Shown here one piece after another: positions 1 through 46,321 of a stretch of 46,321 nt of DNA. The notes under the pieces were generated by a model, which was not told where the DNA came from, did no database searches, and was given only the letters and a program-made list of their open reading frames with translations. Positions within the stretch are counted from its first letter, which is position 1. Each line of letters opens with the position of its first letter. The translations under genes and the position numbers were made by a program. The DNA lies in contig CACXMR010000025.1 in assembly GCA_902768825.1 (NCBI GenBank), positions 27,701-74,021 on the forward strand. The letters run 5' to 3'. Origin of the DNA: an uncultured Ruminococcus sp. (lineage in GTDB: Bacteria; Bacillota; Clostridia; Oscillospirales; Acutalibacteraceae).

Positions 1-245
1 CACTTAAATGTGACGGTTAAGTGTCCGCGAGGTGTTAGTAACAGCCGCGAGGGTGAATTTTTGGTTCGGACACAGAGCGGAACGAAGTGCAGCGAACCCT
101 GCGAATTAGGGAGCGCAGGCTCTGCGCTGAAAGTCACTTAAATGTGACGGTTAAGTGTCCGCGTGAAGATAGTAACAGCCGCGAGGGTGTAGTTACAGTT
201 GGTTTATCTGCCCCCGCGAAATTGGGAGCGGCATCTTGCCGCCCC
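1..245. repeat. Two copies of an interspersed palindromic repeat (period 134 bp)
   Basis: Two related units start at 1 and 135. Each opens with an inverted repeat (CACTTAA at 1-7 and TTAAGTG at 17-23, again at 135-157) followed by a shared stretch containing GTGTCCGCG and CAGCCGCGAGGGTG. Unit 1 ends in an AGCGCAG-GCT-CTGCGCT type hairpin near 112-129. The same GTGTCCGCGAG...CAGCCGCGA core recurs at 9317 and 9484, so this is a dispersed family. The right end carries the last codons of the dGTPase gene. No transposase is encoded, so it is best seen as a non-autonomous or REP-like element. It may continue left of the window. Confidence 0.8.
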
Positions 246-1239
246 CAGACCAGGCGACTGGAATGTATATTTCTTTGAATTTATCGATAGCGTACTGGTC
301 GGTCATGCCGGAAATGTGGTCGCAGACCGCACGTTCTATGCCCTCGGTTTCAGAAATGACCTGAAGCTTGGGTGGAAGGTTTTCGGGGTGAGTAAGAAAA
401 TGATCGTAGAGCATGGAAATCAGCGCCGGAACCTTCTTTTCCTCGTACTTTGCGTAATCATTGCAGTAGACGCTCTCAAACATGAAGCTGTGCAGCTCGT
501 CAAAAACTTCGGCGACCTCCTCTGACATCTGCAAAACATCGTCATGGGTGTTGCTGATCACGGATATCACCATGGTGTTTATCCGTGATGTGGTGGTATT
601 GCCCAAAACATCGGTGATCCTTTTGGGTATGTCGCCAGAAGATAGAACACCTGCTCTGATGGCGTCGTCAATATCGTGGTTCATATAGGCTATGCGGTCG
701 GCAATGCGGACTATCCGTCCTTCCATTGTGTCGGCCTCTCTGCCTTTTGTATGGCACAGTATGCCGTTTCTTGTTTCGTATGTAAGATTAAGGCCGTGAC
801 CTCCCTTTGCAAGCACATCCACGACCCGCAGGCTCTGTTCATAGTGGTTAAAGCCCTTGCTAAAAAGGTCGTTGAGCGCTCTTTCACCGGCATGACCAAA
901 GGGGGTGTGTCCAAGGTCGTGCCCAAGAGAGATAGCTTCGGTCAGATCTTCGTTGAGGCGCAGTGCCCTTGCGATTGTGCGGGCTATCTGAGACACCTCA
1001 AGGGTGTGGGTGAGCCTTGTACGGTAGTGATCTCCTTCGGGGGCAAGAAAAACCTGAGTCTTGTGCTTCAGACGGCGGAATGCCTTGCTGTGGATAATTC
1101 TGTCCCTGTCTCGCTGGAAGTCTGTCCTGACGGGACATTTTTCTTCATGGCGAAGGCGCCCCTTGCTTTCCGTTGAGAGGCAGGCAAAAGGGGAGAGGTT
1201 TTTTCTTTCGATCTCTTCAAATACAAGACGAGGCTCCAT
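193..1239 (-). CDS. dgt: dGTPase-like HD-domain deoxynucleoside triphosphate triphosphohydrolase
   Basis: This 348-residue protein is a dGTPase-like enzyme that should cleave dNTPs to deoxynucleoside and triphosphate, limiting the dNTP pool. The family core is visible: FRRLKHKTQVF near residue 55, the histidine before the metal site in TRLTHTLEV, and the HD motif in GHDLGHTPFGH near residue 107. It belongs to the shorter Gram-positive type of the family. The start at 1239 has a GGGAGGT ribosome site just upstream. About the last 17 codons, after PVAW, lie inside the repeat at 135-245, so the tail GGGKMPLPISRGQINQL is repeat-derived. The next upstream gene on this strand is the YigZ-family gene. 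Confidence 0.9.
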   Translation of the reverse strand: MEPRLVFEEIERKNLSPFACLSTESKGRLRHEEKCPVRTDFQRDRDRIIHSKAFRRLKHKTQVFLAPEGDHYRTRLTHTLEVSQIARTIARALRLNEDLTEAISLGHDLGHTPFGHAGERALNDLFSKGFNHYEQSLRVVDVLAKGGHGLNLTYETRNGILCHTKGREADTMEGRIVRIADRIAYMNHDIDDAIRAGVLSSGDIPKRITDVLGNTTTSRINTMVISVISNTHDDVLQMSEEVAEVFDELHSFMFESVYCNDYAKYEEKKVPALISMLYDHFLTHPENLPPKLQVISETEGIERAVCDHISGMTDQYAIDKFKEIYIPVAWSGGGKMPLPISRGQINQL

Positions 1240-1290
1240 GCTTCCGACCTCCCGAAGTTAGTTTCTACATTAATATACGCAGGGACGTGT

Positions 1291-1318
1291 AAAAAAACCT
1301 TTGTTTTTTTAAAAAAAC
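1291..1318 (-). terminator. Candidate A/T palindrome terminator after the YigZ gene
   Basis: AAAAAAAC, CTTT, GTTTTTTT and AAAAAAAC follow each other here and can pair in two alternative ways. Read on the minus strand this gives a weak A:T stem with a T7 tail between the YigZ-family gene and dgt. The stem has almost no GC, so it may not terminate well. Confidence 0.35.
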
Positions 1319-1330
1319 GGAGGAAAATTT

Positions 1331-1951
1331 TTATATTTTAAAATACTGCTCACCTGTTATTTCAGCCTCCACAGTACCACCGGTGAGGTCGGTGAGCTGC
1401 TTGCTGAAGGTGTCAATGCAGTCCTTGGGCAGATGGAAGGATATTTTCACGCAGTCTGAAAAGGCTGTATCGTCGATGAAACCTCCGTTTGCGGGGATAA
1501 GCGATGAGATCCTGCCATAGCGGGAGTAGTCGCATTTTACGGAGGCGACAACACAGCTTTCCATTGTTATTATGCCGCCGGCGTCAAGGGCGATGCGGGC
1601 GCCCTTTGTATATGCACGGACAAGTCCTCCCGTTCCCAGGAGTATCCCGCCGAAGTATCTTGTCACCACAACCACCACATCGGTGACATCGGATTTCAGG
1701 ATGACATCAAGTGTGGGCATGCCTGCAGTGCCGTGAGGCTCTCCGTCATCGCTGTAGCGGCGGAGCTGTCCCTCCCTCAGGGAATAGGCATAGACGTTGT
1801 GTGTTGCGTCCCAGTGTTTCTGGCGTTTTTCGTTGATAAAGGCAAGAGCCTCTTCCTCAGTGGTGACGGGCTTGACGTACCCGATAAAACGGGAGCGCTG
1901 TTCGATAAATTCGTCCTTTGCCTCACGTTCCACGGTTTTGTAGCTGTGCAT
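1331..1951 (-). CDS. yigZ: YigZ/IMPACT-family protein
   Basis: This 206-residue protein belongs to the YigZ/YvyE (IMPACT/UPF0029) family. The family is linked to translation or the stress response, but its bacterial biochemistry is not settled. The N-terminal half has the diagnostic core around residues 45-110: WDATHNVYAY, YSDDGEPHGTAGMP, and VVVVTRYFGGILLGTGGLVRAY. The C-terminal half is the small ferredoxin-like DUF1949-type domain. The start at 1951 follows a GGGGGT ribosome site. It lies between rpmE and dgt on the same strand, each separated by terminator-like sequence, so they are probably not one tight operon. Confidence 0.9.
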   Translation of the reverse strand: MHSYKTVEREAKDEFIEQRSRFIGYVKPVTTEEEALAFINEKRQKHWDATHNVYAYSLREGQLRRYSDDGEPHGTAGMPTLDVILKSDVTDVVVVVTRYFGGILLGTGGLVRAYTKGARIALDAGGIITMESCVVASVKCDYSRYGRISSLIPANGGFIDDTAFSDCVKISFHLPKDCIDTFSKQLTDLTGGTVEAEITGEQYFKI

Positions 1952-2004
1952 TGCGCATTACCCCCAGTCAAAAACAGAGCCGAAAAAGGCTCCTGAATGA
2001 AAGA

Positions 2005-2036
2005 CAGAAAAGGACGGCACAGATCTGTGTCGTCCT
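2005..2036 (-). terminator. Rho-independent terminator of rpmE
   Basis: An almost perfect palindrome, AGGACG-R-CACAGATCTGTG-Y-CGTCCT (2011-2036), lies just after the rpmE stop. On the minus strand it is followed by TTTTCTGTCTTTC, as expected of an intrinsic terminator. Confidence 0.8.
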
Positions 2037-2055
2037 GACTGAACCAACGGATTGA

Positions 2056-2259
2056 TTATTTACCCATACCATAGCGCTTCTTGAATTTATCAACACGTCC
2101 GCCTGTGTCAACAAGCTTCTGTCTGCCTGTGAAGAACGGGTGACACTTTGAGCAGATTTCAACACGGATGTTGCTCTTGGTAGAACCTGTCTCAATGACA
2201 TTGCCGCAAGCACAAGTAATTGTCGTCTGCTGATACTTAGGATGAATGTTCTCCTTCAT
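2056..2259 (-). CDS. rpmE: 50S ribosomal protein L31
   Basis: This 67-residue protein is ribosomal protein L31 of the large subunit. It has the zinc-binding form of the family: CACG near residue 17 and [10 protein letters not shown] near residue 37. The start MKENIHP follows a good AGAGGTGAGG ribosome site. It is a single-gene unit, with its own promoter at 2300-2328 and a strong terminator at 2005-2036. A zinc-free paralogue, if present, is not in this window. Confidence 0.96.
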
Positions 2260-2299
2260 TGTTCCTCACCTCTTTCGTTTCTCCATAGATAACAAACGA

Positions 2300-2328
2300 A
2301 TTATAGCACATCCCGAAGGAAAATGCAA
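2300..2328 (-). promoter_or_regulatory. Sigma-A-type promoter of rpmE
   Basis: On the minus strand TTGCAT and TATAAT are separated by 17 bases, about 40 bases before the rpmE start. Confidence 0.75.
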
Positions 2329-2392
2329 TACAAAAATTAAAAAATCACAAAAAATATTTTGCCCTGCAAAGTCCTGCTCCTGATGCTCACCA

Positions 2393-2421
2393 TTGAAAGT
2401 AAAAGGGTTTTGTATTATAAT
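2393..2421 (+). promoter_or_regulatory. Sigma-A-type promoter of the rlmI-type gene
   Basis: TTGAAA (2393-2398) and a perfect TATAAT (2416-2421) are spaced by 17 bases, about 40 bases before the start at 2463. Confidence 0.85.
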
Positions 2422-2462
2422 AGAAAGGGACGATTACAGGATCAGATACCGGAGGGAAAGAA

Positions 2463-3689
2463 ATGGCATACAAAAACAGAGGCTTTAAGACAATAGAGAT
2501 AACCAAAAAAGCGGAATCATCCGTTATCCAGGGGCACCCGTGGGTATATGATGGGGAGCTTGTGAGCTTTGAGGGCAGACCCTATGACGGCGAGATAGTG
2601 GACGTGCTGTCCTCTAAGGGCAGGTATCTGGGGTCGGGCTTTTATAATGACAATTCAAAGATAAAGATAAGGCTGATATCCACAAATATCAATGACAAAT
2701 TTGACGAGGCTTTCTTTGAGAGGCGTATCCGCTATGCGTGGGACTACCGCAAGACCGTCATGGGCAGGGATATAGAGTGCTGCAGGGTTATATTCGGTGA
2801 GGCAGACGGATTTCCGGGGCTTACGGTTGACCGCTTCGGGGATATCCTCGTTACCCAGACCCTGTCCTTAGGGATAGAGCAGAGGAAAAATATTATCTTT
2901 CCGCTGCTGTATAAGGTGCTGACTGAGGACGGCGCAGTGATAAGGGGAATATTTGAGAGAAATGACGTATCCATCAGGGAGCTTGAGGGCATGGTACAGA
3001 ATAAGGGGTTCTTTCCTGTCGAGGGTAAGGAGCTGCCTGAGAGCACCGTTACCGAGATCACCGAGAATGGGATAAGGTATCATGTGGACTTTGAAAACGG
3101 CCAGAAGACAGGCTTTTTCCTTGACCAGAAGTATAACAGGCTTGCAGTGGCCAAGCTTGCAAAGGGCAGGAGAGTGCTGGATTGCTTCACCCATACTGGT
3201 TCCTTTGCGCTGAACGCCGCAAGGGGAGGGGCGGATCATGTCTGTGCCGTGGATATTTCAGAGGACGCTGTGGAAATGGCAAAGTCCAATGCAGCCCTCA
3301 ACGGTCTTGAGGACAGAATGTCCTTCAGGGCGGCAAATGTGTTTGATCTGCTGCCGGAGATCTCAAAGAGCGAGGGCTATGATTTTATCATACTTGACCC
3401 GCCCGCCTTTACAAAGTCACGATCCACCGTTGACAGCGCAATGCGTGGCTACAAGGAGATAAACCTCCGTGCCATGCGTCTGCTGCCCAGAGGAGGTTAT
3501 CTTGCGACCTGCTCATGCTCCCACTTTATGAAGGACGAGCTTTTCCGTTCAATGCTGAAAAGTGCGGCCTTTGACGCCCATGTGTCACTCCGTCAGATCG
3601 AAGCCCGTCAGCAGGCTCCTGACCACCCGATATTATGGAATGTCCCTGAGACTGATTATCTCAAATTCTACATTTTTCAGGTGGTATAA
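2463..3689 (+). CDS. rlmI: Class I rRNA m5C methyltransferase, RlmI type
   Basis: This 408-residue protein matches the RlmI/YwbD class of SAM-dependent methyltransferases, which make m5C in 23S rRNA (C1962 in E. coli). An N-terminal PUA-like domain (about 1-80, with HPWVYDGE) binds RNA. A Rossmann domain follows, with the SAM motif FTHTGSFALNAARGGA near 239, the acidic VDIS strand, DPPAF near 315, and the catalytic cysteine region TCSCSHFM near 352. The start follows GGAGGG. The rRNA position is inferred from the family. It stands alone between its own promoter and that of the next cluster. Confidence 0.9.
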   Translation: MAYKNRGFKTIEITKKAESSVIQGHPWVYDGELVSFEGRPYDGEIVDVLSSKGRYLGSGFYNDNSKIKIRLISTNINDKFDEAFFERRIRYAWDYRKTVMGRDIECCRVIFGEADGFPGLTVDRFGDILVTQTLSLGIEQRKNIIFPLLYKVLTEDGAVIRGIFERNDVSIRELEGMVQNKGFFPVEGKELPESTVTEITENGIRYHVDFENGQKTGFFLDQKYNRLAVAKLAKGRRVLDCFTHTGSFALNAARGGADHVCAVDISEDAVEMAKSNAALNGLEDRMSFRAANVFDLLPEISKSEGYDFIILDPPAFTKSRSTVDSAMRGYKEINLRAMRLLPRGGYLATCSCSHFMKDELFRSMLKSAAFDAHVSLRQIEARQQAPDHPILWNVPETDYLKFYIFQVV

Positions 3690-3754
3690 TATGATTATTG
3701 TTGGATGAGTTTGCGGAAGTCTGGCGCTGGGACAGAGTTTTTTGTACATATTAC

Positions 3755-3783
3755 TTTACATTTTTCAACAATTATGTTACAAT
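3755..3783 (+). promoter_or_regulatory. Sigma-A-type promoter of the three-gene unknown cluster
   Basis: TTTACA (3755-3760) and TACAAT (3778-3783) are spaced by 17 bases, ahead of the small membrane protein starting at 3847. Confidence 0.65.
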
Positions 3784-3846
3784 GTATAAAGTGGCTACTA
3801 CAATGAGTCGGGCCTTAGACTTTCATGCATGAGGAGGTGCTGGTGT

Positions 3847-4365
3847 ATGAGCAATATGCCGATATTTGCTTTCATATTGCTGGGAATAATGCTGTTTGCC
3901 TTTGCTGCAATCTACTTTTTATTTTTCCTGATTGATCATCGTGACAAGCTTTATACCTTTGACGATGATGCGGTTATGAACAGCGACAGCTTTGAATGTG
4001 AGTTCAGGAGAGTGGGCGGCGCAAAATACGAGCACACCAGCCTGAAGCTCATTCTTGAAAGCCCTGACAAGGCAAAGCTTGAGTACAGCTCAAAGCCGGC
4101 AGCCGGAGCAAGGACCGTGACGGAGGAGATAGAGGTGCCGACTGAGCTTCCGCTAAGGCTGAGGGAAATATACAAGGAGCATTGCATCCCGGTGCTGAGC
4201 GATTGTGACAAGCGTGAGGAGATAAGCGGAGATGAGCCTGTTTCCAGTGTTACCTTCAGTGCAAAGGATCAGTCCTATACCATCGACAGTGAGCAGATCT
4301 TTCCTCAGACAAGCGCAGACCTGATAGGGGAGATCGAAGAGCTGCTGATGGCGTATGTCAAGTAG
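3847..4365 (+). CDS. Small single-span membrane protein of unknown function
   Basis: I do not recognise the family. The 172-residue protein has one N-terminal membrane segment (about 6-30, rich in Phe, Leu and Ile) followed by a soluble domain with alternating beta-type sequence. The topology is therefore a membrane anchor with one exposed domain. The start was set at 3847 because AGGAGGTG (3832-3839) is correctly spaced from it. The in-frame ATG at 3829 overlaps that site and is unlikely. It heads a cluster of three unknown genes (3847-5395) that end at one terminator. Confidence 0.75.
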   Translation: MSNMPIFAFILLGIMLFAFAAIYFLFFLIDHRDKLYTFDDDAVMNSDSFECEFRRVGGAKYEHTSLKLILESPDKAKLEYSSKPAAGARTVTEEIEVPTELPLRLREIYKEHCIPVLSDCDKREEISGDEPVSSVTFSAKDQSYTIDSEQIFPQTSADLIGEIEELLMAYVK

Positions 4366-4398
4366 CAAACTAAAAAACATAGAGAAGGAGAGATCGCT

Positions 4399-4962
4399 AT
4401 GGGTCTTTTTGATAATATTAGCAGGCAAGCCGGCAGTCAGACAGGAGGCACAGCCTCAGCCGGCGGAAACAGATCGGTGAATGTGGTGTTTTCATCCTTG
4501 CCGGAAACCGTGGAGCAGTTTAAGGCTCTTCCTCAGGCCGCACTGACCAGTCCCTTTGATACAGCGGCTCTGACAGTGCTTGCGTTTTGCTTCTATCCTC
4601 AGGACAAGGATGCCTGTCTTGCTATGGTGGATTATCTGAAGGGTCCCAAGCCCCTGAGCAGCTATGACAAGTCGTTTATTGCAGACCGTTTCAGAGGTGT
4701 GGATTACATTCCAAGGTCGTATTTCAACGGTGCGACACCGCAGAATGATTATTTGCCGTCCCAGCCCTATACCGTTACGGTATCAGAAAATCCCTATTCC
4801 TATCAGAACGAGGGCTATGCAAAGCTCTTTATTAGATCAGGAGGTGCAGACAGTCCCAGAGAGGTGCTGCTGCGCAAGGCGAAGGACGGAAAGTGGTATC
4901 TGTGGGAGCAGTTCATTCTTGTGGGCATTCGCCAGCCGGAGAGCTCTGACCCATGGGCATAA
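4399..4962 (+). CDS. Uncharacterised soluble protein, DUF6935-like
   Basis: This is a 187-residue soluble protein. After a flexible Gly/Ser/Thr-rich start (MGLFDNISRQAG, then to about residue 28) comes a compact domain: an alpha-helical part with DKDACLAMVDYLKGPKPLS and a beta-rich part ending in KWYLWEQFILVGIRQP. The overall pattern resembles small clostridial proteins that I associate with DUF6935, but I could not verify this. It follows the membrane protein by 33 bases with a GGAG ribosome site and precedes another unknown gene by 10 bases, so the three are probably cotranscribed. Confidence 0.7.
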   Translation: MGLFDNISRQAGSQTGGTASAGGNRSVNVVFSSLPETVEQFKALPQAALTSPFDTAALTVLAFCFYPQDKDACLAMVDYLKGPKPLSSYDKSFIADRFRGVDYIPRSYFNGATPQNDYLPSQPYTVTVSENPYSYQNEGYAKLFIRSGGADSPREVLLRKAKDGKWYLWEQFILVGIRQPESSDPWA

Positions 4963-4972
4963 GAGGGGTTTA

Positions 4973-5395
4973 ATGATGGATATTTTGGGAAAGTGGAAAA
5001 TCTGTGCCGAGATGATGTTTAATGACAATTTTGAAAAGATATGGAAATCCGCTGAGGAAATCCTTGCTGATAAGGATATGGAGGATTCCAGCAAGGTCAT
5101 TCTTGGATCGTCGTTCATTTTCTGTGATGACGGGTATATAAGGGTCATCATGCCGATGCCGGAGGATATCAGCCCCGAGGAGATGGAAGAAGCGATTGCT
5201 CAGGGAGAGCTGGAGTTGTATAATGGTCAGGCGGTATTTGATAAGCACCCCTACAAGATCGTGGGGGAGAAGATAATGTACGATTCAGGAGCAAAGGGCG
5301 AGGTCCTCGGGGAGAAGGTTTCACCCTGGGTAGAGATACCCTATGAGGACGGAAAGCTTCAGATGTTCCTGTATAAGCTGGAGAGAGCAGACTGA
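4973..5395 (+). CDS. Small acidic lipocalin-like protein of unknown function
   Basis: This 140-residue protein is acidic and soluble. Its start MMDILGKWK, the succession of short beta strands, and a C-terminal strand FLYKLERAD suggest a small lipocalin-like beta barrel. This is inferred from pattern only. An overlapping upstream reading in the same frame from 4664 is a shadow of the preceding gene. The start at 4973 sits 10 bases after that gene's stop, behind GAGGGG. It is the last gene before the terminator at 5443-5481. Confidence 0.65.
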   Translation: MMDILGKWKICAEMMFNDNFEKIWKSAEEILADKDMEDSSKVILGSSFIFCDDGYIRVIMPMPEDISPEEMEEAIAQGELELYNGQAVFDKHPYKIVGEKIMYDSGAKGEVLGEKVSPWVEIPYEDGKLQMFLYKLERAD

Positions 5396-5442
5396 CGATC
5401 CCGGTGCAAAGCACACCACAGATTTGATAGAATAGAATAAGA

Positions 5443-5481
5443 AAATGCCTGATTCCGTGTGGAACCAGGCATTTGTTTTTT
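5443..5481 (+). terminator. Rho-independent terminator, probably bidirectional
   Basis: AAATGCCTG and CAGGCATTT pair around an inner TTCC/GGAA stem with loop GTGT, followed by G and T6. It closes the plus-strand three-gene cluster. On the minus strand the tail is TTTTCTTATTCT, so it may also serve the convergent lipoprotein gene ending at 5554. Confidence 0.85.
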
Positions 5482-5553
5482 GGGGATCGCAATGGAAGTC
5501 ATTGCATTTCTATAGGTTGTTTTCAGTGGTATGAAAGCTATAGCCGTGACGGG

Positions 5554-7869
5554 TCAGATTCCAGAACGGTTGTTTTGCCCCCGTGAAAACGGGCGTCCGG
5601 AATTTCCGCCCTGATAGACTCCGCTCTGGTTTACATAGGTGACAGCGTTTGTGACGGTAAAGCTTGCATATTCCTCGCCGCCGGAGACCGCTGCCTTCTT
5701 TAAGTATCCGTGAATGCTTTCTCCGTCTGCCGAACCGCCGAGCATTACCTTATATGTCTCGCCCTCGGCAAGAGACGGATTGCTAATGAGGATACAGCTG
5801 AAATCTACCTCAGGAGTCATAGCGGCGATCACATTGCCCTGACTGTCTGTGACATAAACAAGGGTGCCTGCCTTCTGTGATGATGAGAAGGTGATGGCCA
5901 CGGTTTTCTGGGTGGAATCGCTGCCGGGCATTTCAAGCATATCGGATGTGCCCGCACCGATGAGAATACCGCCGGTAATGCTGCAGCTTCCGTCATGGTC
6001 GATTATGCCGTTTCCGCCGGCTACGGGACCGTTGAGGATTATGGTGCCGCCGGAGATGTTCAGGGCTGAGTTGGAGTCAAGCCCGTCACCGCCGGAGCTT
6101 ATGCAGATGGTGCCGCCGCTTATGGTGATCTCAGAGGATGAGCCTTCTGTGCTGCTGCCGGAGTCAGGGGATTGGGGATTATTACCGCCCTGATTGGGGT
6201 CAAAGTTTTCAGGCATAGACGGTCTATCCTGTCCGCCCTGAGTGGGGTCGAAGTTTTCAGGCATAGACGGTCTATCCTGTCCGCCCTGAGTGGGGTCGAA
6301 GTTTTCAGGCATAGACGGTCTTTCCTGTCCGCCCTGAGTGGGGTCGAAGTTTTCAGGCATAGACGGTCTGTCCTGTCCGCCCTGAGTCGGGTCGAAGTTT
6401 TCAGGCATATTGCGTTTACCGCCGAAGTTCATCCTGTTATCAAAGTTGCCAAAGCCGCTGTTATCATTGCCGCCTGCAGCGTTAACGCCGTCATCACTGG
6501 CTGTGACGTCGATGTCTCCGCCGGATATTCCTATCCTCATGGCTTCAAGACCTTCGTATGACTTTTTGATAGTGACAGACCCGCCGGTGATGGCAATGTC
6601 GGAATCTGCGTGTATGCCGTCATCTCCTGAGCTGAGAGTAATACTTCCGTCAGTGATGGTGACACTGCTGTTTGAATGTATTGCGTCATCATAGCAATCA
6701 GCGGTAATTGTGCCGCCGTTAATGATTATGTCAGTGCCTGCCTTGAGACCCTTGCGGCTCTCCTCTGTTGATGACTGACTGTCGGTGCTTGTCGGGGTCT
6801 GAGCCTTTGCTTCGGCATCGGTGCCTGTTGATGAGGAGGTAGTCTTGTTGTTTCCCTCGTCAGTGTTTTGCCTTACAGGTCTTCCGTTAAAGCCGCCAAA
6901 GCCGCCAAAGCCGTTACCGGATTTATTTGCGGGAGCTTTTTCAGAGCCGCCTGCCGTAGTAATGTTTATGCTGCCGCTTTTGACGGTGACGGATTTTTCC
7001 GCCTGGATACCGTCGTTTGATGCGTTTATTGTGATATCGGCATTTTCGATTATCACGTGGCCGAGATCGCTTTTATCGGTGTCGGAGTATGTGGAGCGCA
7101 GACCATCGCCGTCATTTGCATCAACGGTGATAACACCGCCGCTTACGGCAAGATCATCTCTGCCGGTGATGCCGTGATGTGCCGCACTTACATTTATAGT
7201 ACCCCCGGTTATCCTCAGAATATCCTTGCAGGTGATGCCGTTTTTTGCATTGCCCTTGACGTTGAGAGTGCCGCTGCCGGAGATCGTGAGATCATCCTTG
7301 CAGAAAAGAGAGGCGTCAGGTGCGCTGTCGTCATCCTCGTTTATATAGGAACTGCCGTCACTTAGGGTGCTTTCAGAGCCTGATGGCAGGACTATGATAG
7401 TTTTTTTGCTCTTTTCTGAATACAGTGCGGGGGCATTGCTGCTGCTGATTTCGGCATTGTCCATAACCAGCCTGACAACATCGTTTTTGCCTGCGCTGAT
7501 GATCAGGCTCCCGCCTGTGAGACTGCCGCTTATGACATAAGTGCCTGCTTCAGAGATCGTCACGCTGCCGTCATTAAACGCTGCGCCGTTGCCGCTGATC
7601 TGGGCATCGTTTCCCTTCAGGGTAATGCTAACGGCACTGTCCTTGTCAAAATCCGTATTGGTATCCTCATCCGACAATGTTACGTTTACGGTTGATGCGG
7701 TTGGGGTGACTGATCCTATGCTTGCATCGTTATTTAGTGATGAGGCGTTAAGCTCCACTTTAGTATTTTCCTTTTCGGAGCAGCCCGAAAGCATAAGCGA
7801 ACCGACTATGGCTGTGCAAAGCACCGCTGCCATTAAGCATCTGAATATTACCGACTTGTACCTTCTCAT
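5554..7869 (-). CDS. Cell-surface lipoprotein with carbohydrate-binding DUF4353 (Cthe_2159-like) beta-helix
   Basis: This 771-residue lipoprotein has a signal peptide ending in a lipobox LSGC (Cys near residue 30). Most of the chain is short beta strands of the form ITISGGTI or VTIKSGSI with SGNG and DDGIHA turns, a parallel beta-helix. This matches DUF4353; Cthe_2159 of Clostridium thermocellum, a family member, binds cellulose and acidic sugars such as polygalacturonate. It is probably a surface glycan-binding protein, not an enzyme. A low-complexity insert of five 16-residue Pro/Asn/Gln-rich repeats (6169-6408) splits the helix. The start was set at the ATG at 7869, 9 bases after AGGAG; the TTG at 7878 abuts that site. 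Confidence 0.85.
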   Translation of the reverse strand: MRRYKSVIFRCLMAAVLCTAIVGSLMLSGCSEKENTKVELNASSLNNDASIGSVTPTASTVNVTLSDEDTNTDFDKDSAVSITLKGNDAQISGNGAAFNDGSVTISEAGTYVISGSLTGGSLIISAGKNDVVRLVMDNAEISSSNAPALYSEKSKKTIIVLPSGSESTLSDGSSYINEDDDSAPDASLFCKDDLTISGSGTLNVKGNAKNGITCKDILRITGGTINVSAAHHGITGRDDLAVSGGVITVDANDGDGLRSTYSDTDKSDLGHVIIENADITINASNDGIQAEKSVTVKSGSINITTAGGSEKAPANKSGNGFGGFGGFNGRPVRQNTDEGNNKTTSSSTGTDAEAKAQTPTSTDSQSSTEESRKGLKAGTDIIINGGTITADCYDDAIHSNSSVTITDGSITLSSGDDGIHADSDIAITGGSVTIKKSYEGLEAMRIGISGGDIDVTASDDGVNAAGGNDNSGFGNFDNRMNFGGKRNMPENFDPTQGGQDRPSMPENFDPTQGGQERPSMPENFDPTQGGQDRPSMPENFDPTQGGQDRPSMPENFDPNQGGNNPQSPDSGSSTEGSSSEITISGGTICISSGGDGLDSNSALNISGGTIILNGPVAGGNGIIDHDGSCSITGGILIGAGTSDMLEMPGSDSTQKTVAITFSSSQKAGTLVYVTDSQGNVIAAMTPEVDFSCILISNPSLAEGETYKVMLGGSADGESIHGYLKKAAVSGGEEYASFTVTNAVTYVNQSGVYQGGNSGRPFSRGQNNRSGI
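6169..6408 (-). repeat. Five tandem 48-bp (16-codon) repeats inside the DUF4353 gene
   Basis: Five in-frame units of MPENFDPTQGGQDRPS type follow each other. Three are nearly identical, one carries E for D (QER), and the last is diverged (FDPNQGGNNPQS). It lies in a Gly/Asn-rich linker between beta-helix segments. Confidence 0.9.
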
Positions 7870-8005
7870 TTTTCCCAACTCCTGTAATCGTCAAAGTATC
7901 TCTCATTCTGATGAGTATATTTTAGATTATGGATTGAAAAAAAGTATTATGGGCATATTAATCAATTGTAAATATAATCTTAAAGATTTTAAATTTTCAC
8001 TGAAG

Positions 8006-8785
8006 TCACGCCGAGAGCTTGTTTTTTAGTCTCAGGCGGTCGGAAATCATGGCAATAAACTCGCTGTTGGTGGGCTTGCCCCTGCTGTTGTGTATGGTGT
8101 AGCCAAAGTATGAGTTGAGCACATCAACATCGCCTCTGTCCCATGCAACCTCTATGGCATGGCGTATGGCTCTCTCGACTCTCGAAGGGGTCGTTTCATA
8201 CTGCCTTGCAATAGACGGATAAAGCTCTTTGGTTACGGCGTTTATTATTTCCGGCTGCTTTACAGACATCATGATAGAACTTCTCAGATAGTGATAGCCC
8301 TTTATATGAGCGGGCACACCGATCTGGTGGAGTATGGACGTGACGGTCATTTCAAGATCTCCGTCAATGCTGTAGATCTTTCCGGCTGACGGTCTGCTAA
8401 ACTCTGAATAGCAGGTTATCAGCTCGCTGATCCTGTCAAGGAGGTCAGATGTCCGGAAGGGCTTTATCACATAGTAGGCCGCCCCTGCCCTCAGGGCTTC
8501 CTTTTCAAGCATGGCGTTGTCAAAGCCGGAAATAATCACAAAGATCGGCTTCTTTGCGCTGCTGCTGTTTTTGATGGTCTGCATAACTCCTACTCCGTCA
8601 ACTCCGCTCATGAACATATCCATAAGCACCACATCAGGGCAGAAGGAGCGAATCATATCGATGACCTTGTTCCCGTTTTTATCACAGAATTGTGCATCAA
8701 AGCCCTTTTCCGTAAAGATTTCCTTGTTTTCCATACCGAATTCGGCAGCTTCCTCTGCAATAAGAACCTTAATCTTGTTTTTCAT
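8006..8785 (-). CDS. spo0A: Sporulation master response regulator Spo0A
   Basis: This 259-residue protein is Spo0A, the response regulator that commits cells to sporulation. The receiver (1-125) has phospho-acceptor Asp56 (LMDMF), Ser86 in IISGFD and Lys108 in VIKPF. The C-terminal DNA-binding domain is very conserved: [29 protein letters not shown] and [16 protein letters not shown]. The usual Asp pair near residues 11-12 is Glu-Glu (IAEEAAEFG). The start at 8785 has GGAGG 9 bases upstream; a longer in-frame reading to 9007 has no such support. As in Bacillus it lies downstream of spoIVB, but 813 bp away. Confidence 0.97.
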
Positions 8786-8951
8786 AAGTATTCCTCCATT
8801 ACAAAAATGTGATGGCGTAATATTACCATAAATTGGTAGATTTGGCAATATGCAAAAGTAAAAAAATTTAAAATGAGAACAATCACTAAAATCACATCCA
8901 GCCACTAAGATATCTTTGTATAAAAAATATTTATTGTTTTGCATAAGTAAA

Positions 8952-8980
8952 GAATTCTCTGCATATTGGTATGTATTATA
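8952..8980 (-). promoter_or_regulatory. Possible promoter of spo0A
   Basis: On the minus strand a perfect TATAAT (8975-8980 on plus) lies about 190 bases before the spo0A start. The best -35 candidate is TTTTAA at a 17-base spacer upstream of it, which is a weak match to TTGACA. Confidence 0.35.
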
Positions 8981-9030
8981 GTTGCATAATTTGTAGATTA
9001 AAAGCAATTATTCGGGACAGAGATTATATT

Positions 9031-9038
9031 TTGTCGAA
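9031..9038 (+). promoter_or_regulatory. Spo0A-box-like site (TTGTCGAA)
   Basis: TTGTCGAA matches the core of the known Spo0A-binding box (TGTCGAA). It lies about 250 bases upstream of the spo0A start, so autoregulation is plausible. It also lies 19 bases ahead of the small reading frame at 9057. This is a sequence match only. Confidence 0.5.
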
Positions 9039-9056
9039 GTGCTGCTCGATTTGGCA

Positions 9057-9116
9057 ATGAAAATATCAACATTGATCACATCTTGTGCCTGTTTGTTGGT
9101 GGGACTTATTGCCTGA
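9057..9116 (+). CDS. Candidate 19-codon peptide or leader upstream of a terminator
   Basis: ATG at 9057 opens a 19-codon frame, MKISTLITSCACLLVGLIA, resembling a signal peptide or membrane segment. It stops inside the first arm of the terminator at 9109-9145. No convincing ribosome site precedes it, so it may be untranslated RNA, a leader, or the remnant of a secreted protein gene. Confidence 0.2.
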   Translation: MKISTLITSCACLLVGLIA

Positions 9117-9145
9117 TTCCTGCCGGAATCAGGCTCTTTTTCTTA
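9109..9145 (+). terminator. Rho-independent terminator in the spo0A-spoIVB spacer
   Basis: GCCTGATTCC and GGAATCAGGC form a perfect 10-bp stem with a TGCC loop, followed by TCTTTTTCTT on the plus strand. No recognised plus-strand gene precedes it. It suggests a short plus-strand transcript starting in 8990-9060. Confidence 0.75.
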
Positions 9146-9153
9146 TATATCAG

Positions 9154-9240
9154 AGGACTTCGTCCTCCGAACCACCTACAAGGGACTCCGTCCCTTGACC
9201 CTGCACAAGGGACTCCGTCCCTTGACCCTGCAAGCTTTTG
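9154..9240. repeat. Cluster of short hairpins with a 27-bp tandem duplication
   Basis: GAGGAC-TTC-GTCCTC is followed by two tandem copies (9179-9205, 9206-9232) of a 27-bp unit whose core is AAGGGACTCCGTCCCTT. A further palindrome, CAAGCTTTTGGAAAAGCTTG, runs into the 167-bp repeats. These look like REP-type palindromes scattered in this genome. Confidence 0.75.
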
Positions 9241-9574
9241 GAAAAGCTTGACCAAAACTTGCGGCAAGCTGCCGCTCCCATATTCGCGCTGAAAGATACT
9301 CTGACAATATAATTCAGTGTCCGCGAGATGTTAGTATCAGCCGCGATGGTGCAGTTAAAAGTCGGTTTTTCCAGCAACGCGAAATCGGGAGCGCAGGCTC
9401 TGCGCTGGAAAAGCTTGAGCAAAACTTGCGGCAAGCTGCCGCTCCCATATTCGCACTGAAAGATACTCTGACAATATAATTCAGTGTCCGCGAGATGTTA
9501 GTATCAGCCGCGATGGTGCAGTTATAAGTCGGTTTTTCCAGCAACGCGAAATCGGGAGCGCAGGCTCTGCGCTG
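9241..9574. repeat. Two tandem 167-bp repeat units of the interspersed family
   Basis: Units 9241-9407 and 9408-9574 are nearly identical and each contains several hairpins, including GCGGCAAGCTGCCGC and AGCGCAG-GCT-CTGCGCT. The core (GTGTCCGCGAG...CAGCCGCGA) is shared with 1-245. The reading frames here are not genes; they are repeat sequence read through. The right end stops 25 bases before the spoIVB stop codon. Confidence 0.85.
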
Positions 9575-9598
9575 TAAAAGTCCCCCTGATGGGTAGAA

Positions 9599-10783
9599 TT
9601 AAGATATTGCGGTACAGTAGCCCCTTGTGGGGTCGTTGACAAAAACATGGGTCACTGCACCTACAAGCCGCCCGTTTTGTATGACAGGACTGCCGCTCAT
9701 GCCCTGGACTATCCCGCCGGTCTTGCTCAGAAGCTCCTTGTCGGTGATGCGGATGACCATGTTCCTTGTCTTTGAACTGTCATTGTAGCTTATTTCCTCA
9801 ATGTCTACAGTGTATTCCTGAGGTCCGCTCTCGTCTGTGGTGGTGATCAGCCTGGCTTGTCCCCTGACGATCTCGTGCCGGAAGGCTACTGGTACTGTAC
9901 TATAGTTTTCTGGTATTTCCGAAAGCCTGCCGTATACTCCGTGAGCTGTGTTGGCAGTGAGCGTACCAAGCACCTCTCCGTCACGAAACTGACCTATGAG
10001 CGAGCCGGGATCACCGCAAACGCTTTTTTTCACTGAGGTGACGTCTGCCATCACTGCGTCTCCCTCAAGCATCGGCATAAGACATCCGCTGCTGCTGTCA
10101 CAGATGCCGTGTCCGAGTCCAAAAAAGCTGCCATCCTCAGGATCAATAAATGTCATGGTGCCAAGCCCTGCAATGCTGTCCCGCACATGAAGTCCAAGGC
10201 GCAGCTTGCCCTCATCGCTGTCATAAACGGGTTCTATGTCAGTGCGGAATACCCTGCCTTCACGCCTTACGTCAAGGGTGAGTGAGCCTGAGCAGGAGCT
10301 GACAATGCTCTGGAGCTGCTCGTTTGTCCTGAGCTGTGTGCCGTTTGCCGCAAGCAGGACATCTCCCTTTTCAATGCCCGCCTTTTGTGCAGGACAAGCC
10401 TTGCCGCTGTTGGTTCTGATCTCTGAGACTGATGATACCACAAGACCGTCAGTATATATCCTGATACCGAAGGGATGTCCGCCGATGATCACGTTTTTTC
10501 TCTGTACCAGTTCAACGTCAACCGTCTTTACAGGCAAAAAGCCGAAGAGCATAAGCTTTGCACTAATGCTGCTCTGACTGCCGGCTGCATCCAGTGACGC
10601 CGAAACGGCATCCTGAGGGTCATATTTAAGTGAAAGCGGAATGCTGCTGCCTAAGATGTCGGTCTCGGGCGAAGCCATTGTCAGCCTTGACGGAGTAAGG
10701 TGTTCCACCAAGCCTGCCATGATGAACATTACGCAGACAACAGGAGTAAGCAGGAATACCAGAATCCGTATAGCCTTTTTCAT
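9599..10783 (-). CDS. spoIVB: SpoIVB peptidase (S55 family), short C-terminus
   Basis: This 394-residue serine peptidase of family S55 carries a signal in sporulation: SpoIVB is secreted from the forespore and activates SpoIVFB and pro-sigma-K processing. There is an N-terminal membrane segment (about 5-25), a PDZ domain (about 100-190, with KAGIEKGDVLLAANG) and the S55 domain with His225 (GLGHGICD), Asp348 and Ser363 (GMSGSPV). The start follows AAAGGAGGCG. Bacillus SpoIVB extends about 20 residues beyond the conserved NDPTRGY motif; here the protein ends five residues after it, next to the repeat at 9241-9574. The C-terminus therefore looks truncated, and the catalytic residues are intact. 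Confidence 0.93.
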   Translation of the reverse strand: MKKAIRILVFLLTPVVCVMFIMAGLVEHLTPSRLTMASPETDILGSSIPLSLKYDPQDAVSASLDAAGSQSSISAKLMLFGFLPVKTVDVELVQRKNVIIGGHPFGIRIYTDGLVVSSVSEIRTNSGKACPAQKAGIEKGDVLLAANGTQLRTNEQLQSIVSSCSGSLTLDVRREGRVFRTDIEPVYDSDEGKLRLGLHVRDSIAGLGTMTFIDPEDGSFFGLGHGICDSSSGCLMPMLEGDAVMADVTSVKKSVCGDPGSLIGQFRDGEVLGTLTANTAHGVYGRLSEIPENYSTVPVAFRHEIVRGQARLITTTDESGPQEYTVDIEEISYNDSSKTRNMVIRITDKELLSKTGGIVQGMSGSPVIQNGRLVGAVTHVFVNDPTRGYCTAIS

Positions 10784-10987
10784 TGCAGCGCCTCCTTTGT
10801 TCAGGGTGCAGACGGTGATAATCGGAGTTTTGCTCCAACAAAATATGCCTGCACAGAGCTATTGTTCCCGTTTTGGATGGGATGTAAACATAAAAACGCT
10901 TTCCTGAGAGAAAATAACAAAGGCAGAACTATGTGAGAAAAATCATGTCAGGATCAACAAAGTTTGCGTGAATATTTTGTAAGTGTG
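10784..10987. other. Divergent spacer between spoIVB and the yicC run
   Basis: I find no gene here. The spacer contains a small GGAG-TTTTG-CTCC hairpin near 10823-10835. A forespore sigma-G promoter for spoIVB is expected in this stretch, and GCATA occurs upstream on the minus strand, but I could not find a matching -10 element. Confidence 0.4.
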
Positions 10988-11017
10988 TTGACAATAGTGA
11001 AGCTAAGCTGGTACAAT
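10988..11017 (+). promoter_or_regulatory. Sigma-A-type promoter of the yicC-to-thiN run
   Basis: A perfect TTGACA (10988-10993) and TACAAT (11012-11017) are spaced by 18 bases, about 80 bases before yicC. Confidence 0.75.
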
Positions 11018-11095
11018 TATACTTTAGGGAGCGTGTACCTTTTGTGACAGTACATTGCTTTGAAAAAATAATATTTATGAAAAGATGTGATAAAC

Positions 11096-11974
11096 GTGAT
11101 TAGAAGCATGACCGGATACGGCAGGTTTGAAGGAGCCGTAAACGGCAGACAGACGGTTTTCGAAATCAAGGCGGTCAATCATCGGTTTTTTGAGCTTCAG
11201 TGCAGACTTCCGAGAGGATGCGGCTTTTTGGAGGAAACGGTCAAGGAGCTTGTTTCAAAATATGTTTCACGGGGAAAGATCGACGTTTATGTTTCTGTGG
11301 AGGCTGATGACAGCCTTGAGGCAGATGTCAAGCTTAACCGTTCTCTGGCTTCGGGTTATCTCAGAGCGCTCAGGGAGCTTTGCAGTGAGTATGGACTGAA
11401 GGATGATATTTCCGTGTCGTTGCTTTCAAGGTATACGGATATCTTCACGGTAACAAAGGCACCCGAAAACGAGGAGGCGCTGGTGGAGATCGTCAGGACA
11501 GCAGGTGAAAACGCAATAAGGGAATTTATGTCTATGCGTGAACGTGAGGGCGAAAAGCTTGCGTCAGACGTGATCAACCATGGCAAGAGGATACTTGAGC
11601 TGGTAGCTGAGATCGAGGAGCGTTCTCCCGTTACTGTAACCGAATATCGCAACAAGCTCTATGACAGAATGAAAGACGTGCTGGGGGATACTACTGTTGA
11701 TCCTCAGAGGATACTGACGGAGGCGGCTATTTTTGCGGATAAGACTGCCGTTGATGAGGAGACTGTCAGGCTGAGGAGCCATTATTCCCAGCTTGAGGCC
11801 TTGCTTGACAAGTCTGAGCCGGTAGGCAGGAAGCTGGATTTCATAGTTCAGGAGATGAACAGGGAAGCAAACACCACCGGATCTAAGGTCTGCGATGCGG
11901 AGCTTGCCCATAAGGTGGTTGAGATCAAGGCGGAGATCGAGAAGATCAGGGAACAGATTCAGAATATAGAGTAA
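11096..11974 (+). CDS. yicC: YicC/YloC-family endoribonuclease
   Basis: This 292-residue protein belongs to the YicC/YloC family of endoribonucleases with roles in mRNA decay; I rely on the family for that. It shows the signature start IRSMTGYGRF, the HRFFELQCRLP strand, and the C-terminal core EMNREANTTGSKV with the charged helix ending HKVVEIKAEIEKIREQ. I chose the GTG at 11096, which begins IRSMTGYGRF as family members do, although no clear Shine-Dalgarno is seen; GTG 11087 and ATG 11108 are alternatives. It leads the run with remA, gmk and rpoZ, as in Bacillus. Confidence 0.9.
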   Translation: MIRSMTGYGRFEGAVNGRQTVFEIKAVNHRFFELQCRLPRGCGFLEETVKELVSKYVSRGKIDVYVSVEADDSLEADVKLNRSLASGYLRALRELCSEYGLKDDISVSLLSRYTDIFTVTKAPENEEALVEIVRTAGENAIREFMSMREREGEKLASDVINHGKRILELVAEIEERSPVTVTEYRNKLYDRMKDVLGDTTVDPQRILTEAAIFADKTAVDEETVRLRSHYSQLEALLDKSEPVGRKLDFIVQEMNREANTTGSKVCDAELAHKVVEIKAEIEKIREQIQNIE

Positions 11975-11986
11975 TGGGTGATAGGC

Positions 11987-12253
11987 ATGAGACTGATAAA
12001 TATTGGATATGGAAATATGCTCTCCTCATCAAGGATAATAGCAATAGTCAGTCCTGATGCGGCGCCCGTCAAGAGAATGATCCAGAACGCTAAGGATAAA
12101 GGAATGCTGATCGATGCCTCCTGCGGCAGAAAGACAAAGGCGGTTATCGTAACTGACAGCGATCATGTGGTGCTGTCGGCTGTGCAGCCGGAAACGGTTG
12201 CCCATAGGGTCAACGATAACGGAGAGGACGAGGGATCAGGAGAAAAGCAATGA
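11987..12253 (+). CDS. remA: RemA-family regulator (DUF370)
   Basis: This 88-residue protein belongs to the RemA/YlzA family, small DNA-binding regulators; in B. subtilis RemA activates biofilm matrix genes. The conserved body [10 protein letters not shown], then [20 protein letters not shown], ends in [17 protein letters not shown]; about 14 acidic residues follow. The start at 11987 uses GGGTGA; GTG 11978 would add three residues not seen in the family. It lies 12 bases after yicC and before gmk, the usual order. What it regulates here is unknown. Confidence 0.92.
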
Positions 12254-12295
12254 TTATCCGCGGAATGAAGCGGGGTTTCAGAGAGGAAGGAAAGA

Positions 12296-12877
12296 ATGAA
12301 CGGAAAGGGACTTCTTGTTGTCATATCAGGTCCTGCGGGTGCAGGAAAGGGTACGGTGGTAAAGGAGCTGATCAAGGACGATAACATAAGATTGTCTGTA
12401 TCTGCCACTACAAGAGCTCCGAGAGAGGGAGAGGAAAACGGTGTGCATTACCATTTTCTGACCCGTGAGCAGTTTGAAAAAATGATCGCTGAGGACGGCT
12501 TCCTGGAGTATGCGCAGTATGTGGGTAATTTCTACGGGTCCCCTAAGAAGCAGGCTGAGGAATGGATGCACCAGGGCAAGGATGTTATCCTTGAGATCGA
12601 GGTGCAGGGATGCAAAAAGATCAAGGAAAAGTTTCCGCAGTGTGTGAGCATCTTTATTATGCCGCCGTCGATGGAGATATTGGAGAGCAGGCTGAGGGGC
12701 AGAGGCACCGAGACTGAGGATGTTATCGCCAAGAGGATGAAGAGAGCCGAAGAGGAGATCGGTCTTTCCGGAGACTATGATCATGTGGTGATAAACGATA
12801 CCGTTGAGGAATGCGTTGAAGGAGTAAGAAGGATACTGGAGCTGGAAAAGCAAAGGGTATCCGGAGCGGATTGTTGA
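12296..12877 (+). CDS. gmk: Guanylate kinase
   Basis: This 193-residue enzyme phosphorylates GMP to GDP with ATP and is part of GTP supply. The P-loop GPAGAGKGTV lies near residue 12. The GMP-binding part follows, with TTRAPREGEENGVHYHFL and then FLEYAQYVGNFYGSPK. The start MNGKGLL has GAGGAAGG upstream. It lies between remA and rpoZ, with 42 bases before and 39 after, in a conserved operon. Confidence 0.97.
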   Translation: MNGKGLLVVISGPAGAGKGTVVKELIKDDNIRLSVSATTRAPREGEENGVHYHFLTREQFEKMIAEDGFLEYAQYVGNFYGSPKKQAEEWMHQGKDVILEIEVQGCKKIKEKFPQCVSIFIMPPSMEILESRLRGRGTETEDVIAKRMKRAEEEIGLSGDYDHVVINDTVEECVEGVRRILELEKQRVSGADC

Positions 12878-12916
12878 TGTGAGAGATCACAAGATAAAAA
12901 AGGAGATGTAGGGAAT

Positions 12917-13129
12917 ATGTATGAGAAATATAACAGACCGTCGGTTGATGATATCTTTGCAGGGAAGGTAAGCAAGTATGCGCTTGCCATTGCCGTCGCA
13001 AAAAGAGCAAGAGAGATAACAGATGAGAGCAAGGAGAGCGGAAAGGTCTGCGACAAGCCGGTGCTTGTGGCTGTAGACGAGTTTAAGGATCATAAGTACG
13101 CTATTCTTGAGCCTGAAACTGATGACTGA
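12917..13129 (+). CDS. rpoZ: RNA polymerase omega subunit
   Basis: This 70-residue protein is the omega subunit, which helps assemble and stabilise the beta-prime subunit. The conserved RPSVDDI and YALAIAVAKRARE segments are present, followed by a short acidic tail. It has an AGGAG ribosome site 11 bases or so from the ATG, and its last 8 bases overlap the start of priA, which suggests coupled translation. Confidence 0.95.
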   Translation: MYEKYNRPSVDDIFAGKVSKYALAIAVAKRAREITDESKESGKVCDKPVLVAVDEFKDHKYAILEPETDD

Positions 13130-15566
13130 GGAATATCTTGCCGCCGGAGTTGCGGTGGAGAATACGGCTTATCACTTCGACAAGCTGTATGATTATATCA
13201 TTCCCGATGCCGTAAAGGATTATGCAAAACCAGGCTGCAGAGCTATGATAAGCTTCGGCAAGGGTTCAGTGCGTCAGGGAATGATAATGACTGTGCACAA
13301 GGTCACGGACAAAACCGGTCTTAAAACCATTACGGAGCTGCTTGACCGTGAGCCGGTGCTTACGCCTGAGCTGATAAGGTTGGCGGTGCAAATGAAGGAC
13401 CGCTGCTTTTGCACATTGTTTGATGCCTGCAAGACCATGCTGCCTGCGGGTCTTTCCCTGAGGATAATGTATAGCTATGGGCTTTCCGGCAATGCTGAGG
13501 GGATAGATGAGGACTCTCTGTCAGATACGGAGAGACAGATAGTCAGTTATCTTCGCACCAGAAGGACACAGGTGCGCCAGGACAGACTAATGAAGACCCT
13601 GGGGCTTGTTGAGGACAGCTCGATCGTAAGGCTGTATAAACAGGGGCTGCTCACCCGCACAGAGGTGACTAAGAAGCGTTTGCAGGATACGAGCATAAAG
13701 ATGGTAAGGCTACTTGATGACGCAGAAAATCCCAGATTTACCGACTCCCAGCGGGCGGTGACAGAGGTGCTTCGCTCTCTTGGTGACGCAGCAAAGAAAG
13801 AGCTGTGCTACTTTACGGGAGTGTCCGGAGGAGTGATAGATAATCTTGTCAAAAAGGGTATCTGTCAGTATTACGACGCTCAGCCCCCGGAGCCTGAAAG
13901 GACGCCGTCTGTCTTGCCTGCTGATGAGCTTGTTCTCACGGAAAGACAGGAGGAGGTCTATAGGGAGCTGCTTGAAAAATACTGCAGCGGCAGTCCCTCT
14001 GTGGCATTGCTCTATGGAATAACCGGCAGCGGCAAGACCTCTGTTTTTATGAAGCTCATAGACAGGGCAAACGAGGAGGGCAGGGGAGTCATCTGTATGG
14101 TGCCTGAGATAGCACTGACTCCGCAGCTTATCGAGAAATTCAGCTCAAGATACGGGGAAAGGGTGGCGGTGTTCCACAGCGGGCTGTCACTGTCAAAGCG
14201 TCTTGATGAATGGAAAAGGGTCAAGAGCGGCAAGGCGAATATTGCAGTAGGCACACGCTCAGCCGTGTTTGCACCCCTTGACAATATAGGTCTTATAGTT
14301 ATGGATGAGGAGCAGGAGTATTCCTACAAGTCCTCGTCGACTCCCAGATATCATGCCAGGGAAATAGCAAAGCTCAGGTGTGTGCACAACGGCTGTATGC
14401 TGTTGCTGTCATCTGCAACGCCTTCGGTGGAGAGCTTTTTCTTCGCAAAGAGCGGGAGATACTCTCTGCACACTCTCGGCGAGAGATATGGCAATGCAAA
14501 GCTGCCTGAGGTCATCACTGCCGATATGAATCTTGAACGTCAGAACGGCAATGCCTCTGATTTCAGCTCAGAGCTGCTTGAGGCATTGGAGCATAACCTT
14601 GAACAGGGCAGGCAGTCGATTATACTGCTCAACCGCAGGGGCCACAATACCTTCGTGTCCTGCCGTTCCTGCAATGAGGTGATGAGCTGTCCGTCCTGCT
14701 CTATTTCCCTTACATACCACAGTGCAAATAACAGGCTGATGTGCCACTACTGCGGTTATTCAGTGCCTGCTCCGGAGGTCTGTCCTGCCTGCGGGTCGGA
14801 AAAGCTGAGATATTCCGGCGCCGGTACCCAGAGAGCCGAGCAGGAGCTGGCGGAGATATTTCCGGAGGCACGTCTGCTGCGGCTGGATACGGATTCCACG
14901 ATGCAGCGGTTTGCCTATGAAAAGAAGTTAGGGGCCTTCCGCAGGGGTGAATATGACATAATGCTGGGGACCCAGATGGTGGCAAAGGGACTTGATTTTG
15001 AAAATGTGACCCTTGTGGGGGTGCTGTCGGCAGACATGATGATGCACGGCAATGACTTTCGCAGCTATGAGAGGACATTTTCCCTGCTGACACAGGTGGT
15101 AGGGCGTTCCGGCCGGGGTGAATTTGAAGGTCGGGCGATCATACAGACCTTTGAGCCTGAGTCTCCCATAATTGGCATGGCGGCTCAGCAGGATTACGCC
15201 GAGTTTTATGAAAATGAGGTGGGGCTGCGCAGGTGTATGCTCTACCCGCCGTTTTCCGATATTTGCGTGGTGGTCTTTTCGGGAGAGGACAGCAGTAAAA
15301 CGAAGGAAGCATCGCTCTATTTTCAGAGGTCTCTTTCGGAGCTTGCCAAAAATGAATACAGTGACCTTCCTATGCGTGTGCTGGGGCCGGGGCCTGCCAT
15401 GGTTTTGCGGGTATGCGGCAGGTATCGCTACAGGATGATAATAAAGTTTCGCAATACGAGCCGGTTCCGGGAGATGCTGTCGAGGCTTCTTGTGGAATTC
15501 GGGAAAAACAGTGATTATTCAGATGTAAGCGCTTATCCGGATATCGATCCGGAAAATATCATATAA
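13122..15566 (+). CDS. priA: Primosomal helicase PriA
   Basis: This 814-residue DNA helicase restarts stalled forks by loading the replisome. Its N-terminal DNA-binding part (about 1-200) precedes the helicase core: Walker A GITGSGKTS near residue 305, motif II DEEQEYSYKS near 395, and the zinc-binding insert with CRSCNEVMSCPSCS and CHYCG...CPACGS near 520-560. Motif II reads DEEQ where E. coli has DEEH. The start at 13122 overlaps rpoZ by 8 bases; a TTG at 13107 is possible but less likely. In Bacillus coaBC lies between rpoZ and priA and is absent here. Confidence 0.95.
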   Translation: MTEEYLAAGVAVENTAYHFDKLYDYIIPDAVKDYAKPGCRAMISFGKGSVRQGMIMTVHKVTDKTGLKTITELLDREPVLTPELIRLAVQMKDRCFCTLFDACKTMLPAGLSLRIMYSYGLSGNAEGIDEDSLSDTERQIVSYLRTRRTQVRQDRLMKTLGLVEDSSIVRLYKQGLLTRTEVTKKRLQDTSIKMVRLLDDAENPRFTDSQRAVTEVLRSLGDAAKKELCYFTGVSGGVIDNLVKKGICQYYDAQPPEPERTPSVLPADELVLTERQEEVYRELLEKYCSGSPSVALLYGITGSGKTSVFMKLIDRANEEGRGVICMVPEIALTPQLIEKFSSRYGERVAVFHSGLSLSKRLDEWKRVKSGKANIAVGTRSAVFAPLDNIGLIVMDEEQEYSYKSSSTPRYHAREIAKLRCVHNGCMLLLSSATPSVESFFFAKSGRYSLHTLGERYGNAKLPEVITADMNLERQNGNASDFSSELLEALEHNLEQGRQSIILLNRRGHNTFVSCRSCNEVMSCPSCSISLTYHSANNRLMCHYCGYSVPAPEVCPACGSEKLRYSGAGTQRAEQELAEIFPEARLLRLDTDSTMQRFAYEKKLGAFRRGEYDIMLGTQMVAKGLDFENVTLVGVLSADMMMHGNDFRSYERTFSLLTQVVGRSGRGEFEGRAIIQTFEPESPIIGMAAQQDYAEFYENEVGLRRCMLYPPFSDICVVVFSGEDSSKTKEASLYFQRSLSELAKNEYSDLPMRVLGPGPAMVLRVCGRYRYRMIIKFRNTSRFREMLSRLLVEFGKNSDYSDVSAYPDIDPENII

Positions 15567-15599
15567 TTATTTTTTGCATAGTGTAATGGAGTGAATAGT

Positions 15600-16052
15600 A
15601 TGGCTATCAGAAATATTGTGAAGGAAGGGGACCCGGTTCTTACAAAGGTCTGCCGTCCTGTTGAAAAATTTGACGACAAGCTCAGGACTCTCATTGACGA
15701 TATGTTGGAAACTATGGATGCCAATGATGGGGTCGGTCTTGCGGCTCCTCAGGTGGGTATCCTCAGAAGGCTGTTTGTTATTGACGTGGGCGAGGGCAGA
15801 TTTGAGTTTGTCAATCCAAGGATCATAAAGACCTCAGGTATGCAGGAATCCAGCGAGGGCTGTCTTTCCTGTCCGGGAGAGTTCGGCATTACAAGACGTC
15901 CGATGTTTGTGACTGTAGAGGCCTATAGCCGCTATGGGGACAGGTTTACGATCAATGCAGAGGGACTTTTTGCAAAGGCTATCTGTCACGAGAACGATCA
16001 TCTGGATGGCGTCCTCTTCAAGGAGCACGTTATCCGCATGGAGAAGCGGTGA
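15600..16052 (+). CDS. def: Peptide deformylase
   Basis: This 150-residue metalloenzyme removes the N-formyl group from new proteins. All three family motifs are present: GVGLAAPQVG near 43, EGCLSCPG near 86 with the metal-binding Cys, and HENDHLDGVLF near 130 with the HEXXH metal and catalytic site. The start at 15600 is preceded by GGAG; the GTG at 15591 is the other option. It forms a unit with the downstream fmt, whose product adds the formyl group. Confidence 0.96.
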   Translation: MAIRNIVKEGDPVLTKVCRPVEKFDDKLRTLIDDMLETMDANDGVGLAAPQVGILRRLFVIDVGEGRFEFVNPRIIKTSGMQESSEGCLSCPGEFGITRRPMFVTVEAYSRYGDRFTINAEGLFAKAICHENDHLDGVLFKEHVIRMEKR

Positions 16053-16082
16053 CCGGAGGGCTGCTGTGACAAGGAGGAGCTT

Positions 16083-17006
16083 ATGAGAATAGTTTTTATG
16101 GGAACGCCTGATTTTGCGGTGCCTTGCCTCAAGGCTCTGATAGATGACGGCAATGAGATCCCGGCAGTATTTACTCAGCCCGATAAGCCAAAGGGCAGGG
16201 GCTATGCCATGACCCCGCCGCCTGTCAAGGTCTGTGCGCTGGAGCATGATATCCCGGTCTTTCAGCCAAACACACTGAGAGACGGAGAAGCACTTGGCAT
16301 AATGTCAGAGCTTGAGCCTGACATGATAGTAGTGGTGGCATACGGTAAGATACTGCCTAAGGAGATACTTGAGCTGCCAAGGCTTGGGTGTGTGAATGTC
16401 CATGCGTCTCTCCTGCCTGAATACAGAGGGGCTGCTCCCATTCAGTGGGCGGTGCTTGACGGAAAGAAAAAGACAGGTGTGACGGCAATGCTCATGGATG
16501 TAGGGCTTGATACCGGAGATATGCTGATGAAGGCGGAGCTGGAGATCGGTGAAAACGAGACTGCCGATGAGCTTCATGACCGGCTCTCAGAGTTAGGAGC
16601 GGAGCTGATAGTGCAAACCGTCCATTCGGCACAGGAGGGCAAGCTTGTGCGTGAAAAGCAGGACGACAGCAGATCTACTTATGCTTCGATGCTGACAAAG
16701 GAAATGTCTGTGATAGATTTCAGCAGACCCGCTTCAGAGGTCCACAATAAGGTAAGAGGGCTAAATTCATGGCCGGGAGCAAGCGCTGTTTTCGGCGGAA
16801 AACGCATAAAGATACACAGGACCCTTGTGAGGAGCGAAAAAGGTGAGCCAGGACAGGTGCTGTCGCTGGAGCCTCTTGTGGTGGCCTGCGGGGAAGGCTC
16901 GGTAGAGCTTAAAGAGGTACAGCCTGAGGGTAAGAAAAGAATGTCCGCTGCCGCTTTTGTCAACGGACTGCACTGCTCTTCACCTGAGGGTCTGAGATTT
17001 GAATAA
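16083..17006 (+). CDS. fmt: Methionyl-tRNA formyltransferase
   Basis: This 307-residue enzyme formylates initiator Met-tRNA using 10-formyltetrahydrofolate. Seen are the start MRIVFMGTPDFAV, HASLLPEYRGAAPIQW near 108 with the catalytic Asn-His region (NVHASLLP), and VTAMLMDVGLDTGDML, then the C-terminal RNA-binding domain with RGLNSWPGASAVF. An AGGAG site precedes the ATG, and the gene lies 30 bases after def. Confidence 0.97.
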   Translation: MRIVFMGTPDFAVPCLKALIDDGNEIPAVFTQPDKPKGRGYAMTPPPVKVCALEHDIPVFQPNTLRDGEALGIMSELEPDMIVVVAYGKILPKEILELPRLGCVNVHASLLPEYRGAAPIQWAVLDGKKKTGVTAMLMDVGLDTGDMLMKAELEIGENETADELHDRLSELGAELIVQTVHSAQEGKLVREKQDDSRSTYASMLTKEMSVIDFSRPASEVHNKVRGLNSWPGASAVFGGKRIKIHRTLVRSEKGEPGQVLSLEPLVVACGEGSVELKEVQPEGKKRMSAAAFVNGLHCSSPEGLRFE

Positions 17007-17021
17007 AAGGAGGTCGGGCTG

Positions 17022-18350
17022 ATGTCAACGGCTTCGAGGGCGGTTGCCTATTCTGCGCTGATGCGTGTGGAGGAGGACGGGTCCTATTCTAACATCGCTC
17101 TTGATAAGCTGCTGAGGGAAAGCGGGCTTTCCGGACGGGACAAGAGCTTTTGTTCCAAGCTGTTTTACGGCGTTCTGGAAAACAAGCTGCTGCTTGACTA
17201 TAATATTGCGGTGCTGTCAAGCAGACCCATGGGTGAGATAGACAAGGGGCTGCTGGTGCTGCTGCGGATAGGAATGTATCAGCTTTTCTTTGCCGACTCG
17301 GTGAGGGATGCCGCTGCCGTGAACGAGACAGTAGCTCTCTGCCGTGAAAAGGGCTTCAGCAGGGCATCGGGCTTTGTAAACGGCATACTAAGGGAAGCGT
17401 CAAGGGACAAAAAGCTGCGGCTGCCTGACCCTAAAAAGGGAAAGAACAAATACTACTCCATAAAGTATTCCTGCCCGGAGGAGATAATAAAGCTCTGGCG
17501 GCAAAGCTATGGGGATGAGCTTGCTGTCAGCACCCTTGAGGCACTGCAGGGCAGACCGCCCCTTTGCATAAGGGTGAATACCCTGAGAACCACCTCGATT
17601 GAGCTGATTGGTTCTCTCGAAAAGTCAGGAGTAGAGGCTGTTTCTTCGTCAAGGCTTAGCGATTGCCTGATGCTGAAGGGTGCCGGAGCCATTGAGGAGC
17701 TTGCTCAGTACAGAGAGGGGCTTTTCCATGTGCAGGATACGGCATCGCAGTTATGCTGCGCACTGCTTGCTCCTGAGAAGGGTATGACTATGCTTGACGT
17801 TTGTGCTGCCCCCGGTGGCAAGACCTTTACCTGCGCAGAGCTTATGGAGAACAGCGGCAGGATAGCTGCCTGCGACAAATATGAGTCGAGGCTTGGACTG
17901 CTCAGAAGCGGCGGAGAGAGACTTGGCATTGACATTATAGAAGCATTTGAGGGTGACGCAGCCAAAAGTGAATTTATTGACGCTGACAGGGTGCTTTGCG
18001 ATGTGCCCTGCTCAGGGCTTGGGATAATACGCAGGAAGCCTGAGCTGCGCTACAAGAGTGAGCTGGGGCTTGCTGAGCTGCCGCAGATACAGTATGGGAT
18101 ATTGTCAAATGCTTCACGCTTTGTCAAAAGGGGAGGAAGGCTCCTTTACTCCACCTGCACTCTCAATCCCGCTGAAAATAACGAAAACGCCCGCAGGTTT
18201 TTGCGAGAGCACAGGGACTTTGAGCCTGTGCAGCTGACCCTGCCGGCAGGGATAGAAAGAAAATATAGGGAAGAGGAAAATGAGCTGACCCTTTTTCCGG
18301 AAAAGGACGGTACGGACGGATTTTTTATCAGTCTGTTTCAGAGGACGTGA
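17022..18350 (+). CDS. rsmB: 16S rRNA m5C967 methyltransferase RsmB
   Basis: This 442-residue methyltransferase makes m5C at position 967 of 16S rRNA. The N-terminal NusB-like RNA-binding domain (about 1-135) is followed by the Rossmann domain with LDVCAAPGGKTF near 255, the catalytic PCSGLGIIRRKPE near 330 and STCTLNPAENN near 378. The start has a perfect AGGAGG. It lies 15 bases after fmt and 4 before rlmN. Confidence 0.96.
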   Translation: MSTASRAVAYSALMRVEEDGSYSNIALDKLLRESGLSGRDKSFCSKLFYGVLENKLLLDYNIAVLSSRPMGEIDKGLLVLLRIGMYQLFFADSVRDAAAVNETVALCREKGFSRASGFVNGILREASRDKKLRLPDPKKGKNKYYSIKYSCPEEIIKLWRQSYGDELAVSTLEALQGRPPLCIRVNTLRTTSIELIGSLEKSGVEAVSSSRLSDCLMLKGAGAIEELAQYREGLFHVQDTASQLCCALLAPEKGMTMLDVCAAPGGKTFTCAELMENSGRIAACDKYESRLGLLRSGGERLGIDIIEAFEGDAAKSEFIDADRVLCDVPCSGLGIIRRKPELRYKSELGLAELPQIQYGILSNASRFVKRGGRLLYSTCTLNPAENNENARRFLREHRDFEPVQLTLPAGIERKYREEENELTLFPEKDGTDGFFISLFQRT

Positions 18351-18354
18351 TCTT

Positions 18355-19395
18355 ATGCGCAAGGATATAGGCTCCATGTTTGAAGAGGAGCTCAGGGAGG
18401 AAATGAGATTGTTGGGTGAGCCACCCTACAGAGCTGCCCAGATCTTCAAATGGCTCCAATCAGGGGTTAAATCCTTTGATGAAATGACCAATGTATCCAA
18501 GAATTTAAGAGAAAAACTTGTTGAAAACTACTATATCTCGTTTGCAAGTATTGAAAAAAAATTGATTTCGGCTTATGATGATACAAGGAAATATCTGCTT
18601 TCCTTCCATGACGGAGAGGCTGTGGAAAGTGTGCTGATGAAATATCATCACGGATACACCAGCTGTATATCGACTCAGGTGGGCTGCAAGATGGGATGTA
18701 CATTTTGCGCCACGGGAAAGAGCGGCTTTTCGAGAAACCTGACGGCTTCCGAGATGCTGTCTCAGCTCAGAGCCGAGCAGGAGGATGCAGGTATCAGGAT
18801 ATCGAATATCGTGCTGATGGGCATGGGAGAGCCGCTGGATAATTATGACAATGTGCTGAGGTTCCTGAGGCTTGTCAGCAGCGAAAAGGGCATGAATATC
18901 GGTATGCGGCACATTTCACTTTCCACCTGCGGAGTGGTGCCCAGAATATATGAGCTGGCGGATCAAAAGCTGCAGCTCACACTTTCAGTCTCGCTCCATG
19001 CGCCCAACGACCAGATAAGGAGCAGGACCATGCCAATAAACAGGAAATACTCCATCGATGAGCTGCTAAAGGCTTGTCGTTATTATATAGATCAGACGGG
19101 CAGGAGGATCTCCTTTGAGTATGCCATGATAGACGGGGTCAACGACAGTGACGCCTGTGCCTCAGAGCTTGCCTCAAGGCTCCGGGGGATGCTGTGCCAC
19201 GTCAACCTCATACCTGTCAATACTGTGGGCGGCACGGGTTATAAGAAGAGCCGTGCTGACAGGATCAAAAGCTTTATCTCGATACTCGAAAGATCGGGTA
19301 TCACCGCCACTGTAAGAAGAACGCTCGGCAGCGATATAAACGCATCCTGCGGACAGCTGAAACGGGCATATAAAAAGGAGGAACAATCTGAATGA
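18355..19395 (+). CDS. rlmN: Radical SAM 23S rRNA/tRNA m2A methyltransferase RlmN
   Basis: This 346-residue radical SAM enzyme methylates A2503 of 23S rRNA and A37 of some tRNAs. The 4Fe-4S motif is visible as CKMGCTFCATG near 117-127, with GMGEPLDNYDNVL after it and the methyl-carrying cysteine in DINASCGQLK near 335. It starts 4 bases after rsmB and overlaps stp by 4 bases (ATGA). Confidence 0.97.
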   Translation: MRKDIGSMFEEELREEMRLLGEPPYRAAQIFKWLQSGVKSFDEMTNVSKNLREKLVENYYISFASIEKKLISAYDDTRKYLLSFHDGEAVESVLMKYHHGYTSCISTQVGCKMGCTFCATGKSGFSRNLTASEMLSQLRAEQEDAGIRISNIVLMGMGEPLDNYDNVLRFLRLVSSEKGMNIGMRHISLSTCGVVPRIYELADQKLQLTLSVSLHAPNDQIRSRTMPINRKYSIDELLKACRYYIDQTGRRISFEYAMIDGVNDSDACASELASRLRGMLCHVNLIPVNTVGGTGYKKSRADRIKSFISILERSGITATVRRTLGSDINASCGQLKRAYKKEEQSE

Positions 19396-20120
19396 GAGTT
19401 TATTCGGGAAGTGACATAGGTCTTACCCGTGATTCTAATCAGGATGACTGTAAAACGGGCGTGTTCTCCGATAATGCCATCTGGGTCGTGGTCTGTGACG
19501 GCATGGGCGGAGCAAACGGCGGCTGCACCGCAAGTACCGTTGCCACCGAAACTATCTCACAGAAACTCATAGAGCTTTATACGCCGTTCGCTTCCGATGA
19601 CTGGATCAGGGAGATCATGGAGGTGGCAATTCAGGAGGCAAACCTGAAGGTGTTTGACATTTCCATGGAGGACAGCTCTCTGCACGGTATGGGTACTACG
19701 GTGGTCTGCGCAATCGCAAGGGATCACAGGCTGCAGATAGTCCATGCAGGGGACAGCAGGGCTTATCTTGTCCGTGACGGTGAGATCAGCCGGATCACCA
19801 CGGATCATTCCGTAGTGCAGGAGCTGGTGAGCGCAGGTGAGATAACCGACGAGCAGGCAAGGGTGCACCCCAGCAGGAACATTATCACAAGAGCGCTGGG
19901 AGTCGAACCTTATCTGGAGACGGATTACAATACTGCCGAATTTCCGGAGGGCAGCGTCCTGATGATATGCACTGACGGCCTGTGCGGCTACTTCAGTGAT
20001 GAGGAGCTGTTGGGACTTATGCAGAGCGTGTCCGGAGATGAATTGATATCAAAGCTGATAGATGCCGCAAAGGATCAGGGCGGCAGGGACAACATAACGG
20101 TTGCCCTGATAGAAGGCTGA
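19392..20120 (+). CDS. stp: PP2C-type Ser/Thr protein phosphatase Stp
   Basis: This 242-residue PP2C phosphatase removes phosphate from Ser/Thr residues and opposes the PrkC kinase next to it. The motifs are in order: GLTRDSNQDD, CDGMGGANGG near 38, GTTVVCA, HAGDSRAYLVRDG near 115, ICTDGLCGY near 193 and GGRDNITV near the end, with the Asp residues that hold two metal ions. Translation overlaps rlmN by 4 bases and is followed by prkC after 22 bases. Confidence 0.96.
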   Translation: MRVYSGSDIGLTRDSNQDDCKTGVFSDNAIWVVVCDGMGGANGGCTASTVATETISQKLIELYTPFASDDWIREIMEVAIQEANLKVFDISMEDSSLHGMGTTVVCAIARDHRLQIVHAGDSRAYLVRDGEISRITTDHSVVQELVSAGEITDEQARVHPSRNIITRALGVEPYLETDYNTAEFPEGSVLMICTDGLCGYFSDEELLGLMQSVSGDELISKLIDAAKDQGGRDNITVALIEG

Positions 20121-20142
20121 TCAAAGTGGAGGGAGTTTTTTT

Positions 20143-22548
20143 ATGGACAAATATACCGGTAAAAGACTTGACGGAAGATATGAGATACAGGAGCTGATCG
20201 GCGTCGGCGGTATGGCCATGGTCTATAAGGCCTATGATAATATCGATGACAAGACTGTGGCTATAAAGATACTCAAGGATGAGTTTCTGGGCAACGAGGA
20301 TTTTATAAGACGCTTCAAAAATGAGTCAAAGGCCATTGCAGTCCTTTCTCATCCCAATATCGTAAAGGTGTATGACGTTAGCTTCGGCGACAGGATACAG
20401 TATATCGTCATGGAGTATATAGACGGCATCACCCTCAAGGAATACATAGGTCAGCAGCACGTTATATCCTGGAAGGAGGCTGTTCACTTTACGGTGCAGA
20501 TACTTCAGGCTCTCCAGCATGCCCACGAAAAGGGTGTGGTGCACAGAGACGTGAAGCCTCAGAATATCATGCTCCTGCAGGACGGAACCATCAAGGTTAC
20601 GGACTTTGGTATTGCTCTCGTTACAACCAACGATACCAGGACCATGACCAAGAATGCCATAGGTTCAGTGCATTACATAGCTCCTGAGCAGGCAAAGGGC
20701 AGCGTTACCGACGGCAAAGCGGATATTTATTCCGTGGGCGTCATGCTCTATGAGATGCTCACAGGCAAGCTTCCCTTTGACGCCGACAGTGCGGTTTCTG
20801 TGGCTATTATGCAGCTGCAGAATGATCCTAAGCCCCCGAGGGAGATCAACAGCAGCATTCCTGAGGGTCTTGAGGAGATCACATTGAGGGCTATGCGCAA
20901 GGAGCCGAGACAGCGCTATGAGAGCGCAAGGGAAATGCTTGAGGCTATAGAAATATTCCGCAAGGATCCTACAACAAGGTTCAACTATAACTATTTTGAG
21001 GATCGTGCGCCCACAAAGTATATCGAGTCTCTCGGTGCGGCAAAGCAGCCGACGGTTCCGGCAGCGTCCTATCACGAGGATTTTGGCGGCTACGATGATG
21101 AGGTGACCTCTTCAAAGTCAAAGACTGTAGTAAAATGGATCACAGTCCTTGTGAGCATACTGGTGGTGGCTGCGCTGATATTCTTCTTCGTGCTGATAGT
21201 GCAGAACCTTGCAAAGCAGACCGAAGCCGAGACTGTGGATGTTCCTAATCTCATCGGACAGAATATTGACGATATCACAAGCAATAAATCCTATAAGTTT
21301 AATTTCAGGATCATCGACACCAATGAGGGCGACAAACCCAATGTGGTTACCGCTCAGGATCCTGAGGCAGGCACAAAGAAGATCAAGGAAAATGCGACCA
21401 TAAAGCTGACAGTCTATACCAACAAGAAAAAGGTAGAGGTGCCCAAGGTAAAGAATTATCTTGAGCAGAAGGCTATAGAAAAGCTGGAAGCAAAGGGCTT
21501 TATGAAGCACGACGAGCAGAGAGTCTACAGCTCTGACGTTGCTGCGGGCTATGTTATCGAGTCTACACCTCAGGAGGGAACACAGCAGTATCCCGACACG
21601 GTTATCACACTGATAATCAGCGCTGGCCCTGCACCGGAGCAGATCGAGATACCCAGTGTTTCTGGACTGAGCTTTGACAGGGCAAAGGCAAACCTTGAGG
21701 CTCTCGGCTTCAAGACGGAAAAGGCAATGGTTGCAAGTGCACTTGAGGCGGGCACCGTTATCGGCACTGATCCCCTGCCCGGCAACAAGCTTACAAAGAG
21801 AAAGATCACCATTCAGGTCAGCGACGGCAGCAAGCTCAGAAAGGCTCTTGACTATGATGTAGACCTTCCCCAGGATGAGTATGCACCGATCACGGTCAAG
21901 ATCATCCAGAATGAGGCTGACGGCAAGAATACAACCCTGAAGGAATTTGACAGCATAATTCCCGGAGAGGGCAATCAGGTAACGATACATCTTGATCCGG
22001 ATGGTGCAGTCAACGACAAGAAGCAGATCACTGTAATGGTTGACGGTAAGAGATATGAGACTCTGGTATTTGACTTTAAGAACCAGACAGTGGCAAGGAC
22101 ATATCTTGACACGGATTATAAGGTCAAGCAGCCCAGCTACATGGAGCAGAAGATAGACGCATATCACGAGCTGGAGATATATGCAGCAGGCTATACCTTC
22201 CCGTCAATAAACGATATGGAGATACGCAAGCGTGCAAAGGCCGCTGTAAACAATACTCTTGAGATCTATGGCTCCTATGACGAAAAGGAAAAGACTTATT
22301 CCGGCCTTATCTTTGACGCTACATCCATCAAGATGATCGATGAGCTGAAGGAGCAGGCAATTCAGGAGATCGACGAGGTGGCGCTGTCCTATCTGGAGGT
22401 GTCTTCACTGCCGGAGGAAAGCAGCGAGCCGGAGGAGTCTTCCGAGCCGGATGAAAGCTCAGAAGAGCCGGATGAAAGCTCCGATGAGGAACCCGAGGAC
22501 AGCTCAGAGGATGAGCCGGATGAAAGCTCCGAAGAGGAAACGGATTGA
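20143..22548 (+). CDS. prkC: PASTA-domain Ser/Thr kinase PrkC (Stk1 family)
   Basis: This 801-residue membrane kinase has a cytoplasmic kinase domain (about 10-275) with GVGGMAMVYKA, VAIKIL, HRDVKPQNIMLL, DFGIA and APEQ. A single membrane span lies near 327-351. Outside are three PASTA repeats (about 360-425, 427-495, 500-565), which in the family bind muropeptides and let the kinase respond to cell wall or germination signals. A beta-rich part and an acidic Glu/Ser-rich tail of about 50 residues follow; the tail repeats PDESSEE-type units and is not typical of the Bacillus protein. It pairs with stp upstream. Confidence 0.96.
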   Translation: MDKYTGKRLDGRYEIQELIGVGGMAMVYKAYDNIDDKTVAIKILKDEFLGNEDFIRRFKNESKAIAVLSHPNIVKVYDVSFGDRIQYIVMEYIDGITLKEYIGQQHVISWKEAVHFTVQILQALQHAHEKGVVHRDVKPQNIMLLQDGTIKVTDFGIALVTTNDTRTMTKNAIGSVHYIAPEQAKGSVTDGKADIYSVGVMLYEMLTGKLPFDADSAVSVAIMQLQNDPKPPREINSSIPEGLEEITLRAMRKEPRQRYESAREMLEAIEIFRKDPTTRFNYNYFEDRAPTKYIESLGAAKQPTVPAASYHEDFGGYDDEVTSSKSKTVVKWITVLVSILVVAALIFFFVLIVQNLAKQTEAETVDVPNLIGQNIDDITSNKSYKFNFRIIDTNEGDKPNVVTAQDPEAGTKKIKENATIKLTVYTNKKKVEVPKVKNYLEQKAIEKLEAKGFMKHDEQRVYSSDVAAGYVIESTPQEGTQQYPDTVITLIISAGPAPEQIEIPSVSGLSFDRAKANLEALGFKTEKAMVASALEAGTVIGTDPLPGNKLTKRKITIQVSDGSKLRKALDYDVDLPQDEYAPITVKIIQNEADGKNTTLKEFDSIIPGEGNQVTIHLDPDGAVNDKKQITVMVDGKRYETLVFDFKNQTVARTYLDTDYKVKQPSYMEQKIDAYHELEIYAAGYTFPSINDMEIRKRAKAAVNNTLEIYGSYDEKEKTYSGLIFDATSIKMIDELKEQAIQEIDEVALSYLEVSSLPEESSEPEESSEPDESSEEPDESSDEEPEDSSEDEPDESSEEETD

Positions 22549-22565
22549 TTAACGGGTAACTGAAG

Positions 22566-23459
22566 ATGGAAAACTTAACCGGATTGATAGTTAAGGCAAT
22601 CAGCGGCTTCTACTATGTAGAAGTCGCCGGTTTGCTTTATGAGTGTAAAGCAAGGGGCGTATTCAGAAAAATGGGGCTTAGTCCCGTGGTGGGGGACAAT
22701 GTGGAGATTTCCGTCTATGACGACGGCACAGCTTCGGTGGATAAGATACTTCCGAGGAAAAACACGCTTATCAGGCCTCCGCTTGCAAACCTGGACAGGC
22801 TTTTTATTGTGGCTTCTGTCAGTGAACCAAGCCCAAGTACGCTAATCATTGATAAGATAACTGCCGTTGCTGTGGAAAAGGGAATAGAACCCATTGTCGT
22901 TTTTACAAAATCGGACTTAGGCGACTGCAGCAGTCTGCTGGAGATCTATAATAAAGCAGGCATAAAGGCAATGACCTACAGCATCTATTCGCCACAGGAC
23001 AAGGATGAGCTGATCTCCATGCTTGAGGGCAGGATTTCAGCTTTTACCGGCAACACCGGGGTAGGAAAATCTTCGCTGCTCAATTCTCTTTTCCCTGAGC
23101 TGAATATCGATACCGCTCAGATCAGCAGGAAGCTTGGCAGAGGACGTCACACCACAAGGCACAGCGAGCTTTATAAGGTGGGCGGCGGATACGTTGCCGA
23201 CACACCAGGCTTTTCTACGGTGGATATAGAGAGATATGAGGTAATAAGGTGCGAAGAGATAGCTATGTGCTTCCCTGAGTTCAGGGATTATATCACCAGG
23301 TGTATGTTCTCCACCTGCACCCACACCGTGGAAAAAGGGTGCGCAGTGATAGAGGCGGTAAAAAACGGGGTTATTTCAGACTCACGACACAACAGCTACA
23401 GAGCTATGTATGACGAGGTGAAGAATATCCCTGAGTGGGCGTCAAAAAAGCAAAGGTAA
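22566..23459 (+). CDS. rsgA: Ribosome small subunit GTPase RsgA
   Basis: This 297-residue circularly permuted GTPase assists late 30S assembly. An N-terminal OB domain (about 1-65) precedes the GTPase with G4 VFTKSDLG near 118, then G1 GNTGVGKSSLL near 161, and the G3 segment DTPGFSTVD. A C-terminal zinc site has CMFSTCTHTVEKGCAV near 250. It follows prkC by 17 bases and thiN follows by 4; the Bacillus neighbour rpe is missing. Confidence 0.97.
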   Translation: MENLTGLIVKAISGFYYVEVAGLLYECKARGVFRKMGLSPVVGDNVEISVYDDGTASVDKILPRKNTLIRPPLANLDRLFIVASVSEPSPSTLIIDKITAVAVEKGIEPIVVFTKSDLGDCSSLLEIYNKAGIKAMTYSIYSPQDKDELISMLEGRISAFTGNTGVGKSSLLNSLFPELNIDTAQISRKLGRGRHTTRHSELYKVGGGYVADTPGFSTVDIERYEVIRCEEIAMCFPEFRDYITRCMFSTCTHTVEKGCAVIEAVKNGVISDSRHNSYRAMYDEVKNIPEWASKKQR

Positions 23460-23463
23460 AAGG

Positions 23464-24126
23464 ATGGTGGTCCCTTTGAAAAGGTGCGTGGTGATCGGCG
23501 CTTCGCCGGAAGCGGATGCGGAATTTATCCGTGAGAGCGTTGGCGGTGATGACTTTGTGGTCTGTGCTGATGGGGGCTATATCACTGCCCTGAGGGCCGG
23601 ATTGGAGATTGACCTGCTGATAGGGGACTTTGATTCCTCTGATTATCCCGAGGGTTTTGGCGGTGAGGTCATCAGGCTGCCTGTTATGAAGGACGACACC
23701 GACACATTGAGCTGTGTCAGGGAGTGTCTCAGACGTGGATACAGGGATTTTGTGCTGTTGGGCATGACCGGCGGCAGGATAGACCATACCTTTGCAAACT
23801 ATTCTGTATTGCTTTTTGTTGCAGAGAATGGAGGAAGGGCAGCCATCTCGGACAGGACTTCGGAGATCACAGCTTTGACCGGGGGTACGGATGGAAAGGA
23901 CTTCCTCACCGTCAGTAATAAACAGGGCAGAGGCTTTGGGGTGTTCCCCTTTGGGTGCAGGAGCTGCAGGGTGACTCTCAGGGGCTTCCTTTATGATATC
24001 GAGGAGGCTGAGCTGTTTGCCGATATTCCCGTGGGCGCCTGCAATACCGTAGTTTCGGAGGAAGCGCTGGTCAGGGTAAGTGACGGCAGCGCTATTGTGA
24101 TGCTGTATGAGAGTAATCAAAAGTGA
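23464..24126 (+). CDS. thiN: Thiamine pyrophosphokinase
   Basis: This 220-residue enzyme makes thiamine diphosphate from thiamine and ATP. The catalytic landmarks are CADGGYITALRAGLEIDLL, GDFDSSDYP near 58, the KDDTDTL loop near 77 and GMTGGRIDHTFAN near 98. The ATG at 23464 follows AAAGG; a GTG three bases on is an alternative. It closes the protein-coding part of the run before the SpoVM-like gene, with a terminator at 24147-24178. Confidence 0.94.
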   Translation: MVVPLKRCVVIGASPEADAEFIRESVGGDDFVVCADGGYITALRAGLEIDLLIGDFDSSDYPEGFGGEVIRLPVMKDDTDTLSCVRECLRRGYRDFVLLGMTGGRIDHTFANYSVLLFVAENGGRAAISDRTSEITALTGGTDGKDFLTVSNKQGRGFGVFPFGCRSCRVTLRGFLYDIEEAELFADIPVGACNTVVSEEALVRVSDGSAIVMLYESNQK

Positions 24127-24146
24127 ACAGGGCAATGAAACCTCAG

Positions 24147-24178
24147 ACCGGAAGACCTCAGGGCCCTCCGGTTTTTTT
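24147..24178 (+). terminator. Rho-independent terminator after thiN
   Basis: ACCGGA and TCCGGT pair around an inner CCT/AGG stem, followed directly by a T run (24172-24178). It separates thiN from the two small genes downstream. Confidence 0.8.
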
Positions 24179-24277
24179 ATTAAATCTGTGTCAAAATACA
24201 TGGGTGCTGTATATTATGTTAATGTAAGAGCCGCAGCACGGTGACTGCAAAGAAAAAACGAACTGGAGGAATATGGT

Positions 24278-24427
24278 ATGAGATGCAGGAGAGGAAACAA
24301 AACAATACTTGCCTTCAGCCTTGGACTGCTGGTGTCAAGTGTACTGCCCACTTGCTGGGTAGCGGTGGTGGTAACGGTGCTGCTGGTCATAACAAGCTTT
24401 GTGGCTTCACCTTGCCGCAAATTCTGA
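24278..24427 (+). CDS. 49-residue small membrane peptide upstream of the SpoVM-like gene
   Basis: I do not recognise this family. The 49-residue peptide starts MRCRRGNKTILAFSLG, then has a strongly hydrophobic stretch (about residues 9-42) and ends ASPCRKF, suggesting one or two short membrane segments with basic ends. It has Cys at positions 3, 26 and 46. The ribosome site GGAGGAAT 7 bases upstream is convincing, and the gene starts 15 bases before the SpoVM-like gene, so the two are likely cotranscribed. A role with the spore coat or membrane is inferred from position only. Confidence 0.65.
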   Translation: MRCRRGNKTILAFSLGLLVSSVLPTCWVAVVVTVLLVITSFVASPCRKF

Positions 24428-24442
24428 AAGGGGTACTTATTT

Positions 24443-24553
24443 ATGAAGATAGTTGTTGTTGATAATCCTAAGTTTTGGAGCTTTTTCCTCAGAAAAATGT
24501 TTGGCATCAAAAAGGTATCAGGGACTCAGGAGCAGCTTGCCGCTGTAAAATGA
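24443..24553 (+). CDS. spoVM: SpoVM-like spore coat morphogen (36 residues)
   Basis: This 36-residue peptide is probably SpoVM, the amphipathic helix that senses forespore membrane curvature and anchors SpoIVA. It begins MKIVVVDNPKFWSFFLRKMF; Bacillus SpoVM is MKFYTIKLPKFLGGIVRAML, so Met1-Lys2 and Pro9-Lys10-Phe11 align exactly and the C-terminal half is an amphipathic basic helix. Position agrees: in Bacillus spoVM lies next to thiN, as here. The body is longer than Bacillus SpoVM (26 residues) by a Gln/Ala tail. A GGGG site precedes the ATG. The match is short, so I rely on position and residues 9-11. Confidence 0.78.
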   Translation: MKIVVVDNPKFWSFFLRKMFGIKKVSGTQEQLAAVK

Positions 24554-24604
24554 TAAACTCTCTTATCAATTTTATTGTTCTGAGCGAAATATTGATTTTA
24601 GGGT

Positions 24605-24633
24605 TTGAAAATGCAGGCATAGTATGATATAAT
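24605..24633 (+). promoter_or_regulatory. Sigma-A-type promoter of the PAP2 gene
   Basis: TTGAAA (24605-24610) and a perfect TATAAT (24628-24633) are spaced by 17 bases, 32 bases before the PAP2 start. Confidence 0.8.
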
Positions 24634-24664
24634 TATCGTGATATGTTATGGACGGTGAAAACTT

Positions 24665-25207
24665 ATGGTTGATCGTATTCAGGCCTGGGATAACAGGGTG
24701 CTTGTGCTTCTTGCAAAAAAGCACACTCCTTTTCTCAACAGGCTTATGGTTTACATCACCGCTACAGGCGATAATGGCTTTGTCTGGTTCGCTCTGTCCG
24801 TTCCGTTTCTGCTGCTGAACCAATGGAGACTGACGGGCTTTACGATACTTGCGGCAATGGGCATTGCTACCCTGAGCGGTGAGCTGACAATAAAACATAT
24901 AGTGAAACGTGTCAGACCGTGCAACAAGGCGTTTGAGGAATACCTGCTGATCGAGAATCCGCCTCATTATTCCTTTCCCTCAGGACACACTACGGCGTCC
25001 TTCGCTGTTGCTGCGGTTACAGCGGCTATGTGCCCTGTGCTTGCGCCTGCCGTGATGATGTATGCTTCCCTGATATCATTTTCGAGGCTTTATCTTCTGG
25101 TACACTATCCGACGGATGTGCTTGCAGGCATCGCCATCGGCGTGATATGCGGCCTTGTGGCTATTCCTGTGGCAGGCTCTATTCCGCTGTTCACCTTCCA
25201 GCTTTGA
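24665..25207 (+). CDS. PAP2-family membrane phosphatase
   Basis: This 180-residue integral membrane protein belongs to the PAP2 (type 2 phosphatidic acid phosphatase) family, which hydrolyses lipid or isoprenoid phosphates such as undecaprenyl pyrophosphate. The three catalytic motifs are present: KHIVKRVRP near 79-87, PSGHT near 107, and SRLYLLVHYPTD near 141 with the catalytic histidine. The membrane spans are spread between. The substrate is not shown by the sequence; a role in wall lipid carrier recycling is inferred. It has its own promoter and terminator, so it stands alone. Confidence 0.9.
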   Translation: MVDRIQAWDNRVLVLLAKKHTPFLNRLMVYITATGDNGFVWFALSVPFLLLNQWRLTGFTILAAMGIATLSGELTIKHIVKRVRPCNKAFEEYLLIENPPHYSFPSGHTTASFAVAAVTAAMCPVLAPAVMMYASLISFSRLYLLVHYPTDVLAGIAIGVICGLVAIPVAGSIPLFTFQL

Positions 25208-25208
25208 C

Positions 25209-25246
25209 AGGATCCTTTGCTTTCGGGCGGGGGTCCTTTTTGTTTT
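25209..25246 (+). terminator. Rho-independent terminator of the PAP2 gene
   Basis: AGGATCC and GGGTCCT pair around a 15-base loop, followed by TTTTGTTTT. Confidence 0.7.
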
Positions 25247-25272
25247 GATAAAAATTTGAATAAAATTTTTTT

Positions 25273-25312
25273 AAATTCGACCTTTTGGGGTCGAATTTTT
25301 CTGTTTTTTTCA
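25273..25312 (+). terminator. Second intrinsic terminator ahead of the phage-like block
   Basis: AAATTCGACC and GGTCGAATTT form a perfect 10-bp stem around TTTTGG, followed by TTCTGTTTTTTT. It insulates the phage-like genes from the PAP2 gene. No clear sigma-A promoter was found between it and 25423. Confidence 0.8.
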
Positions 25313-25318
25313 GTAGGT

Positions 25319-25357
25319 TGAGGAGGGAACAGAGCGGAACTGCTCTTTCCTGCCTCA
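25319..25357 (+). promoter_or_regulatory. Long imperfect hairpin in the leader of the phage-like block
   Basis: TGAGGAGGGAACAGAGC pairs with GCTCTTTCCTGCCTCA with one bulge and one mismatch. There is no T tail, so it is not a simple terminator. It lies about 65 bases before the first phage-like gene and may be a leader element or an operator. Confidence 0.4.
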
Positions 25358-25422
25358 GAATAATCGGGGTGTTTCTGACGGGAAGAAACAGCGCCCTTTG
25401 CAAAAGAACAGGAGGTGTAAGG

Positions 25423-25773
25423 ATGAGCGAAGACATTATCATCACTCAGAACAGGAAATACTGTGTCGGTATCAGGATCAGAAGGGGACAGGGGTACTAC
25501 TATCTCGACGGCCATGAAAAGCTGGTCTTTGGCATTAAGAGATTTGCCTACAACAACACATATCTGCTGAGGAAGGTTCTTACCCGTGAGGACTATGATG
25601 CAGAGCTTGACGCATATCTGCTCAGGCTGTCAAGCGATGAGACTGATCTTGAAACTGGGGAGTGCTTCTATGACGTGGCACTGGAAAGAAGAGACAGAGG
25701 ACTGGAGCGGATAATAGGCTGTACTCCCATGGAGATACGGCGCTCAGTCGTCAGGAGCGGAGGTGTAGAGTGA
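25423..25773 (+). CDS. Phage baseplate-like small protein
   Basis: This 116-residue protein has the layout of small phage baseplate or tail proteins: a beta-rich N-terminal half with YYYLDGHEKLVFGIKR, then LLRKVLTREDYDAELDAYLLRLS, and the typical DLETGECFYDVALERRDRG turn before a strand of the form CTPMEIRRSVV. Comparable domains in BppU-like proteins form a beta sandwich on the distal tail. I infer this from the pattern. The start is the ATG at 25423, 6 bases after AGGAGGTG; the frame extends further upstream without support. It heads the phage-derived block. Confidence 0.6.
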   Translation: MSEDIIITQNRKYCVGIRIRRGQGYYYLDGHEKLVFGIKRFAYNNTYLLRKVLTREDYDAELDAYLLRLSSDETDLETGECFYDVALERRDRGLERIIGCTPMEIRRSVVRSGGVE

Positions 25774-25808
25774 AGCAAAATAATCTTAACGGAAGGAAGT
25801 GACGGAAC

Positions 25809-27620
25809 ATGGAAATGGAACTGGTGCAGTGTACCAAAATACTTGAGGGAGAGATTTTTCCTTATATCAGCAAAGTCGTGCCGTCGGATCATTTCAATCA
25901 GAATATGGAAGCCAATGTCCATGAATCCGAGGCACATATCTTTGAGGAAAGCATAGAATGTATCAGGCTTGAGGAGCTTCCCTTCAGCGGAGAACAGTAT
26001 ATTCTTACCGATTATGTGCCAAGCAGCAGTACAAAAGTGGAGATCACCTGCCAAAGCAGCTCAGGAGGCTGTCTTTTTGGAGGACTGTCAAGGGGAACGT
26101 CAATATCCGGCGCCTGTGGCTTTGACTTTGAGGGAAACGGCTGCAAGGCATATTTTGGCAGCCAGCAGGGCAGTGTGGATTTGCCCGAAGGTAAAGTGAC
26201 TATAGTTGTTTCGCAGGTGGGCTGCCTGATAAACGGCCTGATCCAGCACAGATTTGAGCAGGAGAGCTTTTCGGGGGTGTATCCTCTGTGCATAGGTTCT
26301 GTTTATGATACAGGCTATATCGAAAGCAGGATGTTCAGCGGAAAGGTGAGCCGTGTCAGAATATCCGAGGACGAGGAGATAGTGATGGATCTGGTGCCTG
26401 CAATGACTGCAGGAGGCAGCTATGGTTTATTCGATCTGGTGTCGAGAGAGTTTTATCAGCGTATGACACCCAGCGGAGAAAAGGTCAGCCTGACTGCAAC
26501 GCCGCCTTTATGCTTCAGGACCAGCGCTGTGCTTCTTGATGAGTGCAGGATCTACGGCACTACGGCGGGAGTCGGAGACCGCATGACATCGGGCATCAAT
26601 CTTTTTGACAAGGATAATGCTCAGATAGTAAACATTTATCCGGAATTAAACACGGGTACGGTTCTTGACGGTTCGGGATCGGTCAATGCCCATAGCCTGC
26701 TTATGCCCCTGGAGCCGGGAACATATACCTTCTCCATCTATTGCCCCTGGGGTACGATTGTCAGAAACCGTCACAGAATAGTCTGCTACGGAAGCTATCC
26801 CACCCTTGGCACAGAAATGCTTGCTTATTCCGAGGCAGTGGTGAGAAACGGAGATATTGTAAGCGTTACCTTTACCGCTCCTGCCGGGACAAGATTCGTG
26901 CTTTTGTTCCTGTGGTCAGGTGAAGAGTATTCCACTGCGGTTATCAACGGAGTTGTTGAGAATAACCAGATAATGGTAGAGGCAGGCAGCACTGTTTCTG
27001 AATACGAGCCATTCAGCGGCAACTATGTGATACCTGTGACCGTGCATGGAAAGAATCTATTTGATAAGGATCATCCTGGGATAAGCGCACTTGCTCCTGA
27101 TGCCGTGAATAACACGACGGTGCAGAAGAACTATCAGAAGGCATCTGTGATAATTCCGGTGGAACCTGGTAAAACCTATGTCCTGTCAAAGAATATAGTC
27201 GGGGGAAGCAGTCAGCATGTTGTGGCAGGTTATTCGGATTATCCCGCAAGCGGAGCCGTGCCTGTATTCATTGATACGACTGCGGAGACCCCTCAGGGCA
27301 GCACAAGGAACGTACAGAGATTTACCACCCCGGCGGGCACTCGTTACATACTGTGCTTTATGCGTTCACAGCAGGAGGATGATTCTTTCGATCAGGAGCT
27401 GCCCACGATCATGCTTGAAGAGGGTACGACCTCTACGGTGTTTGAACCGTATTTCAGCGATACAGTGACAATCTCGGCGGATGCTCCCCTTTGGGCAGGG
27501 GAAATACTCTCATTGGCTGACCTCAGCGAAGAACTGAGCATTTCGGCGCTGTACGAAAATATCCTCACTGTGGATACGGCGGAGCAGCCCGGGGAAGTAA
27601 CAATCGTTTATGATTACTAA
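25809..27620 (+). CDS. Phage tail fibre/receptor-binding type protein
   Basis: This 603-residue protein has a short N-terminal part (1-55), a lectin-like (LamG/concanavalin) domain (about 56-235, ending YGLFDLVSREFYQRM), and two copies of a sandwich domain. The copies start GINLFDKDN and KNLFDKDHPG and end IMVEAGSTVSEYEPF and IMLEEGTTSTVFEPY. The NLF...LEEG...EYEPF framework is common in phage tail fibre and minor structural proteins that bind cell-surface sugars. There is no catalytic domain that I recognise. It follows the baseplate-like gene by 35 bases and precedes another tail-type gene. Confidence 0.75.
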   Translation: MEMELVQCTKILEGEIFPYISKVVPSDHFNQNMEANVHESEAHIFEESIECIRLEELPFSGEQYILTDYVPSSSTKVEITCQSSSGGCLFGGLSRGTSISGACGFDFEGNGCKAYFGSQQGSVDLPEGKVTIVVSQVGCLINGLIQHRFEQESFSGVYPLCIGSVYDTGYIESRMFSGKVSRVRISEDEEIVMDLVPAMTAGGSYGLFDLVSREFYQRMTPSGEKVSLTATPPLCFRTSAVLLDECRIYGTTAGVGDRMTSGINLFDKDNAQIVNIYPELNTGTVLDGSGSVNAHSLLMPLEPGTYTFSIYCPWGTIVRNRHRIVCYGSYPTLGTEMLAYSEAVVRNGDIVSVTFTAPAGTRFVLLFLWSGEEYSTAVINGVVENNQIMVEAGSTVSEYEPFSGNYVIPVTVHGKNLFDKDHPGISALAPDAVNNTTVQKNYQKASVIIPVEPGKTYVLSKNIVGGSSQHVVAGYSDYPASGAVPVFIDTTAETPQGSTRNVQRFTTPAGTRYILCFMRSQQEDDSFDQELPTIMLEEGTTSTVFEPYFSDTVTISADAPLWAGEILSLADLSEELSISALYENILTVDTAEQPGEVTIVYDY

Positions 27621-27638
27621 GGAAAAGGAGGCAATAAA

Positions 27639-28361
27639 TTGAGCTATTTCAAAAGAACCATAACCAACTATTCAAAGGAGTATGAATTTATTCAGGGCTT
27701 TATCACAAGTCTGACGATGTCTGACCGCAGGATAACCTGTCTTACGGATGACCTTGAGGAACAGTATGCTACCACAGGTGTAGCCCCGCATTTTACTCTT
27801 GATGTGGATGGCGCAGTCCAGCTGATCTTCACCCGCAGATTAAATGTTCCGGAGCCTGATTTCTGTTATACCGTGAGGGATGATAAGGGAAGGATAAACA
27901 CTAATCTTTTCTTTTCGACCAACATTTCAGCTTCCGGAACAAATGCTGTCAGGACGTTTAAATACCGGCTTATTTCCAATGATAGTGTGATACGCCTTGA
28001 ATTTGATAACTATAACGGAGATCTTTCCGCTCCGGCGGTGAGACTCATGACTATCTGCTGCGGTGATGATCATTATTCTTCCGCTACCATAACATCCGCC
28101 GACCCGTTTTTCAGCAACTTCGTATCCTTGGATAACAGTGTCGTCAGAAAGACGGACAGGCTTTCATATACCTATGACGCTGAGGCACCGGCTAATATCG
28201 AGATGATAAAAAGCAAGGTCTTTGTGGTGGCAAATTCAACTATCCGCAGCTTTTCCGCTGAGGGATTGTTCGATGTCAGCTATGTGCCGCAGTATAACCT
28301 TTTGAGCATAGGCGGCAAGGATTATTATGCACTGGACAGTCATACCGTAATGGAGGTGTGA
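27639..28361 (+). CDS. Phage tail-associated protein of unknown fold
   Basis: This 240-residue protein is beta-rich and has no signal or membrane segment. I do not recognise the family; the context says phage tail or baseplate. It reads from a TTG codon at 27639 with AAAAGGAGG 6 bases upstream, which is a strong site, so I keep the TTG start. It ends one base before the following coiled-coil gene. Confidence 0.6.
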   Translation: MSYFKRTITNYSKEYEFIQGFITSLTMSDRRITCLTDDLEEQYATTGVAPHFTLDVDGAVQLIFTRRLNVPEPDFCYTVRDDKGRINTNLFFSTNISASGTNAVRTFKYRLISNDSVIRLEFDNYNGDLSAPAVRLMTICCGDDHYSSATITSADPFFSNFVSLDNSVVRKTDRLSYTYDAEAPANIEMIKSKVFVVANSTIRSFSAEGLFDVSYVPQYNLLSIGGKDYYALDSHTVMEV

Positions 28362-28362
28362 C

Positions 28363-28605
28363 ATGGAGCCTGCTATCATCAGTGCGTTAGTGGCTTTTGC
28401 CGGGTCACTGACAGGAACCCTTGCCGGAATAATCACAAGCTCAAAGCTTACTGATTACAGGCTGAAGGAGCTTGAAAAAAGGGTGGATAAGCATAATTCA
28501 CTTGTAGAAAGAATGTATGGGCTTGAGGACAGAGTGAATCTGCATGAGGAAAAGCTCAGAAGCGCAGATCACAGACTCGGACTTCTGGAGGAGGATATAA
28601 AATGA
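28363..28605 (+). CDS. Small phage coiled-coil membrane protein
   Basis: This 80-residue protein has an N-terminal membrane helix (about 3-25, ending GTLAGIITSS) and then an extended charged coiled coil (about 30-80, with KELEKRVDKHNSLVERMYGLEDRV). The layout recalls XhlA-like or holin-accessory proteins of phage lysis cassettes. GGAGG precedes the ATG. It overlaps the holin gene by 4 bases, so the two are likely translationally coupled. Confidence 0.65.
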   Translation: MEPAIISALVAFAGSLTGTLAGIITSSKLTDYRLKELEKRVDKHNSLVERMYGLEDRVNLHEEKLRSADHRLGLLEEDIK

Positions 28606-28814
28606 AGGACAGCATAAAGACCTGGCTCAGAGCCGCAGGCATCAGGGCGATAAAGACCTTTGCACAGACCGCGACGGCTGCTCTGGGAGTAGGGGCGACC
28701 GTCGGGGCCGCTGATATCGGGACAGCTCTGGTTACCTCTGTCATAGCAGCTGTATTGTCGCTGCTGACATCCTGCGCCGGTCTGCCTGAGATCGGCAGCA
28801 AGGAAGAAAAATAA
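28602..28814 (+). CDS. Phage holin, r1t-like
   Basis: This 70-residue protein resembles small phage r1t-type holins: an N-terminal basic part with RAAGIRAIKTFAQT, a glycine-rich hydrophobic segment, a second hydrophobic stretch (TALVTSVIAAVLSLLTS) and a short charged tail. The product would form membrane lesions that release the lysin. It overlaps the upstream gene by 4 bases and precedes the endolysin by 15. Confidence 0.75.
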   Translation: MKDSIKTWLRAAGIRAIKTFAQTATAALGVGATVGAADIGTALVTSVIAAVLSLLTSCAGLPEIGSKEEK

Positions 28815-28829
28815 AAGGAGTATGATACT

Positions 28830-29885
28830 ATGAAAAAGGGTATAGACGTATCCTATGCAAACGGCAGACTTGACTGGAGCAGACTCAAGGCTTCGGGCGT
28901 AGAGTTTGCGGTCATAAGAAGCAGCTTTGGCTCGGATGATCCGGACCAGGTGGATAATCAGTTCCACAACAATGCAAGGGGCTGTGCAGAAAACGGTATT
29001 CCGTTCATGACCTACCACTTCGCATATTTCATCAATCAGCAGAAGGCGTCTGAGGAGGCGGATTTTGCTATAAGGCTTGCAAGGGAATATCCTCAGGTGA
29101 AGGCGATAGCCCTTGACATTGAGGAGGACTCACAGAGATTTGCTTCCCTGATGGGAGCCGATCCGGACTGGACCGAGTGTGCAAGGATATTTATGGATAA
29201 GGTGGAGAGTGCAGGCTACAAGGCGGTGCTTTATACCAACTACAGCTTTATGACCTATGTTTATGACTATGACAAGCTGAAAAAATATCCCTTGTGGCTT
29301 GCGTCTCCCGGAGCAAGTGAGAGTACGGTAATGCAGTATAACAACCTGTTTATGTGGCAGTATTCATGGGAAGGACGTCCGGATGGCAGTAACGACTATA
29401 CAGATATGGACTACTGCTATGATATGAGCATCATCACGGGTACGAACAGCACAGGCTCCTCATCAGGAACCGGCTCGCAGCAGAGCAATCCTTCGGAGGG
29501 GCTTGGACAGGTCAACTCATCCGCAGAGGTGGATTTTGACGTAAAGGTGATCTCCCCTGACGGGGTGAATATCCGCAGCGGCGCATCCGTAAGCTACAAT
29601 ATACTGGGAGCGGTGCCCTGCGGAGAGACAGTGCATAAGCCTGATGAGCTTGGACAGGTCAACTCATCCGCTGAGGTGGACTTTGACGTAAAGGTGATCT
29701 CCCTTGACGGGGTGAATATCCGCAGCGGCGCATCCGTAAGCTACAGGATACTGGGAGCGGTGCCCTGTGGAGAGACAGTGCATATCACAAGGCGCACCTC
29801 AGGTGGAGGATATATCTGGGGACTTACGGATTATTGTGGCGTAAGGGGCTGGATAGCTCTTGATTTCTGTGCAAGAATAGATTAA
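28830..29885 (+). CDS. GH25 endolysin with duplicated SH3-like segment
   Basis: This 351-residue lysozyme-type muramidase cleaves the MurNAc-GlcNAc bond. The GH25 domain (about 1-205) has Asp6 in GIDVSYANG and the catalytic pair Asp96 and Glu98 in ALDIEED. After a Ser/Gly/Gln linker come a partial SH3 segment and one complete SH3-type domain. The partial copy matches the beginning of the complete copy closely (147-bp DNA duplication, 29502-29795). With the holin it forms a lysis cassette. No signal peptide is seen, as expected for holin-dependent release. Confidence 0.9.
   Translation: MKKGIDVSYANGRLDWSRLKASGVEFAVIRSSFGSDDPDQVDNQFHNNARGCAENGIPFMTYHFAYFINQQKASEEADFAIRLAREYPQVKAIALDIEEDSQRFASLMGADPDWTECARIFMDKVESAGYKAVLYTNYSFMTYVYDYDKLKKYPLWLASPGASESTVMQYNNLFMWQYSWEGRPDGSNDYTDMDYCYDMSIITGTNSTGSSSGTGSQQSNPSEGLGQVNSSAEVDFDVKVISPDGVNIRSGASVSYNILGAVPCGETVHKPDELGQVNSSAEVDFDVKVISLDGVNIRSGASVSYRILGAVPCGETVHITRRTSGGGYIWGLTDYCGVRGWIALDFCARID
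29502..29795 (+). repeat. 147-bp tandem duplication within the endolysin gene
   Basis: Two units (29502-29648, 29649-29795) of exactly 49 codons differ at few positions and keep the frame. The repeated part begins LGQVNSSAEVDFDVKVIS. The second copy continues into the full SH3 domain, so the first is only its N-terminal portion. Confidence 0.9.
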
Positions 29886-29899
29886 TGCCCACTTTGCCA

Positions 29900-29928
29900 T
29901 AGACATTTGTGACTGGATAGGGTAAAAT
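29900..29928 (+). promoter_or_regulatory. Sigma-A-type promoter of the DUF3592-like gene
   Basis: TAGACA (29900-29905) and TAAAAT (29923-29928) are spaced by 17 bases, 45 bases before the start at 29974. This gene is thus transcribed apart from the phage-like block. Confidence 0.65.
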
Positions 29929-29973
29929 ATTATCAGAATCAGTCTGTAATATGCCATAAAGGAGGAAGAAAAA

Positions 29974-30771
29974 ATGTCATACGGAAGCACAAGCGAAAGT
30001 CAGCGTGAAAGCGAGCTGAACAATCAGGAGGATGGCACAGATGAGTATATCAGGGAACACCTGGCACCAAAAACCTATTCAAATCCCAAAAAGGGTGCGG
30101 GTTTGCTGGTTGGGTGGCTGCTGCTGACAGCAGGAGCTGTTGCTTGTCTGAGTCTTAGCTTCTATGAGCTCTGGACGACATTTTTCTTTTTCCTACAGGC
30201 AATAATCACAGTAGTGCTTTTTATGACCTCTGACAGGGACCGCCGCATAAAGAATATGCTTATCTACATCGGAGTGGTGCTGCTTTGCTCCGGCGGTCTT
30301 GTGGGTCTTAGATTTGCTTTTCCTGATATCTTTGAGGCAATGAACGGCAGGTTTATGACGAATATTGTTTTGGCAGCGCTTTGCGCACTCGGCGGAGGAA
30401 TGGCGGTTTTTGAAACAGTGCACTACCGCAAGATGAAGCGCCGCTGCACTGCTCCCGCAGAAGGAACAGTCGTCCGCCTCAACAGTATGAAACACCGTAA
30501 TGGCAGGGTATACAGCCCTGTGTTCAGGTTTGGCTATCAGGGTAAGAAGTATGAGGCAAGCGAGTATGAGTTTTACAGCGGCAACGTGCCTGAGGTAGGG
30601 GACAGAGTGCAGATATTTGTTTATCCGGACGACCCGGTGACAATATTTGATCAGGTCAGAGGAAAAAGAAAGGCAAAGTTCAATGTATTGGTAGGTATAT
30701 TGTTCTTTATCATCGGTGCTGCGCTGATGGTGCTCTTTGCTGTCAGCGGCTTTGGACTGTTTGAACACTGA
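29974..30771 (+). CDS. DUF3592-like multi-span membrane protein
   Basis: This 265-residue membrane protein has an acidic N-terminal tail (1-40), four or so membrane helices (about 43-150), a soluble beta domain (about 158-232, with GTVVRLNSMKHRNGRVYSPV, then GKKYEASEYEFYSGNVPEVG and VYPDDPVTIF), and a last helix. The beta domain follows the DUF3592 pattern. Function is unknown. A diverged relative is at 36438-36958, where the equivalent domain begins VPVRGRVVDYSV. It has its own promoter and terminator and shows no link to the phage genes. Confidence 0.7.
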   Translation: MSYGSTSESQRESELNNQEDGTDEYIREHLAPKTYSNPKKGAGLLVGWLLLTAGAVACLSLSFYELWTTFFFFLQAIITVVLFMTSDRDRRIKNMLIYIGVVLLCSGGLVGLRFAFPDIFEAMNGRFMTNIVLAALCALGGGMAVFETVHYRKMKRRCTAPAEGTVVRLNSMKHRNGRVYSPVFRFGYQGKKYEASEYEFYSGNVPEVGDRVQIFVYPDDPVTIFDQVRGKRKAKFNVLVGILFFIIGAALMVLFAVSGFGLFEH

Positions 30772-30778
30772 AGCTATG

Positions 30779-30816
30779 GATCACGGTCTCGTTAAGTCGG
30801 GACTGTGATCTATTTT
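30779..30816 (+). terminator. Rho-independent terminator after the DUF3592-like gene
   Basis: GATCACGGTC pairs with GGGACTGTGATC around a 10-base loop, followed by TATTTTTA. The T tail is interrupted. Confidence 0.65.
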
Positions 30817-30940
30817 TATATTGCCACAGTGATCAAAGCTTTTTTGAATGGGGGTTCGGGAGAAAAGCATTGTTCTCTTGGAAAAAGGTTTCCCCCAGTA
30901 GAATCGCAGGGTGATTTCCCTATTCACACCAAGATAAAAG

Positions 30941-30969
30941 TTGACAAATTGGAGCAATAGTGAGATAAT
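30941..30969 (+). promoter_or_regulatory. Sigma-A-type promoter of valS
   Basis: A perfect TTGACA (30941-30946) and GATAAT (30964-30969) are spaced by 17 bases. I see no T-box leader between it and valS. Confidence 0.8.
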
Positions 30970-31035
30970 AGCCTTATGATTTTTTATTTTGCAGTACAGG
31001 CTGCAAAGGAGAATAATAGCTCGGAGGAATAGAAA

Positions 31036-33623
31036 ATGGAAAAAGAACTTGCAAAGGCTTATGCTCCAGGGGAGTTTGAGGACAGAATATACCGGTTCTG
31101 GGAGGAAAGCGGTTTCTTCCACGCAGAGATCGACCCGGAGAAAAAACCATACACGATTATGATGCCGCCCCCCAATATTACAGGTCAGCTCCACATGGGT
31201 CATGCCCTTGACAATACCCTTCAGGATATCCTTATCCGCTTCAAGAGGATGCAGGGCTACAGTGCACTGTGGCTGCCCGGCACGGATCATGCTTCCATTG
31301 CAACGGAGGCAAGGATCGTTGAGGCTATGCGCAAGGAGGGCGTCACGAAGGAAGAGATCGGCAGAGAAAAGTTTCTTGAGCGTGCATGGGCGTGGAAAAA
31401 GGAATACGGCGGCAGGATAGTCAAGCAGCTGCGCAAGATGGGTTCGTCAGCCGACTGGGAGCGTGAACGCTTTACTATGGACGAGGGCTGCAATAAGGCA
31501 GTCAAGCAGGTTTTTGTGAATCTCTACAATAAGGGCCTTATCTACAGAGGCGAGAGGATCATCAACTGGTGTCCTCATTGCCTGACGTCAATTTCCGACG
31601 CAGAGGTAGAGTATGAGGAGCAGGCAGGACATTTCTGGCATCTTAGATATGCTCTTTCAGACGGCAGCGGATATATCAATCTTGCTACGACACGTCCTGA
31701 GACCCTTCTGGGCGATACGGCTGTAGCTGTAAACCCCGATGACGAAAGATATAAGGACCTTGTAGGCAAGACGGTCATCCTGCCCATCGTTCACCGTGAG
31801 ATACCCATTATTGCGGATGATTATGTTGAAATGGATTTCGGAACAGGCGTAGTTAAGATTACTCCCGCTCACGACCCCAACGACTTTGAGGTGGGTCTCA
31901 GACATAACCTGCCTGTTCTCAACGTAATGACTGATGACGCTAAGATAAATGATGACTACCCGAAGTATGCGGGCATGGACAGATATGAGGCAAGAAAGGC
32001 CATCGTCAAGGATCTTGTTATTCCCACAACGTAGGCACCTGCTATCGCTGCTCTACTACGGTTGAGCCGAGAGTTTCAAAGCAGTGGTTCGTAAAGATGA
32101 AGCCGCTTGCAGGTCCTGCCATAGATGCTGTCAAGAACGGCGACACACAGTTTGTTCCATCCCACTTTGAAAAGACCTATTTCCACTGGCTTGAGAATAT
32201 CCGTGACTGGTGTATTTCCCGCCAGCTCTGGTGGGGACATCAGATACCCGCATTCTACTGCGACGACTGCGGTGAGACTGTCGTAACAAAGGATAACGAG
32301 GCTTTCTGCCCCAAGTGCGGCAAAAAGATGCGTCAGGATCCTGACACGCTTGACACCTGGTTCTCATCAGCACTCTGGCCCTTCAGCACATTGGGATGGC
32401 CCGAAAAGACCCCTGAGATGGATTATTTCTATCCCACAAACGTGCTGGTGACGGGCTATGATATCATACCCTTCTGGGTAATGAGGATGATGTTCAGCGG
32501 TATGGAGCACACCGGCAAGGCTCCCTTTGATACCGTTCTCATCCACGGTCTTGTGCGTGATGCTCTTGGCAGAAAGATGAGCAAGTCTCTCGGCAACGGC
32601 ATCGATCCGCTGGAGATAATCGATAAGTACGGCGCTGACGCACTGAGGCTCACGCTTGTTACAGGCAATGCGCCCGGCAACGACATGAGATATTCCGAGG
32701 AAAAGATCACTGCCAGCAGGAATTTTGCAAACAAGCTCTGGAATGCTGCACGCTTTATCAGAATGAATATCGACGGCCACGATGTCAGAAACGAGCTTCC
32801 CGCTGAGCTGACCACTGAGGACAAGTGGATAATCTCAACCCTTAACACCGTTACAAAAGAGGTAACGGAGAATCTTGAAAAATACGAGCTTGGCATAGCA
32901 GTGCAGAAGCTCTATGACTTCATCTGGGATTGCCTGTGTGACTGGTATATCGAGCTTACAAAGGCAAGGCTTCAGGGTGAGGGCGAGAGTGCTCAGAATG
33001 CAAGGATGGTTCTTGTCTGGGTGCTTGACAAGGCACTCAAGCTGCTGCACCCCTTCATGCCATTTATTACAGAGGAGATCTGGCAGGCACTCCCTCACGA
33101 GGGCGAGACTATCATGCTCCAGAGCTTCCCCACCTACAGCGAGGCTAATGATTATCCTGAGGCCGCAAAGGAAATGAACATGGTGATGGAAGCTATCAAG
33201 GCAATAAGAATACGCAGAGCAGAGATGAACGTGCCGCCGTCACGCAAGGCAAAGGTGTTTATCGCAGCAAAGGAACAGCAGACCTTTACCAATGGCAGTA
33301 TGTTCTTTAAGCGTCTTGCCAGCGCAAGCGAGATAACCGTAGCAGACAGCTTTGATATAGAGGGCGCTGTTACTATCGTTACGGCTGATGCAAAGATATA
33401 CATTCCCATGGATGAGCTTGTGGACAAAGAGGCGGAGCTGAAGCGTCTCAACAAGGATCTTGAGAGTGCTCAGTCAGACCTGGCCTTCCATGAGAAGAAG
33501 CTGAACAACGCAGGCTTCATGGCAAAGGCTCCCGAAAAGGTAGTAGAGGGAGTAAGGGCTTCTGCTGCGAAGGCTGCCGAAAAAATAAAGATGATAGAGG
33601 CCGCTATTGCCGCCTTGAAGTGA
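31036..33623 (+). pseudogene. valS: Valyl-tRNA synthetase, interrupted by an internal deletion with frameshift
   Basis: Two pieces together make a class Ia valyl-tRNA synthetase, normally about 880 residues. Piece 1 (31036-32034) has the HIGH-type motif GQLHMGHAL and the start of the editing domain, and ends KDLVIPTT at a stop. Piece 2 resumes in another frame from about 32025 ([20 protein letters not shown]; first ATG 32097) to 33623 and has KMSKS in [11 protein letters not shown], the anticodon domain and the C-terminal coiled coil. Only 8 bases (32017-32024) separate KDL from HNVG where the family has about 13 residues, so about 31 bases seem lost. ValRS is essential, so a second gene, a sequence error or a genuine defect must explain this. 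The upstream promoter and the RBS are intact. Confidence 0.85.
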
Positions 33624-33647
33624 TACGATCTAATAATATTGAAAACG

Positions 33648-33683
33648 TCGGTGAATTGAAAAAAATTCACCGGCTGTTTTTTA
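33648..33683 (+). terminator. Rho-independent terminator after valS
   Basis: CGGTGAATT pairs with AATTCACCG around a short A-rich loop, followed by GCTGTTTTTT. A second CCGGCT/AGCCGG hairpin overlaps it. Confidence 0.8.
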
Positions 33684-33717
33684 GCCGGAATATTGTTTTT
33701 GGTTGAAAGGAGTCAGT

Positions 33718-35052
33718 ATGACCTACGATGAAGCTGTTAAAAAGATAAATTCCCTGCTGGTGTTCGGCAGCAAGCCCGGATTGGAAAGGGTCTCCGAGCT
33801 GGTAAGAAGGATAGGCTCACCGGACAAAGCCCTTCGTTTTGTCCATGTAGCAGGCACTAACGGAAAGGGTTCGGTTTGTGCTTCCCTTGCCTCTGTGCTC
33901 ACAAGTGCAGGGTATAAAACCGGTTTGTTTATTTCACCCTTTGTGATTGAGTTCAGGGAGAGGTTCCAGATAGACGGTGAGATGATCCCTTATCAGACGC
34001 TGGCGGATATTGTGGAGGAGGTTTTTCCTGTTGTTGAGGAGATGAAATCTGAGGGAAAGATCATCACCGAGTTTGAGCTGGTGTTAGCGGTTGCACTCAA
34101 ATGGTACGAAAGGGAGAAGTGTGATGTTGTAGTGCTGGAGACGGGTCTCGGTGGCAGGTTTGACGCAACTAACATCATTGATACACCTCTTGCCAGTGTT
34201 ATCATGTCTATTTCATTGGATCACACCGCTATCCTTGGGGATACCTGCGAGAAGATAGCCTTTGAGAAGTGCGGTATCATAAAGCCTGGCGGAACCACTG
34301 TCCTTTACGGTGAACAGCCGCAGGGCGTTACTGAGGTGGTCAGAACAGTCGCAGAGGAGCGCAGCAACAGGCTTGTAATAGCGTCGCCGTCATTTGTAAA
34401 AAAGACGGATTCCGGACTGTGGGGTTCAAGCTTTGTTTTTGATGACATGAACGGAAAGCAGCTGGAGCTTGTCACTCCGTTGATAGGTGAGCACCAGCTG
34501 AAAAATGCCTCGGCAGCGTTGTGCACTCTCATGGTTCTCAGGGAAAGGGGCCTTGATATACCTGATGAAGCGATACGCAGGGGTCTCATGGGGGTCAGCT
34601 TCCCTGCAAGGCTGGAACTGCTGAGTGAGAAGCCGACCATTCTCCTTGACGGCGCCCACAATCCCGGAGGGGCAGGAGCGCTCTCCAGGGCGGTGAGGGA
34701 ACACCTTTCCGACAGGAAAAGGGTTGCGATAGTCGGTATGCTGGCTGATAAGGATGTGCGCACCTCGTTGTCAATGCTTGTGCCATTGTTCGATTATGCA
34801 GTGGCTGTGGAGCCGGACAACCCCAGAGCCATGAAAGCTGAGGAGCTTTGCGGAATAATAAAGGAGCTTGGAACAGAGGCGGAGGTCAGTCACGATTATG
34901 GACAGGCCTTTGACAAGGCTATGCACATGGTGTCAGAGCTTACTGATGACGGTATTAGTCCGGCGTTGGTGGTGTTTGGTTCCCTTTATCTTGCATCTGA
35001 TATGCGCAGAGTGATACTAAACAGGCTTTCCCATGGGAATAATAATTCTTGA
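33718..35052 (+). CDS. folC: Folylpolyglutamate synthase / dihydrofolate synthase
   Basis: This 444-residue ligase adds glutamate to folates (and, in dual-function members, makes dihydrofolate from dihydropteroate). Seen are the P-loop VAGTNGKGSVCASL near 45, the GYKTGLFISPF segment, LETGLGGRFDATNI near 138 and LDGAHNPGG near 310. The start at 33718 is after AAGGAG; an upstream TTG in frame lies before that site. The gene follows valS as it often does in Firmicutes, though here behind a terminator, and is followed by a decarboxylase with no gap. Confidence 0.94.
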   Translation: MTYDEAVKKINSLLVFGSKPGLERVSELVRRIGSPDKALRFVHVAGTNGKGSVCASLASVLTSAGYKTGLFISPFVIEFRERFQIDGEMIPYQTLADIVEEVFPVVEEMKSEGKIITEFELVLAVALKWYEREKCDVVVLETGLGGRFDATNIIDTPLASVIMSISLDHTAILGDTCEKIAFEKCGIIKPGGTTVLYGEQPQGVTEVVRTVAEERSNRLVIASPSFVKKTDSGLWGSSFVFDDMNGKQLELVTPLIGEHQLKNASAALCTLMVLRERGLDIPDEAIRRGLMGVSFPARLELLSEKPTILLDGAHNPGGAGALSRAVREHLSDRKRVAIVGMLADKDVRTSLSMLVPLFDYAVAVEPDNPRAMKAEELCGIIKELGTEAEVSHDYGQAFDKAMHMVSELTDDGISPALVVFGSLYLASDMRRVILNRLSHGNNNS

Positions 35053-35057
35053 ACAGG

Positions 35058-36410
35058 ATGATAACTGTGTATGATAATACTATATATCAGCATCTAAAGG
35101 AGCATCGCAGGCTGGGCTATTCCTCCTTTCACACGCCCGGTCATAAGTGCTGCGGATTCTTCCCTGAGGGGCTGCTTGACCTGGATCTGACAGAGCTTCC
35201 GGATACTGACTCACTGTTTGAAAGCAGCGGTATTATCCTTGAAGCGGAAAGAAGGCTTGCACAGCTTTTCGGCGCCGGAGCTTCACTGATCTCAGCCGGC
35301 GGCTGTACCCTTGCGATACAGGCAATGCTGAAAATAGCCTCCGCAAGGGGCAAAAGGGTCATACTTGGCAGGAATGCCCACCGCAGTGCCGTCAATGCCT
35401 GCGCACTCCTGGGCATAGACCCGGTTTGGATAATGCCCCATTCAAGTGTGCCTTGGTTTACGGGACGTGTGGAGCCTGATGATGTGGAGGAGGCGTTTGA
35501 AAAGCACAGTGGCATTTCCGCCTGCTATATCACAAGCCCGGACTATTACGGAGAACTGACGGATATCAGAGCAATAGCGAAAATCTGCCATAGACACAAC
35601 GCCTTGCTTTTGGTGGATAATGCTCACGGGTCCCATCTTGCCTTTCTTGAAAGAAATCTTCATCCCATGGCGCTTGGGGCGGATATGTCTGCCTGTTCTA
35701 TGCACAAGACACTTCCGGTGCTCACCGGGGGAGCTGTGCTGAATGTTGCCGACCATAGGCTCGCTGCGGAGTGCAAGCAGGCTATGGCTCTGTTCGGCTC
35801 CACAAGCCCTTCCTATCCGATAATGGCGTCGGTGGATCTGTGCAGAAGCTATCTTCAAAAGGGCGGCATTGATGACTACCGTGCTCTTGAAGCAAGAGTG
35901 GATGAGATAAAGTCTCTTGCAAGGCGGCAAGGTCTTGTGGTGCCGGGGGGAGAATGTGATCCTCTCAGGGTGTGCATAAATACTTCGGCAGCAGGATTGC
36001 AGGGCGACAGACAAACAGAATACTTTCATGGCTTCCTGGTGGAGCCGGAATTCTGCGACGGGAATAACGCCGTGTTTATCTGCACTCCTTTTAACACGGA
36101 AAGGGATATGGAACGGCTTGAGGCGGCAATATCAGGACTCAGTGTGCCGTGTGATGGCGGAGATTTGAAAAATGGCCTGAGTAAGGGGCTTATCCTGCCG
36201 GAGAGGGCGATGAGTCCGAGGGAAGCTGTATTATCCGACAGTGAGATGATATCTGTAGAATGTGCGTCGGGAAGGGTTTCCGCTGAAGCACCGTGTGTCT
36301 GTCCTCCGGGAATACCCATAGTGATGCCCGGTGAGCTTATTGACGGAAATGTGTGTCATATGCTGGAAAAGTCCGGCTTTGCTGAGATAAGCTGTGTATG
36401 CACCGGATAA
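35058..36410 (+). CDS. PLP-dependent Orn/Lys/Arg decarboxylase family protein
   Basis: This 450-residue protein belongs to the group I ornithine/lysine/arginine decarboxylase family. The N-terminal FHTPGHK, the aspartate of LLVDNAHGSHL near residue 190, and the PLP lysine in SMHKTLPVLTGG near residue 219 are visible. It is shorter than the 700-residue biosynthetic enzymes because the wing domain is missing. The amino acid cannot be told from sequence; lysine or arginine leading to cadaverine or agmatine is plausible. The start at 35058 lies 5 bases after folC; a TTG at 35049 overlaps the folC stop. It may be cotranscribed with folC. Confidence 0.85.
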   Translation: MITVYDNTIYQHLKEHRRLGYSSFHTPGHKCCGFFPEGLLDLDLTELPDTDSLFESSGIILEAERRLAQLFGAGASLISAGGCTLAIQAMLKIASARGKRVILGRNAHRSAVNACALLGIDPVWIMPHSSVPWFTGRVEPDDVEEAFEKHSGISACYITSPDYYGELTDIRAIAKICHRHNALLLVDNAHGSHLAFLERNLHPMALGADMSACSMHKTLPVLTGGAVLNVADHRLAAECKQAMALFGSTSPSYPIMASVDLCRSYLQKGGIDDYRALEARVDEIKSLARRQGLVVPGGECDPLRVCINTSAAGLQGDRQTEYFHGFLVEPEFCDGNNAVFICTPFNTERDMERLEAAISGLSVPCDGGDLKNGLSKGLILPERAMSPREAVLSDSEMISVECASGRVSAEAPCVCPPGIPIVMPGELIDGNVCHMLEKSGFAEISCVCTG

Positions 36411-36437
36411 AAATGATGAATAAATGGGTAATGATGG

Positions 36438-36958
36438 ATGAAGAATAATAATGCCGATAATGAAAAGAATAAAAGAGATCATCTGTTGTCAAGGATAATC
36501 TATTATGTTTTTTTCGGATTGACTTTGGGAGTCGGCCTTTGTTCTCTGGTAAGGGAGGAAGCGTGGCTGACTGTGCCCTTGCTATTGCAGTTTGTTTTTG
36601 GGATATGCGTATACAGGCTTTCCATGCCGGGAAAAATGACAAGATCACAAGGTGCACAGTGCCTGTTCGGGGCAGGGTGGTGGACTATAGTGTTTATCAC
36701 AGCAGGACCCTGAGCAAATATTCTCCGGTTTTTGTGTATAAGTATAACGATGAATACTTTAGCGGCTATCAGGAAATATATATGGACAAAAAGCTGCCAA
36801 AGCTCGGTGATGAGGATGATATTCTGATAGATCCTGATTCTCCCGAGGAAATATACTACCCTAAGCAGGCAAAACTTGAGTTTATCACTAAGGCGGTGAT
36901 CGGTTCTTTGCTGATGGTGCTTGGGCTGTTTCTTACGGTAATGCTGTACATCGCCTGA
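36438..36958 (+). pseudogene. DUF3592-like membrane protein split by a -1 frame change at a G GGA AAA heptamer
   Basis: Reading starts at 36438 (MKNNNADNEKNKRDHLLS), crosses two membrane helices and reaches MPGK at 36624-36635. From there a frame one base back continues NDKITRCTVPVRGRVVDYSV to 36958, giving a beta domain and a last helix. The joined product, about 174 residues, has the same order as the intact relative at 29974 (GTVV..YSPVFRF...VGDRV...PDDP). The switch point 36629-36635 is GGGAAAA, which in the first frame reads G GGA AAA, a textbook -1 slippery heptamer. Programmed frameshifting, a one-base loss, or a sequencing error in the A5 run can each explain it. Unshifted translation stops at 36713. 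A strong downstream stem or pseudoknot is not obvious. Confidence 0.65.
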
Positions 36959-37010
36959 TAGTCTTTTAATATTCTTTTTTTGTAAATAAGAATTTTCGGT
37001 GAGTAAATAG

Positions 37011-37039
37011 TTGACTTATTTGTTGGTATATGATAAAAT
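37011..37039 (+). promoter_or_regulatory. Sigma-A-type promoter of the acidic membrane protein gene
   Basis: TTGACT (37011-37016) and TAAAAT (37034-37039) are spaced by 17 bases, 50 bases before the start at 37089. Confidence 0.7.
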
Positions 37040-37088
37040 TACTACGTTAGTCTCAGATATTTTATTTTTTTTGAAGGGAGTAATAGAA

Positions 37089-37658
37089 ATGTCCAAAAAG
37101 AAGAATACTTCACCTGAGAACCAGGATGAGATCATTGAGGAGATTGCAGAAGCTGTTGCAGAGGATATAGCAGAAGAAGTTGCTGCACAGGATGCTCCTG
37201 CCGACGACGCTGCTGAGGATGTCAAGACGGAAGAGCCTGCTGAGGCTCCTGTCGCTGAGGATGAGGATGACAAGGCCGGCTGCCCCGTTGGAGATTGCGG
37301 CGAGTGCACATTTGATTCTGATTATGATGAAAACGAGCAGACCGAGGAGGACAAAAACCTCTTTGCTCTTGTGACCAAGATCGTTAAGAAGGTCAAGGAT
37401 AAAATTACAGATGTTAAGTCGGCTTGCTGCAAGTGCAATTCCGATGAGGAGACAGCAGAGACTGCAAAGGACGATGAGATAGCTCTTGACAGTGACGATA
37501 TTATCCTTGATGATGACATCATCGCAGAGCTTCGTGAGCAGGAGAGACGTGAGGAGCTGAAGAAGAAGGTTATCATTGGTGCGGCTGGTGCTGCTGTTGC
37601 TCTTATCACTGTTGCCTGCATCGTCAAGTCTTGCAAAAAGAAGAATAAGAATGACTGA
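37089..37658 (+). CDS. Acidic Cys-containing tail-anchored membrane protein of unknown function
   Basis: I do not recognise this family. The 189-residue protein has a long Glu/Asp/Ala-rich part (1-140) with two cysteine clusters, CPVGDCGEC near 66 and CCKC near 112, and one C-terminal hydrophobic segment (about 160-178, IIGAAGAAVALITVACIV) followed by KSCKKKNKND. The topology of acidic cytoplasmic body plus tail anchor is plausible. The cysteines may bind metal, which I infer only from spacing. The start at 37089 follows GAAGGGAG. It stands alone with its own promoter and terminator. Confidence 0.7.
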   Translation: MSKKKNTSPENQDEIIEEIAEAVAEDIAEEVAAQDAPADDAAEDVKTEEPAEAPVAEDEDDKAGCPVGDCGECTFDSDYDENEQTEEDKNLFALVTKIVKKVKDKITDVKSACCKCNSDEETAETAKDDEIALDSDDIILDDDIIAELREQERREELKKKVIIGAAGAAVALITVACIVKSCKKKNKND

Positions 37659-37712
37659 TAGCTTTTGCTGTGCTGATTTGGTGCAGTAAGTCTGTTATGT
37701 TGCTGTAACTCA

Positions 37713-37757
37713 GACGGACATCGCTTAGTGTTTTTGCACTGCGGTGTCCGTTTTGTA
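37713..37757 (+). terminator. Rho-independent terminator before ppk
   Basis: ACGGACA.CGC and GCG.TGTCCG enclose an inner AGTG/CACT stem, followed by TTTTGTATTT. Confidence 0.8.
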
Positions 37758-37783
37758 TTTGTGCACTTTAGCGACAAAAGTTC

Positions 37784-37812
37784 TTGCCTTTTTGCGATTA
37801 ATTTGTTATAAT
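37784..37812 (+). promoter_or_regulatory. Sigma-A-type promoter of ppk
   Basis: TTGCCT (37784-37789) and a perfect TATAAT (37807-37812) are spaced by 17 bases. Confidence 0.75.
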
Positions 37813-37867
37813 GTACTCAATTATATTCAGCGCTTACTAATTGAACAAAAACGAAAGGCTGATAAAA

Positions 37868-40219
37868 TTGAGCGATAAGAAAAACGATGAAAACACCGAT
37901 CTTGCCGATAAAGCTACTTTGAAAAACGGTAAAAAATCAGGTGCGAGGAAAACAGAAAAAACAGAAAAACACCGCAAGCAGGAGAAGTCGGTAAAGTCCG
38001 TCAAGAATGAAAAGCTTGTGAAACAGCCAAAGACTGTAAAGGGCAGAAAAAACGATTCTGCAAAAAGAAACGCAGCCCTGACGCCTGTGAGACTTTACTC
38101 TCAGGCTGATTTTCCCTTCCACAACAGGGAGCTGAGCTGGATGGACTTTAACAGCCGTGTGCTGGAGGAAGCCTTTGAAAAGGATAATCCTGTGCTGGAG
38201 AGGGTAAAATTCCTTGCCATCACCGCATCCAATCTGGATGAGTTTTTCATGGTGAGAGTGGCGGGAGTGATGGACAGGATGCACTCAAAAGCTACTGCTC
38301 CTGACGATTCGGGAATGACTCCGGAGCTGCAGTTTGAGTGTCTGAGCGAGAGGATACATGAATTTGCCAAGAAGCAGTATTCCTGTCTGCACCGCTCCAT
38401 AATCCCCGCTCTTAAAAAGCACAAGCTGAGGTTCCTGTCTATCAGTGAGCTGAACAAAACGCAGAAGCAGCAGGTTGACGAGCATTTTGATAAATTCGTG
38501 TTTCCGGTGCTGACTCCGCTGGCAGTGGATACCTCACGGCCCTTTCCGCTGCTTGCAAACAAGAGCCTAAATATCGCAGTGAGACTGAAGCGTGACGGAG
38601 AGGATATTTTTGCCGTGGTACAGGTGCCGTCCATAATCCCAAGGTTTTTTGAGGTGAAGTCGGAGCAGGGGAGGGCCTTTGTGCTGCTGGAGGATATCAT
38701 TATCAGCAGGCTCTCGGAGCTTTTTGAGCTTTATGCGATAGAGGCATGGTGTCCTTTCAGAATAACGAGAGACTCCGACCTTGATATCGATGAGGATGCG
38801 GATGACCTGCTTGTTGAGATAGAGCACTCACTCAAAAAACGTCAGAGAGGCGATCCTGTCAGACTGGAGCTTATATCTAAGTGCGACTCGGCACTCAAGC
38901 AGTTTCTGATAGATATGCTGGAGGTCGCTGATCGTGAGATATATGAGGTCTCGGGTCCGCTTGATCTTACCTTCTTCTCGAAGTTCGGCGGTCTTGACGG
39001 GCTTGACGATCTTCGCTTTGCGCCTATAGTGCCGGTGAACCCGCCGGCGGATTTCTTTGGCTATGACGATGTATTTGAGGCAATCCGTGAAAAGGACAGG
39101 ATGGTGCACCATCCCTATGAGAGCTTTGACAGTGTTATAAAGTTTATCAATCAGGCGGCAAACGACAGCGATGTGCTTGCCATAAAGCAGACCCTCTATC
39201 GTGTGAGCGGCAATTCTCCTGTGATCGCAGCACTGATAAAGGCCGCAGAAAACGGCAAGCAGGTGACGGTACTGGTTGAGCTGAAGGCGAGGTTCGATGA
39301 AGAAAACAACATCGGCTGGGCTAAGAAGCTTGAAAAAGCGGGCTGTCATGTTATATACGGTCTTGCGGGACTAAAAACTCATTGTAAGATTCTGTTGGTT
39401 GTGCGGCGTGAGCAGGACGGCATACGCAGATATCTGCACATGGGCACGGGCAACTACAATGATATAACCGCACGATTCTATACCGACATCGGTATGTTTA
39501 CCTGTGATGAGAGGTTTGGTGAGGATGCCTCGTCTCTCTTCAATGTCATCACGGGATATTCCACTCCGCCGGTATACCACAAGATGAAGGTGGCGCCCAC
39601 GGGATTGCGTAAATTCTTTGTGGAAATGATAGAAAACGAGATAGAAAACGCAAAAGCGGATCTCCCCTCAGGAATAACCGCAAAGGTCAACTCTCTTGTG
39701 GATCCGGAGATCATTCGTCTGCTGTATAAGGCTTCTCAGGCAGGCGTCAGGATAACGCTTATCGTGAGGGGAATATGCTGTCTTGTGCCGGGAGTAAAGG
39801 GGATCAGCGAGAATATACAGGTGCGCAGTATAGTAGGTCAGCTGCTTGAGCACAGCCGGATATTCATTTTTGAGAGCGGCGGCATAAAGAAGATATACAT
39901 GGGCTCTGCAGACTGGATGCAGAGAAATCTTGACAAGCGAGTAGAGCTGGTGTTCCCCATAGAGGACGCAGAGCTGAAGGAAAGAGCCTTCGGGATAATG
40001 AACCGTATGCTCAAGGATGTGCTCAATACCAGGATTCAGCGGCAGGATACATCCTATGAGCTGCTCGACAGGAGAGGCAAGAAGGTGCATAACTGTCAGC
40101 GGGAGTTTTATGATGAAGCAAAAAAGGCTCTGAGTGCCAAGAGGACCATAGTGCGTGAGGAGATACAGTTCCGTCCGCTGACGGGAAAGGATGCCGAGAT
40201 TACAGGAGACGAGAGCTGA
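37868..40219 (+). CDS. ppk: Polyphosphate kinase 1
   Basis: This 783-residue enzyme makes inorganic polyphosphate from ATP, reversibly. After a charged Lys-rich extension (about 1-75) come the N-terminal domain (FHNRELSWMDFNSRVLEEA near 85), the head domain, and two phospholipase D-like domains with ELKARFDEENNI, KTHCKILLVVRR and the catalytic histidine of HMGTGNYNDI, then GQLLEHSRIFIF. The first good start is TTG at 37868 with AAAGG 9 bases ahead; TTG 37841 would add nine residues. The Lys/Glu-rich extension is longer than in E. coli Ppk. It is a single-gene unit. Confidence 0.93.
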   Translation: MSDKKNDENTDLADKATLKNGKKSGARKTEKTEKHRKQEKSVKSVKNEKLVKQPKTVKGRKNDSAKRNAALTPVRLYSQADFPFHNRELSWMDFNSRVLEEAFEKDNPVLERVKFLAITASNLDEFFMVRVAGVMDRMHSKATAPDDSGMTPELQFECLSERIHEFAKKQYSCLHRSIIPALKKHKLRFLSISELNKTQKQQVDEHFDKFVFPVLTPLAVDTSRPFPLLANKSLNIAVRLKRDGEDIFAVVQVPSIIPRFFEVKSEQGRAFVLLEDIIISRLSELFELYAIEAWCPFRITRDSDLDIDEDADDLLVEIEHSLKKRQRGDPVRLELISKCDSALKQFLIDMLEVADREIYEVSGPLDLTFFSKFGGLDGLDDLRFAPIVPVNPPADFFGYDDVFEAIREKDRMVHHPYESFDSVIKFINQAANDSDVLAIKQTLYRVSGNSPVIAALIKAAENGKQVTVLVELKARFDEENNIGWAKKLEKAGCHVIYGLAGLKTHCKILLVVRREQDGIRRYLHMGTGNYNDITARFYTDIGMFTCDERFGEDASSLFNVITGYSTPPVYHKMKVAPTGLRKFFVEMIENEIENAKADLPSGITAKVNSLVDPEIIRLLYKASQAGVRITLIVRGICCLVPGVKGISENIQVRSIVGQLLEHSRIFIFESGGIKKIYMGSADWMQRNLDKRVELVFPIEDAELKERAFGIMNRMLKDVLNTRIQRQDTSYELLDRRGKKVHNCQREFYDEAKKALSAKRTIVREEIQFRPLTGKDAEITGDES

Positions 40220-40255
40220 ACCGCACAGGTCATTGCAAAAAAATATTATTTCCGA

Positions 40256-40284
40256 TTGTAAAATAATGGAAAAAGATGTAAAAT
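40256..40284 (+). promoter_or_regulatory. Sigma-A-type promoter of the phosphofructokinase gene
   Basis: TTGTAA (40256-40261) and TAAAAT (40279-40284) are spaced by 17 bases, 42 bases before the start. Confidence 0.75.
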
Positions 40285-40326
40285 ATTAATAACATAAATC
40301 AATAACAGCAAAGGAGTGTATCATCA

Positions 40327-41406
40327 ATGAAAAGAGTTGGCATTCTCACAAGCGGCGGAGACTGTCAGGGACTTAATTCCGCAATACGAGGCATTGCTAA
40401 GGGTCTTTATGAGTATTACGGAAAGAATGTCGAGATCTATGGTATCATCGACGGCTATCGCGGTCTTATCCATGGCGAGTACCGGCTGATGAAGCCGGAG
40501 GATTTTTCCGGTATCCTGACAAGGGGCGGCACCATCCTCGGCACCTCCAGGCAGCCCTTCAAACTCATGCGTGTGGTGGATGACGAAACAAGCATTGACA
40601 AGGTAGCGGAAATGAAAAAGCACTATGCCCAGATGAAGCTGGACTGCCTTGCTATCCTCGGCGGAAACGGTACTCACAAGACCGCAAATATGCTCTCTGA
40701 GGAAGGACTTAATGTTGTCACTCTCCCCAAGACTATTGATAATGACATCTGGGGCACAGACGTTACCTTCGGCTTCCAGAGTGCGGTGGATATCGCTACT
40801 AATGTAATAGATTGTATACACACAACTGCCACATCCCACGGACGTGTGTTCATAGTGGAATGTATGGGACACAAGGCGGGCTGGCTGACCCTTAACGCAG
40901 GCATTGCAGGCGGTGCGGATGTAATACTTATTCCTGAGATACCATACGATATCAACAAGGTCATCGATTGCATAAAGAGCCGTACAAAGTCCGGAAAGAC
41001 CTTCTCTATCCTCGCTGTGGCTGAGGGTGCTATCTCAAAGGAAATAGCAGAGATGCCCAAAAAGCAGAAGAAAGAGGCTATGGCAAACCTTATGTATCCC
41101 TCCATCTCCTACAAGATCGCCCACGAGATCGAGGAGGCTACAGGTCAGGAGACAAGGGTTACTGTGCCCGGTCACTTCCAGAGAGGCGGCAGTCCGGACG
41201 CCTATGACCGTTATATCACGACTCTCTTTGGTGCGGCGGCTGCAAGGCTCATCATCAAGGAAAAGTATGGCTTTATGACAGGTATGGTAAATGGCAAGGT
41301 CGTGCCCGTTCCGCTTTCTGAGGTGGCAGGCAAGCTCAAGGAGGTTCCGACTAACAGCAAGGTCATCAAGGCAGCCAAGGAAATAGGCATCAGCTTTGGC
41401 GACTGA
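40327..41406 (+). CDS. pfkA: 6-phosphofructokinase (group III-like)
   Basis: This 359-residue enzyme phosphorylates fructose 6-phosphate. The family frame is present: LTSGGDCQGLN near 8, GGNGTHKTA at 112-120, PKTIDNDIWGT at 134-144 with the catalytic Asp138, and GHFQRGGSPDAYDR near 286. The position equivalent to E. coli Gly104 is Gly115, as in ATP-using enzymes, while the next position, Gly124 in E. coli, is Lys135, as in PPi-using ones. The usual Asp before Gly115 is Asn. Gly/Lys combinations occur in group III ATP-dependent enzymes, so I expect ATP, but a PPi or mixed donor cannot be excluded. AAAGGAG precedes the start. Confidence 0.9.
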   Translation: MKRVGILTSGGDCQGLNSAIRGIAKGLYEYYGKNVEIYGIIDGYRGLIHGEYRLMKPEDFSGILTRGGTILGTSRQPFKLMRVVDDETSIDKVAEMKKHYAQMKLDCLAILGGNGTHKTANMLSEEGLNVVTLPKTIDNDIWGTDVTFGFQSAVDIATNVIDCIHTTATSHGRVFIVECMGHKAGWLTLNAGIAGGADVILIPEIPYDINKVIDCIKSRTKSGKTFSILAVAEGAISKEIAEMPKKQKKEAMANLMYPSISYKIAHEIEEATGQETRVTVPGHFQRGGSPDAYDRYITTLFGAAAARLIIKEKYGFMTGMVNGKVVPVPLSEVAGKLKEVPTNSKVIKAAKEIGISFGD

Positions 41407-41524
41407 TAAATAGCAGCAATAACAAAAACGGCGCCGGACTTTTGCTTTGGTGCCAAAAAAACAACGCAGTCTTTCGGATGACATTATCCTTAATGGAAGG
41501 CTGTGACATCCGGGAGGTATTTTT

Positions 41525-41929
41525 ATGGCAGATCAGGATAACGAGCTTATAATGCGGGAACGCAAAAGATGGGGTTTCTTTGGAATCCCATGGACATTTA
41601 CGAAGTATAATCTCTTTAAGAAAAAAATGGTCATCCAGACCGGTCTTTTCAAGACTGTGGAGAACGAGATCCTTCTCTACAGGATCGTGGACGTGACCTA
41701 TTCAAGGGCGCTTTTCCAGAAGCTCTTCAAGCTGGGCACGATAGTTGTCCATGCCCGTGACAAGACAACTCCTGTTCTTGTTATCAAGAACATCAAGCAC
41801 TCAAGAGATTTCAAGGATAAGCTTTCAGAGATGGTAGAGCAGGATCGTATCCGCATGAAGATGCGTCAGAGCGAGTTTGTGGATGCGGGCATGCCCGATC
41901 TTGAGGACTACACTACAGACGATTTCTGA
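41525..41929 (+). CDS. Bacterial PH-domain protein (YdbS/bPH2-like)
   Basis: This 134-residue soluble protein carries one bacterial PH domain (about 28-105): FTKYNLFKKKMVIQTGLFKTVENEILLYRIVDV and the strand of GTIVVHARDKTTPVLVIKNIKH. The DVTYSR arginine after RIVDV is typical. No membrane helix is present, unlike YdbS. An acidic tail follows. Function is unknown. GGGAGGT precedes the ATG. It shares a bidirectional terminator with the convergent radical SAM gene. Confidence 0.85.
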   Translation: MADQDNELIMRERKRWGFFGIPWTFTKYNLFKKKMVIQTGLFKTVENEILLYRIVDVTYSRALFQKLFKLGTIVVHARDKTTPVLVIKNIKHSRDFKDKLSEMVEQDRIRMKMRQSEFVDAGMPDLEDYTTDDF

Positions 41930-41951
41930 TGCTCATCAAAACGCAAAACTA

Positions 41952-41991
41952 AAAGGACTGATCCCAAAAATAAGGGGACCGGTCCTTTTTT
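41952..41991 (+). terminator. Bidirectional rho-independent terminator
   Basis: AAAGGACTGATCCC pairs with GGGACCGGTCCTTT, with a T run on the plus strand and TTTTAGTTTT on the minus strand. It sits between two convergent genes and serves both. Confidence 0.85.
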
Positions 41992-42071
41992 CTGAATCCG
42001 TAAACTTCCAAAAGAATACAATTCATTTTCGGTGGTTGGCAGGAGAGACTTTTTTCGCAAAAATCCCTTTT

Positions 42072-43688
42072 TTATGCAAAGCTTTCGTCCAGATATATTT
42101 CTGACAGGTCAAAATCCTTTCCGAAGTAAGCCTTGAGCTGCTTTTTCTGAGGGTTGATGAGCATTGAAAGGGATAGCCCTGCTTTTTCCATAAGCTCCAG
42201 GTGAAGGTCTGCATCGGCTTGACTGAGTGACATTTTCAGTTCTCCGGGATGGCTGTGCACAAAACCCAGCATAAGTATGTCAGGATTTGTCTGTCGTATC
42301 TCTCTGATGCCTTCCACAGCGGAGTCAAGGGTGCTCTGGGTAAAAACACCTGTCTTTTCGTCTGCAAACTCAAGAGGTGTTTCTCTTACATGGCGCACCA
42401 CAAAAAGACTTCCGGCTCTGCTGCCGTAAAGAGCGGCCATCTGCTCAACACGGTTAGTGTCAGTGGTGTGACCCCAGTGGAAAAGCAGCCGCAGTTCGTG
42501 CCCGGCATTGCCTGTGAAGATTACCCTGCTCTCGGATGGGATGTCATAGCTGATGCGAAGGATAGATTTGTTGGGGGTGGTTTTGCTAAGCTCTGAGAGA
42601 GCACTGCTGTATAGCCCTGGCATTTTGTCATAGGTGTCTGACTGCCTGTCGCTGTAGTAATCCCTGATGCAAAAGAGGGGCTCTCCCTTGTCAAAATCAT
42701 AGGTGTGCAGGCTGTCGCCAAGGCATCGATCCTTGTAGTAGCAGCCTTTGCATTTTTGGGCAAGGGTCCTCGTTCTGTTTCGGAAAAAACCGAAGCCCTT
42801 TTGCCATACCTCCGGCAGGGAATGGGTGCGGACATTGCCCTGTATCAGCTCCGGCCTGCGTTCCACATTCGGGCAGACAAAAATATCCCCGTTATAGAGT
42901 ATGCTTGCCACACGCTTTCCTGCTCCGCACTCAAAGCATGAGGTGCGTATGAGGTGCTCCTTGTCGCCGAAGTAGTGGGAGCAGCTTGCCATGACCGGAA
43001 GAACGGGGTCCTGAGAATACTTTTCAAGAAATTCAAGGTAGCGCTCCATGCAGCTCCGGTCAGGAAGTATTTCCTCGTTGTCCCTTGCCCGACCGATGGG
43101 GTCAGCCGTGACTATTCGCCATGAGTCAAGGCCGATGTCAAGAAGGACCTTTCTCAGTTCCTCAAGCTCGTTAATATTCCTTTTGTTTACAACTGTCGTG
43201 ACCTGCACATTATCGCAGAATCCCTCACTGCAGATCTGACGCAGAGACTTCATTATCCTGTCATAGCTGCCATAAAGCTTCCTGAGTCCTTCGTGGGTGT
43301 CCCTGCACCCGTCAATGCTCACTGTGATGGTTTTCATTCCCGCACTCTTCATGCGGGCGATAATCTCAGGGGTTATGAGGGAGCCGTTTGTCACCATGCC
43401 CCAGGGAAATCCAAGACCTGAAGCATATTCCGCCACGTCAAGAACATCGCTCCTGACGAGAGGTTCTCCGCCTGTTATGTTAAGCATGGTTTCCTTAGGG
43501 TCAAGAGTTGATGCCGTTTCTGATAGGGCAGTGCATATCTCCTCGGTTGTAAGCTCCTCGGGAAAGCTGTTCCTGTCGCCGCAGCTGCTGCCGCAGAATT
43601 CGCACCGTGCATTGCAGCGCAGGGTTGTCTCCCAAAAAAGAGTCCTCAGCGGGAAAGCATTATCCGACTTGTATGTATTATCGTTCAT
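42072..43688 (-). CDS. Radical SAM/SPASM enzyme fused to a JAMM metalloprotease domain
   Basis: This 538-residue protein is a fusion. Residues about 10-230 are a radical SAM domain with the 4Fe-4S motif CNARCEFC (Cys25, 29, 32) and GGEPL. A SPASM region follows (about 250-345: CFECGAGKRVASILYNGDIF, CKGCYYKDRC) with cysteines for extra clusters, as in peptide-modifying enzymes. The C-terminus (about 395-538) is a JAMM/MPN domain with Glu415 (VEQMAALYGS), His478-Ser-His-Pro (HSHP), then seven residues, Ser489 and Asp492, a complete zinc set. The substrate is unknown; a peptide or a ubiquitin-like adduct is possible. The ATG at 43688 has AAGG 7 bases upstream; ATG 43706 overlaps the upstream gene by 8 bases. 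It is cotranscribed with the zinc-ribbon gene. Confidence 0.85.
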   Translation of the reverse strand: MNDNTYKSDNAFPLRTLFWETTLRCNARCEFCGSSCGDRNSFPEELTTEEICTALSETASTLDPKETMLNITGGEPLVRSDVLDVAEYASGLGFPWGMVTNGSLITPEIIARMKSAGMKTITVSIDGCRDTHEGLRKLYGSYDRIMKSLRQICSEGFCDNVQVTTVVNKRNINELEELRKVLLDIGLDSWRIVTADPIGRARDNEEILPDRSCMERYLEFLEKYSQDPVLPVMASCSHYFGDKEHLIRTSCFECGAGKRVASILYNGDIFVCPNVERRPELIQGNVRTHSLPEVWQKGFGFFRNRTRTLAQKCKGCYYKDRCLGDSLHTYDFDKGEPLFCIRDYYSDRQSDTYDKMPGLYSSALSELSKTTPNKSILRISYDIPSESRVIFTGNAGHELRLLFHWGHTTDTNRVEQMAALYGSRAGSLFVVRHVRETPLEFADEKTGVFTQSTLDSAVEGIREIRQTNPDILMLGFVHSHPGELKMSLSQADADLHLELMEKAGLSLSMLINPQKKQLKAYFGKDFDLSEIYLDESFA

Positions 43689-43698
43689 CCTGCGGCCT

Positions 43699-44298
43699 TC
43701 ATTCATTGAGAGGGATCAGCTCGCTGTGCTGACCGGCATGAGCATATTTCTTTTCCAGCTCTGATGACACCGGACAGCCGTACAGACAGCCAAAGGAGCC
43801 TGCACGGGACATCAATTCGTCACGGTGGGCATAGACCAGGGTGAGCTGATTGTTCTTTGCTATGGTGAGGGCTTCGGCAAGAATAACCTCGTGACCGTCA
43901 GGCCGCTGCAGTTCATCATTGCGGTGATTAACCACCAGATCGGAATTGTAGCTGTAAAAATCCATGATGTGATGGAAGCTTTTGGTGTAAAGCAGCTTGC
44001 TTCTCAACATGGCGTTTAGGACGTCCTTGGCGGTATAGAAGAGAGGACAGACCAGGGACTGCTCTATTTGTCTGAGAGGAATAATACCGTCATCAGAAAC
44101 ATATCTGAAGGTTATGGAAGCGGTCTTGGTGAGGTCATCTGCCGATGAGATCACACCTTTTTTGGTCAGATAGTCAGCAAGAGCAGTCATTCCCTCGTCC
44201 ATTATGAGAAGCGGCGATCCGCAAAAAACGCAGTATCTGACCCTGTCGGGGCTGATGCCTTCGTCCGGGATATCCTTTTTGCAAAGCGGACATTTCAT
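43699..44298 (-). CDS. Zinc-ribbon protein of unknown function, partner of the radical SAM-JAMM enzyme
   Basis: This 199-residue protein begins with a zinc ribbon (MKCPLCKKDIPDE, then YCVFCGSPLL near 22-31), and continues with an alpha/beta part that I do not recognise (RYVSDDGIIPLRQIEQSLVC, NHRNDELQRPDGHEVILAEAL and FGCLYGCPVSSELEKK). It has no signal or membrane segment. I set the start at 44298, 9 bases after AAGGAG; earlier ATGs at 44307 and 44322 sit on or before that site. Its 3' end lies within the start region of the radical SAM-JAMM gene. Substrate carrier or adaptor is a guess from the operon only. Confidence 0.7.
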   Translation of the reverse strand: MKCPLCKKDIPDEGISPDRVRYCVFCGSPLLIMDEGMTALADYLTKKGVISSADDLTKTASITFRYVSDDGIIPLRQIEQSLVCPLFYTAKDVLNAMLRSKLLYTKSFHHIMDFYSYNSDLVVNHRNDELQRPDGHEVILAEALTIAKNNQLTLVYAHRDELMSRAGSFGCLYGCPVSSELEKKYAHAGQHSELIPLNE

Positions 44299-44356
44299 AA
44301 CAGTCATCTCCTTTTTTATCATATCTTATTATATCATACCTAATGTGTTTGCCTTA

Positions 44357-44381
44357 ATCAAGACAATTGATAAGTCTTGAT
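44357..44381. promoter_or_regulatory. Perfect inverted repeat, candidate operator
   Basis: ATCAAGAC (44357-44364), 9 bases AATTGATAA, and GTCTTGAT (44374-44381) form an exact inverted repeat about 60 bases before the zinc-ribbon gene start and on the far side of the divergent yifB gene. It has the form of a dimeric repressor site. Confidence 0.45.
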
Positions 44382-44598
44382 GTACAAATATCAATGGGCA
44401 AACTATATAATACTGACAAAATATTTCAAAAATAATGAGATTCTTTGCCATAATCAATTGTAAATATGATTGGTTTATGTTATTATTTAATAATAAGCAG
44501 TGGCTGAAAGGGCTTTGTGGAGTTGATAGTCCTGTCCGGCAGAGGGTGACGGGAGAGACTTGCGCAGACAGCGGCATCAGAAAGGTTGGTCGGGCTTT

Positions 44599-46128
44599 AT
44601 GGTTGTTAAGGTCAGGAGTATGGGAATTTTTGGTATGGATTCGTTTGAGGTGCAGGTGGAGACGGATATGTCAAAGGGTCTGTACAGCTTTGACGTGGTA
44701 GGAATGCCCGATCTCTCCGTAAGGGAATCCAGGGACAGAGTCAGGTCTGCTATCAAAAACAGCGGCTTTGAGTTTCCGTGCTGCCGGATAGTAGTAAACC
44801 TTGCTCCCGCCGACATTAAAAAGAGGGGAGCGTTATATGATCTGCCCATATTTGTTTCCGTGCTGATAGCGGCAAGGGCTATAGATCCGGATATCGAGGA
44901 TTCTGCGTTTATCGGTGAGTTGTCCCTTGGGGGAGAGCTGCGCCCTGTCAGCGGTATACTGCCCATGGCGATAGAGGCAAAGAGACTGGGAATGAAAAGA
45001 TTTTTTGTTCCTGCGGAAAATGCTGCCGAGGCCTCCATTGTGGAGGGAATAGATATCATGCCGGTTAATACGGTTCAGGAGCTGGTGATGTACCTGAGGG
45101 GCAGAAAGGAAATAAAGCCTGCGCCGAGAGTGCTGCCCCAGCCCTCCCAGATGATCTATGATCTGGACATGGCGGATGTAAAGGGTCAGGCAAAGGCAAA
45201 AAGAGCTCTGGAGATCGCTGCCTGCGGCGGCCACAACATCCTTTTTCTGGGCAGCCCCGGCACCGGTAAGAGTATGCTTGCCAACCGACTGCCTACCATT
45301 CTTCCGGATATGACATTTTCTGAGATGATAGAGACAACTAAGATACATTCCATCTCAGGCCTGCTCACAAAGGATAATCCCATCGTGACAAGGCGTCCCT
45401 TCCGAAGCCCTCATCACACGGTGTCCACTGCAGGTCTCGGTGGAGGAGGCACAATTCCGCGCCCCGGCGAAGTTTCTCTTGCCCACAACGGTGTGCTGTT
45501 TCTGGATGAGCTGCCGGAGTTCAGCAGGGCATCTATGGAGCTTCTCCGCCAGCCCATGGAAAACGAGATCGTCACTATTTCAAGGGCAAACGCATCCCTT
45601 ACATACCCTTGCTCAATAATGGTCGCTGCGGCTATGAATCCCTGTCCCTGCGGATATTACGGACACCCCACAGTAAAATGCAGCTGCTCCCTCAAGACCG
45701 TCAGGAAGTATCTTTCAAGGATATCGGGCCCGCTGCTCGACAGGCTGGATATTCATGTTGAGGTGTCGCCTATTGACTATAGCTCATATATTGATAACAG
45801 CACCAAGGAGACATCTGCCGAGATCAAGAAGCGTGTGGACAAGGCGAGGGCTATACAGCTGGAACGCTTCCGTGGCACCGCTATTACCTGCAATGCAAGG
45901 ATCACGCCACACTATATAGACCGCTACTGCCCGATATCCGATGAGGTGAAGCCCCTGATAGAAAAGGTGATGGATGTTTTCGGCTTTTCCGCAAGAGGCG
46001 TCAGCAAGCTGCTCAAGGTTGCCCGTACGATCGCTGATATGAATGAGAGCGAGGTCATCGGAAGGGAGCACCTTTTTGAGGCTGTTCAATACCGTACCCT
46101 TGACAGAAAATACTGGAGACCAAACTGA
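44599..46128 (+). CDS. comM: YifB/ComM family Mg-chelatase-like AAA+ ATPase
   Basis: This 509-residue protein belongs to the YifB/ComM family; ComM is a branch-migration helicase in natural transformation. The N-terminal Lon-like fold (about 1-165; VETDMSKGLYSFDVVGMPDLS) precedes a AAA+ ATPase with GSPGTGKS near 215 (Walker A), LFLDELPEF near 298 (Walker B), a Cys cluster NPCPCGYYGHPTVKCSC near 355, and the arginine region PLLDRLDIHVEV near 378. The start at 44599 gives the family beginning MVVKVRSMGIFG; longer starts at 44560 are not supported. The organism need not be competent. Unlinked to the minus-strand operon except by the shared spacer. Confidence 0.93.
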   Translation: MVVKVRSMGIFGMDSFEVQVETDMSKGLYSFDVVGMPDLSVRESRDRVRSAIKNSGFEFPCCRIVVNLAPADIKKRGALYDLPIFVSVLIAARAIDPDIEDSAFIGELSLGGELRPVSGILPMAIEAKRLGMKRFFVPAENAAEASIVEGIDIMPVNTVQELVMYLRGRKEIKPAPRVLPQPSQMIYDLDMADVKGQAKAKRALEIAACGGHNILFLGSPGTGKSMLANRLPTILPDMTFSEMIETTKIHSISGLLTKDNPIVTRRPFRSPHHTVSTAGLGGGGTIPRPGEVSLAHNGVLFLDELPEFSRASMELLRQPMENEIVTISRANASLTYPCSIMVAAAMNPCPCGYYGHPTVKCSCSLKTVRKYLSRISGPLLDRLDIHVEVSPIDYSSYIDNSTKETSAEIKKRVDKARAIQLERFRGTAITCNARITPHYIDRYCPISDEVKPLIEKVMDVFGFSARGVSKLLKVARTIADMNESEVIGREHLFEAVQYRTLDRKYWRPN

Positions 46129-46253
46129 TGGGGACGTTTTCTGGCAGAAAATGGTTTTGTGTTTTTTGCCGGAATGATAGTTAAGAAATGAAAAAAACTG
46201 TTTAAATATTCCTATATAAAACGCTAAGTTGTAAAATAAAATGGCAAAAAAAA

Positions 46254-46321
46254 TAGACCCATATTGAAACCTATGGTAAAATGTTAAGCGACAAAACCAA
46301 CATAACCGGAGGTAACAATAT
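46254..46321 (+). promoter_or_regulatory. Promoter and ribosome site of a gene starting at the window edge
   Basis: TAGACC (46254-46259) and TAAAAT (46277-46282) are spaced by 17 bases. CGGAGGT (46308-46314) is followed by AACAATAT, so an ATG probably begins at 46320 and lies mostly outside the window. The product cannot be told. Confidence 0.65.

Follow-up and report, generated by a model that had tools for sequence, protein, structure and literature searches.

A radical SAM/SPASM-JAMM fusion and its zinc-ribbon partner as a proposed protein-maturation module in an uncultured Ruminococcus

Analysis of a window of 46,321 nucleotides (the whole stretch of DNA analyzed) from an uncultured Ruminococcus sp. 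revealed a radical SAM/SPASM enzyme fused to a JAMM domain and encoded next to a zinc-ribbon protein. We lean towards reading this gene pair as a protein-maturation module, in which the partner would be the substrate and the fusion a two-step maturase. The system is regarded here as a form of radical SAM peptide or protein maturation, probably with an unusual link to JAMM and ubiquitin-like biology.

The fusion enzyme and its zinc-ribbon partner

The fusion gene (42072..43706, minus strand) encodes 544 amino acids from an ATG at 43706, and a second in-frame ATG lies at 43688. The sequence-only reading had placed radical SAM/SPASM and JAMM parts on one polypeptide, and domain searches bore this out. 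The radical SAM domain (residues 26-186; 43149..43631, minus strand) matched PF04055 (E 2.6e-20; 73.7 bits, above the cut-off of 29.5), and the SPASM domain (residues 260-323; 42738..42929, minus strand) matched PF13186 (E 3e-8; 34.3 bits, above the cut-off of 21.5). Conservation was assessed in two alignments, A6 and A8, comprising 26 and 30 of the 35 full fusions among the best 80 of 123 relatives. The CX3CX2C motif of the SAM-binding 4Fe-4S cluster (C31, C35, C38; 43593..43616, minus strand) was invariant in 26/26 fusions. The SPASM cysteines described earlier also held up: seven cysteines and Asp331 in the set C242, C260, C278, C319, C322, C328, D331 and C346, putative auxiliary-cluster ligands extending beyond both edges of the SPASM domain, were invariant in all 26.

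The JAMM/MPN+ domain occupies residues 386-540 (42087..42551, minus strand). Its residue set, complete as had been claimed, consists of the catalytic Glu421 (42444..42446), the HSHP motif at residues 484-487 (42246..42257), in which H484 and H486 are the presumed zinc ligands, and Ser495..Asp498 (42213..42224), all on the minus strand. This Glu, His-x-His-Pro, Ser-x2-Asp set was invariant in 26/26 and 30/30 fusions in the two alignments; the fusion loci were picked by the HSHP...S..D pattern, which leaves Glu421 and the lengths of the JAMM-less relatives as the only evidence independent of that selection. Prok-JAB scored 17.3 bits on the domain, below the Pfam curated 25. The C-terminal region, the fold of which bears on the earlier JAMM call, was found to have the MPN fold. 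PADLOC matches were to viperin models only, through the radical SAM domain, and a defence system was rejected.

The partner gene (43699..44298, minus strand; 199 amino acids) overlaps the fusion gene by 8 bases, and its ATG stands 9 bases after the Shine-Dalgarno sequence AAGGAG (44308..44313, minus strand). It opens with the N-terminal zinc ribbon that had been recognized before (44221..44292, minus strand), in which C3, C6, C23 and C26 were invariant (8/8). A middle domain with a probable ubiquitin-like fold (residues 52-164; 43807..44145, minus strand) is followed by the core motif CLYGCP (residues 171-176; 43771..43788, minus strand), the YGCP of which is common to the partners and small precursors of other fusions. 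The 25 residues after Gly174 (43702..43776, minus strand) form a C-terminal tail that the JAMM domain is predicted to cut off. In the partner model, mean pLDDT was 43-69 per block from residue 161 onward, as for a flexible tail. The partner held the single occurrence of the pattern YGCPxxSE in the window's genome.

Among the matches listed for the partner model, 42 of 50 are titled as ubiquitin, one of its variants or a ubiquitin-like protein, the last including a UBL domain, ISG15, UFM1, Hub-1 and TINCR. The other eight listed were USP7 (three), PI3-kinase (two), BCOR/PCGF1, a USP8-inhibitor and a nucleosome (one each); the three USP7 matches cover residues titled ubiquitin-like in a fourth row, and the aligned domains of all eight are presumably ubiquitin-like. 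By sequence, the partner had no ubiquitin match in PDB or Pfam (the single Pfam row was unrelated), and hhalign against ubiquitin gave a probability of 0.2%. The middle domain is probably ubiquitin-like, the model being suggestive only. The earlier statement that the window has no precursor or ubiquitin-like gene was revised, because the operon mate is probably both.

Elsewhere in the window, valyl-tRNA synthetase is split over two plus-strand ORFs in different frames (31036-32034 and 32097-33623), the second of which matched Pfam tRNA-synt_1 and Val_tRNA-synt_C. The split is either an assembly error or a real interruption.

YGCP-bearing ORFs beside the fusions

A full fusion was found in 5 of 60 close genomes, all within the genus, and in 3 of 200 genomes of a family sample, the window's own genome being included in both counts. 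Scanning one genome per species (84,980 species) with a full-length alignment query gave 123 relatives; a single-sequence JAMM query gave no match in genome contigs. Locus counts cover the best 80 of the 123 relatives (79 loci), that is, the best-scoring set, which comprised 34 intact fusions, one fusion cut by a contig end and 44 loci without a JAMM domain. Fusions in this set came from Bacillota records, many titled rumen or other animal-gut assemblies, and the five nearest were from uncultured Ruminococcus (n=4) and uncultured Clostridiales (n=1). In a tree of the radical SAM/SPASM part alone, built for the best 80 of 123 (77 rows; quick method, root not inferred; L087, L111 and L126 left out), the 35 fusions formed one clade (SH-aLRT 99), which fits a single gain of the JAMM domain. 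The fusion cut at the contig end (L087, 4052-4996) was left out of the YGCP counts per locus; two different ORFs there share the same last ten residues, which suggests that the contig is chimeric.

Same-strand ORFs with YGCP were present within 1.5 kb at 32 of 34 other fusions versus 0 of 44 non-JAMM relatives (best 80 of 123; Fisher p 7.2e-20). Co-occurrence of the enzyme with a partner-type tail and a small conserved peptide nearby, both of which the sequence-only reading had advised looking for, were thereby found, with one to six YGCP ORFs per fusion locus in the same best 80 of 123. These loci, and the window, show the precursor-beside-maturase arrangement of a RiPP-like system. No same-strand match lay beyond 1.5 kb, and none of 78 loci had one nearby on the opposite strand. 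One locus, L117, had a far opposite-strand YGCP ORF, and a tail-type ORF was absent nearby and, by pattern, across its genome.

The YGCP ORFs lie upstream or downstream of the fusion and have quite different architectures. At L074 (5371-6780, plus strand), six consecutive small ORFs directly after the fusion each end in a YGCP(N/D)S-type tail, and L078 has four YGCP copies. Three fusion genomes contained 6, 3 and 2 copies of the tail pattern; in each, all copies lay on one contig and corresponded to those beside the fusion. AGGAG or GGAGG preceded the start in 40/47 precursor ORFs versus 16/850 opposite-strand ORFs, and a looser Shine-Dalgarno rule gave 43/47 versus 121/850. A purely accidental adjacency of enzyme and partner, or one that reflects general co-expression only, is hardly credible. 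The neighbourhood is partly syntenic in close relatives, with a Mg-chelatase-like gene close to the fusion in the window and in four other loci; however, YGCP ORFs of differing architecture accompany the fusion on either side at the 32 of 34 loci (best 80 of 123). The strand and distance controls for YGCP, together with the edge controls for YG given below, led us to reject chance.

The tail itself is conserved. Across 48 YGCP copies from 33 loci including the window (best 80 of 123), Ser was found at +5 in 44, Lys at +10 in 41 and Leu at +11 in 40; the copies were selected by YGCP, so that conservation of YGCP itself says nothing there. The tail past Gly was 16-27 residues long in 48/48 copies and exactly 18 in 30/48 (best 80 of 123). 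The joint occurrence of JAMM clade and conserved tail also fits an unlikely alternative, in which the JAMM half does not remove the tail but recognizes it as a binding module, or else cleaves a conjugate that the modified protein forms later. Isopeptide bonds are frequent targets of JAMM proteins, which counts in favour of this alternative. All metal and catalytic residues are, however, retained in 26/26 fusions, and inactive MPN- scaffolds do not keep them. A further point for it is that known JAMM sites would poorly accommodate a bulky Tyr ahead of Gly, judging from an excerpt of PMC6043591. We prefer tail removal by the JAMM half, which is reasonably likely.

Proteins bearing the tail differ. 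It follows a zinc ribbon and middle domain in the window and L064-L068, and a zinc ribbon alone in L071 (84 amino acids); L093 has a long zinc-ribbon type partner with YGAP instead of YGCP. Lipobox-bearing, lipoprotein-like ORFs carry it in L070, L085 and L095-L097. The remaining YGCP precursors are mostly short peptides with starts that look hydrophobic or amphipathic by eye. Precursors aside, no neighbour of at least 80 residues recurs in more than 5 of the 35 fusion loci (best 80 of 123). A sigma-factor-like ORF (by eye) of 194-195 residues was seen downstream of the fusion in L064, L066, L067 and L068.

A ubiquitin-like partner model with a C-terminal tail beside a JAMM protease would also suit a stripped-down ubiquitin-like conjugation, in which a C-terminal Gly, exposed by the JAMM half and activated or altered by the radical SAM half, is attached to a target. 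This is improbable: E1 and E2 are not among the recurrent neighbours just described, most precursors in the fusion clade (best 80 of 123) are short peptides without a ubiquitin-like domain, and the core has one Gly, not two. A maturase acting on a conserved core is the reading followed below.

The Tyr-Gly core outside the fusion clade

In JAMM-less relatives, YG is found in other settings (YGPP, YGIP, YGVx, YGTP and similar), which makes Tyr-Gly the family core. Within the best 80 of 123, 32 of 44 non-JAMM relatives had YG in a small same-strand ORF at the gene edge and 12 had none, compared with 7/44 on the opposite strand and 3/44 at 1.5 kb. In the window's genus, lipoproteins with YGPP were present at 8 of 10 JAMM-less relative loci. 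JAMM-less TIGR04133-like enzymes of the window's genus and family adjoin lipoproteins with at least one VYGPP or LYGPP, which look like substrates (L035, L036, L038-L040, L042-L044; L057, L059, L061, L062); no such lipoprotein was seen at L037 and L041 of the same set. Two JAMM-less relatives are followed by small zinc-ribbon proteins, one with CIYGPRP (L060, 6475-6840, plus strand) and one with CIYGPPP and CIYAPP (L063, 2712-3353, minus strand); zinc ribbons thus carry such a core outside JAMM fusions too. TIGR04133-like enzymes were also seen in candidate-phyla bacteria and one Micrarchaeota record (L113, L116, L118, L128-L130, L132, L135). Most of them adjoin small membrane-type ORFs with LYGPP, LYGVx, EYGVx or MYGSP, none of which was seen at L130.

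A Bacteroidales pair (L140) scored above both cut-offs (TIGR04133, 567.9 bits; TIGR04134, 104.9) and has the motif EYGQP. The Bacteroidales survey for TIGR04134 was positive in 24 of 198 genomes. A script picked a lipoprotein ORF at 24 of 33 TIGR04134 loci, and YG was present in 22 of the 24, mostly soon after the lipobox; in this set one gene is counted twice (L194, L200), and L164 and L167 are from the genome of L137, not Bacteroidales. Another script picked ORFs at 21 loci, 19 with YG, some picks being in wrong frames. Several Bacteroidales lipoproteins of the TIGR04134 type (L173, L186, L189, L194/L200) have YGCP soon after the lipobox, and at two of the Bacteroidales YGCP lipoproteins (L201, L202) there was no adjacent radical SAM gene by pattern within 10-11 kb. 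Strict exclusivity of YGC to JAMM fusions, suggested by 32/34 versus 0/44 (best 80 of 123), was weakened by these lipoproteins, and a Cys following YG is no unique mark of the JAMM clade. In four Bacteroidales cases counted, 111-119 residues follow YG. In this material, the short conserved C-terminal tail is what distinguishes the JAMM clade.

The residue after YG also bears on the chemistry. A different modification at the same site, such as a sactionine-type thioether from the Cys beside Tyr-Gly or a Tyr cross-link, with the JAMM half still trimming the tail, is possible though clearly less favoured. The top solved folds matched by the fusion were SuiB, SkfB and PqqE, which make cross-links, and Cys follows YG in all 48 copies, themselves selected by YGCP, at the 32 of 34 loci and in the window (best 80 of 123). 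However, L093 has Ala in place of this Cys, and many non-JAMM relatives have Pro, Ile, Val, Thr or Ser there. Since Tyr and Gly persist where Cys is replaced, a reaction at Tyr-Gly fits better than one at Cys.

Proposed maturation and comparison with known systems

The zinc-ribbon partner is very probably the substrate of the fusion. In a first step, the radical SAM/SPASM half would modify Tyr-Gly in the floppy C-terminal tail of the partner (C-L-Y-G-C-P); action at Tyr-Gly is probable. The chemistry may plausibly be tyramine excision (135.08 Da), to which we give about an even chance against other chemistries. In a second step, the JAMM half would hydrolyse the bond after Gly (YG|C), or a neighbouring altered amide, and free the tail of 16-27 residues, much as ubiquitin-type precursors are processed by JAMM proteases. 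The tail would serve as the recognition element; the order of steps, the chemistry and the cut are all inferred. Maturation would leave the zinc-ribbon/ubiquitin-like protein, or a small peptide or lipoprotein elsewhere in the clade, with a C-terminus that is shortened, chemically altered and probably reactive. The earlier suggestion that the fusion may alter the C-terminal end of a peptide or carrier before trimming or releasing it agrees with this proposal.

A bolder version, which we hold to be doubtful, is E1-free maturation of a bacterial ubiquitin-like protein. A radical SAM splicease would install an alpha-keto-beta-amino group near the C-terminus, the fused JAMM domain would remove the tail, and the electrophilic end would act as carrier, sensor or self-conjugating tag, and small peptides and lipoproteins of related bacteria would be treated in the same way. 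Should the enzyme prove to be a splicease, proteins bearing reactive ketones in their backbone would be widespread among rumen and gut Clostridia. If true, the proposed maturation would add a new route by which the end of a protein is completed. It would join radical SAM rewriting of ribosomal peptides with JAMM processing of ubiquitin-like tails, a combination unmet in the literature searched. The compact two-gene systems, with a predicted cleavage site, lend themselves to expression in E. coli.

No description of a radical SAM-JAMM fusion was found in that literature, nor any mention of TIGR04133 or TIGR04134; the main splicease survey (Scott et al. 2022) lies outside its coverage, so prior notice of TIGR04133-type substrates is possible. 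One paper mentions both radical SAM and JAB, but for separate genes, and the term JAMM is absent from a review of RiPP leader proteases (PMC10885120).

The closest named family is TIGR04133, a hypothetical equivalog in NCBIfam whose radical SAM enzymes are named for a lipoprotein neighbour. It was the best NCBIfam family for the fusion, at 268.4 bits, below the 425-bit cut-off. As in TIGR04133/TIGR04134 pairs, a neighbour carries a YG core, and some JAMM-clade precursors are lipoprotein-like. The fusion differs in its extra JAMM domain and zinc-ribbon partner, and in its clade the core lies close to the C-terminus and is followed by a short conserved tail, whereas the TIGR04134 core comes soon after the lipobox. 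TIGR04134 did not match the partner at E up to 1, nor genome G000 at E 0.001, a search in which control genomes were likewise matchless. The TIGR04133 radical SAM/lipoprotein family gains a testable substrate motif, Tyr-Gly, which points to a splicing-type reaction.

The splicease PlpXY acts on MYG and LYG, with the substrate motif XYG, according to an excerpt of PMC10533398, which also mentions 939 predicted systems; an excerpt of PMC11002830 was a further source on what a Tyr-Gly core suggests. Both PlpXY and the present system have a SPASM radical SAM enzyme and an XYG motif including LYG, with LYG in the partner and YG in the precursors, whose substrate role is putative. Tags in the same excerpt of PMC10533398 include PIRPGYGLPI and PIRPLYGLPI, which read XYGxP, like CLYGCP and VYGPP, and the LYG tags it lists were not accepted at the FtsZ sites tried. 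Unlike PlpXY, the fusion has an added JAMM domain and lies below the TIGR04103 cut-off, so that splicing here would be by analogy. TIGR04103 scored 111.9 of 725 bits and other SPASM families scored higher; the splicease analogy thus concerns the substrate, not the enzyme family. No PlpY-type partner was seen among recurrent neighbours of at least 80 residues at the 35 fusion loci (best 80 of 123). At E 1e-90, TIGR04103 had no match in 299 Bacillota genomes, control genomes being equally matchless. One mycofactocin-type and several heme-synthase-type loci were left out of the splicease comparison.

Mec+/CysO is a pair of a JAMM protease and a ubiquitin-like protein. The present system resembles it, and archaeal CsUb/CsRpn11, in pairing a JAMM protease with a (probably) ubiquitin-like protein whose C-terminus is extended. 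In the CsUb precursor, CsRpn11 cleaves between Gly78 and Cys79, and nine residues are released (excerpt of PMC6043591); this Gly|Cys site resembles the predicted YG|C in the partner. Unlike in both systems, the JAMM domain here is fused to a radical SAM enzyme, the core is Tyr-Gly rather than Gly-Gly, no E1 or E2 was seen among recurrent neighbours, and most clade precursors are without a ubiquitin-like domain. With RiPP maturases that have fused or separate proteases, the system shares small encoded precursors, a conserved core and an adjacent radical SAM maturase, but the segment predicted to be removed here is C-terminal.
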